From Burkholderiales bacterium (lineage in GTDB: Bacteria > Pseudomonadota > Gammaproteobacteria > Burkholderiales > Burkholderiaceae_C): a stretch of DNA of 64,000 bases. The notes under the pieces were generated by a model. That model was not told the DNA's origin. It worked only from the letters and a program-made list of their open reading frames with translations, and did no database searches. Location: contig RXJQ01000032.1 in the NCBI GenBank assembly GCA_003963115.1, positions 1 through 64,000 on the forward strand, given 5' to 3'. Positions 1-64,000 of the stretch are shown here, in pieces (position 1 is the stretch's first letter; the number at the start of each line of letters is the position of its first letter). A program made the translations under genes and the position numbers.

Positions 1-23
1 ATTGCGAGGGTTTGCTGCTTCAT
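1..23 (-). CDS. 5' end of an unidentified protein (partial)
   Basis: Only the first seven codons lie inside the window (MKQQTLA), running off the left edge on the minus strand. A strong ribosome binding site, AGGAGG at 28-33 with four bases before the ATG at 21-23, makes the start credible. Nothing can be said about function. Confidence 0.6.
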
Positions 24-178
24 ATGGCCTCCTGTGCTGAAGCACAGGCATGCAAGTCGTACGCCAGTCAGCGGACCTTTTTCAGTGCATCCCTAGGCCT
101 GGGGGGGGCGGACTCTATACTCGCTCGCATCCACCGTGACCTGCTGTCTTGAGGTCAGCTTCCGCCAAGGAACGAGTC

Positions 179-3022
179 ATGAGTTCACGAGACGGTCTGT
201 CCCTGCGCGCCAAGGTCGTGCTGATCAACACCCTGGCCGTGATCAGCCTGCTGGGCCTGCTGATCGCGGTGGACCTCACCCTGGAGCGGGTGCGCGTCAA
301 TGGCAGCCTCTATCAGGACATTGCCCGCAGCAAGAACCTCATCGCGGACATGCTGCCGCCACCCCTGTATATCGTCGAGGCCCAGTTGGCGGCCTTCGAG
401 ATGCTGGAGGCCGCGCAGCAGCTGGATCCCGTGGCTTTCTCGCAGGCCCGTGCCCACCTCGACAGCCTGCGCACGCAGTTCAACAGCCGACAGGCCTACT
501 GGCAGCAGCAACTGCCCACGGGGCCGCTGAAAACCGTCTTGCTCAACCAGGCGGGTGCGCCGGTCAAGGAGTTTTTCGAGCTGGTGGACAAGGCCTATCT
601 GCCGGCCTTGACCTTGGGCGATTTCGTCGGGGCCCGCCGCGTGCTGTCGGACCGCATGCTGCCGCTGTTTCGCGCCCACCGCGCCCAGATCGAGCTGGCC
701 GTCGAGCTGGCGCGGCAAGCCAATGAAGGCGATGAGCGCCTGGCCAATGAGCTGATCCGCACCTCGCGCTTCGTGCTGCTGGGCCTGTGTCTGCTCATCA
801 TGGGCGCGCTGTGGTGGGCCCTGCACCGCTGGTGGGTGCGGCCCACGCTGGCCGGCGTCAAGGAGGTGGCCAAGGCCCTGGAGGCGGTGGGCCAGGGCGA
901 CCTGCGGGCCATGCCCGTCGAGCCGCATCGTGGCGAGTTCGGGCAGATCCTGGAGGCCGTTGAGCAGACCCGCCAGCGCCTGGCCGTGAGCCTGAGCTCC
1001 TTGCAGCGCCAGCGCGCCATCGCGGAGGATGCGGCCAAGGCCAAGAGCGAATTCCTCGCCAACATGAGCCACGAGATCCGCACGCCGATGAACGGCATCA
1101 TCGGCCTGACTCATCTGTTGATGCAAAGCGCGCTGACACCGGTGCAGCGTATCTACCTGGACAAGGTGCAGCAATCGGCTTCGTCCCTGCTGCGCATCAT
1201 CAATGACATCCTGGACTTCTCCAAGATCGAGGCGGGCAAGCTCACGCTGGAAGAGGCCGAGTTCGACCTCGATGAGTCCATCGACCGCGTGATGCACGTG
1301 GTGTCGGCCCAGGCTTCGGCCAAGGGCCTGGAGCTGCTGGTCGACCGCTCGCCCAACGTGCCCAGGCATTTGATGGGCGATGCCTTGCGGCTGGAGCAGG
1401 TGATGCTCAATCTGCTGGGCAATGCGGTGAAGTTCACCGAGCACGGCGAAGTCACGCTGCGGGTGATGCCTGCGGGGAACCAGGTCGATGGGGTGCACTT
1501 GAAGTTCGAGGTGCAGGACACGGGCATCGGCCTGAGTGCCGAGCAGCAGGCCCGGTTGTTTGATGCCTTCGTGCAGGCTGACTCCTCGACGGCCAGGCGC
1601 TTTGGCGGCACCGGCCTGGGCCTGACGATCTGCAAGCGGCTGGTGGAGATGATGGCGGGCCAGCTCAGCGTGAGAAGCGCGCCTGGCGAAGGCAGCACCT
1701 TTTTCTTCACCGCGCGCTTTCAACCTGTGCTCAGCGAAGAGGTCGGCCTGGCGGGACTGGGTAGCGTGCTGGCGGGCCTGCCCGTGATCGTGGTGGACGA
1801 CAACCCTACGGCCCTGGCAACCACCCGGGCCATGCTCGTGGCGCTGGGCATGGAGGTGAGCACCGCAACGCGCGGTGATCTGGCTCTGGAACTCGTGACC
1901 AAGGCGCATCAGCGTGGGCGGCCCTTCAGGCTGGCCTTGGTGGACTGGCGCATGCCGGGGCTCGATGGTCTGGCCGTGATCCATGCGCTGCACCATCTTG
2001 ACGGTGGCGCGGCGCGTCCCATCTGCATCTTGTTCTCTGCGCATGATCAGGCCATGTCCCAGATGAACCAGGAGGCTGAGTCGCCCGATGCCGTGCTGCT
2101 TAAGCCGGCGACGCCATCGAGCTTGCTGGACACCTTGCTCACCGTGATGAAGGCCGGCCCCATTGTCGTACCCCAGGCCGCCGAGGCGCAACCCAGCCCC
2201 GTGCGGCCGGGGTGCCGGGCCTTGGTTGTGGACGACAACACGATCAACCAGCTCGTGGCCAGCGACATGCTGCGGGCCCTGGGCCTGGCCGTGGAAGTGG
2301 CGGCCAGCGGCGAGGAGGCCCTGGCACTCCTGCGTGCCGGCCGGCTGTTCGACATGGTCTTCATGGATGTGCAGATGCCCGGCATGGACGGCTTCGAGGC
2401 CACGCGCCAATTGCGCGCACTGGGCGAGCCCGGTCGGGTGCCCGTGATCGCGATGACGGCCAATGCCATCAGTGGCGACCGCGAGAAGTGCCTGGCTGCG
2501 GGCATGGATGACTACATCTCCAAGCCTGTGGAGGCGAATGCGCTGCGGGCTTGCGTCGGCCGGTGGGTGGCCAAGGCCCCGTCGCCGGCCATGGCGCTGC
2601 CTGCGCTGCCTGAGGCGGCCGCCGTGGGGATCGATGGGCCCACCGTAGACCAGCGTGCCCAACTGGCCGAGCTGGCGTCGCTGCTGCCTGGCTTCCATCC
2701 CGATGAGGCCTTGCAACGGCTGGGTGGACAGGCCGATACCCTGGTGCGCTTCGTGCGCGTGTTTGTTGATACGAATCAAGACGCGGCACAAGGCCTGAGG
2801 CAGCACAAGGCCGATGAACAATGGGGGCGGCTGGCCCAGGCCGCGCATTCCTTGCGCGGCGCGCTGTCGTCTCTGGGGCTCGATGAACTGGCCCAGCTGC
2901 TTTACGAACTGGAGCACCTCGCCTTGCAGGAGCCTGGTTCCTCGCGCATCGACCAGGTCCTCGATGAGATCGAACAAGGTCTCTCTAGTCTGACCAAAAT
3001 GGTGCGCATGACCTTGGCTTGA
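179..3022 (+). CDS. Hybrid sensor histidine kinase with two receiver domains and HPt
   Basis: A BarA-like phosphorelay kinase of 947 residues in the inner membrane. Order: N-terminal membrane helix (about 10-30), extracytoplasmic helical region, second helix (about 195-215), HAMP, HisKA with the H-box [12 protein letters not shown] (phospho-His H298), HATPase_c with DTGIGL and GGTGLGL, receiver 1 (VDDN; phospho-acceptor D589 in VDWRMPG), receiver 2 (VDDN; D730 in FMDVQMPG; Lys in SKPV), and a C-terminal HPt with H890 in AAHSLRG. All phosphotransfer residues are present, so a full His-Asp-His-Asp relay is possible. The start at 179 is preferred over the in-frame ATG at 149 because AAGG lies eight bases upstream and the first hydrophobic helix follows. 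The ligand is unknown. No cognate response regulator is adjacent; the next gene, a chemoreceptor, lies 212 bp downstream. Confidence 0.93.
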
Positions 3023-3234
3023 AGACCAATCGCGCCATACACGCACCGCCGTGGTGCCTGCAAGGTCAAATTCACGTTTGATGCGTGAATTGCACGTGAG
3101 GCGCCGCCGTATTCATTGATTCGGACATGCATGTGGCGATATCCAATGCGGTCGTGCGGACACCCGTGAGCGTGTCGGCACACCTCGCGACCATGTGGCG
3201 CGAGGCCTGCCCAGCCCCTTTGGAGGCGTCATTC

Positions 3235-4776
3235 ATGAACCAATTCAGCATCAAAGCGCGCCTGACGGTACTCGTCGGCATCCTGCTGGCCTTTCTGGCG
3301 CTGGGTGGCGTCCTGGCCTGGCAGTCGGTGCGCAGCGTCAATGCGTCACTGGCCACCGTCTACAACGACCGAGTGGTGCCCTTGCAGCAGCTCACCATGA
3401 TTGCCGATGACTACGGCGTGAACATCGTGGACGCGGCGCACAAGGTGGTCAACGGGACTCTGAGCGAGGAGCAGGCGCTCAAGCTGTTCAAGCAGGCGCA
3501 GGAGACCACGGCCAAGCAATGGGCCGACTACAAGGCCACCTACCTGGTCGAGAAAGAGCAGGAACTGGTCAAGCAGGCCGAGCCCCGGATGGCACGGGCC
3601 GATGCTGCCATCAGCACGATGCAGACGGCCTTGCAGGCCCATGACAAGACTGCGCTGGCTGCCTTCGTGACCAAGGGCATGTACGAGGCCATCGACCCCG
3701 TGGCCTCCGTGATGAACCAGCTGATCGACGTGCAGCTTGATGTGGCCAAGACCGAATACGAGTCGGGCCAGGTGACCTATAACCGGACCATGTGGGGCAT
3801 CACCGTGCTCACCATCGTGTCGATCGCCCTGGGCCTGGCGCTGGGCTGGGTCATCATGCGCTCCATCGTTGAGCCGATCCACAAGGCGGTCGAAGTGGCC
3901 CAGACCGTGGCCGCGGGCGATCTGACGGCCCGCATCGATGTCGAAGGGGAAGACGAAACGGCGCAGTTGCTGGGTGCCTTGCGCCAGATGACCGAAGGCC
4001 TGTCGCAGATCGTGACCCGCGTGCGCGACAGCAGCGAGAACATCGCCACGGGCTCCTCGCAGATCGCGCAGGGCAATGCCGATCTGTCGCAGCGCACCGA
4101 AAGCCAGGCCGCCAACCTCGAAGAGACGGCGGCCTCGATGGAAGAGCTCACCGCCACCGTGCAGCACAACAGCCAGACCACGCAGCATGCGGCGCAACTG
4201 GCCGGCAGCGCCTGTGCCACGGCCGCCCGTGGTGGCGAGGTGGTGGGCCATGTCGTGAACACGATGAGCACCATCACCGAGGCCAGCCGCAAGATCTCCG
4301 ACATCATCAGCGTGATCGACGGCATCGCCTTCCAGACCAATATCCTGGCGCTCAATGCCGCCGTGGAAGCCGCCCGTGCCGGCGAGCAGGGCCGTGGCTT
4401 TGCGGTGGTGGCCGGCGAGGTGCGCACCCTGGCCCAGCGCAGCGCGCAGGCCGCCAAGGAGATCAAGGCCCTGATCATGGACAGCGTCGAGAAGGTCGAC
4501 AGCGGTGCCAAGCAGGTCCAGGAAGCCGGCCAGACCATGGACGAGATCGTGAACCAGGTGCGCCGCGTGTCCGAACTGATCGGCGACATCTCCAGTGCCA
4601 CGCAGGAGCAGACTGCTGGCATCAACCAGGTGGGCTCGGCTGTGGCCCAGCTCGACCAGGTCACGCAGCAGAACGCCGCCCTGGTCGAGGAGTCTGCCGC
4701 TGCGGCAGAGAGCCTGAAGAATCAGGCGGCCTCGCTGGCCGAGGTGGTCTCGACCTTCAAGCTCTCGGGTCGATGA
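3235..4776 (+). CDS. Methyl-accepting chemotaxis protein
   Basis: A Tar/Tsr-type transmembrane chemoreceptor of 513 residues. An N-terminal helix (about 9-30), a periplasmic four-helix-bundle ligand domain (4HB_MCP), a second helix (about 190-212), HAMP, and the long cytoplasmic signalling coiled coil are visible. The hairpin tip carries the invariant core [20 protein letters not shown], and the methylation helices contain repeated Glu/Gln pairs. The C-terminus ends FKLSGR, so there is no NWETF-type tether for CheR/CheB. The start at 3235 is chosen because GGAGG sits nine bases upstream; the in-frame extension to 3127 has no such site. The last 55 bases overlap the convergent aldolase gene. 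The ligand cannot be inferred. Confidence 0.93.
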
Positions 4777-5687
4777 GGCTGTTGCAGCCGGGCCTTCACG
4801 CCGGCCAGCACCTCATCGAGATGGCGGAGGGCCTCGCGCGCTGACACACGTGCCGAGGCGCTGGCCCCGAGCATGGGCATGCGCACGTCGTCGTGCATCC
4901 CTTGCTGCTCGGCCAGCACCGCCTTGATCACCACCGGGTTGGGCTCGGCGTACAAGGCCCGTATCAAAGCCGCCAGTGCATGCTGGAGCCGATGGGCTTC
5001 TTGCAGGCGCTGTACGCGCAGCGCGTGATACAGCGTCATGAAGGCCTCGGGCGCCACCTGCGTGGCCGCCGAAATGGCCCCCGAGCCGCCCAGACACAGG
5101 TTGTGAAAGACGAGCGCGTCCTCGCCCGAGAGCACCTGCAAGCGGCCATCGGCAATGAGTTGCTGGGTCTTGTCCAGCGAGCCGCCGCAGTCCTTGATGC
5201 CGACGATGTTGGGGTGCGCGGCCAGCGTCAGGATGGTGTCGAGCGCCATCTGCACGCTGCTCCGATAGGGGATGTCATAGAGCATGAGCGGCGCGCGCGA
5301 GGCATCGGCCATGGCCTGGAAGTGCGCGAGCAGACCCGCCTGCGAAGGCCGCACATAGCAGGGCGCCGAGGTGAGAACCGCATGCAGGGGCAGGGTGTTG
5401 AGGTGGGCCAGGCGCTCGTGCAGGTGGCCCACATGGCTGCCCGCCAGGCCGGCGATGACGGGCAGGCCTTGCGCGGCATCCAGCACGGTGTCGTACACCG
5501 CGTCCTGCTCGGCATCGCGCAAGGCAGCGGCTTCGCCGGTGCTGCCCAGGGCCACCAGGCCGCTCACGCCGGCTTGCCGCATGCGCGCGACCAGCCCGCG
5601 CAAGGCCGCGTGGTCCACGCCCTGGCCTTCGGCCTCGGGCAGGAAAGGGGTGACCAGGGCCACCCAGATACCGGATAAATCGATCAT
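4722..5687 (-). CDS. Dihydrodipicolinate synthase/N-acetylneuraminate lyase family aldolase
   Basis: A class I (Schiff-base) aldolase of the DapA/NanA superfamily, 321 residues. Diagnostic pieces are GSTGEAAAL (phosphate/pyruvate loop), catalytic Tyr in YDIPYRS (Y137) and Schiff-base Lys in VGIKD (K165), followed by the GED segment. The start at 5687 has GGAG eight bases upstream; the in-frame extension to 5885 is rejected. It may be a true 4-hydroxy-tetrahydrodipicolinate synthase, but dapB lies 54 kb away and the divergent AraC-family regulator suggests a catabolic aldolase, so I leave the symbol blank. The C-terminal tail is about 25 residues longer than usual and is encoded opposite the end of the chemoreceptor gene. 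Confidence 0.88.
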
Positions 5688-5783
5688 GAAAACGCTCCAA
5701 TGACATGGCTGAAGACCGGTTGAAATCAAACCGTTCAGATGTGCCTTGGAAACGTTGAGGAGCCCTTGTCGCCTTGTTGCCCT

Positions 5784-5813
5784 GCTGTTCCGTCGTCCAT
5801 CTGACGGAACAGC
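5784..5813. promoter_or_regulatory. Perfect 11-bp inverted repeat between divergent genes
   Basis: Arms GCTGTTCCGTC (5784-5794) and GACGGAACAGC (5803-5813) are perfectly complementary with an 8-base spacer. The site lies 97 bp upstream of the aldolase ATG and 245 bp upstream of the araC-type gene, inside the 371-bp divergent region 5688-6058. A smaller imperfect dyad (CGGTT...AACCG) lies at about 5717-5733. No T-tract follows on either strand, so an operator is more likely than a terminator. AraC proteins usually bind direct repeats, so the binding protein may be another regulator. Confidence 0.5.
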
Positions 5814-6058
5814 TGCCCCGGTCAGACGAGCGGCTGTTTTTGGGCTTTGGACACCTGGGCGTTCGCGCAGGCTTGCACGGGCCACCCGGTTGGGGCGGCG
5901 GCATTGTGCAATGCGAACGAGCTGACCATGATGTGCATTCTAGGCGCAGACGACGGGCGCGGGCGCAAGGATTACCCACTATCACCAATAGGCATACAAC
6001 GCACGCCCTATAACAATCGTGCCTGACCTGTCTTTGCAGTACCCGCTGTCTCCTTCTC

Positions 6059-7093
6059 ATGTCTTCCTCCGGCTTGCCCTTGCTCCAAGCGCCACGCACA
6101 CTCAACGTGACCTTTGCGCGCATGTTGATCAGCCAGTTGCAGCAGGCGCGTCCCGACTTGCTGGCGCAACTGGAGCCCGCGCACCTGCGCCTGGGCGAGG
6201 AGGGCGACCCGCTGGCGCGTTGCACCCTGGGTGAATGGCATGCGCTGATGGACCGCGTCGAGCACCTGTTGGGTGATGCCGACCTGGTGCCCCAACTGGC
6301 CGAGCAGTTCAAGCCCTGGCATGCCGGCCTGCTGGGCTTCACCTTGATGACCAGCGGCACCGTGGTGGAGTTGGCCGGCCTGCTGCGGCGCTTTCACCAT
6401 CTGCTCAACGATGTGTTCATGGTCGAACGCGGGCTGCATGGGCCGCGCTTCTTCCTGCGCTTGCGGCCGGCCACGGCGGAAACCTCGCCCAGACTGGCGC
6501 GCCTGTCTCTGGCGGTGTGGGCGCAGCGCCTGCGCTGGCTCACCGGCCGCGCGGACCTCAAGCTGGATGTGACCTTTCAAGGCCCGGCGCCCTCAGATAT
6601 CGCGCCTTACCGCGAGATCTTCGGCGGCACGGTGCGCTTCGACCAGGACGCGGACACCATGTGGGGCGACGCCTCGTATGTGGACCTGCCCATCGTCTCG
6701 CGCGACACGGCCAGCCACAGCCTTCTGCAGGGCCAGGCGCTCAAGCAACTGGAGCAGCTCTCGCGTGGCGAGGACCGCTTCGTGGATAAGGTGATGGGCC
6801 TGATCCGCCGCCGGCTGGACACAGGCAAGATCAGCCTGGAAGATATCGCCGCTGAGTTGAAGCTGCCGGCCCGCACGCTGCAGCGCAGGCTGGAGGAGGC
6901 TGGCGCCAATTTTCGCCTGATGGTGGACGAGGTGCGCAAAGCGCAGGCGCAGCACTATCTGAGTGCCACGGCCATGCCTTTGTCCGAGCTGGCCGTGACG
7001 CTGGGCTTTGCTGACCACGCGAGTTTCAACCGGGCTTTCAAGCGCTGGATGGGTTGCTCACCGGGGGTGTTCCGCCGCGAGCATGGTCGCTGA
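6059..7093 (+). CDS. AraC-family transcriptional regulator
   Basis: A DNA-binding regulator of 344 residues. The N-terminal two thirds match the Arabinose_bd-type effector domain of AraC-like proteins (LLGFTLMTSGTVVELAGLL core). The C-terminal 100 residues form a double helix-turn-helix, with KISLEDIAAELKLPARTLQR as the first and ATAMPLSELAVTLGFADHAS followed by FNRAFKRW as the second, which is the HTH_18 signature. It is divergent from the DapA-family aldolase gene, its most likely target, with a palindromic site between them. No good Shine-Dalgarno sequence precedes the ATG at 6059; ATG 6122 is an alternative start. Confidence 0.9.
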   Translation: MSSSGLPLLQAPRTLNVTFARMLISQLQQARPDLLAQLEPAHLRLGEEGDPLARCTLGEWHALMDRVEHLLGDADLVPQLAEQFKPWHAGLLGFTLMTSGTVVELAGLLRRFHHLLNDVFMVERGLHGPRFFLRLRPATAETSPRLARLSLAVWAQRLRWLTGRADLKLDVTFQGPAPSDIAPYREIFGGTVRFDQDADTMWGDASYVDLPIVSRDTASHSLLQGQALKQLEQLSRGEDRFVDKVMGLIRRRLDTGKISLEDIAAELKLPARTLQRRLEEAGANFRLMVDEVRKAQAQHYLSATAMPLSELAVTLGFADHASFNRAFKRWMGCSPGVFRREHGR

Positions 7094-7112
7094 GCACGGG
7101 CGCTGAGCGCTG

Positions 7113-7823
7113 TCAGGGCTGAGCAGGCTGCTGGCGTTGCTTCCACTCGGCCTGGGCTTGATCGGCCTTGTCTTGAAGCGATTGCTTGGGGTCGGTCTGC
7201 TTGCGCATCAGCTCCAGCAGCTCCTTGGCGGTCTTCTCTTCGTCGCCGAACAGGGCTTGCGCATCGTCCGCGCCAAAGTACTGGACGCGCAGATCATGCA
7301 GGCCATTGAGCTGCCGCGTGGCGTCGTCCAAGGTGCCATTGTCTTGACCGGGCGGGAAGGCCTGCGTGACGGCCTGGCTGTACTGGCTGTATTTCTGGTA
7401 GAGGTCCTTGAGGTCGCGCTGGGCGGCGGCGGGCAGGCCGCTGGACTGGCTCTCCAGCTTGCTCAGGGCCTCATCGCGAGGAAAGAGTGCGTGGATGCGT
7501 TCCACATCGGTGCGGGTCTGCTGGTCCATGGCCAAGTGGCCCTTGTCATTGGCGCGGAAGGTGGGCAGGCGCATGGTGTCCAGCGGATTGATGGCGGGCT
7601 GGGCCGAGGCGTGAGACAGTGCCTCTGCCGCCGATGCGCTGTTGGCGGAAGGCGCCGGCATGGGGCCGCCTGCATGGAACCAGGTGCGCACGCCATCGAG
7701 CCGCGTGGGCGCACCGGGCGCCTGATCCTGAGGGCTCAAGCCCCACATGCCCAGCCCCACCAGGGCCACGGTCAGTACGGACAGCAGCCACCACTTTCTC
7801 TGAGTCACGTTGCGCCTCTCCAT
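7113..7823 (-). CDS. Short lipase-foldase-like (Lif) protein
   Basis: A membrane-anchored steric chaperone-like protein of 236 residues. One N-terminal helix (about 11-29) is followed by a Pro/Ala-rich linker, a small domain around LPTFRANDKGHLAMD, and a long charged helical region with the Lif-like segment LRVQYFGADDAQALFGDEE. Family lipase chaperones are about 340 residues with two mini-domains joined by an extended helical arm. This one ends in the arm, so the second mini-domain appears to be missing. It lies 56 bp downstream of a PETase-like hydrolase, its probable client. An intrinsic terminator sits in the gap, which should keep its expression below that of the hydrolase. A GTG start at 7808 preceded by GGAGAGG is an alternative to ATG 7823. 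Confidence 0.72.
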   Translation of the reverse strand: MERRNVTQRKWWLLSVLTVALVGLGMWGLSPQDQAPGAPTRLDGVRTWFHAGGPMPAPSANSASAAEALSHASAQPAINPLDTMRLPTFRANDKGHLAMDQQTRTDVERIHALFPRDEALSKLESQSSGLPAAAQRDLKDLYQKYSQYSQAVTQAFPPGQDNGTLDDATRQLNGLHDLRVQYFGADDAQALFGDEEKTAKELLELMRKQTDPKQSLQDKADQAQAEWKQRQQPAQP

Positions 7824-7826
7824 GCC

Positions 7827-7864
7827 AAAAAAAAGAGACCGGCACTTTGAAGCACCGGCCTCTG
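7827..7864 (-). terminator. Intrinsic terminator between hydrolase and Lif-like gene
   Basis: On the minus strand a 12-position stem (GAGGCCGGTGCT paired with AGTGCCGGTCTC, three G-T wobbles, 4-base loop) is followed directly by eight T residues. It lies in the 56-bp gap after the hydrolase stop and ends only a few bases before the Lif-like ATG, so the second gene must be expressed by read-through or from an internal promoter. Confidence 0.85.
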
Positions 7865-7879
7865 CAGAGAACTGTCAGA

Positions 7880-8707
7880 TCAGAACGGGCCGTTCGAGGT
7901 GAAGCTCGACAGGGCGGCATCGTTGCCGTTGAGGAACTGACTGTAGCGCGTGTCGCCATCGGCGAAGCGCTTCATCCACGAGATGTTGGTGTAGCTTGCG
8001 GGCTCGCTGGCTGTGGTGGGGAAGAAGTGGCTGGCACCGCTGATCACGGCCAGCAGCTTGGGCGTGGTCGAGGGGATGGCGTTGTAGAACGGCTGCGAGT
8101 GGCTGGAGACCGGGGCGATCACGTCGGACGAGCCACCGATGATGGCGGCCGGTACCTTGTCGACCTTCATCTTGGTGGTCGATGTGTCCCAAGGTGCAAA
8201 GGCCACGGCGGCCATCAGGCCGGGTGTCGAGCCTGCGGCCTCCAGCGTGCCGCCACCACCCATGGACCAGCCCGAGACGGCCTGGCGGCTGGTGTCGATC
8301 TTGCCCACCACGGGGCCCGAGGTCAGGCTGGCGGTGGCCTTGAGTGCGGCCAGCAGTTGCGATGCGCGGCTGGGTGGGAAGTCCAGCAGGGTGTTGGTCG
8401 AGATGGCCACGACCACGAAGCCATGCGTGGCCAGACGCTTGGCCATGTCCGTCATCGTGCTTTGTGCCGAGACGAAGCCAGGGCAGATGGCCACGAGGGC
8501 GTACTTGCCGGCGGCGGTGGGCACGTAGACTGTGCCGGCGCCAAAGCCGTTGCCGGGCACGGCCTGCGAGGTGATGGCGTATGGGCCGTCGGCCTTGAGG
8601 GCGGCCAGGGTGGGGGCCGGGCCGTTCTCGACAGCCTGGGCGCCGGTGGAGGCCAGAGCCAGCAGGCTCAGGCCCATTGCGCTGAGCGCATGTTTGAGGG
8701 TGATCAT
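7880..8707 (-). CDS. Secreted PETase-like polyester hydrolase (cutinase family)
   Basis: An alpha/beta hydrolase of 275 residues with a Sec signal peptide (cleavage near STGAQA, about 24). From GAGTVYVPT to the C-terminus it runs parallel to the Ideonella sakaiensis PETase/bacterial cutinase family: oxyanion PGF (F78 where PETase has Tyr87), RLATHGFVVV, nucleophile elbow GWSMGGGG (W147-S148-M149), APWDTST (W173, equivalent to PETase Trp185), SDVIAP (D195), GASHFF (H227), then WMKRFADGDTRYS. The triad S148/D195/H227 has nearly the PETase spacing. PETase Ser238 is Phe (F228), as in ordinary cutinases, and the PETase-specific extra disulfide cysteines are absent, so polyester or triglyceride activity is expected but strong PET activity is not. 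The start at 8707 is chosen because AAGGAAG lies upstream and a signal peptide follows. It is paired with the downstream Lif-like gene. Confidence 0.88.
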   Translation of the reverse strand: MITLKHALSAMGLSLLALASTGAQAVENGPAPTLAALKADGPYAITSQAVPGNGFGAGTVYVPTAAGKYALVAICPGFVSAQSTMTDMAKRLATHGFVVVAISTNTLLDFPPSRASQLLAALKATASLTSGPVVGKIDTSRQAVSGWSMGGGGTLEAAGSTPGLMAAVAFAPWDTSTTKMKVDKVPAAIIGGSSDVIAPVSSHSQPFYNAIPSTTPKLLAVISGASHFFPTTASEPASYTNISWMKRFADGDTRYSQFLNGNDAALSSFTSNGPF

Positions 8708-8921
8708 CTTGTCTTCCTTTCGGTACATGGTGTTGGCGGTGCGCTGCCTGTGGAGAGTGGGGCAGCGTCTGGCCGCATTGTTCGAGGAGGACACAGATCG
8801 TTCTTTACTTTGGGTGCGCGTGACTTGGCTTGCGGCGCCAAATGCGGGTATCTCCTGCTGGTGGTTTCGCTATAAACCAAACGGGTATAGACCGAACTGG
8901 TGATGTGCTGGCTCAGGGGTT

Positions 8922-9974
8922 TCAGTTGGTCTCGGTGGTCATCGTGCACTCGGGATCGGCCGCATTGAGCTTGCAGCGTATGCGCTTGAGCAGCTTGAGA
9001 CCCTGCTTGTTGTAGATGCCCTGTTCGGCCAGCTCCACCCGTGTCTGCCGCAGGAACTCGGCGTACTTGGGTGTGTTCTCGGCCGAAAGGTCCATCCACA
9101 CGGATGCCGGTAGTTCGACCTCGGCCTTGTTGATGCGGGCCAGCACATCGTCGAAGTGGGCGAACCAGTAGTGTCGCGAGACTTCGGCGAAGGCCGGTGC
9201 AAAGCGGCCGCGGTCGATGATGAGCTGGTAGCTCATGACGAGGTAAGGGAAGCGGCAGACGGCACCGTGCGGGCCCATGCCCTTGAGCAGCTCCAGCGGC
9301 TTGAAGGCGATGGCGGGCGCGGCGGCCATGTCGGCCATGCCGTTGTTGAACTTGTTGGCGAAGTTGGTCACGTCAGCCGTGACGGGCTGGGCGCCGGCCT
9401 TCTGGATCAGGTAGGCCTGGGCCTTGTCATGGTCGAAGGCGAGGATCTTCTTGCCGGCCATGGCCTCGGGCGTGTTCATGGCCTTGTCCCGCACGATGGC
9501 GTAGACGGCGCCCACATCGATCAAGCCTGCCATCTCGTACTTGCCTTGCACCACATAGCTGCTGGCCGCGGGCGAGTTGAAGATCTGGCTGGCCATGCGC
9601 ATGACCTCGTGGCCGGCTGCATGGTCGACCTTGCCCTGGCGCAGGATCAGGGCGGCGCCAAATGAATCTGTGGCGGCGGTCACGGGGTTGAAGGTCCGTG
9701 TGCGAAAGGCGGTGGCCAGCACGGCGTCGCATTGGCCGGTGCGGAAGTCGTCCACGGCCACACGCTCGTCCACATAGGACTTGAGTGCAAGACCGAAGCC
9801 CGCACCTTGCATGGCCAGGGCATAGTCCTTGGCGGCATTGAACATCTCGCCGCTGGCACCTTGCAGATCGAACACGCACAGCCTGAGGTCGGCTGCATGG
9901 GCCGGCACGGTGGCGAGCAAGGCGGCGCACGCGGTGAGGAACGTGGCCAAGGGAGCAAGCATGGTTTTCTTCAT
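8922..9974 (-). CDS. AdeT1/2-type periplasmic solute-binding protein
   Basis: An exported protein of 350 residues. A signal peptide ends near VPAHA (about 27). The mature part begins LRLCVFDLQG and contains FRTGQCDAVLATAFRTR and NFANKFNNGMADM. These match the AdeT family (described in Acinetobacter with RND efflux), which has the fold of a TRAP-like solute-binding protein. No transporter membrane subunits are adjacent, so the transport partner and ligand are unknown. The start at 9974 precedes a typical MKK signal peptide but has no clear Shine-Dalgarno; the extension to 10025 is not signal-peptide-like. The 214 bp between this stop and the polyester hydrolase start show no gene. Confidence 0.75.
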   Translation of the reverse strand: MKKTMLAPLATFLTACAALLATVPAHAADLRLCVFDLQGASGEMFNAAKDYALAMQGAGFGLALKSYVDERVAVDDFRTGQCDAVLATAFRTRTFNPVTAATDSFGAALILRQGKVDHAAGHEVMRMASQIFNSPAASSYVVQGKYEMAGLIDVGAVYAIVRDKAMNTPEAMAGKKILAFDHDKAQAYLIQKAGAQPVTADVTNFANKFNNGMADMAAAPAIAFKPLELLKGMGPHGAVCRFPYLVMSYQLIIDRGRFAPAFAEVSRHYWFAHFDDVLARINKAEVELPASVWMDLSAENTPKYAEFLRQTRVELAEQGIYNKQGLKLLKRIRCKLNAADPECTMTTETN

Positions 9975-10023
9975 GAAGCCGCACGCTACACGAAGCCGTT
10001 TCTCGCATCGAGCGGCAAGCGAC

Positions 10024-10052
10024 AAAAAGGGCCCCCGCTGTGCGAAGGCCCT
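10024..10052 (-). terminator. Terminator after the cohesin gene
   Basis: On the minus strand the arms AGGGCC and GGCCCT (loop 13) are followed by five T residues. A second perfect 7-bp dyad (CGCCAGT/ACTGGCG) lies at 10062-10083, between this hairpin and the cohesin stop codon. Confidence 0.65.
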
Positions 10053-10117
10053 CGAATCTGGCGCCAGTGGTCGCTGACTGGCGTCAGATGTCGCAAAGTG
10101 GCGCTGGGTGGTGGTCC

Positions 10118-10669
10118 TCAGCTGGTGCGGCGCCGGCTGACAAAGCCGATGCAGCCCAGACCCGCCAGCAGCAGGGCCATGCTGCCGGGTTCGGGCACGG
10201 CGGTGACCGTGGCGCTGCCATTGACGAAGTTCACGGCCACGGGGTTGCCGAGTTCATCGCCAAAGGGGAAGGAGCCCGAGGCGCTCAGCGAGATGGCCGA
10301 GGTGCCCACGCCAATGGCCTTGAAGGTCACCGAGGCGGTGGGGAAGTCGCCCTTCACGGGGGCCACGAAGGTGTTGAAGAAGATGTCGCTGACCGTGCCG
10401 GCCACCGGGTCCAGCGTGCCCGTGGAGGTGGCGAACTCCCACGATGCCGGGATGGTGATGTGGTCGAGCTTCAGCACGCTGGGGTCGAAGGCAAGGTTGT
10501 AGCCACCGCCAAAGATCTTGTTGGGAAAGCCCGTGGCATTGAGGTCGACGGCGAAGGTGTCACCCAGGTTCACATCGGTGTGCGAAGGGGTGACGGACAC
10601 GGTCTGGGCCTGGGTGGCCAGGCTGACCAGGAGGGCGGCAGAAGCCAGCAGGGTGTGATGCAGTTTCAT
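10118..10669 (-). CDS. Cohesin-domain protein with PEP-CTERM sorting signal
   Basis: A secreted protein of 183 residues. Signal peptide about 1-22, then one cohesin-type (PF00963-like) beta-sandwich from VSVTPSHTDVNLGDTFAVDL to about residue 155, with NLAFDPSVLKL and ASVTFKAIGVG as landmark strands. The C-terminus (about 157-183) is a PEP-CTERM signal: VPEPGSM, a hydrophobic helix and RRR. Exosortase should cut this signal and leave the cohesin at the outer surface or in the exopolysaccharide matrix. It is the second gene of an operon, 30 bp after the dockerin-bearing C25 protease. AAGGAG lies nine bases before the ATG. The pairing implies that it is the receptor for the protease dockerin. 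No exosortase gene is in the window. Confidence 0.88.
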   Translation of the reverse strand: MKLHHTLLASAALLVSLATQAQTVSVTPSHTDVNLGDTFAVDLNATGFPNKIFGGGYNLAFDPSVLKLDHITIPASWEFATSTGTLDPVAGTVSDIFFNTFVAPVKGDFPTASVTFKAIGVGTSAISLSASGSFPFGDELGNPVAVNFVNGSATVTAVPEPGSMALLLAGLGCIGFVSRRRTS

Positions 10670-10699
10670 GATGGGTTGCTCCTTGAGGTTGATGAAGGC

Positions 10700-13372
10700 T
10701 TACTTGCGGTTGAGCGATTCCAGGTGGAAAGCCGAGGGGCCGGGGGGCTTGCCAAAGAGCTTGGCGAACTGGCTGATGTCCAGCGCGTTGACGATGCCGT
10801 CGCCATTGAGGTCGCCGGGCACCTTGCGCTTGCCGAACTGGTTGCGCATCAGGGCCAGGTCCAGCGAGTTGACGAAGCCGTCGTTGTTGAGGTCGGCATC
10901 GCAGGCGTTGCCATAGCCGTCACCATCGGTGTCGAGCTGGTCCTTGTTGGGCACGAGGATGCAGTTGTCGCGGCTGTCGGGGATGCCGTCGCCATCGGTG
11001 TCGGTCTCGATGGCGGCGGCCTGCGTGGTGGCACCATCGGGCGAGGCCACACGCACCCACACGTTGTTGCCCTTGAAATCGCCCAGGTCGATCGAGCCAT
11101 TGCCGTTGTCGTCGATCAGGCCGCGTCCCAGCACATTGCCGTTGGCCGGATCAATGGCGATGGCGGTGATCCATTCCGGCTTGGCCAGATTGGGCGGGCA
11201 GGTCAGGCAGCCCGGCTGGAAGGGCACCTTGATCTTGGCGATGGCCCCTTCCAGCGACACGATGGGGATGCTGAACTTCCAGGGCGGGGCCACGCGCAGC
11301 TTGAGCGTGGGGTCGCCCAGCAGGTTGTAGATGTTGAGCTCCTGGCGCAGGTCGACGATGCCGGGGCGCGACTGGCTGCTGTCCAGCGGGTGCTGGTTGG
11401 CTTGCGAACCATTGGCCACATCGCTGATGTAGGTCTTGGCGTAGTTCAGCAGGTCGCCCAGGCGTTGCACCGGGCTGTTGGTGCCAAAGCTCGTGATCAG
11501 GCCTGGGAAGACGCCATCGAACAGGCCATAGGTGAGCTGGTTGTTGTCGGTGGTGCTGCTTTGGCGGCTGTCACCGATCACGGCCAGCGCGCCATCGGCC
11601 TTGCGCAGGAAGGTCTCGGCCCAGTAGACCGTGCTGGGCGACATGCCATAGCCGCTGCCGATGATGTTGCCGGGCAGGTCCACCGTCTCGTTGTCGAACA
11701 CGCCGCTGGCGCAGTTGATGCTGAACACGACGGGGAACTGGTTGTTGGTCACAGAGACCAGCGACAGGTCGCTTGTGCCGAATGAAGGGTCGCCCCAGCC
11801 ATCCCACCAGCCATGGTCACGGTGGAAGACCAGCGCCGAGCCCTGGTTGATGGCGTTGGCGATGTCGGTCTTGGTGGCGTTCCATGCAAAGCCCGGCTTG
11901 TTCAAGTCCGCAGGCATGGCCGCACCGCTGTTGTAGAACGTGGGCGTGGCCGAAGCCGCGGCCGTGTACAGGCGAGGCACGCTGTAGCCCAGGCCCACCG
12001 CATGGTCGCGTACGCGCTCGGTGACCTCGACGAACCAGCGCTGATCGGTGCTGCCGCCACCTTGAAAGTAGGACGCGAAGGTCAGCCGACTGTAGAAGTC
12101 CTGCCCGAAGATGGGATTGGGCGGCGGCGAGTTCTCGAATGCCATCACCTTGGAGACGATGGTGTTGGCCTGCGCCAGCGTGTCCACCGGGAAGCGGCCG
12201 ATGCCAAACGGCGGGATGGTCGTGGCTGTGGCGCCTGGCAGGAACTGGCCATACCAGATGTCGCCCGCGTTCTTGGCGCTGTCCCAGATGTTCTGGAGGT
12301 CGTAGTGCGTCGGCAGGTACTCCGAGTCACCCATGAACAGCACCCACTTGGGCCGCACGAGATGGCTGTTGTAGTAGCTGCTGATCCAGTTGCGGATCTG
12401 GGTATCGGTGGCGGCTGCACCGGCGCCCGTGATCTCGCTGGTCGTGACCACGCGGGTCGAGATGCCGATGGCCTCCTTGTGGGTCTTGAGCGTGTCGGCA
12501 GCGGCCTTGAAGTTGGGGTGTGTCACGATCAGGTAGCGGGCGCCGAAAATGGACGGGTCCAGCGTGATCGGTGGCGCACACGTCAGCTCGGCGACCAGCG
12601 ACTTGTTGAGCGCGAACTGCACGGCAGGCAGCAGCAGGCCTTCGATGCGCTGGTCGATGCCATCGAAGCCGGCCTTCTGTGTGGTGCCCAGCACGCCCTT
12701 GAGTTGTAGCCGGTCGTACCGGTAGCACTTGCCGGGGTGCTTGATGGTGACCACATAGCTGGGGTAGTAGGTGATGAGCTGGGCGCTGGGGTCATAGCCA
12801 TACGGGCTCAGGCGGTAGCCCTGCACATTGGCGTCACCACGGAACAGCACGCGCTGCGCGCCCTGCTGACCCGGCGACACGAAGCCCTTGGCCCAGATGT
12901 CGGCATTGAACTGGAACTTGGGCAGCTCGTGGTCACCCAGCTTGGCGGAGATGGGGGGCTGGATGGGGTAGAGCCGGGCCTGCAGGCGCTGGATGTCGCC
13001 TGCAGGCGCGATGTCGATGGTGTTGTCCTGGCCATCGACCGGCAGGGCCAGCGAGAAGCCGGCCACGGGCACTTCAGGCAGGCCGACGTCGCTGCTGTCC
13101 TGCCCTGATGAGCCAGGCGCGCCGCCTTGTGCAAAGCGCTGGAAGACGCCGCTGGGTGTCTCCACGCTGGACAAGGATGGCTTGGGCACGGTCACGCGCA
13201 GCACGGTCTGGTCGGCAGTGATCGACACGGTGTCGATGCGCAGGCCGGGTGCCGTTTGCGCCATCGAGGTCTGGCTCAGAGCCAGGTGCGCCAGCAGCAC
13301 GATGCTGCCCTGTGCGCAGGCCCGCAGCGGCTGCCGAAGCAGGCTGGGGGCCTTGAAGTTCATCAGGTTCAT
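10700..13372 (-). CDS. Secreted gingipain-like C25 cysteine protease with dockerin
   Basis: An 890-residue exported protein. A signal peptide (about 1-39, ending LSQTSMAQ) is followed by an N-terminal propeptide-like region and a peptidase C25 domain (about 280-690) starting near [16 protein letters not shown]. The catalytic dyad is His520 in FHRDHGWW and Cys554 in [11 protein letters not shown]; the 34-residue spacing is close to the 33 of gingipain R. Near the C-terminus are two thrombospondin-type-3 calcium repeats ([18 protein letters not shown], from about 791) and then a type I dockerin (about 827-875) with two F-hand loops, [12 protein letters not shown] and [12 protein letters not shown], in which all ligand positions 1/3/5/9/12 are conserved. 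There is no PEP-CTERM signal of its own. The start at 13372 has GGAGG five bases upstream. It is followed by the cohesin gene in the same operon. Confidence 0.88.
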
Positions 13373-13592
13373 GGTCGCCTCCAAAAAGCGGTCTCACAAC
13401 AGCACCGGGCCGAAGTGGCACGATGCGCAAGCGAAGGCTAGGCAGGAGGGGGAAATGGGACAAGGTGTCCGCTTGCCCGAGTCCCTAAGGGTGGGGGGCG
13501 GTGCTCACGGCCTTAGGGGGAAAGACGAAGGTCATGTCGGAAATGAGAAAATTCCTGCTTTCGGCTGTTCAGCCTGTTCACATTCGACCGCC

Positions 13593-14648
13593 ATGACCGC
13601 TTCCACGCCCTCCACCCTGGCCACCACGCTGGTTTTGACCCGCCCCGATGACTGGCACCTGCATGTGCGTGACGGCGCGGCCATGGCCTCCGTGGTGCCG
13701 GCCACGGCGCGGCAGTTCGCGCGGGCCATCGTCATGCCCAATCTGCGTCCACCCGTGACCACGGCCGAGCAGGCTAAAGGCTACCGCGAGCGCATCCTGG
13801 CCGCCGTGCCCGCCGGCGTGAAGTTCGAGCCCCTGATGGTGCTCTACCTGACCGACAACACCCCTGCCGAAGAGGCCGCCGAGGCCAAGGCCATGGGCGC
13901 CGTGGCCTTCAAGCTCTACCCGGCCGGTGCCACCACCAACAGCGATGCCGGCGTGACCGACCTGCGCAAGACCTACAAGGTGCTCGAAGCCATGCAGCAC
14001 GAAGGCCTGGTGCTGTGTGTACACGGCGAGGTGACCGAGGCGGAAGTGGACGTGTTTGACCGCGAGAAGGCCTTCATCGACGACAAGCTGATCCCGCTGC
14101 GCCGTGACTTTCCTGAACTGAAGATCGTGTTCGAGCACATCACGACCAAGGAAGCCGCGCAGTATGTGAGCGAGGCTGATCGCTTCGTGGGCGCCACCAT
14201 CACGCCGCAGCACCTGCTCTACAACCGCAATGCCATCTTCATGGGCGGTGTGCGCCCGCACTACTACTGCCTGCCCATCCTCAAGCGCGAAGAGCACCGC
14301 GTGGCCCTGGTGCAGGCGGCCACCAGCGGCTCGCCCAAGTTCTTCCTGGGCACCGACAGCGCGCCCCACGCATCGAACCTCAAAGAGCACGCATCGGGCT
14401 GCGCGGGTTGCTACACCGCGCCGTGCGCCATCGAGCTGTATGCCGAAGCCTTCGAGGCCGCCGGTGCGCTCGACAAGCTCGAGGCCTTCGCCAGCTTCTA
14501 CGGGGCCGACTACTACGGCCTGCCGCGCAACACCGACAAGATCACGCTGAAACGTGAAGACTGGGTGGTGCCGGAGACACTGCCTTTTGGCGAAACCGTG
14601 ATCAAGCCGCTGCGTGGCGGCGAGACCCTGCACTGGCGCATGGTCTGA
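13593..14648 (+). CDS. pyrC: Dihydroorotase
   Basis: Catalyses the reversible cyclisation of N-carbamoyl-aspartate to dihydroorotate in pyrimidine synthesis; cytoplasmic zinc enzyme. The 351-residue length matches the class II (E. coli PyrC) type. Landmarks: metal-binding [30 protein letters not shown] carrying the bridging lysine, [22 protein letters not shown], and LGTDSAPHA with the catalytic Asp. The start at 13593 is chosen on alignment to the family; the in-frame extension upstream runs antisense over the protease gene and is spurious. The stop codon abuts the stop of the convergent TetR gene with no spacer. Confidence 0.96.
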
Positions 14649-15407
14649 TCAGACGTCGGTGACGCGCCGGCCCTTTTTCGAGGGCGTGCGCGGCACGGCT
14701 TCCTTGCCCGATGCCATGGCGACGGCCCGCTGCTCATTCATCTCCTGATGCAGCAGGTGCAGGCCACGGAAGAGCATCATGTTGTGCCGCAGGATCTCGT
14801 CGAGCGAATGCTTGAAGCCGGACTGCGTCCAGGTCTTGGCGATGTAGATGGTGGCGCCCACGAGGCCCGAGACGATCACGTCCATGTCAACGCCGGCCTT
14901 CTCCAGATCGGGGTAGAGCATGATCATGAAGGTGTGGACCATGCCCTTGAACTCGTGGATGGTGGCCTCGGCGCCGCGCATGCCGCTTTCGCTCACGCCC
15001 ACCGCGTCGACCAGCATGATGCGCGCGCGGCGCACGTCCTCGTTCAGGAAGGCATACCAGGCGCGCAGCGTGCTTTCGCCCATGGCCAGTGGATCGGGTT
15101 GCGCCAGGCCCTTGGCGATCACCGAGGTCATCACCCTTTGCTGGACCATGCCCCGCAGCTCGGCGTAGACGGCATCGAACAGCTCGCCCAGGGTCTTGAA
15201 TGACTCGTAGAAATATCGCTCGGTAAGGCCTGCCTGCGAACAGATGTCGCGCACGGTGGAGAGGTGAAAGCCTCGCGTGCCGAAGACCTCGATGCCCGCG
15301 TCGATCAGCTTGCGCTGGCGCTCGCGGCGACGTTCCGCGGCATCGACACCGCCGTAGCGTCGGGTCACGGTGGCGGCGCGCTTTTTCTTCACGGATGGAT
15401 TGGGCAT
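14649..15407 (-). CDS. TetR-family transcriptional regulator
   Basis: A 252-residue regulator. The Lys/Arg-rich N-terminus is followed by a TetR helix-turn-helix (IEVFGTRGFHLSTVRDICSQ, then AGLTERYFYESF). The C-terminal ligand and dimerisation domain is unassigned, and the protein ends in another basic tail. It is convergent with pyrC (zero-base gap) and lies downstream of, but well separated from, the potassium channel gene on the same strand. No operator or target could be identified. Confidence 0.88.
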   Translation of the reverse strand: MPNPSVKKKRAATVTRRYGGVDAAERRRERQRKLIDAGIEVFGTRGFHLSTVRDICSQAGLTERYFYESFKTLGELFDAVYAELRGMVQQRVMTSVIAKGLAQPDPLAMGESTLRAWYAFLNEDVRRARIMLVDAVGVSESGMRGAEATIHEFKGMVHTFMIMLYPDLEKAGVDMDVIVSGLVGATIYIAKTWTQSGFKHSLDEILRHNMMLFRGLHLLHQEMNEQRAVAMASGKEAVPRTPSKKGRRVTDV

Positions 15408-15526
15408 ACGGCAGGCACAGACCTCACGACAACATTGGTGGCTGATTCTGCCGGACGAAGACCGGCCCCCACGTCAGTGAATCAACGCAGGCAAGGGGAC
15501 GACGGGCTAAACCCTGACAGGGCCCT

Positions 15527-16369
15527 TCAGATGCGGGGCTCGGCCGATGAAGGCGGTGACTTCGCCGTGGTGTCGGTCTGCTGGGCTTGCTTCATCTCCT
15601 CGATCGATTGGCGCAAGGCCGCGATCTCCTGCGTCACCGATTTGATCTGCTGGTGCATGTCGCGCAGGATGTCGCGCTCGACCTTGCGTTCCTGCGAGCC
15701 CACGAACATGGCTGCCACGCTCGCCGTGACCAGCGACAGGATGCCGTAGCCCAGCAGCACCACGAAGACCGAAAAGATGCGCGAGGCCGTGTTGCTGGGC
15801 ACCACGTCGCCATAGCCCACGGTGGCGGCCGTGGAGAAGGCCAGCCACAGGCCCGAACTCAGGCTGGTGACCTCGGGGTCGATCCAGTAAAAGCCGATGC
15901 CGCACAAGCCCAGCACGGCCGCGGCCATGCCCAGCAGCCGGGCCAGGCCGGCACGCTCGAAAAGGGGCTTGCTGATGAGCACCAGGCGCACGAGCGTGGC
16001 GAAGGCCACGGCCATGCGCCAGCCCAGCGCGCTGGCCGACTGGCTGCTCGGCGGCAGGGCGGCGCACAACAGCAAGGCGGTACCCAGTGGCCAATCCACC
16101 CGGGCACCCAGGCGCCAGCGTGTGCGTGTGCGTGTTTCGCTCCCCGCATGGGGCGCACTCAGGTTGCGTCGCGCGTGACGCATCTGGCGCCAGGCAAACG
16201 CCAGCACCAGCGCCCCACTGACCACGTACATGGCCGCCGCCCATGAGGCCGGCGTGGGCATGAGCGAGTCATAGAAAGCTGGGATGCTGGCCACCAGTGC
16301 CAGCAGCATGGGCCAGGGTGACTGGAACTGGTCGAGGCTGAAGAAGCGGCGCTGGCGTGCGTGGGGCAT
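15527..16369 (-). CDS. Voltage-gated-like potassium channel protein
   Basis: An inner-membrane ion channel of 280 residues with about six hydrophobic segments. The pore-helix and filter segment (GLWLAFSTAATVGYGDVVP) contains the canonical K+ selectivity filter TVGYGD, followed by the inner helix. The cytoplasmic C-terminus (about 230-265) is a predicted coiled coil rich in Gln/Glu/Lys, suitable for tetramerisation. No RCK/TrkA-N domain is present. It is flanked by cysK and the TetR gene, without obvious functional linkage. Confidence 0.9.
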   Translation of the reverse strand: MPHARQRRFFSLDQFQSPWPMLLALVASIPAFYDSLMPTPASWAAAMYVVSGALVLAFAWRQMRHARRNLSAPHAGSETRTRTRWRLGARVDWPLGTALLLCAALPPSSQSASALGWRMAVAFATLVRLVLISKPLFERAGLARLLGMAAAVLGLCGIGFYWIDPEVTSLSSGLWLAFSTAATVGYGDVVPSNTASRIFSVFVVLLGYGILSLVTASVAAMFVGSQERKVERDILRDMHQQIKSVTQEIAALRQSIEEMKQAQQTDTTAKSPPSSAEPRI

Positions 16370-16396
16370 GGTGCGAGGCCCGTCGGGACTGCCCCG

Positions 16397-17314
16397 TCAG
16401 GCGGGCAGGAAGCCTTCCACCGACAGGTAGCGCTCGCCCGTGTCGTAGCAAAAGCCCAGCACGCGCGCACCGGCCGGCAGCTCGGGCAGCTTCTTGGCAA
16501 TCGCCGCCAGCGTGGCACCCGACGAGATCCCGACCAGCATGCCTTCTTCGCGTGCGGCGCGGCGGCCGTATTCACGCGCTTCCTCGGCGTCGACCTGGAT
16601 GACGCCATCGAGCAGATCGGTGTGCAGGTTGGTGGGGATGAAGCCAGCGCCGATGCCCTGGATCGGGTGGGGTGCGGGCTGCCCGCCCGAGATCACGGGC
16701 GAAGCAGCCGGTTCGACCGCGAACACCTTGAGCTGGGGCCAGGCAGCCTTGAGCACCTTGGCGCAGCCGGTGATATGGCCGCCCGTGCCCACACCGGTGA
16801 TCAGCACGTCCAGGCCTTCGGGGAAGTCGGCCAGGATCTCCTGCGCGGTGGTCTGCTCATGCACGGCGATGTTGGCCGGGTTGTCGAACTGCTGGGGCAT
16901 CCAGGCCAGCGGTGTTTCCGCCACGAGTTCCTGGGCACGGGCGATGGCGCCCTTCATGCCCTTCTCGCGCGGGGTCAGATCGAACGTGGCGCCGTAGGCC
17001 AGCATCAGCCGGCGGCGCTCGACAGACATACTGTCGGGCATCACCAGGATCAGGCGATAGCCCTTGACCGCCGCGACCATGGCCAGGCCAATGCCGGTGT
17101 TGCCCGACGTCGGTTCGATGATGGTGCCGCCGGGCTTGAGGGCGCCGGAGCGTTCTGCATCTTCCACCATGGCCAGGGCGATGCGGTCCTTGATGGAGCC
17201 ACCAGGGTTGGCCCGCTCGGCCTTGATCCAGACCTCCGGTTCGGCGCCGAAGAGGCGGTTGATGCGGACGTGCGGCGTCTGGCCGATGGTGTCGAGGATG
17301 CTCTGGGCTTTCAT
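16397..17314 (-). CDS. cysK: Cysteine synthase A (O-acetylserine sulfhydrylase)
   Basis: A PLP enzyme that makes L-cysteine from O-acetylserine and sulfide. The 305 residues contain the PLP lysine region NPGGSIKDR, the substrate loop [12 protein letters not shown], the phosphate-binding [10 protein letters not shown], and VGISSGAT near the C-terminus. The start at 17314 ([14 protein letters not shown]) matches the usual family N-terminus and has AGGA ten bases upstream; the extension to 17371 is rejected. It is divergent from dsbD. Confidence 0.94.
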
Positions 17315-17418
17315 CTTGCGTGCTTCCTGAAGGAGTGGAAGAGTGAAAAGGGGGGCCGGTTTCCGTGACATTGGACGCGGCCAGACAGGATAAGGCCAGG
17401 CCGGGCAGAATGGCGTCC

Positions 17419-19113
17419 ATGAACGAGTTCAAGTGGATTGTCGCGTCCCGGCGCGCAGCGTGGCTGATCTGGCGCATGTTCCTGACAGTGGCCCTGGGCG
17501 TTGTGAGCATGGCCGCCGTGCAGGCCCAGACCTTCCTGCCGCCGGACAAGGCGTTTCAACTGGCGGTAAGCGTGGCCGGCCCGCATGCCTTGCAGATGGA
17601 CTTCACGGTGGCGCGGGGCATCTACCTCTACCGTGAGCGCATGGATGCCCACGTCGACACCAGTGCGGGCGCGGCGGCCATCGCCTTGAAGTGGGATCTG
17701 CCCACGGGCGAGTCCAAGCACGACCCCACCTTCGACAAGGTGCTGGAGGTCTACCACGGCGATGTCTCCGGCAAGGTGGCTTTGCCCGATCAGTTGCGGG
17801 GTGAGCAGGCCTTGACGGTCGTCTACCAGGGTTGCGCCGATGCGGGCCTTTGCTACCCGCCTCAGAAGAAGCACTATGTGTTGACGCTGGATGCGCAGGG
17901 GCAGGTGCAGTCGGTTCGACAGGCATCGGTTGCGCCGGCGCCGGTTGCCGCCAATGCAGCGGACAAGACCGCAGCGGGGTCGCCTTCGTCTGAACAGGGC
18001 GATGACGGCATCAGCCGTGCTTTGGCATCCGGCCATTGGTGGACCGTGGTGCCGGTCTTCCTGCTGGCGGGCATCCTGCTGTCCCTGACACCGTGCGTGC
18101 TGCCCATGGTGCCCATCCTGTCGTCCATCATCGTGGGGCAGCGCGAGCGTGTCAGCCGCGCGCGGGGCTTCTCGCTGGCGCTGAGCTACTCGCAGGGCAT
18201 GGCCCTGGTCTACACGGCCTTGGGCGTGGCGGCGGGCCTGTTGGGACAAGGCCTGTCGGCGTATCTGCAGCACCCGTGGGTGGTGCTGGGCTTTGCCGTC
18301 TTGATGATCCTGCTGGCCTTGTCGATGTTCGGCCTGTACGAGCTGCAACTGCCGGCTTCGGTGCAGAGCTGGCTCGGTGCCGGCTCCAACCGCCTGCCTG
18401 GTGGGAAGTTCATCAGCGTGTTCGCAATGGGGGTGGTGTCGGCCCTGGTGGTGAGCCCCTGCGTGTCGGCGCCGCTGGCTGGGGCGCTGCTCTACATCAG
18501 CCAGACGCACGATGTGGTGTTGGGCGGCACGGCGCTGTATGCCATGGCCTGGGGCATGAGCTTGCCCTTGCTGCTCGTGGGCTTGTCGGCCGGCAGCCTG
18601 TTGCCGCGTACCGGTCCGTGGATGACGGCGGTCAAGGCGCTCTTTGGCGTGCTGATGCTGGGCATGGCGGTGTGGGTGGCGCGCCCGGCCTGGCCTTATC
18701 TGCAGTCCCTGGTGGGGATGGCGCCTGCGGTGTCGGCCCACCACAGCGTGCTGCCCTTCGAGCGCGTGCGCACCGTGGCCGAGCTGGATGCCGCACTGGC
18801 GCAGGCCCGCGCACAAGGCAAACCGGTGATGCTGGATTTCTATGCCGACTGGTGTACCTCCTGCCTGGAGATGGAGCACGGCACCTTCTCGGACCCGCAA
18901 GTGCAGGCCCGGCTGAAAGGCACGGTGCTGCTGCAGGCCGATGTCACCGTCAACACGGCGGACGACCGGGCCTTGCTGCAACGCTTCAAGCTGTTCGGGC
19001 CCCCGGGCATCATCTTCTTTGATGCACAAGGTCAGGAACGCACGGCCGCGCAGGTCGTGGGTTTCAGGAAGCCGCAGGATTTCCTGGGCAGCCTGGGCCA
19101 GGCGGGTTTCTGA
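17419..19113 (+). CDS. dsbD: Thiol:disulfide interchange protein DsbD
   Basis: Carries reducing equivalents from cytoplasmic thioredoxin across the inner membrane to periplasmic DsbC/DsbG/CcmG. The 565 residues include a signal peptide, an N-terminal alpha domain with the redox pair C139/C145 (QGCADAGLC), eight membrane helices with C226 (TPCVLP) and C348 (SPCVSAP), and a C-terminal thioredoxin-like gamma domain with C479-C482 (WCTSC). All six catalytic cysteines are present. The start at 17419 is chosen because the signal peptide follows; ATG 17410 is equally possible. It lies immediately upstream of rnpB. Confidence 0.95.
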
Positions 19114-19157
19114 GTGTCGTTGCGCGCATCGGGCCGGCTGAGGCGATAATGACGCCC

Positions 19158-19495
19158 GTGAAGTCGGCCAGACCGCCGCTGGTACAGGGCCTGAAAGGGC
19201 GTACTGGAGGAAGGTCCGGACTGCACAGGGCAGCGTAGGAGGTAACACCTCTCCACCGCGAGGTGAGGATCAGAGCAACAGAGACGAGTCTGGGCGGGCA
19301 AAGCCCGCCCAGGGTGAAACGGGCAATCTCTACGCGCAGCAACACCAAATAGGCACACATTGACCTGGCCCGGGGAGTGTGCGGGTAGGTGGCACCGAGC
19401 CGTTCTGGCGACAGGCGGCCCAGAGGAATGGCGGTCACAGCTCAGCGTCGCGAGACACGGGGCTGCACAGAATCCGGCCTATCGGTCGACTTCAC
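19158..19495 (+). ncRNA. rnpB: RNase P RNA (class A)
   Basis: The catalytic RNA that removes tRNA 5' leaders. The outer stem P1 pairs GTGAAGTCGGCC (19158-19169) with GGTCGACTTCAC (19484-19495). Conserved core blocks are present: GAGGAAGGTCCGGACT near 19206, then AGAGGAATGGC, and CAGAATCCGGCCTATCGGTC at the 3' side. The length of about 338 nt suits the class A RNA of beta-proteobacteria. A GGTTTTC/GAAAACC hairpin at 19521-19541 lies just downstream but lacks a T-run. Confidence 0.96.
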
Positions 19496-19625
19496 ACCTT
19501 TAACTTGCCCCGAACGCTGAGGTTTTCGCATCCAGAAAACCCTGCAGCTTCGTCTGGTATGTCCTTCGGCATTCAAGTTCAGCGTTTTGCTGGCCGAAAT
19601 CTCTTCGTACTGCGGAGAGATGACC

Positions 19626-20915
19626 ATGATGAAGACTTTGCGTGAGCCTTGGGCCCCCCTGTTTGCACTGGCTGCCGGCATGGCCCTGGTGATGAGCGCC
19701 TATGCGGGCGAGGGGCATGGTCACGGCGATGCGGCTTCCGAGCCGGTTGAAGCCAAGGAACCGTCAATCAGCAAGGCCTCCCTCAAACCAAACCTGAAAG
19801 ACAAGGTCGAAGCGCCCTCTCCCTCTGAGAGCAAGGAAGGCAAGGGCGAGGGCAAGTCGGAAGGCCGAGCAGCGTCGCGCAGCAAGCGTGGTGAAGAACG
19901 TGAGGGCGGTGCCAGCCGGGAAGCCAAGCCCACCGCAGAAGCGGCATCAGACGCCAAGGCCAACGTGTCGATGGCCGAGTTGCGTGACCTGATCGACCAG
20001 AAGATCGCCGAGGTCCGCACCAAGCGCGAAGCCCCGCCCGTGGTGAGGTTGCGCGCCAAGCCCGTGGCGGCACGCACGGCCAAGAGCCCGGCCAGTGGCG
20101 CACGTTCAGGTGCCACGACCTTGGCCATGAACGATGCACAAGGCGCCTTGCTGCCGCCCGGTGTCGATGGCGAGGCCCATGGCCTGGCATCGGCCAAGTC
20201 CGCGCAGGCCGACGCACGCCTGGCCAACGCCATGGGCCACGATGTCCACTGGGCCTACAGCGGTGACACCGGTCCTGACAGCTGGGGCCGCCTCAAGCCT
20301 GAGTTCCAGCAGTGCATGGTGGGCAAGCGTCAAAGCCCCATCGACATCCGCGATGGCATCCCGGTTCAACTCGACCCGATCCAGTTCGACTATCGCCCAT
20401 CCAACTTCCGCGTGATCGACAACGGCCACACCGTGCAGGTCAATGTGGAGCCAGGCAATGGCATCACGGTGATGGGGCACCGCTACGAGCTGGTGCAGTT
20501 CCATTTCCACCGCCCGAGCGAAGAGCGCATCAATGGCCGCCAATACGAGATGGTGGCCCACCTGGTGCACAAGGACATGGACGGCCGCCTCGCCGTGGTG
20601 GCCGTGCTGATGGATCAGGGCAAGTCGCACCCGCTGGTGCAGCAAGTCTGGAACAACCTGCCGCTGGAGAAAAACCTGGAGCAGGCCGCGATGAACCAGA
20701 TCGACCTCGGCCAGCTGCTGCCCGAGCAGCGCCAGTACTACACCTACATGGGCTCGCTGACCACACCGCCTTGCTCTGAAGGCGTCCTGTGGATGGTGAT
20801 GAAGCAGCCTGCGGGTGTTTCGCGCGAGCAGATCGGCGTGTTTGCCAAGCTCTATCCGATGAACGCGCGCCCGGTGCAGTCGGCATCTGGCCGCTTGATC
20901 AAGGACGGACAGTGA
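19626..20915 (+). CDS. Alpha-class carbonic anhydrase with long disordered N-terminal extension
   Basis: A periplasmic or surface zinc enzyme interconverting CO2 and bicarbonate. The 429 residues begin with a signal peptide (to about 23) and a short His-rich stretch (GEGHGHGD). About 170 residues of Lys/Glu/Ser/Ala-rich, low-complexity sequence follow. The catalytic domain starts at HWAYSG (about 212). The Zn ligands are H293 and H295 (QFHFHRPSE) and H312 (AHLVH); SLTTPPCSEGV is the conserved C-terminal loop. Ordinary bacterial alpha-CAs are about 250 residues, so the extension is unusual. The start at 19626 is chosen because GGAGAG lies six bases upstream; ATGs at 19620 and 19629 are alternatives. 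Confidence 0.92.
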   Translation: MMKTLREPWAPLFALAAGMALVMSAYAGEGHGHGDAASEPVEAKEPSISKASLKPNLKDKVEAPSPSESKEGKGEGKSEGRAASRSKRGEEREGGASREAKPTAEAASDAKANVSMAELRDLIDQKIAEVRTKREAPPVVRLRAKPVAARTAKSPASGARSGATTLAMNDAQGALLPPGVDGEAHGLASAKSAQADARLANAMGHDVHWAYSGDTGPDSWGRLKPEFQQCMVGKRQSPIDIRDGIPVQLDPIQFDYRPSNFRVIDNGHTVQVNVEPGNGITVMGHRYELVQFHFHRPSEERINGRQYEMVAHLVHKDMDGRLAVVAVLMDQGKSHPLVQQVWNNLPLEKNLEQAAMNQIDLGQLLPEQRQYYTYMGSLTTPPCSEGVLWMVMKQPAGVSREQIGVFAKLYPMNARPVQSASGRLIKDGQ

Positions 20916-20918
20916 GAC

Positions 20919-21473
20919 TCAGTAGACGCGCCCGCCCTTGATCTGGGCATGGGTGCGGCGTGACAGCTCGGTGGCCTTGGCCATCTGCGCCATGGCGTGA
21001 CCCGCGTGGGCATGGCAGATCGCCAGGCCCAAGGCATCGGCCGCGTCGTTGTGCGGCTCGCGCGGCAGGTCCAGCAAGCGCATCACCATGTGACGGATCT
21101 GGGCCTTGGCGGCATGGCCATGGCCCACCACGGCCTTCTTCATCTGCAAGGCGGTGTACTCGGACACGCTCGGTGAGGCCGGCGTGCTCAGCAGGCCGGC
21201 AATCGCCGCACCACGGGCCTGGCCAAGCAGCAGCGTGGACTGCGGGTTCACGTTGACGAACACGATCTCGACCGAGGCCTGATGCGGTTCATAGCGGCCC
21301 ACCACCTCGCGCACGCCGTCGAAGATCAGCTTCAGGCGCGTGGGCAGATCACCCTGCGCGGCCTCGCGTGTCTTGATGGTGCCGCTGGCCACGTAATGCA
21401 GGCGAGGGCCATCAGATTCGATGACGCCAAAGCCGGTGGTCTGCAGACCGGGGTCGATGCCTAGGATGATCAC
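20919..21473 (-). CDS. ruvC: Holliday junction resolvase RuvC
   Basis: A dimeric endonuclease that cuts Holliday junctions with RuvAB. The RNase H-like fold is recognisable from [15 protein letters not shown] (first catalytic Asp), [20 protein letters not shown] (catalytic Glu) and [11 protein letters not shown] (catalytic Asp). Family members start two residues before IILGIDPG, so I place the start at the GTG at 21473 (184 residues); a longer form starting at GTG 21512 is possible. ruvA and ruvB are not adjacent. It is convergent with the carbonic anhydrase gene (3-bp gap). Confidence 0.93.
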
Positions 21474-21573
21474 GTCAAGAAAAAAGCAGGTCGAGTGAGG
21501 TGCGTTCAGCACACACTCTAACCTGCTTGAAGGCCGGATCCTGGCGCCCGGCTTTGATCGGGATGTTGTGGAC

Positions 21574-22224
21574 TCAGCTGCGGCGGCGGGCCACGAAGGC
21601 CATCACGCCCAGGCTGCACAGCACCAGGGCCATGCTGCCGGGTTCCGGCACGGCGGGTGTCACCGCCGTGATGTGCAGACCAAAGGTGTCGCTCAGCGTG
21701 TCGGCGGCGTAGTTCTGTCCACCGCTGTAGAGGGCCACGGCCTGTGCAGCTGGCAGCGCGCCGGTCGGCAGTTGCAGCGAGCCGGCATTGCTGGCGTCAC
21801 CGTTTTGCTCCAGGGCCAGCCAGTAGCTGCCGGCACCGATGCTCCAGTTCAGGTTGCTCAGGCCGTTCCAGCCGTCACCGTTGTAGGTGGCGGTGGCCTG
21901 GAATAACTGGCCATGCTGGTCGGCGTTCCAGTTCAGCGCGGGCAGGTTGCTGCCGCTGTTGCCGTACAGCGCGATGGTGAAGGTCTTGCCGATGTCGTTG
22001 GCGCTGTCGTTGGACAGCACATAGGCCAGCACGCTGTCGATCTGCGTGCTTGAAGCGACCGTGAACTTCTCGGCCAGCCAGTCGTTGCTGTCCAGTGTGT
22101 TCGAACCGAACAGCGAACCGCTGGGAACCTGCGTGTTCACGACGTCATAAGCCTGGGCCTGCGTGGCGGTGAGGGCCACGAAGGAGGCCGCAGCCAGCGC
22201 CTTGAGGATGATCTTGCCTTGCAT
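21574..22224 (-). CDS. PEP-CTERM sorting domain protein of unknown function
   Basis: An exported protein of 216 residues: signal peptide (about 1-25), a jelly-roll-like beta-rich region ([20 protein letters not shown], then [11 protein letters not shown]) and a C-terminal VPEPGSM, hydrophobic helix and RRR exosortase signal. The middle resembles choice-of-anchor type beta-sandwiches common among PEP-CTERM proteins; no enzymatic motif is seen. It is the third gene of an operon behind the metallophosphoesterase (26-bp gap), with AGGAG upstream of its ATG. It probably decorates the same surface structure as the other PEP-CTERM proteins. Confidence 0.85.
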
Positions 22225-22250
22225 GGTGATGCTCCTGTGCTCGGGTCAGA

Positions 22251-23462
22251 TCAATGAGCCAGCACAGCGCTTTGCAGCAGCTTGGTGGCGCCAAAGCCGT
22301 CGCTGAAGCCATAGGCGTCGATCTGGACCTTGCCGCTTTGGAACACGCGGACATTGGCCCAGGCGTAGTAGCGGTCATATGGCTGCTGGTTGGCCGCAGT
22401 CTGCTTGACGTCGAAGGGCGAACCACCCGAACCCACGATCACCTGCCAGGCGGTGCTGGTCGTGCCGTCGGCCTTGACGGGCTGGCGCATGTTGAAGGTG
22501 TGCTGGTGGCCACAGAAGTAGGCGGCGCCATACTGCTCGATCACGTTCCAGAAGGTGTTGCGCTTGGCGGGGATGGCATCCAGACCACCAGCCTTGCCGC
22601 CGTTGCCGGTGAAGTCATAGGTGTAGGCGGGCTTGTGGCCGAACACGAAGAAGTGCTGGGCACCACGGCCGCTGGCTGCGGAGAAGTCGGCAGCCAGCCA
22701 GGCGCTGGGGGCGGTGCTGTCGCCGCCGGTCGGGTCGGTGTTGATCACGGCGAAGTGGCTGTTGCCCACATCGAAGCTGTAGGACAGCTGGTTCTGAGGT
22801 GTCGTCAGGCTGTCCACGCTGGCGTGATCGGTGTTGTCGACGTTGGTGACCGTCAGGCCGCCAGGCAGGGTGTTGTTCAGGCGCGTGGCATCGACGATCA
22901 GGTCGGCCATGTTGGCGCGCCAGGCGTCTTCATTGACCTTGACTGCGTTCTTGCCGCCGTTCACCGCAGACAGGTTGTTGCCATTGGCATCCAAGCAGGT
23001 GGTGTTGGCGCTGTTGCACTGGGTTTCGTGGTTGCCGGGCACGGGAACGACATAGGTGCCGTTTTCGATCAGCGGGGCGACCATGCCGCGCCAGAAAGCG
23101 TACTGCGTGTGGAACTTGACCAAGTCCGAGTTGAGCACCGAGGTGACATCGGTGGCCGACACAGGGCCTGCATCGCCATAGCCCATGACCATGTCGCCGT
23201 TGAAGAACAGCAGGTTGGACTTCTTGGCGCTGACTTCGCGCATGATGCGCGACCAGGCCTTGCTGTTTTGCAGCCAGTGGGCGTCTTGGCCGCTCAAAGG
23301 CGCTTGAGTGGGATCGACCTTGGAGGAGGACGAATCCTGGCGCGAATCGCCCACCGTGGAGAAGCTCAGCACGACGGGATCGGATTGGGCCATGACGGAG
23401 CCAGCGGTCAGCAAAGCAGCCAGGGCCAGAGACAGGGTGCGGGGGGCGAACGAGGTTTTCAT
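22251..23462 (-). CDS. Secreted calcineurin-like metallophosphoesterase
   Basis: An exported phosphoesterase of 403 residues with a signal peptide (to about 25, ending SVMAQ). The five metallophosphoesterase blocks occur in order: VGDSR, FFNGDMV, VPGNHE, FGHKPAY and FCGHQHTFN, giving the usual dinuclear metal site. The substrate is unknown; the context favours organic phosphate scavenging. It lies 115 bp downstream of the di-heme peroxidase gene and 26 bp upstream of a PEP-CTERM gene, and a Pho-box-like array precedes the set. The start at 23462 (MKTSF) is taken because the longer form begins with TTG. Confidence 0.9.
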   Translation of the reverse strand: MKTSFAPRTLSLALAALLTAGSVMAQSDPVVLSFSTVGDSRQDSSSSKVDPTQAPLSGQDAHWLQNSKAWSRIMREVSAKKSNLLFFNGDMVMGYGDAGPVSATDVTSVLNSDLVKFHTQYAFWRGMVAPLIENGTYVVPVPGNHETQCNSANTTCLDANGNNLSAVNGGKNAVKVNEDAWRANMADLIVDATRLNNTLPGGLTVTNVDNTDHASVDSLTTPQNQLSYSFDVGNSHFAVINTDPTGGDSTAPSAWLAADFSAASGRGAQHFFVFGHKPAYTYDFTGNGGKAGGLDAIPAKRNTFWNVIEQYGAAYFCGHQHTFNMRQPVKADGTTSTAWQVIVGSGGSPFDVKQTAANQQPYDRYYAWANVRVFQSGKVQIDAYGFSDGFGATKLLQSAVLAH

Positions 23463-23547
23463 CTTGAACAACTGAAGAGTGAAATGGAGAGGTCAACACA
23501 CGGTTGTGTGGGGCGCACCGTGTTCGCCGCCGGGCGCTATGGGTACG

Positions 23548-23578
23548 AACGCAGGTCCATCGACAACCGACCTGCGTT
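23548..23578. repeat. Perfect 10-bp inverted repeat after the peroxidase gene
   Basis: AACGCAGGTC (23548-23557) and GACCTGCGTT (23569-23578) form a perfect stem with an 11-base loop, touching the peroxidase stop codon. No T-tract follows on the minus strand. It may be an mRNA processing or stabilising hairpin between the peroxidase and phosphoesterase cistrons. Confidence 0.6.
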
Positions 23579-24936
23579 TATCTTGAAGAGGTGGAGTGAC
23601 TTGCCAACGATGCGGTTGTAGTCCGTTTGGCGGGGGTGGCGTGGTTTGCGGGCGCTTCATAGCCATCGCTCAGCGTACCGAGGAAGGCCAGCAGGTCGGT
23701 GATCTCCTGCTGAGTCAGGCGTGGCTTGTTGCCGGGCAAGGGCTTGAAGGGCACATCGGTGTTGACGTTGCCCTGGTAGCGCGCAGGCAGGTCGTCATAG
23801 CGTTGTGCGTGGCCTTGTGCATCCTTGCCATACCAGCGCTGCGGCGTGATGTCGCGCGTGACGTAGAACTCGACGACCTCTTTCAATGAGTGCAGCACAC
23901 CGTTGTGGAAGAAGCTGTGGCGCAGCGCCGCGTTACGCAGCGTGGGCGCACGGAACTTGCCGCAGTACTCGGGCCTGTCTTGCATGTCGTGGCGCATGGG
24001 CCCGCACAGGCCGAGGTCGAAGTAGCTGGCATCCTGGTTGGCGGGCAGGTGGCGGTTGCGCGGCACGCCCAGCGAGGCGAATTCGAAGTCGGTGAAGCGT
24101 GGGTAGATCACCGTCGATGAGGTGGCCACGCTAGGGTGGCAGGTGGCGCAGTTGCCCTTGTTCTTGTCATTGAACAGCTTGAAGCCGCGTTGCTCCTGCT
24201 TGGTGAGCTGGGCCTGGCCGCGCATGTAGGCGTCGTACTTGCTGGTGAAGGGGTGGAAGTCTTCGGGTGATTGTTCGAAGAACTCGATGGCCGTGGTCAG
24301 CCAACTGATCACGCCCTCCTCGTCGTCGAGGATATGGGTGCCGGGTGGGCTGAAGACCTGGTCGAACTCGGCCGCGTAGGGGGCCTTGCGCAGGCGCGCA
24401 GCCACCTCGGACAGATTGCGGTTGGCCATTTCCTTGGCATCGAGCAGGGGCATGAGGGCTTGTTCACGGGCGGCGTTGACCCGGCCATCCCAGGTGCGGC
24501 CGCCGGCGGGGCCACTGTCCTGGCCATTGTTGTCCATCAGGTCCACATAGTGTTCGGTGAAGTTCTGCGGCGCATGCACGTAGCGCAGCGAAGGCGCGGC
24601 GCGCACACCGAACTCGTCCATGCCGGGGCCGCCAGGCTGCACAGACAAGGCATTGGGCGGCCCATAGGCGTGGGCCGGGTTGTGGCAGCTTGCGCAGGAC
24701 TGCTGGCCCGAAGCTGACAAGCCAGGGTCGAAGAAGATCTTGCGGCCCATCTCCACGAGCTTCTCGGCGGGCGGCGTATCGCCATTGGCGCCTTTGTTGT
24801 AGCGGCCCGTGATCACGGGCGGGGCGTCGTTGCCGCAAGCCAGCAATTGGCCATCCAGCATGTGGCCGGCATGCGTCAAAGGCGTGGCCAGGAGTGTGAT
24901 CAGGCCCAGGGTCAGACCAGCGAGGCGGAGCGTCAT
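23578..24936 (-). CDS. Di-heme cytochrome c peroxidase/MauG-family protein
   Basis: A periplasmic c-type cytochrome of 452 residues with a signal peptide (to about 23). It has two heme-binding motifs, CASCH (81-85) and CATCH (263-267), and the family landmarks WDGR, EMANRN and FRAPTLRNAALRHSFFHNG. Members reduce H2O2 or oxidise protein side chains. The C-terminal 30 residues are Thr/Ser/Ala-rich. It is first in the operon with the phosphoesterase and PEP-CTERM genes, directly downstream of a triple Pho-box-like repeat. A paralogue with a lipoprotein signal lies at 43698. Confidence 0.92.
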   Translation of the reverse strand: MTLRLAGLTLGLITLLATPLTHAGHMLDGQLLACGNDAPPVITGRYNKGANGDTPPAEKLVEMGRKIFFDPGLSASGQQSCASCHNPAHAYGPPNALSVQPGGPGMDEFGVRAAPSLRYVHAPQNFTEHYVDLMDNNGQDSGPAGGRTWDGRVNAAREQALMPLLDAKEMANRNLSEVAARLRKAPYAAEFDQVFSPPGTHILDDEEGVISWLTTAIEFFEQSPEDFHPFTSKYDAYMRGQAQLTKQEQRGFKLFNDKNKGNCATCHPSVATSSTVIYPRFTDFEFASLGVPRNRHLPANQDASYFDLGLCGPMRHDMQDRPEYCGKFRAPTLRNAALRHSFFHNGVLHSLKEVVEFYVTRDITPQRWYGKDAQGHAQRYDDLPARYQGNVNTDVPFKPLPGNKPRLTQQEITDLLAFLGTLSDGYEAPANHATPAKRTTTASLASHSTSSR

Positions 24937-24978
24937 GATGGTGTACTGCTTGTGCAGCCGACACGCTAGCAGCCCGCC

Positions 24979-25007
24979 ATGCCAGCTTCATGACAGCGGC
25001 ATGAAAG
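24979..25007 (-). promoter_or_regulatory. Triple Pho-box-like direct repeat
   Basis: On the minus strand three 7-mers, CTTTCAT, CTGTCAT and CTGGCAT, are separated by 4-base spacers, giving the 11-bp period typical of PhoB binding sites (consensus CTGTCAT repeats). Matches are 6/7, 7/7 and 6/7. The array ends 42 bp before the ATG of the di-heme peroxidase, a plausible promoter position, and the operon encodes a secreted phosphoesterase. Confidence 0.72.
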
Positions 25008-25016
25008 GCAGCAAGC

Positions 25017-25038
25017 AAAACGGCCCCGCAGGGCCGTT
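25017..25038 (-). terminator. Intrinsic terminator of purH
   Basis: AACGGCCC and GGGCCGTT form an 8-bp stem with a 4-base loop, followed on the minus strand by TTTT, just after the purH stop codon. Confidence 0.75.
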
Positions 25039-25060
25039 GGAGGGGCAGAGCCAGATCCGG

Positions 25061-26650
25061 TCAATGACGGAAGTGGCGTGTGCCCGTGAACACCATGGCG
25101 ATGCCGCGCTCGTCGGCAGCGGCGATCACCTCTTCGTCACGCATGGAACCGCCCGGGTGGATGACACAGGTGGCGCCGGCATCGACCACCACGTCCAGGC
25201 CATCGCGGAAGGGGAAGAAGGCATCCGACGCCACGGCCGTGCCTTGCAGCGTCAAGCCAGCGTGGCCAGCCTTGATCGAGGCGATGCGGGCCGAGTCCAG
25301 GCGGCTCATCTGGCCGGCACCCACGCCCATGGTCATGCCGTCCTTGCAGAACACGATGGCGTTGCTCTTGACAAAGCGGGCCACGGTCCAGGCGAACAGC
25401 AGGTCCTTGAGTTGTTGCGCGGTTGGTTGCAGCTTGGACACCACCTTGATGTCGCCCACGATGTCGATGTTGTCGGCCGATTGCAGCAGCATGCCGCCGC
25501 CCACGCGTTTGAAGTCCAGCGCGTTGCTCAGCTTGCGCGTGGCCTCATCCAGCGGCACCTCCAGCAGACGCACGTTCTGCTTGGATGCATAAGCGGCGCG
25601 GGCCGCGTCGGTGAACTTCGGTGCGATCACCACTTCCACGAACTGCTTGTTGGCGTTGATGGCCTCGATCACGTCGGCGTCCACCACGCGGTTGAAGGCC
25701 ATGATGCCGCCGAAGGCCGAGGTCGGGTCGGTTTTCAGGGCCTTGGTGTAGGCCTCCAGCGGGCCAGCACCCACGGCCACACCGCAGGGGTTGGCATGCT
25801 TGATGATCACGCAGGCCGGAGCTTCAAAGGCTTTGACGCATTCCCAGGCGGCATCGGCATCGGCGATGTTGTTGAAGGACAGCTCCTTGCCCTGGATCTG
25901 CGACCAGTTGGCCAGGGTGCTGACCACGGGCGCGGCCTCGCGGTAGAAGGCGGCGCTCTGATGCGGGTTCTCGCCATAACGCATGCCCTGCACCTTGTGC
26001 AGTTGCAGGTTGTAGACGGCGGGGTACTCGGCCTTGGCGGGCACGGCTTCGGTCTTCAACTCCGAGCCGTCTTCCAGCGAGGTCAGGTAGTTGGTGATCA
26101 TGCCGTCGTAGGCGGCGGTGTGGGCGAACACTTTCTTGGCCAGCATGAACTTGGTCGTGCGGGTGATGCCCTCAGCCTTCATCTCCGACAGCACTTGTTC
26201 GTAGTCGACCGGGTCGATGATCACGGCCACGTCCTGCCAGTTCTTGGCGGCGGCACGCAGCATGGTGGGGCCACCGATGTCGATGTTCTCGATGGCGTTC
26301 TCCAGCGTGCAGTCGGCCTTGGCCGTGGCTTGCGCAAAGGGGTAGAGGTTGACCACCAGCAGGTCGATGGTGTCGATGCCGTGTTCCTTGAGCGCAGCCA
26401 TGTGCTCAGGCAGATCGCGGCGGGCCAGGATGCCGCCGTGCACGCGCGGGTGCAGGGTCTTGACGCGGCCGTCCAGCATCTCGGGGAAGCCGGTTACTTC
26501 GGCGACTTCCGTGACAGGCAAGCCCTTGTCAGCCAGCAGCTTGGCGGTGCCGCCGGTGGACAGCAGGCGCACGCCCTGGGCATGCAGGGCCTGGGCGAAT
26601 TCAACGATGCCGGTCTTGTCGGACACGGACAGCAAGGCGGTCAAAGCCAT
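25061..26650 (-). CDS. purH: Bifunctional AICAR transformylase/IMP cyclohydrolase
   Basis: Performs the last two steps of purine synthesis to IMP. The 529 residues have an N-terminal methylglyoxal-synthase-fold cyclohydrolase ([39 protein letters not shown]). A C-terminal transformylase follows, with [11 protein letters not shown] carrying the catalytic Lys-His and [12 protein letters not shown] near the end. Full family length. It lies downstream of dusB and fis in the same direction, a conserved beta-proteobacterial arrangement, and is followed by its own terminator. Confidence 0.97.
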
Positions 26651-26694
26651 TTCATTTCCTTCAGTTCAAAGAGCGTGGATTCAAAAAACAAAGA

Positions 26695-26931
26695 TCACTT
26701 GATGAGCTTGTGCTCGAGCAGCTTGCGGCGCAGGGTGTTGCGGTTGATGCCCAGCCATTCGGCTGCCTTGGACTGGTTGCCTTCGGCGCGCTGCATCACG
26801 ACTTCCAGCATGGGGCGCTCGACCGCATTGACCACCATGTCGTACACGGCATGCGGCTCGGCGCCGCGCAGGTCGTGGAAGTAGCTGTCCAGGTTGTCTC
26901 GGATGCACTCTTGGATGTTCTTCTTGCTCAT
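26695..26931 (-). CDS. fis: Fis-family DNA-binding protein
   Basis: A small nucleoid-associated regulator of 78 residues. The C-terminal helix-turn-helix reads GNQSKAAEWLGINRNTLRRK, the Fis signature. The start at 26931 (MSKKNIQECI) gives the short beta-proteobacterial form; the longer frame to 26961 overlaps the end of dusB. It lies 26 bp after dusB and 44 bp before purH, the dusB-fis linkage being widespread in proteobacteria. Confidence 0.93.
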   Translation of the reverse strand: MSKKNIQECIRDNLDSYFHDLRGAEPHAVYDMVVNAVERPMLEVVMQRAEGNQSKAAEWLGINRNTLRRKLLEHKLIK

Positions 26932-26957
26932 GGCTGTTGTTCGGTGACGGCTTGATT

Positions 26958-28052
26958 TCAATATGCGGTACAGGCGACGCGGCCCTCCACGGCCTCACCC
27001 TCTTCTTCGAGCAGGGCCTCGCCCAGGTCTGGCAGCCGCGCATATTGCTGGCCCAGTTCATCGAAGAAGTCGGTGACGGCCCGGATCTGGGCGTCGATGC
27101 CGTCGAGCGTGTTCATGTGGGCACGGAAGGCCTCGCCGCCGGGCAGGGCACGCACGGCCCAGCCGATGTGCTTGCGGGCGGTGCGCACGCCGGCGAACTC
27201 GCCGTACAGGCCGTAGTGCTCATGCAGGTGTTCGACCAGCCAGCGCTTGACGTCCAGGCTCAAAGGGCGGGCACGGTGCTCACCCGTGGCCAGGTAGTGG
27301 GCGATGTCGCCGAAGATCCAGGGGCGGCCCTGCGCGGCGCGGCCCACCATGATGGCGTCGGCACCGGTGTAGCGCAGGACTTGCGCGGCCTTCTCGGGCG
27401 AGGTGATGTCGCCATTGGCCACCACCGGGATCCGCACGGCGGCCTTCACGGCGGCGATCGTGTCGTACTCGGCCTGGCCTTTGTAGCCCTGCTCGCGCGT
27501 GCGGCCGTGCACGGTCAGCATGGCGATGCCGGCGTTCTCGGCTGCACGGGCGATGCGCTCGGCGTTCTTGTTGTGGGCGCTCCAGCCGGTGCGCATCTTC
27601 AAGGTCACGGGTACGCCATGCGGTGCGCAGGCGGCCACCACGGCTTCCACGATTTCCAGCGCCAGTGGCTCGTCCTGCATGAGCGCGGAGCCCGCCCATT
27701 TGTTGCAGACCTTCTTGGCCGGACAGCCCATGTTGATGTCGATGATCTGCGCGCCGCGGTCGATGTTGTAGGCGGCCGCCTCGGCCATCATGGCCGCGTC
27801 GGTGCCGGCGATCTGCACGGCAATCGGCGCGGTCTCGCCTTCATGGTTGGCGCGTCGCGAGGTCTTCAGGCTGTGCCACAAGTCCTTGCGCGAGGTCACC
27901 ATCTCGCTGACCGCATAGCCCGCGCCCAGGCGCTTGCACAGCATCCGGAAAGGGCGGTCTGTCACGCCCGCCATGGGCGCCACGAACAGGCGGTTGGGCA
28001 GCTCGATCGAGCCGACCAACAGCGTGCTGGTGCAGACATCCTGAAGGGGCAT
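26958..28052 (-). CDS. dusB: tRNA-dihydrouridine synthase B
   Basis: An FMN-dependent enzyme reducing uridine to dihydrouridine in tRNA. The 364 residues show the Dus TIM-barrel motifs APMAGVTDRPFR, VQIAGTD, DINMGCPAKKV with the catalytic Cys, LTVHGRTREQGYKG, VVANGDI and MVGRAAQGRPW. The start at 28052 (MPLQDVC) is chosen over 28088. It heads the dusB-fis-purH cluster; its leader contains an 8-bp perfect hairpin. Confidence 0.95.
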   Translation of the reverse strand: MPLQDVCTSTLLVGSIELPNRLFVAPMAGVTDRPFRMLCKRLGAGYAVSEMVTSRKDLWHSLKTSRRANHEGETAPIAVQIAGTDAAMMAEAAAYNIDRGAQIIDINMGCPAKKVCNKWAGSALMQDEPLALEIVEAVVAACAPHGVPVTLKMRTGWSAHNKNAERIARAAENAGIAMLTVHGRTREQGYKGQAEYDTIAAVKAAVRIPVVANGDITSPEKAAQVLRYTGADAIMVGRAAQGRPWIFGDIAHYLATGEHRARPLSLDVKRWLVEHLHEHYGLYGEFAGVRTARKHIGWAVRALPGGEAFRAHMNTLDGIDAQIRAVTDFFDELGQQYARLPDLGEALLEEEGEAVEGRVACTAY

Positions 28053-28107
28053 GGTGTGGGAGGAAAAGGGGCTGCAAACGCAGGGCAAGCGGCTCGAAAA
28101 GACAAGA

Positions 28108-28137
28108 CAGCCCTGACCGTTCGAAAGTGCAGGGCTG
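28108..28137 (-). promoter_or_regulatory. Leader hairpin upstream of dusB
   Basis: CAGCCCTG (28108-28115) and CAGGGCTG (28130-28137) form a perfect 8-bp stem with a 14-base loop, followed on the minus strand by the T-rich run TCTTGTCTTTTC. A TATACT hexamer on the same strand (28154-28159) could be the -10 element. The hairpin would lie at the 5' end of the dusB-fis-purH transcript and may attenuate it. Confidence 0.45.
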
Positions 28138-28298
28138 CTTAAAAAGGAGGCAGAGTATAGCCGCGTGGGAGCCGGGGCGGCACCCCTTGTTGATCAAATT
28201 TCAGTCAACTGGGGGGAGCGTGACAAGCGTCACTTGCCACCGTTGCAGCTGAGTGCAAACCCTAGGGCGTGGCGTCGCGTGGTTTGCCTACCCTAGAG

Positions 28299-28328
28299 GT
28301 AACGGTTGCATGCAAAATGCAACGTTAC
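28299..28328. promoter_or_regulatory. Near-perfect 12-bp dyad upstream of ompW-like gene
   Basis: The left arm GTAACGGTTGCAT (one extra base) and the right arm ATGCAACGTTAC flank GCAAA. The centre lies about 50 bp before the ATG at 28365, where an operator overlapping the promoter would be expected. A smaller GTGAC/GTCAC dyad lies at 28220-28233. The rest of 28142-28364 contains no gene. Confidence 0.5.
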
Positions 28329-28364
28329 GTTTTATAACTAATTTCATCAAGCCGTAAGCACCAT

Positions 28365-29228
28365 ATGAAATTCTCGACCTTGACTCTGGCTGTTCTGACT
28401 TCCCTGGCTGCAGGTTCTGTTTGTGCGCAGACCTATACCTTCAAGATTGGCGCTGGCCGTATCGATCCGCGCGCGACCAGTGGTGACATCGAGGGCACGT
28501 TGCCCGACCATGCCGGCGGCACCGTGATTGCTCCTCCTGGCAACCACCTGGAGGTCATGCCGAAGTCGACGTTGCTGTTCAGCATCGAACGCGCCTTCGA
28601 CGATCACTGGGCCGCTGAGCTCGTGCTGGGTGTACCCCCTACCCATGATGTGAAGTTGCGTGTGGGGGACTCGGTCAAGGCTGGTGCGGCTCAAGCCAAT
28701 GCAATCTTCACCGCAGCGGGTGGCAGCTCCGCAGGTACTGTGATTCCCTATCTGGCAACCAACGTGTACTCGGGTCTGGGTGCCGGTGCGGTCGCGGCGG
28801 CCACGGCAGCCTACAAGCAGTTGGCCACGGCGGCCTTGATCTCCTCCTACGATGGCGCCAAGGTGGCCAAGGTCAGGGAAACTGCGCCCACGCTCTTCCT
28901 GAACTACAAGTTCCTGGATGCCTCGTCGGCCCTGCGTCCTTATGTCGGTGTCGGTATCAACTACACCAACTTCAAGGTGACCTCGACCAGTGCTGGTGAC
29001 GCCTTGTACAGCGACGGCCCTGTGCGCATCAGTTCAACAGACTCCATTGGCCTGGCTTTCCAGATGGGCGTCAACTACAAATTCGACAAGAACTGGCTGG
29101 TCAGCGCCAGCTGGGCAACGGCCGGTGTCAAGAACAACGTGACCATCCGCACCGACAACAGCCAGCAGAACGTGAGCTATCGCTTTCACCCCTCGGTGTT
29201 CTCGCTGATGGTGGGTTACCAGTACTGA
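28365..29228 (+). CDS. OmpW-family outer membrane protein
   Basis: A small beta-barrel outer-membrane protein of 287 residues. A signal peptide (to about 22, ending GSVCAQ) is followed by FKIGAGRIDP, alternating hydrophobic strands, VLGVPPTHDV, LRPYVGVGINYTNF and the terminal aromatic SLMVGYQY, which fits OmpW. An insertion of about 60 Ala/Ser/Thr-rich residues (about 105-165) makes it longer than typical OmpW (about 210). OmpW forms a hydrophobic channel for small non-polar molecules; the substrate here is unknown. Its monocistronic layout is supported by an upstream dyad and a downstream terminator. Confidence 0.88.
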   Translation: MKFSTLTLAVLTSLAAGSVCAQTYTFKIGAGRIDPRATSGDIEGTLPDHAGGTVIAPPGNHLEVMPKSTLLFSIERAFDDHWAAELVLGVPPTHDVKLRVGDSVKAGAAQANAIFTAAGGSSAGTVIPYLATNVYSGLGAGAVAAATAAYKQLATAALISSYDGAKVAKVRETAPTLFLNYKFLDASSALRPYVGVGINYTNFKVTSTSAGDALYSDGPVRISSTDSIGLAFQMGVNYKFDKNWLVSASWATAGVKNNVTIRTDNSQQNVSYRFHPSVFSLMVGYQY

Positions 29229-29258
29229 GCTGACTGAGCTTCTTTCTCTCTTCTCCAC

Positions 29259-29286
29259 AGCCGGGCTTGTCCCGGCTTCTTTTTTG
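29259..29286 (+). terminator. Intrinsic terminator of ompW-like gene
   Basis: GCCGGG and CCCGGC form a 6-bp stem with a 5-base loop followed by TTCTTTTTT. Confidence 0.88.
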
Positions 29287-29370
29287 CTCATGGCCCCTTC
29301 AAGGGACTGTCACAAGACATAGGCAAGCTGCCGCGCTGTTTTGTGAACTCTTGTAAAGCGAGAAGTAACC

Positions 29371-30834
29371 ATGAGCTTTGCTCTGCGCCCCCTGGTCGCC
29401 CGTCTGGCCGGCCTGTTTGTCCTGACTTCGGCGATGGGCAGCGCCCATGCGGCCTTCGAGTTGATCGGCATCGGTACGCTTGGCGGCACCACGGACCTCT
29501 CCGGTCTGACGGGCACGCTCGAAAACGGCAACCCTGCCAGTATCCTCGGTGGCATGGGTTCGGGCCTGGCCTGGGCAGGCGGCAACACCTTCCTGGCCTT
29601 GCCTGACCGCGGCCCCAATGCCGTGGCTTATACCGGTGGCTCGGCCATCGACAACACCACCTCCTACATCGCCCGCTTCAACACCGTCACCTTGGACGTG
29701 ACAGCCACGCCTTCGGCCGTGCCGGCAGGCACGGTGCCCTACACCGTCACGCCCACGCTGCAAAGCACCACCCTGCTGTGGAGCAGCACGCCGCTGACCT
29801 ATGGCAGCACCGCAGGCCTGCCGAGCGCTGTGCCATCCCAGAACACCGCCGGCAAGTACTACTTCACCGGCCGCTCGGACGGCTTTGTGGCCGGCAGCTC
29901 CAGCAACGTCAACGATGCGCGCCTGGATCCTGAATCCATCCGCGTCTCCAAGGACGGCAAGAGCATCTACGTGTCCGACGAGTACGGCCCCTACGTCTAC
30001 CAGTTCGACCGCAGCACGGGTGAGCGCACCCGCAGCTTCACGCTGCCCAGCAACCTGGCCGTGCCCAACGCCAATGCCGTCGGCGCCACCGAGATCAGCG
30101 GCAACACCGTGGGCCGCGTGGCCAACAAGGGCATGGAAGGCCTGGCTATCAGCCCTGACGGCACCAAGCTCTTCGGCATCATGCAAAGCTCCCTGCTGCA
30201 AGATGGCGGCGACACCTCGGCCGGCAAGACCAACCGCATCGTCCAGATCGACATCGCGACAGGCGCCACCAAGGAGTTTGCCGTCAGCAACCAGATCAAT
30301 GGCAAGGGCTACAACAACAGCGAACTCGTGGCCATCAACGACCACACGCTGGCCTTCCTGCCGCGCGACGGCAAGGGCCTGGGCGATGGCACCAGCGCCG
30401 TCATCAAGCAGATGTGGTCCATCGACCTGACCGGTGCGACCGACGTGACCGCACTCAGCGGTGATGCCGCCCTGCAAGGTGCTTTGCTGGCCAAAGCTCA
30501 ACTGGTGGACTTCGTTGCGCTGCTCAAGGGCGCTGGCATTGCCGACACGCAGATCCCGTCCAAGCTGGAAGGGCTCTCTTTCGGGCAGGACATCGTGGAT
30601 GGTGGCGTGACCTACCACACGCTCTACCTGGCCAACGACAACGACTTCGTGCCGGGCACCTCGGGCGACAACAAGTTCTTCGCATTCCGCTTCACCGACG
30701 CCGATTTGCTGGCCAAGGGCGTGAGCGGTGGTTTGCAACTGCAGTCCATCAATGCCGTGCCCGAGCCCGAGAGCTACGCGCTGGCGCTGGTGGCATTGGG
30801 CTTTCTGGGCTTGGTGCGCCGTCGTCGCGCCTGA
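29371..30834 (+). CDS. Phytase-like esterase domain protein with PEP-CTERM signal
   Basis: An exported protein of 487 residues. A signal peptide (to about 28) precedes a six-bladed propeller-like 'esterase-like activity of phytase' domain (PF13449 type): GMGSGLAWAGGNTFLALPDR, DPESIRVSKDGKSIYVSDEY, KGMEGLAISPDG and KLEGLSFG. The C-terminus VPEPESYALALVALGFLGL plus RRRR is an exosortase sorting signal. The family contains proteins acting on phosphoesters, but substrates are poorly known. It stands alone, with a single CTGTCAC half-site 64 bp upstream that I do not count as a Pho box. Confidence 0.9.
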   Translation: MSFALRPLVARLAGLFVLTSAMGSAHAAFELIGIGTLGGTTDLSGLTGTLENGNPASILGGMGSGLAWAGGNTFLALPDRGPNAVAYTGGSAIDNTTSYIARFNTVTLDVTATPSAVPAGTVPYTVTPTLQSTTLLWSSTPLTYGSTAGLPSAVPSQNTAGKYYFTGRSDGFVAGSSSNVNDARLDPESIRVSKDGKSIYVSDEYGPYVYQFDRSTGERTRSFTLPSNLAVPNANAVGATEISGNTVGRVANKGMEGLAISPDGTKLFGIMQSSLLQDGGDTSAGKTNRIVQIDIATGATKEFAVSNQINGKGYNNSELVAINDHTLAFLPRDGKGLGDGTSAVIKQMWSIDLTGATDVTALSGDAALQGALLAKAQLVDFVALLKGAGIADTQIPSKLEGLSFGQDIVDGGVTYHTLYLANDNDFVPGTSGDNKFFAFRFTDADLLAKGVSGGLQLQSINAVPEPESYALALVALGFLGLVRRRRA

Positions 30835-30942
30835 TCCGCACCGCGCGCTGATCCCTCTTTTGCCAGAGTCCAGGGTCCGCCCTCGTGGTGGACCTTGCCT
30901 GCGCCCATCGGGCCGGGCGCTCAACCCCCGCACAATGCGCAC

Positions 30943-31458
30943 ATGGAAGACGCATTGATGACGGGGGTTGCCGCTTTGCTGCACTGGCTGGCCATTCCCG
31001 AGGTGGGGCTGGGTGCGGTGTTCGTGATCGCCTTCGTGTCGGCGACCCTGCTGCCCATGGGCTCAGAGCCGGCGGTGTTTGGCCTGGTCAAGCTCCAGCC
31101 GGAGCTGTTCTGGCCCGCGATCCTGGTGGCCACGGTGGGCAACACCCTGGGCGGCGCCCTGACCTGGTGGATGGGGGCGGCGGCGCACCGGGCGGCCGAG
31201 CGCGTGCGGCACCACGGTGAAGCCGCACCCGAGTTGCGTCCCGGGCACGACAAGGCCGCCGACCATCGGGCCCTGCGCTGGTTGCAGCGCTACGGCGCAC
31301 CAGCCTGCCTGCTGGCATGGTTGCCGGTGGTGGGGGACCCGCTGTGTGCGGTGGCCGGCTGGTTGCGCCTGCCGTTCTGGCCTTGCGTGCTCTACATGGC
31401 CATCGGCAAACTGGCGCGCTACGTGACCATGACGGCACTGCTCGTCCACCTGATTTGA
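30943..31458 (+). CDS. YqaA/SNARE-associated (DedA-like) inner-membrane protein
   Basis: A small integral membrane protein of 171 residues with four or five hydrophobic helices, belonging to the VTT/DedA superfamily: FVSATLLPMGSEPAVFGL, VGNTLGGALTWWMG, and a C-terminal WLPVVGDPLCAVAGWLRLPF. Members are linked to membrane lipid or cation homeostasis, but YqaA-type proteins lack a defined substrate. The start at 30943 (MEDALMTG) is preferred; ATG 30958 is possible, and the longer frame to 30895 starts at TTG. Confidence 0.85.
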   Translation: MEDALMTGVAALLHWLAIPEVGLGAVFVIAFVSATLLPMGSEPAVFGLVKLQPELFWPAILVATVGNTLGGALTWWMGAAAHRAAERVRHHGEAAPELRPGHDKAADHRALRWLQRYGAPACLLAWLPVVGDPLCAVAGWLRLPFWPCVLYMAIGKLARYVTMTALLVHLI

Positions 31459-31491
31459 TGTTGGATGACGAAAGCGCCGTCGGCCGTGGGC

Positions 31492-31809
31492 TTACTTGCG
31501 CACCTCGATGGCCGTCACGGTGAACTGGCCGCCAACCTTGTCGGCCGAAAAGCGCACCTTGTCGTGCACTTGCAGTGTCTTGAGCCAGTTGGGGTCGCTC
31601 ACGCGAAACGACATCTGCATGGCGGGCAGATCCAGGTTCTTGATTTCGCCATGCTTGAGGGTGATCTTGCCGGCGTCCTGGTCGATGCGCACCACTTCGC
31701 CGTCAACAGGCTGGGCGGCGGCGCCCAAGGCCACGCCCAAACCCAGCAGGAGGGTGCCCAAGAGGCGACCCAAAAGGTGACCAGTTGTGCGGGCGAAGTT
31801 CAGTTTCAC
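31492..31809 (-). CDS. CusF-like periplasmic metal-binding protein
   Basis: A 105-residue exported protein with an N-terminal hydrophobic signal and a small OB-fold (PF11604). The copper/silver ligands are recognisable as His53 and Met64/Met66 (LPAMQM), but the cation-pi tryptophan of CusF is Leu61. Start: GTG at 31809 with AAGGAG six bases upstream; the long in-frame ORF beyond it is not protein-like. CusF partners (CusCBA) are not present, so it is a stand-alone copy. It lies convergent with the YqaA gene and divergent from argB. Confidence 0.85.
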   Translation of the reverse strand: MKLNFARTTGHLLGRLLGTLLLGLGVALGAAAQPVDGEVVRIDQDAGKITLKHGEIKNLDLPAMQMSFRVSDPNWLKTLQVHDKVRFSADKVGGQFTVTAIEVRK

Positions 31810-31958
31810 GTCTTGCTCCTTGAGGGGATGATCCCCTGCTGTGTTCAACGGGCGATGGTCTGTGCCGGTTGACCCGTGTGTCAATGGTGGCGCCTGTCCG
31901 CCATCTCGGTGGCGATGGCTCTTAAAATGTCGCCCTGAACCGACGTTTCGAGTAGCCC

Positions 31959-32873
31959 ATGACCGCCCCCAGCCATCCCCAATCCGACACTGTGACCAAC
32001 ATCGCGCCCCGTGACAAGGCCGAAATCCTGGCACAGGCGCTGCCCTACATCCGCAAGTTCCACGGCAAGACCATCGTGATCAAGTACGGCGGAAATGCCA
32101 TGACCGATCCCGAACTGCAAGCCGATTTCGCCGAGGACGTGGTGCTGCTCAAGCTCGTGGGGCTCAACCCGGTGGTGGTGCACGGCGGCGGCCCGCAGAT
32201 CGACTCGGCGCTCAACAAGATCGGCAAGAAGGGCCACTTCATCCAGGGCATGCGCGTGACCGATGAAGAAACCATGGAAGTGGTCGAGTGGGTGCTGGCC
32301 GGTGAAGTGCAGCAAGACATCGTGGGCCTGATCAACGCCGCAGGCGGCAAGGCCGTGGGCCTGACCGGGCGTGATGGTGGGCTGATCCGGGCGCGCCAGC
32401 TCAAGCTGGTCGATCTGGAAGATCCCAGCAAGGTGCACGATGTCGGTCAGGTAGGCGAGATCGAATCCATCGACCCTAGCGTGGTCAAGGCCCTGCAGGA
32501 CGACCAGTTCATCCCCGTCATCAGCCCCATCGGCTTTGGCGCGAAGAACGAGAGCTACAACATCAATGCCGATCTGGTGGCCTCCAAGCTGGCGCAGGTG
32601 CTCAAGGCCGAGAAGCTCATGCTCCTGACCAACATCAAGGGCGTGCTGGACAAGCAAGGCGAGCTGCTGACCGACTTGACGGCGCGCGACATCGACGACC
32701 TGATCGCCGATGGCACCATCAGCGGCGGCATGATCCCCAAGATCGAAGGCGCGATCGATGCGGCCAAGAGCGGGGTGCATGCCGTGCACATCGTGGATGG
32801 CCGCGTGCCCCATGCCATGCTGCTCGAGATCCTGACCGAGCAGGCATATGGCACGATGATCAGAAGTCATTGA
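31959..32873 (+). CDS. argB: Acetylglutamate kinase
   Basis: Phosphorylates N-acetyl-L-glutamate in arginine synthesis. The 304 residues carry the amino-acid-kinase motifs [47 protein letters not shown] and SGGMIPKI. The N-terminal extension of about 30 residues includes the helix seen in arginine-sensitive hexameric enzymes, so feedback control by arginine is likely. Its stop codon lies inside the first unit of an 81-bp tandem repeat. Confidence 0.96.
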
Positions 32874-33112
32874 GCCCCCCAGCTTGTCGCTGCGCGCCTT
32901 CGCCGCCCCCCGAGGGGGAGGCATCGACCTTGGGGCGGCCCGGCGGTCGATTGAGCCCCCCAGCTTGTCGCTGCGCGCCTTCGCCGCCCCCCGAGGGGGA
33001 GGCATCGACCTTGGGGCGGCCCGGCGGTCGATTGAGCCCCCCGGCTTGCCGCTGCGCGCCTTCGCTGCCCCCGAGGGGGAGGCGCCTGCCTTGGGGCGGC
33101 CCGGCGGCAGGC
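32869..33112. repeat. Three tandem 81-bp repeat units
   Basis: Units 32869-32949 and 32950-33030 are almost identical; the third (33031 to about 33112) has diverged and is slightly shorter. Each begins ATTGAGCCCCCC, contains the dyad CCCCCGAGGGGG and ends near TTGGGGCGGCCCGGCGG. The 81-bp period is a multiple of three, so all frames stay open. The first unit supplies the argB stop codon. Similar G/C-rich elements are scattered between genes of other Burkholderiales. No gene lies in 32874-33135. Confidence 0.9.
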
Positions 33113-33135
33113 CGTGACGCGCTGATGAGGCCCCC

Positions 33136-33837
33136 ATGTCCATGATCTGGTTGTTCGACCTCGACAACACGCTGCACGATGCCAGTCGTGCTGTGTTCTG
33201 GCGGCTCAATGGCTCGATGACCGACTACATCGCACAGCATCTGGACATGCCGCGCGATGAGGCTGATCGGCTGCGCATCCATTACTGGCGTCGTTATGGC
33301 GCCACCTTGCTCGGGCTGGAGCGCCACCACGGCATCCGTGCGGGGCATTTCCTGGCGCAGACCCATGTGCTGCCCGGCCTGGAGGCGCAGCTGCACATGC
33401 CCTCGGCCGATCGCGCGGCCTTGAAGCGCCTGCCCGGCCGCAAGTTCCTGCTGACCAATGCCCCGGCGGACTACGCCAAGCGCGTGCTGACCGCACTCGA
33501 TCTGGCCTCCGTGTTTGAAGGCGTGATCGCCATCGAGGGCATGCGCGTGTTCGGCGACCTGCGCCCCAAGCCGGACCCCCGCATGCTGCGCGTCGTGATG
33601 GCACGCTACAAGCTGCCTGCTTCGCGCTGCGTGCTGGTCGAAGACACGGTGGCCAACCTCAAGAGCGCCCGTCGCCTGGGCCTGCGCACCGTGTGGATGC
33701 AGCACTACCTGCGCGACAACCCCCACGGACCCGAAGCGGGTGCCCGCTTGCATGGCCGGCCCAATGGTGTGTGTGTCAGAATCAAAAAGCTCAAGGCACT
33801 GCACGCTTGGAGACCACATGACACCAGAGGGGCTTGA
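33136..33837 (+). CDS. HAD-family pyrimidine 5'-nucleotidase
   Basis: A cytoplasmic haloacid-dehalogenase-type phosphatase of 233 residues. HAD motif I is FDLDNTLHD, motif II is LLTNAP, and motifs III/IV are KPDPRM and VLVEDT; the cap resembles yeast Sdt1/bacterial pyrimidine 5'-nucleotidases. It lies between argB and slmA, a common beta-proteobacterial order, and its end overlaps the slmA start by 20 bp. Confidence 0.9.
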   Translation: MSMIWLFDLDNTLHDASRAVFWRLNGSMTDYIAQHLDMPRDEADRLRIHYWRRYGATLLGLERHHGIRAGHFLAQTHVLPGLEAQLHMPSADRAALKRLPGRKFLLTNAPADYAKRVLTALDLASVFEGVIAIEGMRVFGDLRPKPDPRMLRVVMARYKLPASRCVLVEDTVANLKSARRLGLRTVWMQHYLRDNPHGPEAGARLHGRPNGVCVRIKKLKALHAWRPHDTRGA

Positions 33838-34465
33838 AGACCAGGATCAGCCCGCACCCGAAGGCGGTGCGGCCGACAAGCCTGCGCGCAAGCGGCCCAA
33901 GCCGGGGGAGCGGCGCGTGCAGATCCTCCAGGCGCTGGCCGCCATGCTGGAGCAGCCCGCTGCCGACCGCATCACCACCGCAGCCCTGGCGGCCCACATC
34001 CAGGTCAGCGAAGCGGCGCTTTACCGCCACTTCGCCAGCAAGGCCCAGATGTTCGAGGGCCTCATCGAGTTCATCGAGCAATCGCTGTTCACGCTGGCCA
34101 ACCAGATCATGGAGCGTGAGCCTGATCCGGCCGTGCAGATCCAACGCATCCTGACCACGGTCTTGCAGTTCGCCGAGAAGAACCCGGGCATGAGCCGCGT
34201 GATGGTGGGCGATGCCCTGGTCTTCGAGCACGAGCGTTTGTCGGCGCGCATGAACCAGTGTCTGGACCGCATCGAGTCCTTGCTGCGACAGGCCTACAAG
34301 GCATTGGCTGAAGTGCAAGGCTCGCAGCAGCCCACCGTGAATGCGCAAATCGGTGCCTCGATGGCGCTGAGCTTTCTGCTCGGCCGCCTGCAACGCTTTG
34401 TCCGCACGGGCTTCAAGCGGCTGCCCACCGAGCATCTGGCCCAGACCCTGCCGCGCCTGCTCTGA
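33818..34465 (+). CDS. slmA: Nucleoid occlusion factor SlmA
   Basis: A TetR-fold DNA-binding protein of 215 residues that blocks FtsZ assembly over unsegregated chromosome. The family marks are RRVQILQALAAMLE, the helix-turn-helix ITTAALAAHIQVSEAALYRH, FASKAQMFEGLIEFIE, MSRVMVGDALVFE and the C-terminal FVRTGFKRLPTE. The start at 33818 has GGAG six bases upstream. It overlaps the preceding nucleotidase gene, so translational coupling is likely. Confidence 0.94.
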   Translation: MTPEGLEDQDQPAPEGGAADKPARKRPKPGERRVQILQALAAMLEQPAADRITTAALAAHIQVSEAALYRHFASKAQMFEGLIEFIEQSLFTLANQIMEREPDPAVQIQRILTTVLQFAEKNPGMSRVMVGDALVFEHERLSARMNQCLDRIESLLRQAYKALAEVQGSQQPTVNAQIGASMALSFLLGRLQRFVRTGFKRLPTEHLAQTLPRLL

Positions 34466-34608
34466 GCCCTGTCACGGCTTCATGACCTCGACCCACGCGG
34501 CTCAGGGCGCCGATCAGACCATACTCCATCGGATCATGGCTCCTTTATCTGCGCGTCACGCCGACTTGATGAGATACGCACCAAGCTTGACAACCTGGAG
34601 CCTTCATC

Positions 34609-35208
34609 ATGCAGTCGATCAAACACGCCGCGCTGGCCACCGTGCTGGCCTCCCTGTCTCTGGCCGCACAGGCCACTTCCGTCAACTTGGCGGCCGACGG
34701 TCAATGGCAAGCCTTCGGTGTCGATGACCAAGCCAGCCTCAGCCAAGGCACCGAGTGGATTGACAACAACTACAGCAACTCGGCTGGCTACGGCACGCCC
34801 CTGAGCTTCAGCTTCACCGTTGACGCGGGCTTTCAGGGCACGCTGACCGTGGTCGATGCCGACCTGGCCGGTGACACCTTCAAGGTCTTCAACCAGGGCG
34901 CGCTGCTGGGCAACACCAGCGCCGTGCCGGCCGCGCAGTATGGCAGCACCCCCGATGTGGGCTACGACTACGACGCGGCCCTGGCCGATCCGTCCTTCAG
35001 CCGCGGTGTGTTCACGCTGGGCGCTGGCAGCTATGTGATCAGCGGTGCCTTGCTGCAGTCGGTGAGCCTGGGTGCATCACCACTCAATGCCACCGGTGGC
35101 GCCGTGAAGCTGAGCGTGAGCGCCGTGCCTGAACCTGCTTCGGCCGCACTGGTCCTGGCCGCACTGGGCATCACCTGGCTGCTGTCACGTCGCACCTCGA
35201 CACGTTGA
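34609..35208 (+). CDS. PEP-CTERM sorting domain protein of unknown function
   Basis: An exported protein of 199 residues: signal peptide (to about 22), a beta-rich domain (SFTVDAGFQGTLTVVDADLA, then FKVFNQGALLG) and the C-terminal VPEPASAALVLAALG, hydrophobic helix and SRR exosortase signal. No catalytic motif is recognised. It is followed after 45 bp by a secreted 5'-nucleotidase in the same direction, so the two may be co-expressed. The 143 bp between slmA and this gene show no clear promoter. Confidence 0.83.
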   Translation: MQSIKHAALATVLASLSLAAQATSVNLAADGQWQAFGVDDQASLSQGTEWIDNNYSNSAGYGTPLSFSFTVDAGFQGTLTVVDADLAGDTFKVFNQGALLGNTSAVPAAQYGSTPDVGYDYDAALADPSFSRGVFTLGAGSYVISGALLQSVSLGASPLNATGGAVKLSVSAVPEPASAALVLAALGITWLLSRRTSTR

Positions 35209-35253
35209 GCCACGGCCTTTTCCCATCCATCCGAGCATTCAGGAGTGCCCACC

Positions 35254-37164
35254 ATGAAAATCCGTCTCATCTGCGTCAGCCTGGCCATGGCCTTTGGCGG
35301 CTCAGCCTGCGCCACTACCACTGCCCCCAAGCCCCCCTTCACCGTCAAGATCATCGGCTTCAACGACTTCCACGGCAACCTGGAGTCGCCCGGTACCTTC
35401 GGCGTGACGGCCGCTGACACCGTCAAGCCCGCTGTGGGCGGTGCGCCCTATGTGGCGGGCTATGTGGCCAAGCTCAAGGCCCAGAACCCCTTGAACATCG
35501 TGGTGGGTGCTGGCGACATGATCGGCGCGTCGCCGCTGGTGTCGGCCCTGTTCTCGGATGAGCCCACGGTCGAGTCGCTCAACCGCGTCGGCCTGGAGTT
35601 CACCTCTGTTGGCAACCACGAGTTCGACAAGGGCTCGGCCGAGCTGCAACGCCTTCAAAGCGGCGGCTGCAAGAGCGATGGCAATGGTGGCATTGCCAGC
35701 AGCAGCTGCAAGGGCGCCACGGTGGGCACGCCGGTGCCTTTCGAAGGTGCCAAGTTCAAGTGGCTGTCGGCCAACGTTGTGAACACGGCTACCGGCAAGA
35801 CCCTGTTCCCCGCCTACGGCATCAAGACCTTCAACGGCGTGAAGGTGGCCTTCATCGGCATGACGCTCAAGGACACCCCGACCATCGTGACGCCCTCCGG
35901 CGTGGCCGGTCTGCAGTTTCAGGATGAGGCCGACACCGTCAACGCCCTGATCCCGCGCCTGCGTGCCCAAGGCATCGAATCCATCGTCGTGCTGGTGCAC
36001 CAAGGCGGCTTTCAAAGCTCGCCCACCGTGTCTGACATCAATGGCTGCGATGGCAACCTGGCAGGCTCCGACATCGCCAACATCGTCAGCCGCCTCGACA
36101 ACGCGGTGGACCTGGTGATCAGCGGCCACACGCACACGGCCTACAACTGCTCGGCCAACACCGTCAACACGACGGTGAGCGGCGGTGTGGCCACCCGCGT
36201 GTCGCGCCCCACCGGCCTGCCCAATGCCAGTGGCCGCCTGGTGCCCGTGACGCAAGCGGCTTACTACGGCCGTGTGCTCAGCGACATCGACGTGACCATC
36301 GACCCCAACACGCGTGACATCACGGCCGTCAGCGCCACCAACCGCCTCGTCGACCGCACCGACCCGTCCGTCACGCCCGACGCCACGATCAACGGCATCG
36401 TCAATGCCTACAAGAGCCTGATTGCCCCGATCGCCAATGTGGTGGTGGGCTCGATCACCACCGACCTGACGCAGACCGCCGACAAGGCCTGCAACGAGTC
36501 TGCCGGTGAAATCATTGCCGACGCCCAACTGGCCGCCACGGCACCTGCTTCATTTGGTGGTGCCCAGATCGCCTTCATGAACCGCGGCGGCGTGCGCGCC
36601 AGCTTCACCTATGCCGGCAGCTCGGCCGGCGAGGGCGACGGCAATGTGACCTACAACGAGGCCTACAACGTCCAGCCTTTCGGCAACAGCCTGGTCACCA
36701 TGACCATCACGGCGCAGGATCTCAAGAACGTGCTGGAGCAGCAGTTCGCCGGTTGCCGTGGGCAGTCGGCCACGGCCACGCGCCTGATGATCCCCTCGGC
36801 GGGCTTCAAGTACACCTTCGATGGCAGCAAGGCTTGCGACGCGCGCGTGAGCAATGTCACCCTGACCACCGCCGGCGTGACCGAGACCATCGTGGATGCC
36901 AGCGGCGTCGTGCTGGACCCGACCAAGACCTACCGCGTGACGGTCAACAACTTCATGTCTACGGGCGGTGATGGTTTCACCACCTTCAACAACGGCACCA
37001 ACCGCCTGGGCGGTGCACAGGACATCGACGCGCTGGTCGCCTACTTTGCCAACTTCAAGGCCCCTCTGGCAGCGTACAACCCCACCGATGCCTCGCTGCA
37101 AAAGCCGCGCGTGAGCCGCATCGGCGGCACGAGCTGCCCGACCGGCGCCAACACGAATCCCTGA
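35254..37164 (+). CDS. Secreted bifunctional metallophosphatase/5'-nucleotidase
   Basis: A UshA-like enzyme of 636 residues releasing phosphate from nucleotides in the periplasm or outside. The signal peptide includes GGSACAT; a lipobox is possible at its Cys. The metal-binding blocks are FNDFHGNLE, GAGDMIGASP, VGNHEFDKG, LVHQGG and SGHTHTAYN. The C-terminal 5'-nucleotidase domain follows, with NRGGVRAS and the substrate-stacking region near FGNSLVTM. AGGAG lies eight bases before the ATG at 35254; the earlier GTG at 35245 is rejected. Confidence 0.94.
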   Translation: MKIRLICVSLAMAFGGSACATTTAPKPPFTVKIIGFNDFHGNLESPGTFGVTAADTVKPAVGGAPYVAGYVAKLKAQNPLNIVVGAGDMIGASPLVSALFSDEPTVESLNRVGLEFTSVGNHEFDKGSAELQRLQSGGCKSDGNGGIASSSCKGATVGTPVPFEGAKFKWLSANVVNTATGKTLFPAYGIKTFNGVKVAFIGMTLKDTPTIVTPSGVAGLQFQDEADTVNALIPRLRAQGIESIVVLVHQGGFQSSPTVSDINGCDGNLAGSDIANIVSRLDNAVDLVISGHTHTAYNCSANTVNTTVSGGVATRVSRPTGLPNASGRLVPVTQAAYYGRVLSDIDVTIDPNTRDITAVSATNRLVDRTDPSVTPDATINGIVNAYKSLIAPIANVVVGSITTDLTQTADKACNESAGEIIADAQLAATAPASFGGAQIAFMNRGGVRASFTYAGSSAGEGDGNVTYNEAYNVQPFGNSLVTMTITAQDLKNVLEQQFAGCRGQSATATRLMIPSAGFKYTFDGSKACDARVSNVTLTTAGVTETIVDASGVVLDPTKTYRVTVNNFMSTGGDGFTTFNNGTNRLGGAQDIDALVAYFANFKAPLAAYNPTDASLQKPRVSRIGGTSCPTGANTNP

Positions 37165-37178
37165 TCGAAAGGGTGTCC

Positions 37179-38429
37179 ATGGCGGATCGACGATCCGTGC
37201 TCAGGGGCCTCCTGCTGGCTGCCATGTCGCAGCATCTGCAGGCGGCCCCGCCTGCTTTGCAGGATGGGCAGAGCGAGCGCACGCACTGGGTGCGAGAGGG
37301 TGAAGCCGCCTTGATGCGGGGTGAGCCCGAGCAGGCCATGCAGGCCTTCGAGCGCGGCGGCGCCATGGGCCATGAGCCGGCCATCGAGCTGGGCATGGTG
37401 CGTGCGGCCATGCAGGCAGGGCATTACAGGCAGGCCATGGGCTTTGCGGCGCACACCGCCGGCGAGCATGCAAGGGATGCCGATTGCGTGGCCGTCTACA
37501 TCTGGTTGTTGCGTCTGGGTGGGCAGTTGGCCATGGCCGAGCAACTGATGCAGCAGACGCTGAGCGTACTGAACGAACCAGCCGCGCGCGGCGTGCTCGA
37601 AGCCGTGCAGGCTCAATGGCAGCGCGGGTGGCCACAGGCCGATGGTGTCTTGCGGACCACACCTTTGCGACTCGCACCCTATGCGCACGGCGAGGTGTTG
37701 CCGACTTCGGCCCGCATGGTGGCCAGCGCCTGCCTGATGCCCGCGCAAGATGGTGTGCAGCGTGTGCTGGCGCCTGCGCTCGACGCCTTGAAGCTGCGCT
37801 GCGAACCGAGGAGCGCCTGCGCATCAAATGGCGCGCCAGCCTGGTGGGCACGCAATGGACTGGGCCAGACGATGCCCATTGCGCTGGAGGCGCCATCGGT
37901 GGATGGCCTGGTCAGTGTGTGGCGCGTGGTGGGCAAGCTTTCGCCTGTCCGTTTCCAGCTCGCGGCCAGGGATGCTTTCGCCGGCTCGCCGGCCTATGCC
38001 TTGTCGTACGCCATGGGCCGGGTAGAAACGCCCGCCGCCACACCGAGTGAGTCGACAACAGCACCGGCTGCGTGGCCCTTGATGCGCATGGGCTTTGCGG
38101 GCCGCACCGATGACAAGCTGGGCCCCTTGCTCGGTGTGGAAGGGCTGCATGGTCCATGGAGCCGAGGTGACGATGCCATCCATCCCAACCCCATGGGCGG
38201 CCCGGTCTGGAACGCGCAAGGTCGATGGATCGGCATGGCGCTGGCTGGCGCATCGGGCCAGGAGCCTGATCGCTTGTGGTCGCAGTCCGCATGGCGTCGC
38301 TGGTCCAGGATCGATGCGTCACCAGCTTCGGCAGGCATGGCGCTACCCACGCCCATGCCAGTCGACGAGATCTACGAACAAAGCCTGCTGACCTGCCTGC
38401 AACTGCTGACCTCGGTCGAGCCTGCATGA
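37179..38429 (+). CDS. Exported protein with degenerate trypsin-like domain
   Basis: A 416-residue protein of unknown role. After a signal-like N-terminus (RRSVLRGLLLAA) comes a repeat-rich helical region resembling Sel1/TPR units (about 35-150). The C-terminal half then looks like a chymotrypsin-fold domain: VRFQLAARDAFAGSPAYALSYAMG, and NPMGGPVWNAQGRWIGMAL where active trypsins have GDSGGP. The serine position is Met339, and no clear catalytic His is visible, so a catalytically inactive pseudoprotease is inferred. The start at 37179 has AAGGG upstream. It follows the 5'-nucleotidase by 14 bp and is probably co-transcribed. Weak homology makes this assignment tentative. Confidence 0.6.
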   Translation: MADRRSVLRGLLLAAMSQHLQAAPPALQDGQSERTHWVREGEAALMRGEPEQAMQAFERGGAMGHEPAIELGMVRAAMQAGHYRQAMGFAAHTAGEHARDADCVAVYIWLLRLGGQLAMAEQLMQQTLSVLNEPAARGVLEAVQAQWQRGWPQADGVLRTTPLRLAPYAHGEVLPTSARMVASACLMPAQDGVQRVLAPALDALKLRCEPRSACASNGAPAWWARNGLGQTMPIALEAPSVDGLVSVWRVVGKLSPVRFQLAARDAFAGSPAYALSYAMGRVETPAATPSESTTAPAAWPLMRMGFAGRTDDKLGPLLGVEGLHGPWSRGDDAIHPNPMGGPVWNAQGRWIGMALAGASGQEPDRLWSQSAWRRWSRIDASPASAGMALPTPMPVDEIYEQSLLTCLQLLTSVEPA

Positions 38430-38446
38430 GGCCCTAAACTGGCGGC

Positions 38447-39343
38447 ATGAGCACGCCCGATGTCACCAACCTGATTGCCCGCGCCGAGCAGCTGGTCCAG
38501 CGCCTGGACGCCTTGCTGCCTTCCCCACATCATGCGCCTGTGGCGGAGCCCGATTGGTCCGCCTCGGTGGCTTTCCGCTACCGCAAGCGCAGCTCGGCCG
38601 CCTGGGCCACGGGCTGGTTGGAGCCGGTCCGCCATGTGGCTGTCATCCGCTACGAAGACCTGAAAGAGGTCGACACGCAAAAAGAGCGCTTCGCCCGCAA
38701 CCTGGCGCAGTTCGTGTCCGGTAAGACGGCCAACAACGTGTTGCTGTCGGGTGCGCGCGGCACCGGCAAGTCCTCGCTGGTCAAGGCGGGTTTGCAAGCG
38801 CATGCGGCCCAGGGCCTGCGCCTGATCGAGGTCGACAAGGCCGACATGATCGACCTGCCTGATCTGATCGAGATGGTCAGCAGCCGCAGCGAGCGCTTCA
38901 TTGTCTTTTGTGACGACCTCAGCTTCGACGAGGGCGAGCCCGGCTACAAGGCGCTCAAGTCCATCCTGGACGGCACCGTGTCGGCCAGCGGCGACAACGT
39001 GATGATCATCGCGACCTCCAACCGCCGTCACCTGCTGCCCGAATACCACTCGGACAACAAGACCTACAAGCACACGCCTGATGGCGAGTTGCACCCGGGC
39101 GAGGTTGTGGAAGAGAAGATCTCGCTGTCCGAACGCTTCGGCATGTGGATCAGTTTCTATCCCTTCACGCAGGACGAGTACCTGGCTATCGTGGCGCAGT
39201 GGCTGATGCACCTGGGCGTGCCGGCTTCGGCCATCGAGGCTGCGCGGCCCGAGGCCCTGGTCTGGGCCATCGAGCGCGGTTCGCGCTCTGGACGCGTGGC
39301 CTACCAGTTCGCGCGTGACTATGCGGGGCGCGACCATGTCTGA
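38447..39343 (+). CDS. DUF815 AAA-like ATP-binding protein
   Basis: A cytoplasmic P-loop ATPase of 298 residues. Walker A GARGTGKSSL, Walker B FIVFCDDLSFDE, and a sensor-1-like IIATSNRRHLLPE mark it as PF05673 (DUF815), a conserved but uncharacterised AAA-type family. DNKTYKHTPDGELHPGE and EEKISLSERFG are also highly conserved in the family. It overlaps the downstream NUDIX gene by 8 bp, so the two are probably translationally coupled. Confidence 0.92.
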   Translation: MSTPDVTNLIARAEQLVQRLDALLPSPHHAPVAEPDWSASVAFRYRKRSSAAWATGWLEPVRHVAVIRYEDLKEVDTQKERFARNLAQFVSGKTANNVLLSGARGTGKSSLVKAGLQAHAAQGLRLIEVDKADMIDLPDLIEMVSSRSERFIVFCDDLSFDEGEPGYKALKSILDGTVSASGDNVMIIATSNRRHLLPEYHSDNKTYKHTPDGELHPGEVVEEKISLSERFGMWISFYPFTQDEYLAIVAQWLMHLGVPASAIEAARPEALVWAIERGSRSGRVAYQFARDYAGRDHV

Positions 39344-39809
39344 GCGCAAGTCCTACCATGTGATGGACGCCACCGACCGCAAGCCGGTCGAAGTGGCGGT
39401 GGGCGTGCTCATCGAACGCGATGCCCATGGCCGCGAAGGGCGCTTCCTGCTGACCTCCCGGCCCGAAGGCAAGGTGTATGCCGGCTACTGGGAGTTCCCG
39501 GGCGGCAAGCTCGAAGCCGGCGAAACGGTCGAGCAAGCCTTGCGCCGCGAGCTGCACGAAGAGCTGGGCATCACCATTGGCGAAGCCCATCCCTGGCAGG
39601 TCGAGCTGATGGACTACCCCCATGCCCGCGTGCGCCTGCACTTTTGCAAGGTCTACCAGTGGCAGGGCGACTTCGAAATGAAAGAGGGCCAGCACATGGC
39701 CTGGCAGAGCCTGCCCGTCGAGGTGGAGCCTGTGCTGCCGGGCACCATCCCGGTGCTGCAATGGCTGGCGGCGGAGCGCGAGCACACGGGCGTCACCCAC
39801 ATGGGTTGA
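39336..39809 (+). CDS. NUDIX hydrolase (MutT-like 8-oxo-dGTP diphosphatase)
   Basis: A 157-residue pyrophosphohydrolase with the complete NUDIX box GGKLEAGETVEQALRRELHE followed by ELGI. YAGYWEFPGG just before it is typical of MutT proteins that sanitise 8-oxo-dGTP. The start at 39336 overlaps the DUF815 gene; ATG 39360 is an alternative that would remove MSERKSYHV. The DUF815-NUDIX pairing is recurrent in beta-proteobacteria, which suggests but does not prove a shared role in nucleotide hygiene. Confidence 0.9.
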   Translation: MSERKSYHVMDATDRKPVEVAVGVLIERDAHGREGRFLLTSRPEGKVYAGYWEFPGGKLEAGETVEQALRRELHEELGITIGEAHPWQVELMDYPHARVRLHFCKVYQWQGDFEMKEGQHMAWQSLPVEVEPVLPGTIPVLQWLAAEREHTGVTHMG

Positions 39810-39908
39810 GGCTGCGGCGCACCCGTCCTCCAATTCGCCAATTGCCCCCTTCCCATGCGCGCAGTCCCCGATGCGCAGCCTGCCGGCCTGCGTTATCCTG
39901 CCCGCGCC

Positions 39909-40676
39909 ATGTCACTCGACGACGAACCACCTACCCCCATCAAACCGCTGGTCGCGCTGCGGGCCCTGGAGGCCTTGCGTCGCAACCCGCAGGACACCAG
40001 CCAGGTCTTCATCCTGGGCGAGGCCATCAAAGGCAGCTCGCCGATCAAGCTCATGCACCGCTTCCGGCGCGACCCCTTGGGCCGCGAGCGATTGCGTGAA
40101 CGCCGCAAGCTGATCGAGACCTTGCAGCGCGCCGAGTGGCTCGCCAGCCTGCCCTCAGGTACCCTGGGTCGCACCTATCACGAGTTCATGGTCGAGCAGA
40201 ACCTCAGCGCGCAGGGGCTGGTCGACCTGTCCGTGGCCACCGGGCTGGCCATCCCGGACGATGGTTCTGACCGCCACTTCATCGGCCGCCAGTTGCGCGA
40301 CATGCACGATCTTTTTCACGTGCTCAGCGGCTATGGCCGTGATGAACTGGGCGAGGTCTGCGTGCTGGCCTTCTCTTATCCGCACCAGGGCACGCGCAGC
40401 TTCGCCTTGATCGCCACGCTGGGTGCCTTCGTGCTGCGCAAGCGGCTTCAAACGCCGGGCGTGCTGCGTGCGGCCTGGCAGGCCTGGCGACACGGCCGGG
40501 CCGCAGCCTGGCTGCCGGTGCAGCCACTCGAATCGCTGCTGACGCAGGACTTGGTGACCTTGCGCCGAGCATTGCGCATCGCGCCCCCCACCCGATATCT
40601 GGCCGTGCTCGATCGCCTGAACGCGCGCGGCAAAGCCGTTCCCCAACCTCCAGGCCGCCTGCTTTTCAACCCATGA
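39909..40676 (+). CDS. Coq4-family ubiquinone biosynthesis protein
   Basis: A 255-residue protein with the Coq4 signature HDLFHVLSGYGRDELGE, i.e. HDxxH, eleven residues, then Glu. Coq4 has been linked to C1 decarboxylation/hydroxylation of the ubiquinone ring and to organising the Coq complex; bacterial homologues are less studied. The start at 39909 (MSLDDEP) is chosen, the in-frame upstream extension lacking an SD. It overlaps the enoyl-CoA hydratase start by 4 bp (ATGA), so the two are coupled. Confidence 0.88.
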   Translation: MSLDDEPPTPIKPLVALRALEALRRNPQDTSQVFILGEAIKGSSPIKLMHRFRRDPLGRERLRERRKLIETLQRAEWLASLPSGTLGRTYHEFMVEQNLSAQGLVDLSVATGLAIPDDGSDRHFIGRQLRDMHDLFHVLSGYGRDELGEVCVLAFSYPHQGTRSFALIATLGAFVLRKRLQTPGVLRAAWQAWRHGRAAAWLPVQPLESLLTQDLVTLRRALRIAPPTRYLAVLDRLNARGKAVPQPPGRLLFNP

Positions 40677-41551
40677 GCTACAACACCTTGAACTACGCCG
40701 TCGGTGACGATGGCGTGCTGCTGCTGACCCTCAACCGCCCCGAGCAGCTCAATTCATTCACCGTCGAGATGGCCAATGAGCTGGTCGATGCCTTCAACAA
40801 GGCCAGTGACGACGACGCTGTGCGCGCCATCGTGGTCACGGGCGCGGGCAAGGCTTTTTGCGCCGGCATGGACCTGAGCGTGCCGGGCAATGTTTTCGGC
40901 CTCGATGAAACGCAGCAGCCCACCATGCAGGACATGCGCGAGCGCCTCGACGACCCCGCCATCTTCTACGGTGTGCGCGACACGGGCGGGCGCGTGGTGC
41001 TGTCCATCTTCAATTGCAAGAAGCCGGTGATTGGCGCCATCAACGGTGCGGCCGTGGGCATCGGTGCGACCATGACCTTGCCGATGGACATCCGCCTGGC
41101 TTCCGAGAAGGCCCGCATCGGCTTCGTGTTCGGCCGCATCGGCATCGTGCCCGAGGCCTGCTCCAGCTGGTTCCTGCCGCGCATCGTGGGCATCTCGCAG
41201 GCCCTAGAGTGGACCTATATGGCCGACATCTTCGATGGCCACGAGGCCCAACGCGGTGGCCTGGTCAAGGCCGTGGTACCGCCGGATCAATTGCTGGATG
41301 AGGCCATGAAGATCGCGCGGCGCATCGCCAGCGAGCGCTCGGCTGTGGGCGTGGCCCTCACGCGCCAGATGATGTACCGCAACTCTGCTCAGCCGCATCC
41401 CATGGCCGCACACCAGGTGGACTCGCTGGCCATGTTCTACACCAGCATCGGCGACGGCAAGGAAGGCGTGCAGGCCTTCCTCGACAAGCGCCCCGCGCAG
41501 TTCAAGAGCAAGACCTCCGAGATGCCGGCCTTCTATCCCTGGTGGGAATGA
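40673..41551 (+). CDS. Enoyl-CoA hydratase/isomerase family protein
   Basis: A crotonase-fold enzyme of 292 residues. ALLTLNRPEQLN-like N-terminus (LLTLNRPEQLNSF), oxyanion-hole segment VVTGAGKAFCAGMDLS, and KPVIGAINGAAVGIGATMTL followed by FGRIGIVPEACSSW with the usual Glu. Acts on acyl-CoA thioesters in beta-oxidation or related catabolism; the exact substrate is unknown. ATGA overlap with the Coq4-like gene; a bidirectional terminator follows. Confidence 0.92.
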   Translation: MSYNTLNYAVGDDGVLLLTLNRPEQLNSFTVEMANELVDAFNKASDDDAVRAIVVTGAGKAFCAGMDLSVPGNVFGLDETQQPTMQDMRERLDDPAIFYGVRDTGGRVVLSIFNCKKPVIGAINGAAVGIGATMTLPMDIRLASEKARIGFVFGRIGIVPEACSSWFLPRIVGISQALEWTYMADIFDGHEAQRGGLVKAVVPPDQLLDEAMKIARRIASERSAVGVALTRQMMYRNSAQPHPMAAHQVDSLAMFYTSIGDGKEGVQAFLDKRPAQFKSKTSEMPAFYPWWE

Positions 41552-41576
41552 GATCAGCCTGATCGCTGCATGAATG

Positions 41577-41603
41577 AAAAAAGCCCGGCATGCCGGGCTT
41601 TGC
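41577..41603. terminator. Bidirectional intrinsic terminator
   Basis: The perfect palindrome AAGCCCGGCATGCCGGGCTT (41581-41600) is flanked by an A-run on the left and TTTG on the right. It can terminate both the enoyl-CoA hydratase transcript (+) and the SWIB-protein transcript (-). Confidence 0.88.
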
Positions 41604-41654
41604 TTCTGGCTCGCCGCATCGGCCTCGTCAGGCTGATGCGGCTGGCTTGGCAGA

Positions 41655-41990
41655 TCAGCTCAGTTGGTCGCTGATGAGCTTGGTCAGCTCGAACATCGTG
41701 ACTTGCGACTTCTTGAAGATGACCTTGAGCTTGTCGTCGGCATTGATGTTGCGCTTGTTGGCGGCATCTTGCAGATTGTGCTTCTTGATGTACTCCCACA
41801 CCTTCTTGGTGACTTCCGTGCGAGGCAGTGGCTTGTCGCCGATCACGGCGGCCAGAGCAGGGCTAGGGGTCAGAGGTTTCAGGAAAGCAGCATTGGGTGC
41901 GCGCTTGGCGGCAACCTTCTTGGCAGCGGGTGCTGCTGCTTTCTTGGCGGGGGCGGCCTTCTTGGCCGGGGCTTTCTTCGCAGTTGCCAT
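41655..41990 (-). CDS. SWIB/MDM2-domain protein with histone-H1-like tail
   Basis: A 111-residue basic protein. The N-terminal third (2-32) is an Ala/Lys/Pro repeat (KKAPAKKAAPAKKAAAPAAK) resembling the tail of histone H1 and of bacterial AlgP/HC-like proteins. The C-terminal 75 residues form a SWIB domain (TEVTKKVWEYIKKHNLQD, then NRRNI-like KRNINADDKLKVIF). Chlamydial and beta-proteobacterial SWIB proteins are presumed chromatin-associated. GGAG lies upstream of the ATG, and a perfect 12-bp palindrome (ATCAGATCTGAT) lies at 42012-42023. Confidence 0.92.
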   Translation of the reverse strand: MATAKKAPAKKAAPAKKAAAPAAKKVAAKRAPNAAFLKPLTPSPALAAVIGDKPLPRTEVTKKVWEYIKKHNLQDAANKRNINADDKLKVIFKKSQVTMFELTKLISDQLS

Positions 41991-42011
41991 GTGTATTCAC
42001 TCCATCGAAAG

Positions 42012-42023
42012 ATCAGATCTGAT
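42012..42023. promoter_or_regulatory. 12-bp palindrome upstream of SWIB gene
   Basis: ATCAGATCTGAT is a perfect palindrome 22 bp upstream of the SWIB ATG. The rest of the divergent region (41991-42299) contains an ATGCA...TGCAT dyad at about 42180-42194, nearer the OYE gene, and no gene. Confidence 0.4.
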
Positions 42024-42299
42024 GCGGCCTGGGGCGTTTGCTTGTTGCATGAACGTTCCTCACAGGCTTTGCGTCAGCGATGGTAATGCCCTTTACCAGG
42101 GAAAAACAGCCCAAACAACGCTTTGTGGCCCTCGAACATCATGATTTTTTGTGTCTGGACCGTTCTTGCACCGCCCTGATGCATGTTTTTGCATATCTGA
42201 AAGCTTGCCGAAGGTGTCGTGAGCTGTCGTGAACGGCCGCTGCAAAGATGCGCAGCTTGTTGTCCAATGCAGGTCGTTGCCGATTCAAAGGAGTAAGTG

Positions 42300-43562
42300 A
42301 TGACGCCTGAGGCCGTGCTGGCTCAACCCTTTACCTTGCCCCATGGCCAGGTGATCAAGAACCGTTTGTTCAAGTCCGCGATGAGCGAAGCGCTCAGTGA
42401 TCGCAGTTGCCAAGCCAATCCGGAACTGGCGCGTCTGTATGGCGCGTGGGCCGATGGCGGCATCGGCTTGTGCGTGACGGGCAACGTGATGATTGACAGG
42501 CGTGCATTGGGCGAGCCCGGCAACGTGGTCATCGAAGACGAGTCCCATCTCGATGCGCTCAAGGCCTGGGCTGCCGCTGGTAGGCGCAACGGCACGCACT
42601 GCTGGGTGCAACTCAATCACCCGGGCAAGCAATCGCCCAAAGGCTTGAACAAGGAGACGGTGTCGCCATCGGCCGTGCCCTTCAGGCCCGAGATGAAGAT
42701 GATGTTCGCCACGCCGCGCGAGCTGACCGATGCCGAGATCCGCGAGATCATCCAGCGTTTCGGGCGCGCGGCGGCCATCGTCAAGAAGGCGGGCTTCACC
42801 GGTGTACAGATCCATGGTGCGCATGGCTACCTGGTCAGCCAGTTCCTGTCGCCGCATCACAATCGCCGCCAAGATGAGTGGGGTGGCACGCCCGAGAAGC
42901 GTCGTCGCTTCGTGCTGGCCGTCTACCACGCCATGCGCGAACAGGTCGGGCCCGACTTCCCCATCGGCATCAAGCTGAACTCGGCCGACTTCCAGCGCGG
43001 CGGCTTCACCGAAGAAGAGTCGCTGGACACCATCCGCGCGTTGGCCGAGGCGGGCATCGACCTGATCGAGATCTCGGGCGGCACGTATGAGGCGCCTGCC
43101 ATGACGGGCGTGAAGGCCGACAAGACGCCGGTCAAGGACAGCACGCGTCAACGCGAGGCCTACTTCTTGGTGTTCGCGGAGAAGGCGCGCCAGGCCGTGA
43201 AGACGCCGCTGGTGGTCACCGGTGGTTTTCGTTCGTCGCGGGGCATGGCCGATGCCATCACCTCGGGCGCCGTCGACTTCGTGGGCCTGGCACGTGCGCT
43301 GGCCATCGAGCCCGACATGCCGAGCCGCTTGCTGTCGGGGCAGAACCCGCGCCATCAGGTGCGGCCGCTCAAGACCGGCATCTCTTTCGTGGACAAGACC
43401 GGTTTGATGGAGGTGTCCTGGTACACGGGGCAGCTCAAGCGCATCGGCCGCGGCGAAGCGCCCAAGCCCAAGGAGTCACCGCTGTGGGTGTTCGTCAAGA
43501 TCATGGCGCAGCAGGCGGGTCTGGGGCGCAGGAAGGCGCCCAAGCGCCTGCGCGCGACCTGA
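42300..43562 (+). CDS. NADH:flavin oxidoreductase (old yellow enzyme family)
   Basis: A 420-residue FMN enzyme. LPHGQVIKNRLFKSAMSE, QLNHPGKQSP, GVQIHGAHGYLVSQFLSP followed by HHNRR, and VTGGFRS are the standard FMN- and substrate-binding segments of OYE TIM barrels. The length and single domain point to a simple ene-reductase rather than an iron-sulfur dienoyl-CoA reductase. AAAGGAG lies six bases before the ATG at 42300. The stop codon sits in an 11-bp tandem repeat (GCGCGACCTGA, 43552-43584), producing a duplicate stop. Confidence 0.93.
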   Translation: MTPEAVLAQPFTLPHGQVIKNRLFKSAMSEALSDRSCQANPELARLYGAWADGGIGLCVTGNVMIDRRALGEPGNVVIEDESHLDALKAWAAAGRRNGTHCWVQLNHPGKQSPKGLNKETVSPSAVPFRPEMKMMFATPRELTDAEIREIIQRFGRAAAIVKKAGFTGVQIHGAHGYLVSQFLSPHHNRRQDEWGGTPEKRRRFVLAVYHAMREQVGPDFPIGIKLNSADFQRGGFTEEESLDTIRALAEAGIDLIEISGGTYEAPAMTGVKADKTPVKDSTRQREAYFLVFAEKARQAVKTPLVVTGGFRSSRGMADAITSGAVDFVGLARALAIEPDMPSRLLSGQNPRHQVRPLKTGISFVDKTGLMEVSWYTGQLKRIGRGEAPKPKESPLWVFVKIMAQQAGLGRRKAPKRLRAT

Positions 43563-43660
43563 GCGCGACCTGAGCGCGACCGCAGCGGAGGGCGCCCCAC
43601 ACTCCAGGGGTGTCCGAGCACTTTGCTGAGCCAAATCAAAGCAAGTGCCCCAATCTGCAT

Positions 43661-43679
43661 GATAATGCGAACCATTGTC
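43661..43679. promoter_or_regulatory. Fur box upstream of the di-heme peroxidase lipoprotein operon
   Basis: GATAATGCGAACCATTGTC matches the classical Fur consensus GATAATGATAATCATTATC at 15 of 19 positions, with both halves recognisable. It ends 18 bp before the first possible ATG (43698). A fur gene is in this window (57528-57977). This predicts iron-repressed transcription of 43698-48384. Confidence 0.75.
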
Positions 43680-43697
43680 ATTTAGATTTGGCCGAAA

Positions 43698-45002
43698 ATG
43701 AGATCCGAGATGCCCTTGGAGACGCCCTTGCATGGGGCCCTTTGGCTGGGTGCCGCGCTGCTGAGCCTGTTGCTGACCGCCTGTGGTGGGGGCGGGGGCT
43801 CATCGGGCAGTTCCTCCGCGACGGCGCAGTCGACTGGCACCATGACGGCCACGGCCTTGCTAGGCCAGAAGATCTTCAACGACACCAGCCTCTCGCTGAA
43901 CGGCAACCAGGCTTGCGCCAGTTGCCATGTGGCCTCGCGCGGTCACGCCGGGCCCTTCCAGTTCGTGGGGCCCAACTCGGATATCCCGACCGAACCTGGT
44001 TCGGATGCGAGCAAGTTCGGTGGGCGCATGTCACCGTCCATCCGCTACCTGAGCTTCAACAAGTCCTTCGGATTTAAAGACGATAAGGGCGGAGAGGCCA
44101 CGCCCGCCACAGGCACGCCCACTGGCGGTTTCTTCTGGGATGGCCGAGCCACGACGCTGGCCGATCAGGGCAAGAGGCCCTTCACCAACCCCATCGAGAT
44201 GGCCAATGCGGATGTGGCCGATGTGGTGAGCAAGCTGGCGGCTGCCAGCTATGCCAATGACATCAAGGCCCTATACGGTCAGGACATCTTCAGCCAGGAT
44301 CCGGATACGGTGTTCGAGCGTGTGGCGCTGGCCTTGCAGGCTTTCGAAAAGGAATCACCCGAGTTCAAGACCTTCAGCAGCAAGTACGACGCCTTCCTGC
44401 GTGGCCAGACCAGCCTGAGCGCCAGCGAGCTGCGCGGTTTTGCGTTGTTCAACAGCTCGGTCAAGGGCAACTGTGCGGCTTGCCATCCCAGCAAGATCAG
44501 CAGTGACGGCACCTTCCCTTTGTTCACCGATTTTTCCTTCGATTCGCTGGGTGTGCCGCGCAACTGGAAGGTGGCTGGCAGCCATGGCGACAAGGGCCTT
44601 TGCGCCAATGGCACCGACCTCATCAACAGCCTGACAGATGCCGAGCGCGAGCCCTTGTGCGGCAAGTTCAAGGTGCCTTCGCTGCGCAATGTGGGCTTGC
44701 GCAAGGCCTTCTTCCACAACGGCCGCTTCACCTCCTTGACCGATGTCGTGACCTTCTATGTGCAGCGCGATATCTTTCCAGAGCGCTTCTACCTGGATGC
44801 CCATGGTCAGCCAGACATCAAGTTCAACGACATGGTCGATGACCCGGAGCACATGGCCAATGTCAATACCACCGAGGTTCCCTACAACCGCCATCCTGGC
44901 CAGGATCCGGCGCTCAACGCCGATGAGATCACCGACGTGGTCAACTTCCTGTGCACCTTGACCGATGGCTGGACCGGCTCGGACCTGGCCTGCAACCGTT
45001 GA
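43698..45002 (+). CDS. Di-heme cytochrome c peroxidase family lipoprotein
   Basis: A 434-residue lipoprotein with lipobox LLLTAC (Cys29) followed by a Gly/Ser-rich linker. Two c-heme motifs, CASCH (73-77) and CAACH (259-263), and the MauG/CcpA landmarks WDGR, IEMANAD and FKVPSLRNVGLRKAFFHNG are present. It is related to the peroxidase at 23578. Family members reduce peroxide or oxidise partner-protein residues. First gene behind a Fur box, followed by a porin and flavin electron-transfer proteins. The start could also be ATG 43710 (MPLETP); neither has a strong SD. Confidence 0.9.
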   Translation: MRSEMPLETPLHGALWLGAALLSLLLTACGGGGGSSGSSSATAQSTGTMTATALLGQKIFNDTSLSLNGNQACASCHVASRGHAGPFQFVGPNSDIPTEPGSDASKFGGRMSPSIRYLSFNKSFGFKDDKGGEATPATGTPTGGFFWDGRATTLADQGKRPFTNPIEMANADVADVVSKLAAASYANDIKALYGQDIFSQDPDTVFERVALALQAFEKESPEFKTFSSKYDAFLRGQTSLSASELRGFALFNSSVKGNCAACHPSKISSDGTFPLFTDFSFDSLGVPRNWKVAGSHGDKGLCANGTDLINSLTDAEREPLCGKFKVPSLRNVGLRKAFFHNGRFTSLTDVVTFYVQRDIFPERFYLDAHGQPDIKFNDMVDDPEHMANVNTTEVPYNRHPGQDPALNADEITDVVNFLCTLTDGWTGSDLACNR

Positions 45003-45068
45003 CCGTCATCGGCACCCGCACCCATACCCGCACCAACACGCATTCAAATCAAACGGACAACCAGCACC

Positions 45069-46556
45069 ATGAAACCACTGCATCGCCTCATCCTGCTGGC
45101 CGGCGCCTGCCTGAGCCTGTGTTCGGCGGCACAAGCGCAAACCGCCACCAGCCAGACTGCTGACACGGCCAACAAGACGGCGGCCAAGGCCGTCACCAAG
45201 AAGGCTGCGGCCAAGGCGGCATCGAATTCGCAGCCTCCTGCGTCTTCTGCGCCTTCCGCACGTGAAGCCGAGCTGATGCAGCGGCTGGACAAGCTGGCCA
45301 CCGAGGTGGAGCAGCTCAAGGGCCAGGTGGCCGAGCTCAAACAGCAGCAGGCCCAGCAGGCTGCCGCAGCCACATCTGCTCCAGTGGCCGCCGCGCCCGT
45401 GGCTGTGCCCGCCGCCGCGCCCACGACTGCAACGGCCAACGCCAGCCAGGCCGTCAACGGTGCCGAGAACCAGCCTGCCGCCACACCCAGCGAGCCCGCC
45501 ACCGTGCTGACCGGTTATGGCGAGATCAACTACAACCGCTACAACAAGGACAGCTCGCGCGATCAGGCCGATATGCGCCGCTTTGTGCTGGGCCTGCAGC
45601 ACCGATTCGATGCCAAGACCAAGATGGTGGGCGAGTTGGAAGTCGAACACGCGGTGAGTTCATCCAGCGATGTCGGCGAGGTCGAGGTCGAGCAGGCCTA
45701 TGTCGAGCGCCAGCTCAACAACCAGCTGGCATTGCGTGCCGGCCTGTTCCTGATGCCTGCGGGTCTGCTCAATGAGAACCACGAGCCCACGGCCTACTAT
45801 GGCGTCGAGCGCAACTTCGTGGAAACCGCCATCATCCCCAGCACCTGGCGTGAAGGCGGCCTGCAAATGGTGGCCAGCTTCGACAATGGCCTGACCTTGC
45901 AGACGGGCTTGAGCACAGGTTTTGATGTGTCCAAGTGGGCCACCGATGACGCTGAAACGGCCACCTCGCCATTGGGCTCCGTGCACCAGGAACTGCAGCA
46001 GGCCCATGCCAAGGATCCTGCCGTGTTCGCGGCCCTGAACTGGCGCGGCGTGCCGGGCCTGCAACTCGGTGGTTCGTGGTTCTCGGGCAATGGCGGTCAA
46101 GGCCAGGCCAGTGCCTTTGGCGGCAAGTTGCGCGTGACCTTGTGGGACCTGCATGCCCGCTACACGCTGGGCGCACTGGACCTGTCCACGGTTTATGCGC
46201 GCGGCACCATCTCCGGCACGGCAGACTTCAACACGCACAACCTGGGCAGCGGACCAGACTGGTTCCCCATTCCCAAGAGCTTCGATGGCGCCTATGTGCA
46301 GGCTGCCTACAAGGTCTGGTCATGGGATGACCTGAGCCTGTCGCCCTTCGTGCGGGCCGAGCGCTACAACACCCGCAAGTCCTTCGCGGACATCGGCCAG
46401 GGTCTGACGGCCGACGCCGCGCCCACCGAGCAGGCCTACACCCTGGGTGCCAACCTGAACGTGGGGCAGGGCCTCGTCCTCAAGGCCGACGTGCAACGCT
46501 TCAAGCAGAACAAGGACAATAACCGCCTGGACCTTGGTTTGGGTTGGAGTTTCTGA
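45069..46556 (+). CDS. Outer-membrane porin with N-terminal coiled coil
   Basis: A 495-residue exported protein. After the signal peptide (to about 24) comes an Ala/Lys-rich stretch, a coiled coil (about 65-97, LMQRLDKLATEVEQLKGQVA), an Ala/Pro linker, and from about 150 a beta-barrel beginning TGYGEINYNRYN and ending DLGLGWSF with a terminal Phe. The overall plan resembles OprO/OprP-type or DcaP-like porins. It lies 66 bp after the peroxidase lipoprotein and 1 bp before the FMN-binding protein, so it belongs to the Fur-box operon. The transported species is unknown. Confidence 0.87.
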   Translation: MKPLHRLILLAGACLSLCSAAQAQTATSQTADTANKTAAKAVTKKAAAKAASNSQPPASSAPSAREAELMQRLDKLATEVEQLKGQVAELKQQQAQQAAAATSAPVAAAPVAVPAAAPTTATANASQAVNGAENQPAATPSEPATVLTGYGEINYNRYNKDSSRDQADMRRFVLGLQHRFDAKTKMVGELEVEHAVSSSSDVGEVEVEQAYVERQLNNQLALRAGLFLMPAGLLNENHEPTAYYGVERNFVETAIIPSTWREGGLQMVASFDNGLTLQTGLSTGFDVSKWATDDAETATSPLGSVHQELQQAHAKDPAVFAALNWRGVPGLQLGGSWFSGNGGQGQASAFGGKLRVTLWDLHARYTLGALDLSTVYARGTISGTADFNTHNLGSGPDWFPIPKSFDGAYVQAAYKVWSWDDLSLSPFVRAERYNTRKSFADIGQGLTADAAPTEQAYTLGANLNVGQGLVLKADVQRFKQNKDNNRLDLGLGWSF

Positions 46557-46557
46557 C

Positions 46558-47130
46558 GTGCGTTTCAAGCTGATCGATGCCGCAAGCTTTCTGCCAGCGG
46601 TGGCTGCGGCGACCTTGCCTTTGACCGCCTATGCGGTGGACTACATGAGCCCGCAGCAGGCGCAGCAGGCCTTGTTCCCGCAGGCTGACCACTTCGAGGT
46701 GCGTGAGATCAAGCTGGATGCCGCTCAGATGCAGGCCTTCGCATCGCGCTATGGCGTCCCTGCCCGATCGGCATCATGGAAGGTTCTGGAGGCCAGCCAG
46801 GCGGGCAAACGTCTGGGTTGGGTCGTGATTGACAACGTGGTGGGCAAGTTCGAGTTGATCACGTATGCCGTGGGGGTGGCGACCGATGGCAGCATCAAGC
46901 AGGTCGAGATCCTGTCCTACCGTGAAAGCCATGGCGGCGAGATCCGTCTGCCGGCCTGGCGTCAGCAGTTTGCGGGCAAGACGGCGCAGTCGCCCATCAA
47001 GGTCGGTGCCGACATCGCCAACATCAGCGGTGCCACCTTGTCTTGCACGCATGTCACCGAAGGCATCAAGCGCATTGCAGGCCTGATCGAGACGGCCCGC
47101 AGCAGCGGCCAGATCGGGGCGGGCGTGTGA
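46558..47130 (+). CDS. Periplasmic FMN-binding domain protein
   Basis: A 190-residue exported protein starting with GTG at 46558, one base after the porin stop, with TTGGAG eight bases upstream. A signal-like helix is followed by an FMN_bind domain (PF04205) with ISGATLS, the motif whose Thr is covalently flavinylated by ApbE. Just before it, YRESHGGEIRLPAW resembles the conserved family segment of RnfG/NqrC-like proteins. The next gene encodes ApbE, making this its probable substrate. Likely role: extracytoplasmic electron carrier. Confidence 0.92.
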   Translation: MRFKLIDAASFLPAVAAATLPLTAYAVDYMSPQQAQQALFPQADHFEVREIKLDAAQMQAFASRYGVPARSASWKVLEASQAGKRLGWVVIDNVVGKFELITYAVGVATDGSIKQVEILSYRESHGGEIRLPAWRQQFAGKTAQSPIKVGADIANISGATLSCTHVTEGIKRIAGLIETARSSGQIGAGV

Positions 47131-47912
47131 GCCTCCTGAGCGCGCCGCATGCCCAGGCCGTGCCCTGGTTGCGGCGCGCCAGACCTTTGCTCGGCACGAT
47201 CGTGGACATCGGCGTGCCCGCTGGCGCAGATCAGGCCTTGCTCGCTGCGTTCAACGCCATCGAGCAGGTGCAGCGCTGCATGTCGGTGTTCGAGCCGGAC
47301 AGCGACCTGTCGCGCAGCCATGCTGCGGCGGTGGGCGAGCCTCTGCGACTGCACCCGTGGACCGCCGAGGTGTTGCGTCTGGCCCGAGAGCTGTATCGCC
47401 AGACGGACCAGATGACGCAGGGGCGCTTCGACGTGGCACTGGGCTCCGGCCTTTGGACGCTGCAAGGCCAAGGCGATGACACCTGCCTGGTCCGCCAGAG
47501 CCACAGCACCCGTTTCGATCTGGGCGGCCTGGCAAAAGGTTGGGCCGTGGACAAGGCCGTGGACGAGGCACTCAGGCATGGCGCGAGCGCCGTCTGGGTC
47601 AACGCCGGTGGCGACCTGCGCGTGCAGGGCTTGAGCCTGCCGATTGCCTTGCGCCATGAAGCGGACGGCGGCGTGCAGCCCTGGGCCGAGTTGCAAGATG
47701 GCGCCGTGGCCACCAGCGACTTCAGGCCGGGAGCCCGATCCAGCTTGAGCGGGCCCCTTCGCCAGGCGCATCTCAGCGTGATCGCGCCGCGCTGTGCCTG
47801 GGCCGATGCGCTCACCAAGATCCTGGCTCAGCAGACGAGCCTGGATCGCGCTGAAGTCCAGTCCCTGCTGCGGCACTACCAGGCACAAGTCTGCGTGCAC
47901 GATCAGCCGTGA
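47127..47912 (+). CDS. apbE: FAD:protein FMN transferase
   Basis: Transfers FMN from FAD to Thr/Ser of FMN-binding proteins in the periplasm. The 261 residues carry RPLLGTIVDI, FDLGGLAKGWAVDKAVD, the Mg/FAD-binding loop VNAGGDLRVQG and ADALTKIL. GTG at 47127 overlaps the stop of the FMN-binding gene (GTGA), so the two are translationally coupled; the frame upstream of it is not protein-like. No clear signal peptide is seen, so the N-terminus may be membrane-associated or exported by another route. Confidence 0.92.
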   Translation: MSLLSAPHAQAVPWLRRARPLLGTIVDIGVPAGADQALLAAFNAIEQVQRCMSVFEPDSDLSRSHAAAVGEPLRLHPWTAEVLRLARELYRQTDQMTQGRFDVALGSGLWTLQGQGDDTCLVRQSHSTRFDLGGLAKGWAVDKAVDEALRHGASAVWVNAGGDLRVQGLSLPIALRHEADGGVQPWAELQDGAVATSDFRPGARSSLSGPLRQAHLSVIAPRCAWADALTKILAQQTSLDRAEVQSLLRHYQAQVCVHDQP

Positions 47913-47940
47913 GCCGTGGCGCTTTATCATTGGGCCCCTC

Positions 47941-48384
47941 ATGAAGCACCGCAACCGACTCTCCCGAGCCCAACGCCGCTGGCTGTATGCGGCCACGGGG
48001 GGCTTGCTGTTGTCGGGGCTGCTGTGGCTGAGCGTGCACCAGCTGGCCTGGCCGGCCATATCGCGCGCCAGCATGGAAGGCCTGCCCAGCCCATGGGAGC
48101 CCTGGCTCATGAAGGTGCATGGTGCCGCCATGATGGTGATGCTGTTCATGACCGGGCGCATCTCGGCCACCCATGTGATGAAGGGCTGGCGCCTGCACTG
48201 GCGTGTCAGGGATGGCGTGGCGCTGCTGGCAGGCCTGGCCCTGCTGGCTTTGAGCGGCTACAGCCTTTATTACCTGATCCCTGACACCTGGCGCGATGTC
48301 AACGGCTGGGTTCATGCGGGCATCGGCACCGCATGGGTGGCGTTGCTGCTCTTCCATCGCCGCAAAACGCCTGGGCGTCACTGA
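47941..48384 (+). CDS. Four-helix membrane protein, cytochrome b-like (DUF4405-like)
   Basis: A 147-residue inner-membrane protein with four hydrophobic helices (about 14-33, 54-76, 88-108, 116-138). Histidines fall near helix ends (KVHGAAMM, ATHVMKGW, NGWVHAGIG, LLFHRRK), a pattern suiting one or two b-type hemes. No named family is certain; DUF4405-like cytochrome b is my best guess. It is the last gene of the Fur-box cluster, 28 bp after apbE, and could carry electrons from the quinone pool to the flavoprotein. It overlaps convergent alx by 7 bp. Confidence 0.72.
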   Translation: MKHRNRLSRAQRRWLYAATGGLLLSGLLWLSVHQLAWPAISRASMEGLPSPWEPWLMKVHGAAMMVMLFMTGRISATHVMKGWRLHWRVRDGVALLAGLALLALSGYSLYYLIPDTWRDVNGWVHAGIGTAWVALLLFHRRKTPGRH

Positions 48385-49358
48385 GCGGAGATACCAGCCG
48401 ATCGGCTAGGCCCGATGCGCGGTGCCGTCTTCACGCTCCAGACCATGGTCACGGCCAGAATGCCCACCACCACGCCCAGCGACACCAGCACCGGGATGTG
48501 GAACACGTCCATCAACATCATCTTCGTGCCGATGAAGGCCAGCACGAGGGCCAGACCATAGCTGAGCAGATGGAACTTGGCGGCCATCGCGGCCAGCAGG
48601 AAGTACATCGCGCGCAGGCCCAAGATGGCCATGATGTTGGAGGTCAGCACGATGAACGGGTCGGCCGTGATCGCGTAGATCGCAGGAATCGAGTCCACCG
48701 CGAAGATCACGTCGGTGACGCCGATCAGCGCCACCACCAGCAGCAAGGGCGTGGCCATGCGCTTGCCCTGATGCCGCGTCCACAGACGCTCGCCGTCGAA
48801 CCGCGGGCTCACGGGCAGCACGCGGCGCATCAGCTTGAGGGCCGGGTTGTCTTCGAGATCGGGCTCCTGTCCGGCCGCCCACCACATCTTGATACCCGTG
48901 AGCAGCAGGAAGGCGCCGAACACATACAGCACCCAGTGGAACTGCGCGATCAGCCAGCCGCCCACCAGGATCATCGCGGTGCGCAGCACGATGGCTCCGA
49001 TGATGCCCATCATCAGCACCCGCTTCTGGTAGGCGGGCGGCACGGCGAAGTAGGTGAAGATCATCAGGAAGACAAAGATGTTGTCGACCGCCAATGACTT
49101 CTCGATCAGGTAGCCCGTGAGGAACTCGAGCGCCTTGTCGTTGGCCACCGCCATGCTCTGGTCCTGCGCGAAGGCCCACCACAGCAGGCCATTGAAAGCC
49201 AGGCTGAGTGCGACCCAGACGGCCGACCAGCGCAGGGCTTCGCGCATGGACACCTCGTGGGCGCCCTGCTTCTTGAGCACGACGAAATCCACCAGCAAGG
49301 CGGACAAGACGAAAACGATGAAAACAATCCAGAGCCAGGTTGGCGCCAGGGTGTGCAT
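48378..49358 (-). CDS. alx: TerC/Alx-family membrane protein (Mn2+ export)
   Basis: An integral membrane protein of 326 residues with about nine helices. Family marks: LVDFVVLKKQGAHEV, EKSLAVDNIFVFLMIF with the conserved Asp-Asn, VTDVIFAVDSIPAIYAIT, ILGLRAMYFLLA and LAFIGTKMMLMD. Alx proteins export manganese, and the gene is under control of a yybP-ykoY riboswitch as in E. coli alx. The start at 49358 has CGGAG eight bases upstream, which the leader can sequester. Confidence 0.92.
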   Translation of the reverse strand: MHTLAPTWLWIVFIVFVLSALLVDFVVLKKQGAHEVSMREALRWSAVWVALSLAFNGLLWWAFAQDQSMAVANDKALEFLTGYLIEKSLAVDNIFVFLMIFTYFAVPPAYQKRVLMMGIIGAIVLRTAMILVGGWLIAQFHWVLYVFGAFLLLTGIKMWWAAGQEPDLEDNPALKLMRRVLPVSPRFDGERLWTRHQGKRMATPLLLVVALIGVTDVIFAVDSIPAIYAITADPFIVLTSNIMAILGLRAMYFLLAAMAAKFHLLSYGLALVLAFIGTKMMLMDVFHIPVLVSLGVVVGILAVTMVWSVKTAPRIGPSRSAGISAQ

Positions 49359-49553
49359 GGTGGTTCTCCGAAAGAGGAACAAACATGGCGAAACCCCACA
49401 GGGCTTCGCACCTTGAGCGCCGAAAAATCTTGCTGACAGACAAAGATGGGGGCGTCTGCCGTGGTTCCCGGATGACCTGCATGGCGCAGGCCCTCGTGCT
49501 GACGGGTGACACCGCGGCTTGGGTGACCAGCCGCGTGCTACTCCTCTTTCGGA
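49359..49553 (-). ncRNA. yybP-ykoY (Mn2+) riboswitch leader of alx
   Basis: The minus-strand leader begins GAAAGAGGAGTAGC (the conserved aptamer opening) and contains the GGTGTCA, CCGTCAGCACG and AGGGCCTGCGC segments characteristic of this class as found before alx/mntP genes. The 12-mer TCCGAAAGAGGA at the aptamer 5' end is perfectly complementary to TCCTCTTTCGGA at 49367-49378, which includes the GGA of the alx Shine-Dalgarno. Ligand-dependent release of the ribosome binding site is therefore the likely control. Confidence 0.82.
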
Positions 49554-49604
49554 CAGGCGGATTGTAGACCGGTCAGGGCTTGCCCTTGCGCGGCCACGGG
49601 TTAC

Positions 49605-51257
49605 TCAACTGCCCTCTTCGCGCAAATCTTCACGCTGCTGCTTCTGCCAGGCCTTGAGCCGCGAATCCATCACGCTCAGCTCGATGACGTCAGCGGCATT
49701 GGGTTGGCGGAAGCGCTTTTGTGCACCTTGTATGCGGTCGATGGCGCCAGGCAGATCGCCCAGGGCTGCGGTGGCTTCGGCCTCGGCACGCACGGCGCGC
49801 AAAGGCTCACCCAGGCGTTGCCAAAGCTCGCCCAAGGTCGACCAGGCCGCCGCGTCATGCGGATGGACGCTCACATGGGTCTGCAGGCGAGCGGCGGCAT
49901 CGGCCCAGGCCGATTGCTGTGCGCGGCCTTCAGGCAGAGACAGGGCGATCTGCGCGCTCAGCAGCAGCTCAGGGCGCGCGTCCACATGCGCACCGGCCTT
50001 GTTCTCGGCCAGTTCGCGGTTCAAGGTGGCCGCAGCTTCGGAGGGTTGGTGGGACAGCAGTTGACCATCTGTGACGGCCAGCGTCAGGATGCGCTCCACG
50101 ATGGGCTGCTGGCCTGCGGGCAGGCCACGCGCGGCCTGACGGGCCTGGTTCAGCATCGCGGCGCCATGTGCCACATCGCCACTACGTTGTGACGCGATGC
50201 CGGCCGTGTAGTAAGCAGCCACGGTCTGCAAGGCCGATGCGCCCTTCTTGACGTCCGGGCTGGAGAGGTTTTGCAGCGAGATGCTGCGCGTGTCCATCAA
50301 GACCTTGGAGCGCGCGGCCATCAATGTGTGCTGCGCCCAGATCGCGTCGTCACGGTTGGTATTGAGGGCCGTGCCGGCACGCCAGCCGCCTGGCCCCAGG
50401 CGCGCACGGGCCTCGCCGATGCGTTCGGTGGTCAGCGGGTGGGTGCGCAGATAGGGGAAGCTGCCGTCGTCGTTCAAGCGCGAGGCCTGTTGCAGGTGCT
50501 CGAACATCTCGGCCATGCCGCTGGGGTCGAAGCCTGCGCTGCCCAGCACGCCAAAGCCCACGCGGTCGGCCTCTCGTTCCATGTCGCGCGAGAAGTTCAA
50601 CTGGCCTTGAACCGCCACGGCCTGGCCGCCGTAGATCATGGCCTGTGCGGCCTGCGGGTTGCGGCCCGCAGCCAGGATGCCCAGCACCATCGAGGCCAGG
50701 CTCACCCAGGACTGCCGCGACTGCTGGCTGATCATGCGGGCGATGTGTCTTTGCGTGACGTGCGACAACTCGTGCGCCAGTACCGAAGCCAGTTCGTCGG
50801 GCGTGCTGGTCATGGCCAGCAGGCCGAAGTGCACACCGATGTAGCCGCCAGGCAAGGCAAAGGCGTTCACGGTGCGGTCGCGTACCAGGAAGGGCTCCCA
50901 GGCATGCGAAGCTTCGAGCTCAGGGCCGATCTCGCCGCGTTGCTTGGCCGCGGCCAGCAGGCGCGTCCAGACCTGGCTGACGTACTCCAGCACCAGCGGG
51001 TCGTCGACCACGTCGGGGTCACGCAAGATGGAGCGCATGATGCGGTCGCCCAGGCGGCGTTCCGCCATTGGAGAGAGCTCCTGCGCAGCGGCGTCGCCCA
51101 GCGCGGGCAGTGGCGACGAGCTGCTGGAGGAGGGCAGGTCCTGCGCATGCACTGACCAGCCCAGCGGCCAGGCCAGGCAGACGACGGCTGCCGCGATGGC
51201 CGAAATGCGTCCACGCATGCGCGTGGCGATGGAGGTTGATCGGTGAGTCGAGGGCAT
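49605..51257 (-). CDS. BepA-like periplasmic M48 metalloprotease with TPR domain
   Basis: A 550-residue exported protein, with a signal peptide ending WSVHAQ. The zincin domain has the active site VLAHELSHVTQRH (HExxH) and the third ligand in MEREADRVG. The C-terminal 250 residues are tetratricopeptide-like helices (VHPHDAAAWSTLGELWQRLG). This is the architecture of E. coli BepA, which maintains outer-membrane barrel assembly. ATG 51257 is used (the longer reading starts with GTG); ATG 51218 is an alternative. It is divergent from moaC. Confidence 0.92.
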   Translation of the reverse strand: MPSTHRSTSIATRMRGRISAIAAAVVCLAWPLGWSVHAQDLPSSSSSSPLPALGDAAAQELSPMAERRLGDRIMRSILRDPDVVDDPLVLEYVSQVWTRLLAAAKQRGEIGPELEASHAWEPFLVRDRTVNAFALPGGYIGVHFGLLAMTSTPDELASVLAHELSHVTQRHIARMISQQSRQSWVSLASMVLGILAAGRNPQAAQAMIYGGQAVAVQGQLNFSRDMEREADRVGFGVLGSAGFDPSGMAEMFEHLQQASRLNDDGSFPYLRTHPLTTERIGEARARLGPGGWRAGTALNTNRDDAIWAQHTLMAARSKVLMDTRSISLQNLSSPDVKKGASALQTVAAYYTAGIASQRSGDVAHGAAMLNQARQAARGLPAGQQPIVERILTLAVTDGQLLSHQPSEAAATLNRELAENKAGAHVDARPELLLSAQIALSLPEGRAQQSAWADAAARLQTHVSVHPHDAAAWSTLGELWQRLGEPLRAVRAEAEATAALGDLPGAIDRIQGAQKRFRQPNAADVIELSVMDSRLKAWQKQQREDLREEGS

Positions 51258-51382
51258 GAACACGAAACGATTGATCCAACTGCGCAGTATGCTGCCAACT
51301 GTGCGTGCTTGGACGGCGGAATCATCCGTGGGTTCAGGCGCTTGAAACTTCTTTACCCGGTCTTAACGCCAGCGAGCCTTTC

Positions 51383-51865
51383 ATGAGCGAACTCACCCAT
51401 TTTGATCAGCAGGGCCAGGCCCACATGGTGGATGTGTCCGACAAGGCCGCGACCAGTCGGGTGGCCGTGGCGCAAGGCCGCATCGTCATGCAGCCGGCCA
51501 CTTTGGCGCTGATCGCACAGGTGCGTGCCGGCAAGGGCGATGTGCTGGGCGTGGCGCGCATCGCGGCCATCCAGGGGGCCAAGCGCACGTCCGATCTGAT
51601 CCCGCTGTGCCACCCCCTGGCCTTGTCCAAGGTGTCGGTCGAGTTCGAATTGGACGAGGTCGCCTCGGCTGTCGTCTGCCGAGTGACCGCGCAAACCGTC
51701 GGTCCCACCGGGGTCGAGATGGAGGCTTTGACCGCCGTGCAGGTGGGCCTGCTCACCATTTATGACATGTGCAAGGCTGCGGACCGGGGCATGGTCATCA
51801 CCGATGTGGGCTTGCTGGAGAAGCAGGGCGGCAAGTCAGGGCACTGGGTGCGCCCAGGCACTTGA
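51383..51865 (+). CDS. moaC: Cyclic pyranopterin monophosphate synthase
   Basis: Second step of molybdenum-cofactor synthesis, forming cPMP from the MoaA product. The 160-residue length is typical. Landmarks: [43 protein letters not shown] and [11 protein letters not shown] with the catalytic Lys-Asp region. The start at 51383 is chosen on family alignment. Other moa genes are not nearby. Confidence 0.96.
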
Positions 51866-51884
51866 GCACCAGGCTTCTCAAGGC

Positions 51885-53690
51885 TCAAGGCAGCAACTGC
51901 TTCCAGGTGTAGGTCTGCTTGGGCGGCGCGCACTGGAAGGGCAGGGTGTCGCCGGGCTCGGGCTGGGTCTTGCAGACTGCCAGGAATTCATCGCCGATGG
52001 GATTGCGGAACTCCTTGAGGCGTTGCACCACGTAACGGGCTTTGTCGACCTCGCCGTGCTCGGCCAGTGAGCGCGCATAGGCTGCCATCAGGCGGGCATC
52101 CATCAGGTTGTGCAAGGTGCGCTTGAAGGCCGCAGGCGGCATGCTGGGGTCTTCGTCATCCAGGCTGGTGACTTCGGCGTAATCGGCCTGGTAGCCCCAC
52201 CACGGCATCTTCTTGCCAAACGCGATGCGCTGGTCCAGCGGGCCGGCGCCCGCACGCGGTGCGTAGATGTTGACCTGGGCCTGGTAATCCACGGCGCACC
52301 AGATGGCCAGCAAGGCCATGATCACGCCCGCAGCCAGCATGCCCTGGTCCGCATGCTGTGCCGTGTTGTGCGGCGCGTTCTGCGCAGCATTCGGGCCTTG
52401 TGCGGCCAGGCCGATGCCCCAGGCAAAAGCCGTGGGCAGCAGGAAATAGCTGTACCACAGCGGGTACTCCAGCAGGCTGTGCAACGCGGCGATGGCCACG
52501 ATCACGCTGCACGCCCCGACGGTCGAGCGTGCGCAGGCATCAGCGCCTGCAGCCTCGTCTGACCACAGTCCCTCGACCAGCCGCTTGAGCGCCAGTAGGC
52601 ACAGCGCCATCAGCAGCACGGTGACGGGCAAGCCAAACTCCACGGCCCATTGCAGCGGCAGGTTGTGCGTGTGGTCGAAAAAGGCGATGGGGCGGGTCGG
52701 AAAAGGCGTGAGTGACCAGGCCACATTGAATTCGCCATAGCCCACGCCAAACCAGGGATAGGCCTTGATCAAGCCCAGCACATTGGCCCAGATCTTGAAG
52801 CGCGAGCTGGAGATGTCGCTCTTGTCGTGCAGGCGTGCTTCGGCGGCGAACTTGACGTCCTTGTCGGCATGGGCGAGCCACCACATGCAGCACCAGAAGA
52901 AGCCATAGATCAGCGGCGCACCGATCAGGGTGAAGCGCAACACGCGGGGCAGGCGCTTGTCCAGCACGCCCCAGACCGTGAGAAACAGCATGCCGATCAT
53001 GCCGGTGCGCGAGGCCGTCAGCACGATGCCCCCGATGAAGAGCGCAATGAGCCCGGCAGCCAGCCAATCGGGCAGCCTGCGGCGTGCACCGAGCCAGCCG
53101 GCGCCACAGCATGAAAACACCAGCAAGGTGCTGAAGTGATTGGGTTGACGCAGGTTGCCCACGGCCCGCCCGGGCACCGTGGGTTCGGCGATGAAGAGGC
53201 CATCTGCCCAGGCCGGATGGAAGGACTGGACCAGAGCCAGGATCATGCCGATGCAGCCCGCCACCGTCAGCGCGCCGAAAAAGGCTTCCAGGATCAGCTC
53301 ACGCTCCGAGCTGCAACCGCTGCGCCAGCCTGCCCACAGCACGAGCAGGGCGGCCAGGGCCATGCCGCCGCCCATCATGGCCAGCCCGGCGGGCAAAGCC
53401 CCCCAGACAAAGGCGGACCCGAAGGCCTCCAGGGCGGAGATCAGCAGCACCGCGCTCAGCGCCTTGATGGCCAGGCCGGTTCGCCCCGCAGCCGGCGCCC
53501 AAGGCAGGCCGCCCAGCACGGCCACGAACAGGCCCCAGCCCAGCACCGCCAGGGCCTGGTTGTAAAAGGTCACGGACGGCGGCTCATGCGAGGCCAGCAG
53601 GGTGGGGGCCAGCACGGCCACCAGGCCAAACGACCACCACAGCGGGCGGTAACGGGCAGGGGAATCTTCGACAAAGGCGGACGTGGTCAT
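51885..53690 (-). CDS. PglL/Wzy-family O-oligosaccharyltransferase or O-antigen ligase
   Basis: An inner-membrane glycosyltransferase of 601 residues with about twelve helices in the N-terminal 450 residues. GNLRQPNHFSTLLVF, the Wzy_C loop FGVGYGEFN with FDHTHNLPLQW, and LHSLLEYPLWYSYFLLP are hallmarks of PglL-type bacterial protein O-glycosylation ligases. A soluble C-terminal tail of about 130 residues follows. It transfers lipid-linked oligosaccharide to pilin/periplasmic protein Ser or Thr, or polymerises O-antigen. No acceptor pilin is adjacent. The start at 53690 (MTTSAFVED) is used; the extension to 53765 is unlikely. Confidence 0.88.
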   Translation of the reverse strand: MTTSAFVEDSPARYRPLWWSFGLVAVLAPTLLASHEPPSVTFYNQALAVLGWGLFVAVLGGLPWAPAAGRTGLAIKALSAVLLISALEAFGSAFVWGALPAGLAMMGGGMALAALLVLWAGWRSGCSSERELILEAFFGALTVAGCIGMILALVQSFHPAWADGLFIAEPTVPGRAVGNLRQPNHFSTLLVFSCCGAGWLGARRRLPDWLAAGLIALFIGGIVLTASRTGMIGMLFLTVWGVLDKRLPRVLRFTLIGAPLIYGFFWCCMWWLAHADKDVKFAAEARLHDKSDISSSRFKIWANVLGLIKAYPWFGVGYGEFNVAWSLTPFPTRPIAFFDHTHNLPLQWAVEFGLPVTVLLMALCLLALKRLVEGLWSDEAAGADACARSTVGACSVIVAIAALHSLLEYPLWYSYFLLPTAFAWGIGLAAQGPNAAQNAPHNTAQHADQGMLAAGVIMALLAIWCAVDYQAQVNIYAPRAGAGPLDQRIAFGKKMPWWGYQADYAEVTSLDDEDPSMPPAAFKRTLHNLMDARLMAAYARSLAEHGEVDKARYVVQRLKEFRNPIGDEFLAVCKTQPEPGDTLPFQCAPPKQTYTWKQLLP

Positions 53691-53830
53691 GGGCGATATT
53701 GTCGCGGTAGTTGTCAGGAGCCAGAGGCGCGTGCGGCAAGGAAGTAAAAGGGCTTGCTGCGGCAAGGTTGAGCAAAAGCATCGACACTTGCGGTCTGCCG
53801 CTCCGACCTCCCCCCACGGCTTCTCACCAC

Positions 53831-55075
53831 ATGACCTCTTCAGCGTCCAGCGCCGCCAGCTCTTCGTCGACCTTGCTTGTGCGCGAGCGCCTGCTCCTGT
53901 GGAGTCTGGCCTCGATCAACTTCACCCATATTGTCGACTTCATGGTGATGATGCCGCTGGGGCCGCAGCTCACGAAACTCTTTCACCTGACAGACGCCGA
54001 GTTCGGCCTGCTCGTGTCGGCCTACTCGCTGGCGGCCGGGCTGTCGGGGCTGCTGGTGTCCATGGTGATCGACCGCTTCGAGCGCAAGCGCGCCTTGCTC
54101 TTCGTCTATGGCGGCTTTGCGATCGCGACCCTGGCCTGCGGCCTGGCGCCAAGCTATGGCGCCTTGATGGCCGCGCGCATTGCGGCGGGTGTGTTCGGCG
54201 GCGTGCTGGGTGCACTGGTGCAGACCATCGTGGGTGACGCCGTGCCCTTCGAGCGGCGCGGTCAGGCCATGGGCTTGGTGATGTCGGCGTTTTCCATGTC
54301 GACGGTGGCGGGCGTGCCGCTGTCGCTGTGGATGGCCAGCCACTGGGGTTGGCACATGCCTTTCTTCGCCATCGCGGCGGCGTCTGTCGCGATCTGGCTG
54401 ATGGCCTGGCGATCGGTGCCCCTGCTGCGTGGCCACATGACAGGCGTGTCGGCCCAGCCGCCCATCACGCAGCTCAAGCGCGTGCTGGCTGAGCCCAACC
54501 ATTGGCGTGCCTTTACCTTGTCCACGCTGATGCTGGCAGGCAGCTTCAGCATCATCCCCTACATCACCATCTACACCACCACCAATGTCGGCCTGGCGCA
54601 GGAGCAGGTGCCTTACATCTACTTCGCCGGCGGCATTGCCACGCTGTTCACGGCGCGTCTGTGGGGCAAGCTGTCGGACCGCTGGGGCAAGGTGGAGATG
54701 TTCCGCTTCATCAGCCTGATCGCGATCTTGCCGATGATGGCGCTCACGCATTTGCCGGTGGTGCCCATGCCGGTGCTGCTGCTGGTCACCACGGCCTTCT
54801 TCGTGTTCGTCTCGGGCCGCATGGTGCCCGGCATGGCCCTGCTGACCGCCGCTTCCGAGCCTGGCTTGCGCGGCTCCTTCATGAGCGTCAATGGTGCGCT
54901 GCAATCAGCCTCGATGGGCGTGGCGGCCTGGGTGGGCGGGCTGCTCATCTCGCGCTCGCCCGATGGCCTGGTGCAAGGCTATGGCCACACGGGCTGGCTG
55001 GCGCTGGTCAGCACGCTGTTCATCGTCTGGTGGGTGGGGCGGCTGCGCTTGCATACACAGAAGCCGGCTGCCTGA
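53831..55075 (+). CDS. Major facilitator superfamily transporter
   Basis: A 414-residue inner-membrane transporter with twelve helices. The A-like motif VSMVIDRFERKRAL lies between helices 2 and 3, and LGALVQTIVGDAVPFERRGQ follows helix 4, as in sugar/drug efflux MFS proteins of the AraJ/PbuE-like type. The substrate is unknown. The start at 53831 has no strong SD. It is divergent from the PglL-type ligase, with 140 bp between starts. Confidence 0.9.
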   Translation: MTSSASSAASSSSTLLVRERLLLWSLASINFTHIVDFMVMMPLGPQLTKLFHLTDAEFGLLVSAYSLAAGLSGLLVSMVIDRFERKRALLFVYGGFAIATLACGLAPSYGALMAARIAAGVFGGVLGALVQTIVGDAVPFERRGQAMGLVMSAFSMSTVAGVPLSLWMASHWGWHMPFFAIAAASVAIWLMAWRSVPLLRGHMTGVSAQPPITQLKRVLAEPNHWRAFTLSTLMLAGSFSIIPYITIYTTTNVGLAQEQVPYIYFAGGIATLFTARLWGKLSDRWGKVEMFRFISLIAILPMMALTHLPVVPMPVLLLVTTAFFVFVSGRMVPGMALLTAASEPGLRGSFMSVNGALQSASMGVAAWVGGLLISRSPDGLVQGYGHTGWLALVSTLFIVWWVGRLRLHTQKPAA

Positions 55076-55311
55076 GAAGGGCCGCTTGACCTGTCTCAAG
55101 CGATAGCGGCTTTTGTTCACGACCTTGGCAACCTCCATACAAATACTGAGGCGATGCCCTTGTCAGGCCGCGCAGACAGGCGCACACTGGTCTTCCGGTT
55201 GACGGTTTTCAGCAATGAAATCAGCAGTAAGCCGCAACACATTTAGCGGCCTTGCCGCTGGGTCGCCGGCCGGATATGTCTTCAACGTTTCTGCTCTCGA
55301 AAGGAGGCAGT

Positions 55312-55662
55312 ATGAATTTGACGATCAGTGGCCACCATCTGGAAGTTACCCCTTCGCTGCGTGAGTACGTGCTCACTAAGTTGGACCGAGTGACCCGTCA
55401 TTTCGATCAAGTCGTGGACGTCAACGTCCTACTCACCGTTGAAAAGCAAAAGGAAAAGGATCGTCGTCAGAAGGCTGAAGTGACGCTGCATGTGAAGGGC
55501 AAGGACATCTTCGTTGAAAACGCTCATGAAGATCTCTACGCTGCCATTGATCAACTCATGGACAAGCTGGATCGCCAGGTCTGCCGCCACAAGAACCGCG
55601 TGCAAGACCACCATCACACTTCCCACAAGCGTCAGGATTCGTCCTGGGACGCTATTCAATAA
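55312..55662 (+). CDS. hpf: Ribosome hibernation promoting factor (short type)
   Basis: A 116-residue protein that binds the 30S decoding region and promotes ribosome dimerisation in stationary phase. [52 protein letters not shown], and the helix [16 protein letters not shown] are typical. AAGGAGG lies just before the ATG. hpf is usually preceded by rpoN and followed by ptsN/hprK; here rpoN is absent and an MFS gene lies upstream. The 236 bp 55076-55311 show no other gene. Confidence 0.95.
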
Positions 55663-55744
55663 GCACGCGCTGCCGCCGCAAGCCTTGAAACAGCGTGCTT
55701 GGTGTCGACCTGATTGCGGGTCGCCAGCGCAGGTAGGCACCAAG
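55661..55744 (+). ncRNA. Structured 3' UTR of hpf (candidate)
   Basis: Starting at the hpf stop codon, AAGCACGCGCTG (55661-55672) pairs with CAGCGTGCTT (55691-55700), leaving a 2-base bulge. CTTGGTG (55698-55704) pairs with CACCAAG (55738-55744) around an inner CGACC/GGTCG stem. An intrinsic terminator follows at once. The arrangement suggests a folded 3' UTR and possibly a 3'-derived small RNA, but this is inference from pairing only. Confidence 0.4.
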
Positions 55745-55746
55745 TT

Positions 55747-55770
55747 AACGGCCCTTCGGGGCCGTTTTTC
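55747..55770 (+). terminator. Intrinsic terminator after hpf
   Basis: ACGGCCC, a TTC-containing loop and GGGGCCGT form a stem followed by TTTTT. The remaining 55771-56007 hold no gene; TATAAT at 55936-55941 may be the -10 of ptsN, though the nearest TTGACG (55908) is too far for a standard -35. Confidence 0.88.
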
Positions 55771-56007
55771 ATGGGCTGCGCTTTTTACGGTGCATCTAGA
55801 GTGGGTCATAACCCGGTCATCTGGAGCGTTCCGGGGCGATTTTTGGGAATATGCCTCTTGCTGCGGTGCAGCAACGGGTGCAGAATCCCTTAAATCGAGG
55901 GCTTGAGTTGACGGCCGAGGCCGCGACTGAGTCCCTATAATCCGCCCCTCATCCGTCCCGGAAGTGGTGGTCAAGGCAACGGAGCCGTCGCCCCCGCTTG
56001 AATCAAG

Positions 56008-56478
56008 ATGAATCGACTATCAGCCATCCTTCCCGCTAGCCAAGTGCTGGTGGACGTGGACGCCAGCAGCAAGAAGCGCGTCTTCGAGCACGCCGGGCTG
56101 CTGTTCGAGAATCAGCATGCCATCGCACGCGCCACCGTGACGGACAACCTGTTTGCGCGTGAGCGCCTGGGTTCGACCGGTCTGGGGCATGGGGTGGCCA
56201 TCCCGCATGGTCGCATCAAGGGGCTGAAGAACCCGCTGGCTGCTGTCATCCGCCTGAGCCAGCCCATCCCGTTTGATGCGCCCGACGATGAGTCCGTCAA
56301 CCTGCTGATTTTTCTGCTCGTACCCGAGGCGGCCACGCAGCGCCACCTGGAGATCCTGTCCGAAATTGCGGAGCTGCTGTCGGACCGCGAGTTGCGTGAA
56401 CGCCTCAAAACCGAAGGCGATGCGGCCCAGGTTCACGAATTGATCGAGCGTTGGCAGCCCTTGAAGTCTGTGGCCTAG
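56008..56478 (+). CDS. ptsN: Nitrogen-PTS enzyme IIA
   Basis: A phosphocarrier of 156 residues. The phospho-His motif GLGHGVAIPHGRIKG contains the active-site His. LLIFLLVPEAATQRHLEILSE is conserved in EIIA-Ntr. It regulates potassium and nitrogen functions by its phosphorylation state. It lies 63 bp before hprK, with which it forms the usual beta-proteobacterial ptsN-hprK pair. Confidence 0.95.
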   Translation: MNRLSAILPASQVLVDVDASSKKRVFEHAGLLFENQHAIARATVTDNLFARERLGSTGLGHGVAIPHGRIKGLKNPLAAVIRLSQPIPFDAPDDESVNLLIFLLVPEAATQRHLEILSEIAELLSDRELRERLKTEGDAAQVHELIERWQPLKSVA

Positions 56479-56541
56479 TCTTTTCGGGCAAGACTCGTGC
56501 ATCATGAGATCTTGTCTGTTGTTGACTGAAGCAGAACACTC

Positions 56542-57504
56542 GTGAGCGTCAAAGATCTTGCCGTCATCAGCGCCGAAGCGCTTTTCGAAGCCAATCGGGA
56601 GGCTTTGCGCTGGGAATGGATTGCCGGACACGCTCACCCTGAGCGCCGTTTCGACGAAGAAGCCGTGCAAACGGCGCAATCGGCCGCTGATCTCGTCGGA
56701 TATCTCAACTATATCCACCCTTATCGCGTCCAGATCGTGGGTCGGCGCGAGGCGGCTTACTTTTCCAGCTCCACGACTGAAGACCAGGAGCGCCGCATCC
56801 AGCGCATCGTGACGCTGGAGCCGCCAGTGGTGGTCGTGGCCGATGCGCAGGCGCCGTCCGACAAGCTGGTGGCCATGTGCGGCCGAGCCGGCATCCCGCT
56901 GTTCGTGACGCAAGAGCCCGCCGGCCACGTCATCGACGTGCTGCGCAGCTATCTGACCCAGCATTTCGCCGAGCGCATCACGCGCCACGGGGTGTTCATG
57001 GACATCCTGGGTCTGGGCGTGCTGCTGACGGGCGAATCCGGCCTGGGCAAGAGCGAACTCGGGCTGGAACTGATTTCGCGCGGCCATGGTCTGGTGGCCG
57101 ACGATGCGGTGGACCTGTATCGCGTTTCACGCACGGCCATCGAAGGGCGCTGCCCAGAGCTGCTGCTCAACCTGCTGGAAGTGCGCGGTATTGGCCTGCT
57201 GGACATCAAGTCCATCTTTGGTGAGACAGCGGTGCGCCGCAAGATGCGGCTCAAGCTCATCGTCCACCTGGTTCGCAAGGAAACCATGGAGCGCGAGTTC
57301 GAGCGCCTGCCCTACGAGCCTTTGTTCGAAGAGGTGATGGGCGTGCCCATCCGCAAGGCGGTGATCGCGGTGGATGCCGGCCGAAACCTGGCCGTGCTGG
57401 TCGAGGCCGCTGTGCGCAACACCGTGCTCCAATTGCGCGGTATCGACACCTATCAGGAGTTCATCGACCGCCATCAGCGCGCCATGGAGCGCGGCGGCAA
57501 CTGA
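56542..57504 (+). CDS. hprK: HPr kinase/phosphorylase
   Basis: Phosphorylates HPr on its serine. The 320-residue protein has the Walker A motif [26 protein letters not shown], and the signature [17 protein letters not shown]. The start is GTG at 56542. In beta-proteobacteria hprK is commonly followed by rapZ; here fur follows convergently instead. Confidence 0.95.
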
Positions 57505-57527
57505 CTGAAACCGACTGAGTGGCTGGA

Positions 57528-57977
57528 TCAGGCCTGCTTGCTGGCCTTGCCGCTGCAGCCCTCCCGTTCGCACACCACATACAGCGCCAGGGCGTGGTCT
57601 TGCAGCTTGTAGCCGCGTTCCTTGGCGATTTCCTGTTGTCGGCGTTCGATTTCCGCGTCGTAGAACTCCTCCACACGCCCGCAGTTGACACACACCAGGT
57701 GATCGTGGTGCTTGCCTTCGTTGAGCTCGAACACGGCCTTGCCGGCCTCGCTCCCCGCTTCGAAATGGTTGCGCGACAAAATGCCAGCCTGCTCGAATTG
57801 CATCAGCACGCGGTAGACGGTGGCCAGGCCGATGTCCGAGCCCTCGGTCAGCAGCACCTTGTAGACGTCTTCGGCCGTCATGTGGCGTTGTGCGGACTGC
57901 TGGAACACTTCCAGGATCTTGATGCGTGGCAGGGTGGCCTTGAGCCCGCTGCTCTTGAGTTCTTCTGCGTTGGTCAT
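57528..57977 (-). CDS. fur: Ferric uptake regulator
   Basis: An iron-dependent repressor of 149 residues: winged helix ([28 protein letters not shown]), the metal site region [18 protein letters not shown] with the CxxC zinc ligands, and a second Cys pair near the C-terminus (VCEREGC). It is divergent from bamE, the conserved fur-omlA arrangement. It is the likely regulator of the Fur-box cluster at 43661. Confidence 0.97.
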
Positions 57978-58099
57978 GGTTGGGCTCCAGGGGCGGGCAA
58001 CCGTGACCGGCCCCCGCTAGAATGCCCAATGATATCGGTATGCGCCTGTCGTGTGAAACGGGCGGGCCTTGTCCGGACACCAACTTTGCCTTCTCATCC

Positions 58100-58660
58100 A
58101 TGACGCTGAACCTCATTCACCACTCGGCCTTCCGTTCAGTCCGCCGCGCGCTGCTGTGCCTGGCCCCTGTGGTCACGCTCTCGGCCTGCAGCAATTTTTC
58201 GCTGAGCAAACCCGAGACGCTGTTCGGCCTGCTGGAGCCCTACAAGGTCGATGTGGTGCAGGGCAATGTGGTGACGCAGGAAATCATGGCGCAGATCCAG
58301 CCTGGCCTGGGCCGCATGCAGGTCAAGGAGATCCTGGGCACGCCCTTGCTGGCCGACCCCTTCCACACGGACCGCTGGGACTACGTCTTCACCATCCACC
58401 GCCAGGGCGTGCCCGACCAGCAGCGCCGTGTCAGCGTGTTTTTCAAGAACGACGCCGTCGACCATTTCGACACCCAGCCCCTGCCCAGCGAGCGTGAGTT
58501 CGTCAGCTCCATCGACAAGCCAGTGAGCGGCAAGGACGTGGTCAACCTGACGCCCGAGCAGATCGCCGCGCTGCCCGTGCCGCCCAAGACCGAGGTCGTG
58601 AAGACCGCGCCGCAGGGCGCCGTGCGCGACTACCCCCCGCTGGAAACCGGCCGCCGCTGA
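58100..58660 (+). CDS. bamE: Outer membrane assembly lipoprotein BamE/OmlA
   Basis: A 186-residue lipoprotein of the BAM complex. Lipobox VTLSAC, then the SmpA/OmlA domain: VQGNVVTQEIMAQIQPGLGR, VKEILGTPLLADPFH and RWDYVFTI. The C-terminus is extended with a Pro/Lys-rich tail (about 135-186), longer than E. coli BamE (113). The start at 58100 is chosen to give a normal signal peptide; the longer frame to 58022 would precede it with a non-signal sequence. Confidence 0.93.
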   Translation: MTLNLIHHSAFRSVRRALLCLAPVVTLSACSNFSLSKPETLFGLLEPYKVDVVQGNVVTQEIMAQIQPGLGRMQVKEILGTPLLADPFHTDRWDYVFTIHRQGVPDQQRRVSVFFKNDAVDHFDTQPLPSEREFVSSIDKPVSGKDVVNLTPEQIAALPVPPKTEVVKTAPQGAVRDYPPLETGRR

Positions 58661-58714
58661 GGCGCCGCCCTGATCGCCAGCCGTTCAACCTGACTCCACT
58701 TTTTGCCTGATTCC

Positions 58715-59542
58715 ATGAGCACCGCCGCCAACGCCAGCCCCCTTCACCAGATCGCCATCGCCGGTGCCTCCGGCCGCATGGGACGCATGCTGATCGAGGC
58801 CGTGCAGAACGCCGGCGACGCGAAGCTGGCCGGTGCGCTGGACGTCGCCGCCAGCCCGGCCATCGGTGCGGATGCTGCGGCCTTCCTCGGTGCCAGCAGC
58901 GGCGTGAAGATCGCCTCCGATCTGCGCGAAGGCCTCAAGAACGCCCGTTACCTGATCGACTTCACCCGCCCCGAAGGCACGATGGCGCACCTGCGTGTCT
59001 GCCGCGAGCTGGGCGTCAAGCTGGTCATCGGCACCACCGGTTTCACCGATGCCCAGAAGGCCGAGATCCAGGATGCGGCGCGCGACATCGCCATCGTCAT
59101 GGCACCCAACATGGCCGTGGGCGTCAACGTGGTCTTCAAGCTGCTGGCCCAGGCCGCCAAGGCACTCAAGGAAGGCTATGACATCGAGATCATCGAAGCC
59201 CACCACCGCCACAAGGTGGATGCCCCCAGCGGCACCGCCTTGAAGATGGGCGAGGTCGTGGCCGAGGCCGTGGGCCGCAACCTGCAGGAATGCGCGGTCT
59301 ATGGCCGCGAAGGCGTGACCGGCGAGCGTGACCCGAGCACCATCGGCTTTGCCACCATCCGTGGCGGCGACGTGGTGGGTGACCACACGGTGCTGTTTGC
59401 CGGCATCGGCGAGCGCATCGAGATCACGCACAAGTCCTCCAGCCGTGCCACGTATGCGCAAGGCAGCCTGCGCGCGGTGCGCTTCCTGGCGAGCCAGCCC
59501 CACGGCCTGTTCGGCATGGACGATGTGCTGGGCCTGAAGTAA
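58715..59542 (+). CDS. dapB: 4-hydroxy-tetrahydrodipicolinate reductase
   Basis: Second dedicated step of lysine/diaminopimelate synthesis. The 275 residues contain the NAD(P)-binding [36 protein letters not shown], the active-site [18 protein letters not shown] and [15 protein letters not shown]-like C-terminus ([17 protein letters not shown]). ATG 58715 is used because the longer frame begins at TTG. It follows bamE, as in related genomes. Confidence 0.96.
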
Positions 59543-59563
59543 TTCTCCAAACGAAGGATACGC

Positions 59564-60220
59564 ATGGGTGGCTTGACGCAGTATTGGGCGCAGGGCGACG
59601 CGATCGGCCGCGCGGTGGCGATCATGTTGCTGATCATGTCGGTCAGCGCCTGGGTGGTGATCTTCTGGAAGGGCTGGTTGCTCAAGCGGGCGCGCCGCGA
59701 CCTGACGCTGGGCGTGCAGGCTTTCTGGCGTGCCAGCGACCTGGCCAGTGCGCGTCAGGCCTTGCAGGGGCTGGACCGCGAAGCCGTGCTGCTGCCTTTG
59801 GTGGACGCAGTGAGCGAGCCCGCTGCGGCCGGAACGCTCGAAGCCCAGGCCCTGCCCGAAGCCCAGTTGACCCGTCGCCTGCGTGACAGCCTGCACAGCG
59901 TGCTGGCGCGGCTGCAAGTGGGGCAGGTGCTGCTGGCTTCAGTGGGGGCGGTGTCGCCTTTCGTGGGCCTGTTTGGCACCGTCTGGGGCATCTACCACGC
60001 CATGATGGGCATCGCCACTGAAGGCTCCGTGAGCCTCGACAAGGTGGCCGGACCCGTGGGCGAGGCCCTGATCATGACGGCAGCTGGCTTGGCCGTGGCC
60101 ATTCCCGCCGTGCTGGCCTACAACATCTTCGGCAAGTTCGTGTCGGCCTGCGAAGCCGATCTCGAAGGCTTTGCCCACGACCTGCGCGAGACCCTGCTGG
60201 GCCGCCAGGCCAAGGACTGA
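59564..60220 (+). CDS. ExbB/TolQ-family proton channel protein
   Basis: A 218-residue inner-membrane protein with three helices and the MotA/TolQ/ExbB core ASVGAVSPFVGLFGTVWGIY and VGEALIMTAAGLAVAIPAVL. It couples proton flow to outer-membrane work with the ExbD partner encoded 6 bp downstream. No tonB or tolA gene follows, so whether it serves TonB-dependent uptake or another system is undecided; ExbB is the likelier call. Confidence 0.9.
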   Translation: MGGLTQYWAQGDAIGRAVAIMLLIMSVSAWVVIFWKGWLLKRARRDLTLGVQAFWRASDLASARQALQGLDREAVLLPLVDAVSEPAAAGTLEAQALPEAQLTRRLRDSLHSVLARLQVGQVLLASVGAVSPFVGLFGTVWGIYHAMMGIATEGSVSLDKVAGPVGEALIMTAAGLAVAIPAVLAYNIFGKFVSACEADLEGFAHDLRETLLGRQAKD

Positions 60221-60226
60221 CAAGCC

Positions 60227-60706
<480 letters not shown>

Positions 60707-60750
60707 GAACTTGTCTGTCAAACCGACCTCGGCTATTGACGGACAAGTTC
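60707..60750. repeat. Inverted repeat after exbD-like gene
   Basis: GAACTTGTCTGTCAA (60707-60721) and TTGACGGACAAGTTC (60736-60750) pair in 14 of 15 positions around a 14-base loop. There is no T-run. It could stabilise the exbBD mRNA 3' end or be a small dispersed element. The remaining 60751-60934 before amn show nothing else. Confidence 0.6.
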
Positions 60751-60934
60751 CAAACCTCGGGGCAACAAGCCATCTTAAGCCCGGTACAGGGACTGCACGC
60801 GCCCTGGCCCCCGACCTGGGCGAGGCCCTTGTCGGTGGCGAACGACAAGGCCGGACAAGCCGCGCATTTCACTGCGCCAGTCGCCCTGGCCGCGCGCACA
60901 ATGGTTTCCAGACCGACTGTAGATCAGGACCAAG

Positions 60935-62431
60935 ATGGCTGCCCCGAAGTTTCCCACCCAGCGGTTCGACAACGCCCAGGCCGCGCTGGACCATGTGACC
61001 AAGCTCTACGACTCGCAGATCGCCTACCTGCGCGATGCCTTGCAGCGTTTCGTGGCCGGCGAGAACTTCAAGCACCATGTACGTGCCAAGTACCCTTTCG
61101 TTCGCATCCACACCGAGACGGTGGCGCGTGCCGATTCGCGGCTCTCATATGGCTTCGTGGCCGGGCCGGGCACCTACGAGACCACGGTCACGCGCCCCGA
61201 TCTGTTTGCCGACTACTACCGCGAGCAGTTCCAGCTGCTGCTGAACAACCATGGTGTGTCGATCGAGGTGGGCCTGGGTACGGATGCGATCCCCGTGCAC
61301 TTCAGCCTTGCGGAGCACCAGCACCTGGAGGGCAGCCTGTCATCCGAGCGGCGCCTGCTGCTGCGCGATCTGTTCGACCTGCCTGACCTCGCGTCGATGG
61401 ACGATGGCATCGCCAACGGTACTTACGAGACGCGCGGTGGCGTGAGGCCGCTGTCGCTGTTCACGGCGCCGCGCGTGGACTACTCGCTGCATCGCCTGCG
61501 CCATTACACGGGGACCACGCCCGAGCACTTCCAGAACTTCGTGCTGTTCACGAACTACCAGTTCTACATCGATGAGTTCGTGCGCATGGCCCACGAGCTG
61601 ATGCGGCGTGCGCCCGACCCCAAGAATCCGCGTGATGACGACGACTGCATCGCCTTCGTGGAGCCGGGCAATGTGATCACACGGCGTGTGGGGCAGGCCA
61701 TTGAGGCCGAGGATGCGCTGGGTGCGGTGCCACCGCGCCTGCCGCAGATGCCGGCCTATCACCTGATCCGCAAGGACCGCAGCGGCATCACCATGGTCAA
61801 CATCGGCGTGGGGCCGGCCAATGCCAAGACGGCGACCGACCACATCGCGGTGCTGCGTCCGCATGCCTGGATCATGCTGGGCCACTGCGCGGGCCTGCGC
61901 AACACGCAGCAGTTGGGCGACTACGTGCTGGCCCATGGCTATGTGCGTGAGGACCACGTGCTCGATGAAGACCTGCCGCTGTGGGTGCCCATCCCGCCGC
62001 TGGCTGAAATCCAGCTGGCACTGGAAGGTGCGGTGGCCGATGTCACGCAGCTGCATGGCTACGAGCTCAAGCGCATCATGCGCACGGGTACGGTGGCGTC
62101 CACCGACAACCGCAACTGGGAGCTGTTGCCACAGCGCGAGCCGGAGCGCCGCTTCAGTCAGAGCCGCGCGGTGGCGCTGGACATGGAGAGCGCCACCATC
62201 GCGGCCAATGGCTTTCGCTTTCGAGTGCCCTACGGAACCCTGCTGTGCGTGAGCGACAAGCCTTTGCACGGCGAGCTCAAGCTGCCGGGCATGGCCAACC
62301 AGTTCTACCGCGAGCGGGTTGACCAGCACCTGCGCATTGGTCTGCGCGCCATCGAGCGTTTAAGGGTCAACATGGCTGGTCAACTGCACAGCCGCAAGCT
62401 GCGCAGCTTCGCTGAAGTCGCGTTCCAGTGA
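60935..62431 (+). CDS. amn: AMP nucleosidase
   Basis: Hydrolyses AMP to adenine and ribose 5-phosphate. The 498 residues have an N-terminal AMN-specific domain (RFVAGENFKHHVRAKYPFVR, SYGFVAGPGTYETTVTRP) and a C-terminal nucleoside-phosphorylase-like domain (VNIGVGPANAKTATDHIAVL, MLGHCAGLRNTQQLGDYVLA, ALDMESATIAANGFRFRVPY with the catalytic region). Length matches E. coli Amn (484). Terminator follows. Confidence 0.95.
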   Translation: MAAPKFPTQRFDNAQAALDHVTKLYDSQIAYLRDALQRFVAGENFKHHVRAKYPFVRIHTETVARADSRLSYGFVAGPGTYETTVTRPDLFADYYREQFQLLLNNHGVSIEVGLGTDAIPVHFSLAEHQHLEGSLSSERRLLLRDLFDLPDLASMDDGIANGTYETRGGVRPLSLFTAPRVDYSLHRLRHYTGTTPEHFQNFVLFTNYQFYIDEFVRMAHELMRRAPDPKNPRDDDDCIAFVEPGNVITRRVGQAIEAEDALGAVPPRLPQMPAYHLIRKDRSGITMVNIGVGPANAKTATDHIAVLRPHAWIMLGHCAGLRNTQQLGDYVLAHGYVREDHVLDEDLPLWVPIPPLAEIQLALEGAVADVTQLHGYELKRIMRTGTVASTDNRNWELLPQREPERRFSQSRAVALDMESATIAANGFRFRVPYGTLLCVSDKPLHGELKLPGMANQFYRERVDQHLRIGLRAIERLRVNMAGQLHSRKLRSFAEVAFQ

Positions 62432-62482
62432 AAATCTAACCCAATTGGGTTGATTTGGTGTGCGTTGATCGCACTCAAGCAA

Positions 62483-62507
62483 ACGGCCCGTGTACCGGGC
62501 CGTTTTT
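62483..62507 (+). terminator. Intrinsic terminator of amn
   Basis: ACGGCCCG and CGGGCCGT form an 8-bp stem with a 5-base loop followed by TTTTTG. Confidence 0.88.
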
Positions 62508-62527
62508 GCTTACTTCGCTTGCTGTGA

Positions 62528-62848
62528 TCAGGCTGCGGCCAGCACCGGGGTTTCAGCGCTCGGGACAGGGGCCACTTCGCGGCGGATCTGCTCGCCAGCG
62601 AGTTCCTCGGCCACGCGCAGGTCGTAAGCCGTTTGCAGGTCCATCCAGTACTGCGGCGTGGTGCCGAAGAAGCGCGCCAGACGCAACGCAGAGTCCGGGC
62701 TGATACCGCGGCGCTCACGCACGATGTCGTTCACGCGGGGCGCCGGCACGTGCAGGCGAATCGCCAAGCCGCTGGCCGACAGGCCGTGTTGTTCCATGAA
62801 CTTGGCGCGGAGAATGGCGCCGGGGTGCACTGCAGGTGAATTGCTCAT
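62528..62848 (-). CDS. HigA-family antitoxin-like regulator (orphan)
   Basis: A 106-residue protein of the HigA/VapI addiction-module type: HPGAILRAKFMEQHGLSASG, helix-turn-helix LAIRLHVPAPRVNDIVRERR, then PDSALRLARFFGTTPQYWMDLQ. No higB toxin reading frame is found on either side. ATG 62848 is used. An inverted repeat with an embedded TTGACA lies 60-80 bp upstream, suggesting autoregulation. Confidence 0.9.
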   Translation of the reverse strand: MSNSPAVHPGAILRAKFMEQHGLSASGLAIRLHVPAPRVNDIVRERRGISPDSALRLARFFGTTPQYWMDLQTAYDLRVAEELAGEQIRREVAPVPSAETPVLAAA

Positions 62849-62909
62849 AGGACTAACTAAGGGTTTTTCATAGATACTGAGCCAATCGTATGAGGTTTGT
62901 CTCAATTAG

Positions 62910-62929
62910 ATTGTCAATACTTGGACAAT
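62910..62929 (-). promoter_or_regulatory. Operator/promoter of the higA-like gene
   Basis: ATTGTC (62910-62915) and GACAAT (62924-62929) form a perfect inverted repeat with an 8-base spacer. On the minus strand it contains TTGACA (62912-62917), a perfect -35 hexamer, with CATACG-type -10 sequences 17-19 bp downstream. The region 62849-63002 is AT-rich compared with its surroundings and holds no gene. Confidence 0.55.
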
Positions 62930-63002
62930 TTGATGCGACTCATCTAACCATTTCAGGGGATGTTAGGGAAAGCTCTTACCTCGTTTACCGTTTGACGAAA
63001 CA

Positions 63003-63767
63003 ATGGCCCGACGTACCGAATCCACACCGCTGACTTTGCTGCCGGCTTTGAAGTCCCATTTGTGGTTTGCGAGCTGTCCGCAGCCATTTCAGCAGGCCCT
63101 GGTGGAACGCTCACGCTTGTGGCACATCCGGTCGGGTGAAATCCTGTTTTCGCGGGGCGAGGCGCAAGACAGCCTGTGCTGTGTCGTGGCCGGTGCCCTC
63201 AAACTGGGATCGGTCAACCCCAAGGACGGCACGCACCGCTTGACGATGTACGTGGAGCCCTATCACTGGTTCGGTGAAATCTCTGCGATTGACAGCCTGC
63301 CGCGTAGCCAGGACGCCATTGCCGATACCGACAGCACCGTGATGGTGGTCAGCGGGCCGCTGTTGCTGGAGTGGCTGCATGAGCACCCCGAGAACTGGCG
63401 TGACCTGGCCCGGCTGGCCTGCGCCAAGCTGCGCCTGATTCTCACGGCCATCGAAGACAACGCGAGCTTGTCGATCGAGCAACTGGTGGCGCGCCGTCTG
63501 TTATTTTCGGCGACGAACTTCGGACAGTCCACCAACCCCAGCGTGAGGCGGCGTGTGCGGCTACCGCAAGAGTACCTGGCGCGCATGTTGGGCGTGTCGC
63601 GCCAGACCATCAACAAGGCCTTGCGGGCACTGGAGCGCGAGCGCGTGCTGGCCTTGCACTATGCCGAGATCGAGATCACCGACATGGCGGCACTGGTGGC
63701 CAAGGCCGGCGCGATCGACCCTGGCCTGCGGCAGTCCATGCCGACCGAGGCCAATTTCAAGGATTGA
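63003..63767 (+). CDS. Crp/Fnr-family transcriptional regulator
   Basis: A 254-residue regulator with an N-terminal cyclic-nucleotide-binding-fold domain (IRSGEILFSRGEAQDSLCCV, WFGEISAID) and a C-terminal winged helix (LPQEYLARMLGVSRQTINKA). No N-terminal cysteine cluster for an Fe-S centre as in FNR is seen. The effector and targets are unknown. No clear SD precedes the ATG at 63003. Confidence 0.9.
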   Translation: MARRTESTPLTLLPALKSHLWFASCPQPFQQALVERSRLWHIRSGEILFSRGEAQDSLCCVVAGALKLGSVNPKDGTHRLTMYVEPYHWFGEISAIDSLPRSQDAIADTDSTVMVVSGPLLLEWLHEHPENWRDLARLACAKLRLILTAIEDNASLSIEQLVARRLLFSATNFGQSTNPSVRRRVRLPQEYLARMLGVSRQTINKALRALERERVLALHYAEIEITDMAALVAKAGAIDPGLRQSMPTEANFKD

Positions 63768-63771
63768 CTCG

Positions 63772-64000
63772 TCAGCGTGCAGAGCGCGGTTTGACCTTGG
63801 CCGCGGCCTTGCGGGCCTTGTCACGCGCCGCCTCGATGGTGCTGTCGGTGGCCAGGGCCACGCCCATGCGGCGCTTGACGAAACTCTCGGGCTTGCCGAA
63901 CAGGCGGATGTCGGTGCCGGGCTCTGACAAGGCTTGGGCCAGGCCGTCGAACACCATGTCCTGCGCATCGACGCCACCGTAGATCACGGCCGAGGCGCCG
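63772..64000 (-). CDS. purT: Formate-dependent GAR transformylase PurT, 3' end (partial)
   Basis: The C-terminal 75 residues of an ATP-grasp protein running off the right edge. [19 protein letters not shown] and [20 protein letters not shown] closely match the PurT C-terminus, which in E. coli reads LRLFGKPEIDG then RRLGVALA. The protein ends in an Ala/Lys-rich tail. PurT makes formyl-GAR from GAR, formate and ATP. The ATP-binding domain is outside the window. Confidence 0.88.

Follow-up and report, generated by a model that had tools for sequence, protein, structure and literature searches.

The window analysed here, a stretch of 64,000 nucleotides from a Burkholderiales bacterium, carries two co-directional genes on the (-) strand that are separated by 30 bp, and their coordinates, strand and gap agree with the original prediction (Table 1).

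Table 1. Coordinates in the window of the protease gene, the cohesin gene and their features.
Feature	Position	Strand	Basis
C25 (gingipain-like) protease with C-terminal dockerin, 890 aa	10700..13372	(-)	family matches and predicted structure
Gingipain-type prodomain, residues 54-211	12740..13213	(-)	PF08126 7.3e-5; profile match to Kgp/RgpB prodomain structures; Foldseek 4ief_A/C, 5mun
C25 catalytic domain, residues 280-692	11297..12535	(-)	Pfam; Foldseek 1cvr RgpB E 6.4e-23, target TM 0.81
Catalytic His520	11813..11815	(-)	invariant, 27/27 C25 rows
Catalytic Cys554	11711..11713	(-)	invariant, 27/27 C25 rows
Thrombospondin type 3 (TSP3) repeats, likely calcium-binding spacer	10898..11008	(-)	PF02412 2.1e-8; COMP/thrombospondin matches
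Type I dockerin, residues 826-875	10748..10897	(-)	PF00404 8.1e-9
Dockerin first F-hand loop, 12 residues	10859..10894	(-)	sequence; ligand positions invariant, 24/24 dockerin rows
Dockerin second F-hand loop, 12 residues	10778..10813	(-)	sequence; ligand positions invariant, 24/24 dockerin rows
Conserved PGPSAFH tail 3' of dockerin	10724..10744	(-)	PGPSA invariant in nine-row alignment
Single-cohesin PEP-CTERM protein, 183 aa	10118..10669	(-)	Pfam and genome profile search
Signal-peptide-like N terminus, residues 1-22	10604..10669	(-)	by eye; A21 invariant in 29-row alignment
Cohesin domain	10205..10594	(-)	PF00963; cohesin fold in predicted structures
PEP-CTERM sorting signal: VPEP, hydrophobic helix, RRR	10127..10201	(-)	PF07589; model helix 238-259
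Shine-Dalgarno-like AAGGAG 5' of cohesin gene	10679..10684	(-)	by eye

The larger gene had been described as a C25 protease with a complete type I dockerin, and Pfam bears this out with matches to Peptidase_C25 (E 8.8e-51) and Dockerin_1 (36 bits vs a curated cut-off of 22.9); Propeptide_C25 (22.4 bits vs a cut-off of 22) and TSP_3 are additions to that description. The dockerin consists of two F-hand repeats with D-x-N-x-D-x3-N-x2-D ligands, and in the 24 C25 rows that carry a dockerin, none of the ten calcium-ligand positions checked varies. The proposed His/Cys dyad is likewise invariant among the C25 relatives (Table 1), and its catalytic role is the one that we assume from gingipains. With a C25 domain, this dyad and a gingipain prodomain, the protease resembles the gingipains RgpB and Kgp (family C25). 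Gingipains of Bacteroidota typically end in a type IX secretion C-terminal domain, where the host protease has TSP3 repeats and a dockerin; unlike in RgpB and Kgp, no such sorting domain is among its family matches in Pfam and NCBIfam at E up to 1. None of its six NCBIfam matches lies above the cut-off, and a search for SprA of type IX secretion gave no match, with the controls equally silent. A search of the available literature for gingipain with Betaproteobacteria and C25 found no paper.

The smaller gene encodes the putative socket. Its cohesin match is marginal (PF00963, E 7.7e-6, 26.6 bits vs a curated cut-off of 24.1), and its PEP-CTERM match is clearer (PF07589, E 2.3e-6, 27.9 bits vs 20.7), so that both domains named in the original prediction are recognised; among 13 NCBIfam matches only TIGR02595, the general PEP-CTERM domain, exceeds the cut-off. 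The protein has the layout of an exosortase substrate, with a C-terminal PEP motif, a hydrophobic helix and a basic end. In a phmmer search of PDB sequences with the single cohesin, the best hit, a scaffoldin cohesin, reached only E 0.11, and a 29-row cohesin profile scored the same chain at E 0.0036, which places the domain at the edge of its family by sequence. The predicted structure supports a cohesin fold for the 183-aa protein: of the 50 PDB chains listed by Foldseek, 47 have "cohesin" or "Coh" in their titles and three (4fl4_I, 4fl4_C and 3kcp_A) are cellulosome components of C. thermocellum, and the matches reach E 1.4e-11 and a target TM of up to 0.83.

The two genes were expected to co-occur in relatives, and they do. 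In a genome-contig scan that left out two further cut-off loci, all 31 dockerin-bearing C25 relatives have a cohesin gene downstream, and none of the six C25 relatives without dockerin does. The gene gap is between -4 and 114 bp in 34 of 40 scored entries, six of which are repeat records. Among 34 distinct pairs with examined flanks, 13 share none of the four other neighbours in the window. No sigma-54 promoter site was found near the gene pair, nor any excess of such sites within the window, and a scan of 9900-13700 found neither a sigma-70 promoter nor a terminator.

The structure prediction proposed for cohesin with dockerin was approached through a one-chain model, built on 12 alignment rows with an artificial linker and judged by pTM and pLDDT. 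This model has a pTM of 0.67 and a dockerin pLDDT of 70-86, and the same residues have a pLDDT of 41-49 in a protease model lacking the cohesin; mean pLDDT across five runs falls from 77.5 to 61.7. Both pTM and dockerin confidence are consistent with docking of the protease on the cohesin, for which the model is the support, although they address the interface indirectly and AlphaFold2 would probably dock most type I pairs anyway.

A cohesin neighbour was also found at 45 of 54 hand-picked dockerin open reading frames (ORFs) in the bacterial family of the host, leaving nine without one; among those chosen for their dockerin alone, it was found at 15 of 20. The cargo of these ORFs varies and includes C25, M12B, GH10 and others. 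Recognition of the neighbours depends on the profile used: of 44 candidate cohesins, left from 51 after the removal of seven with odd or fused architecture, PF00963 picks up 33 at E up to 0.1, and among nine neighbours that had been chosen with no regard to cohesin it finds only four at E 0.01; the other cohesin neighbours were identified by a home-made profile trained on those same sequences. In a many-genome scan, PF00963 gave at least 39 of 329, a lower bound because the scan missed the window's own cohesin. By gene neighbourhood, the host pair belongs to a wider pattern in its bacterial family. Beyond this family, the pair occurs at only four of 20 fetched dockerin loci, one of which (L175) has no Pfam cohesin match. 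Two proteins first taken for distant C25 proteins (L108 and L118) proved to be DUF11-repeat proteins matched through their TSP3-dockerin tails.

Dockerin and cohesin distances are correlated over 39 pairs (r 0.83) and also in the 643 comparisons across differing cargo families (r 0.70). In 36 of the 39 cases, the closest cohesin from another genome and cargo is accompanied by a dockerin that ranks within the nearest quarter. We judged plug-socket matching by these distance tests and set cluster counts aside: agreement between dockerin and cohesin groups is low with three or four groups (adjusted Rand 0.20 and 0.18) and 0.89 with five or six. As read from these distances, cohesin type tracks dockerin type across cargo, and because adjacent genes share history, the matched divergence could partly reflect linkage. 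The same shared history can be taken to the extreme that the two proteins never bind; the cohesin-like protein would then have a separate role in the matrix, the dockerin would be a calcium-stabilised tail, and the genes would be co-inherited for some other reason. The marginal Pfam score of the cohesin, and the fact that dockerin-cohesin binding is itself predicted, fit this explanation; we nevertheless regard it as very improbable, for it is opposed by the restriction of the cohesin gene to dockerin-bearing C25 relatives, by the match of plug and socket types across unrelated cargo, by the full conservation of calcium ligands and by the cohesin fold of the small protein. Comparative sequence data document the domains, their gene pairing and the matched divergence of plug and socket.

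It is likely, in our assessment, that the gene pair constitutes a dedicated plug and socket, in which an exosortase-sorted cohesin keeps the dockerin protease near the cell. Binding could also be transient: the cohesin may act as an export escort or latency partner, in the periplasm or the type II secretion system, and exosortase cleavage would then free a soluble cohesin-protease complex with no lasting anchor. The secretin gene gspD of type II secretion is present in the host genome, the C25 protease is made as a zymogen that carries a prodomain of its own, and a secretin with a C-terminal cohesin occurs in two scanned family members, all of which agree with an escort. However, an escort would presumably have no need of a sorting signal, and since the cargo families are unrelated, a tether fits better than an enzyme-specific escort; we consider the escort reading unlikely. 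The occurrence of similar pairs beside different secreted enzymes suggests a means of anchoring individual enzymes extracellularly.

The host is a water bacterium. Its genome, 99.6% complete, was searched for exosortase genes as the original prediction had proposed, and four near full-length PF09721 genes were found (E 6.2e-67 to 1.9e-59), together with 49 PEP-CTERM signals above cut-off. It had also been suggested that other dockerin proteins of the host share the socket; no second dockerin, cohesin or C25 gene was found in this genome. After the protease, the next matches of the dockerin search are at E 0.03 and 0.59, and the former (G000:C56:54392) is by eye a filamentous-haemagglutinin-like protein. 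An alignment of cohesin plus PEP-CTERM gave 61 matches in the genome, including the window gene; one (G000:C3:21083-21718) aligns from position 21, yet is PEP-CTERM alone in Pfam, and the remaining 59 align from position 81 or later. A plasmid collection searched with the cohesin gave no match. These searches make it quite improbable that the cohesin serves several dockerin proteins as a small scaffold, even though a relative, Roseateles violae, encodes an additional same-type dockerin protein (L108), for which the 9 kb examined contain no cohesin gene.

For the dedicated plug and socket, we envisage the following course. The cohesin protein would be exported, and its PEP-CTERM helix would keep it in the inner membrane until one of the host's exosortases processes it and hands it on to the cell surface or to the matrix of exopolysaccharide. 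The protease would be exported as a gingipain-type zymogen, and may cross the outer membrane by type II secretion, whose secretin is present. Its calcium-filled dockerin would then bind, in the organism, the sole cohesin found in the genome, and with the dockerin bound the enzyme would stay near the cell and not diffuse away. We infer the calcium dependence, the exosortase cleavage and the final location. One-socket-one-plug pairs may serve other secreted enzymes in this bacterial family. We lean, with some reserve, toward a still broader proposal: exosortase-using Burkholderiales would display exoenzymes on their surface through private pairs, each exoenzyme having its own dockerin plug and a matching cohesin-PEP-CTERM socket. 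The match would hold for proteases, xylanases, lipases and phosphoesterases, unrelated as these enzymes are; different specificity classes would coexist in one genome, and a gingipain would thereby be tethered without type IX secretion.

As in the cellulosomes of Clostridium and Ruminococcus, a type I cohesin and dockerin with the same fold and calcium loops are used, with the plug on the enzyme and the socket on an anchored protein. Unlike the cellulosome, the host genome has one cohesin gene and no multi-cohesin scaffoldin was found, the anchor is a PEP-CTERM signal, and no dockerin protein was found besides the protease, which is not a carbohydrate-active enzyme, though relatives include GH10. 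Glycoside hydrolases of Clostridium perfringens carry non-cellulosomal cohesins as enzyme modules, whereas the host cohesin is a free-standing sorted protein; the fold is similar, and PDB 2vo8 of C. perfringens is among the listed Foldseek matches.

A dockerin-tagged C25 peptidase with a multi-cohesin scaffoldin is already published. In the account of Ca. Stygibacter (Cloacimonadota; PMC8542988), as available, a gingipain-like C25 peptidase carries a dockerin by which, according to the proposal, it attaches to a cohesin protein on the cell, as proposed for the host; the scaffoldin of that cellulosome-like complex has 3,755 aa with tandem cohesins and CBMs, is CTD-attached and serves several enzymes, whereas the two-gene unit of the host has one PEP-CTERM protein of 183 aa with a single cohesin. 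Non-cellulosomal use of cohesin and dockerin for extracellular peptidases has likewise been proposed in the hypothetical "Planctosome" of freshwater Planctomycetes (PMC6461901), in which a 2,210-aa LTD anchor and a cohesin-dockerin adaptor bind M12B and M14 peptidases. TSP3 repeats are a common feature, lying there in the anchoring protein; the available part of that account mentions no exosortase signal, unlike the PEP-CTERM of the host cohesin. Non-cellulosomal cohesins and dockerins are also abundant in anaerobic methanotrophic archaea, their function being left open; these archaea have exosortase/archaeosortase genes too, and the two systems are not paired in the available text (PMC5244752). 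The host cohesin agrees with described PEP-CTERM/exosortase proteins in its signal-peptide-like start, PEP motif, hydrophobic helix and arginines and in the exosortases of its genome; the main text of that description, as available, contains neither "cohesin" nor "dockerin" (PMC1569441). A search of the available literature found no paper joining dockerin with PEP-CTERM. Among non-cellulosomal cohesin-dockerin systems, a dedicated exosortase-sorted socket is the best reading of the host pair.

Two questions are linked here, the role of cohesin and dockerin outside cellulosomes and the purpose of most PEP-CTERM proteins, and both could be put to the test with a pair of small soluble domains plus a single gene deletion, the genus having cultured members. 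If true, the tether would account for the retention of hydrolases near the cell by environmental Gram-negative bacteria without recourse to type IX secretion, and the matched plug-socket classes would form a natural set for protein display.

The original prediction described a cohesin with a PEP-CTERM signal beside a gingipain-like C25 protease with a dockerin, and this description is correct for both genes. Pfam searches identify PEP-CTERM (2.3e-6) and cohesin (7.7e-6) in the 183-residue protein, and C25 (8.8e-51), Dockerin_1 (8.1e-9), TSP_3 and a Propeptide_C25 match barely above cut-off in the 890-residue protein. Because the cohesin score lies near the curated Pfam cut-off and a single-sequence search against PDB sequences gave weak matches, we tested the predicted fold of the 183-residue protein: among the 50 PDB chains listed as matching its model, 47 are titled cohesin or Coh, and the remaining three are other cellulosome components. 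The 890-residue protein is a gingipain-type zymogen, matching the catalytic and prodomain structures of RgpB and Kgp in profile and structure searches. Its His520 and Cys554 are invariant in all 27 aligned relatives, and the ten dockerin calcium-ligand positions are invariant in all 24 dockerin-bearing relatives aligned.

Among 39 loci of C25 relatives from a genome-contig scan, a cohesin gene lies downstream in 31 of the 31 loci where the C25 gene clearly encodes a dockerin, and in none of the six relatives without dockerin (L159, L160 and L162-L165; the downstream sequence of L160 is just ~0.9 kb); L157, which ends inside the gene, and L166, which has a weak dockerin match and ends at the contig end, were omitted from this count. 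Eight additional dockerin-C25 loci from a search of the family (Burkholderiaceae_C) all bear the cohesin; six of them, on contigs equal in length to contigs among the 31, were taken as records already counted, and the distinct pairs number 34, window included. The upstream pyrC is common to the window and 16 of the 33 other pairs. Four of the 33 end before the upstream region, and L131 among these has the window's downstream neighbour. None of four window neighbours is found in the available flanks of 13 of the 33 (Roseateles, Rubrivivax and others), and thus the pair outlives its surroundings. The intergenic gap is -4 to 114 bp in 34 of 40 entries (those where the script chose the start); six of the 40 are repeat records, and the window (30 bp by eye) is not among the 34. 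In the window's genome (5.38 Mb, 99.6% complete) we found one dockerin, one cohesin and one C25 gene, the dockerin and C25 being a single gene that adjoins the cohesin gene; we estimate that two single genes among ~5,000 would adjoin by chance roughly once in 2,500 cases. The genome also carries four near full-length exosortases, a type II secretion secretin and 53 PEP-CTERM matches with E no higher than 0.1, of which 49 exceed the cut-off.

The association extends beyond C25. Among 329 family genomes, PF00963 matches occur in at least 39 and PF00404 matches in at least 69. In 57 neighbourhoods hand-picked from these lists, many for an already listed cohesin match, searching with a cohesin profile detects an adjacent cohesin at 45 of 54 dockerin ORFs, including 15 of 20 loci for which the PF00963 scan listed no cohesin at the place. 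L085, one of the 45, was counted through a weak 16-bit match and its strong adjoining cohesin ORF scores 96.6 bits; L090, one of the nine without a neighbour, encodes in a single long frame both a stretch resembling cohesin and a PEP-CTERM match. Since the profile was trained on these same neighbours, Pfam serves as an independent control: PF00963 matches 33 and PEP-CTERM 40 of 44 candidate cohesins with E no higher than 0.1 (51 minus seven of unusual or fused architecture). In a set of nine neighbours retrieved without regard to cohesin, E 0.01 is attained by PF00963 in 4 and by PEP-CTERM in 9. The cargo of the 54 ORFs includes C25 (10), GH10 (8) and M12B reprolysin (5), and ten dockerin ORFs scanned singly add metallophosphoesterase, phospholipase C, glucose/sorbosone dehydrogenase, metallo-beta-lactamase fold and VWA. 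In Burkholderiales as a whole, a dockerin was detected at 1e-4 in 21 of 379 genomes (30 places listed); of 20 neighbourhoods fetched, very long frames mostly omitted, 4 have the pair (see table) and 16 lack it. Set against the family counts, the pattern is therefore strong in the family and thin outside.

Locations of the gene pair and of related features
Feature	Location	Remark
Cohesin + PEP-CTERM gene	10118-10669(-)	183 aa
C25 protease-dockerin gene	10700-13372(-)	890 aa
Further PEP-CTERM signal in window	21580-21654(-)	
Further PEP-CTERM signal in window	30754-30828(+)	
Further PEP-CTERM signal in window	35122-35193(+)	
Exosortase genes, window's genome	G000:C21:93706-144702	a 51-kb stretch of a single contig holds three of the four near full-length genes
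Secretin with C-terminal cohesin	L030:1405-3303(-)	PF00263; 2e-7; family member
Secretin with C-terminal cohesin	L011:1-1887(+)	PF00263; 2.4e-13; family member
DUF11-repeat protein	L108:4121-7327(-)	
DUF11-repeat protein	L118:3641-6967(-)	
Order-level pair	L170	taken as the L154 record
Order-level pair	L171	M12B cargo
Order-level pair	L174	metallophosphoesterase cargo
Order-level pair	L175	GDSL lipase cargo; partner without Pfam cohesin match

We compared dockerin and cohesin distances in 39 pairs (those of 45 with cohesin score >60; six dropped). The two matrices correlate at r = 0.83, at r = 0.65 after regressing out cargo distance, and at r = 0.70 between different cargo families (643 comparisons), values reached in 0 of 5,000 permutations. 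For 36 of the 39, the closest cohesin of another genome and another cargo family has its dockerin in the closest quarter. Within one genome, 6 of 8 comparisons between different cargoes give dockerin distances of 0.61-0.81 and cohesin distances of 0.87-0.93 (overall medians 0.68 and 0.87), and the other two are closer (dockerin/cohesin 0.21/0.67 and 0.48/0.56). At the sequence level, this matching fits private sockets. Part of it may be linkage, because plug and socket are physically linked and the distance statistics ignore species kinship.

The protease stop and the cohesin start lie in the same frame, 30 bp apart, so that reading the stop as a residue yields one chain of dockerin, linker and cohesin. 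A one-chain AlphaFold2 model built on 12 such rows reached pTM 0.67, where ~0.5 is expected by our rough calculation if undocked; its mean pLDDT was 77.5, the five runs falling as low as 61.7. pLDDT is 87-96 in the cohesin blocks, 70-86 in the dockerin blocks and below 50 in the linker; the same dockerin residues have 41-49 when the full-length protease is modelled alone, a comparison across unlike alignments (12 rows versus 27). The proposal that the exosortase-anchored cohesin is a surface socket for the protease is upheld and widened. Sequence comparison shows the gene pairing and the matched plug and socket types; in the proposed system the dockerin would bind the cohesin, exosortase would cleave the partner, and the pair would be located on the cell or in its matrix.

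In the open-access literature searched, we found no paper joining cohesin, dockerin and PEP-CTERM, nor one with 'cohesin domain' and PEP-CTERM or with dockerin and PEP-CTERM. The one paper found with both dockerin and exosortase is a review of methanotrophic archaea, in passages of which the two are not paired (PMC5244752), and a hypothetical peptidase complex built on cohesin/dockerin, the 'planctosome', appears in passages of another paper (PMC6461901). A gingipain-like C25 peptidase with a dockerin tag is already described for Ca. Stygibacter, whose scaffoldin, in the same passages, is multi-cohesin and CTD-attached (PMC8542988), whereas the window's partner has a single cohesin and PEP-CTERM. 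As far as our searches show, the novelty lies in a single-cohesin exosortase-sorted partner within a conserved two-gene unit, and in its occurrence with different enzymes.

Related architectures also occur. Several further cohesin matches of 800-1000 aa in the family scan may be of the secretin-cohesin type listed in the table, and dockerin cargo could in principle meet cohesin at the secretin. The two DUF11-repeat proteins have a TSP3-dockerin-PGPSG tail resembling that of the window protease; no cohesin gene lies within the 9 kb fetched at L108, and a C25 pair exists in the same genome. At L098, L099, L100 and L115, the dockerin gene has a cohesin-like protein encoded 1.2-1.5 kb upstream. 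About 100 further residues come after a PEP-CTERM-like stretch in L098 and L100, and L098 also has a hydrolase-like gene between the cohesin-like and dockerin genes. L126 has two near-identical tandem dockerin-cohesin pairs (dockerin and cohesin distances both 0.01). Cohesin and dockerin matches also share a single long open frame in three genomes (G069:C176, 7160 aa; G318:C2, 7560 aa; G051:C67, 992 aa), perhaps adhesins linking to one another.
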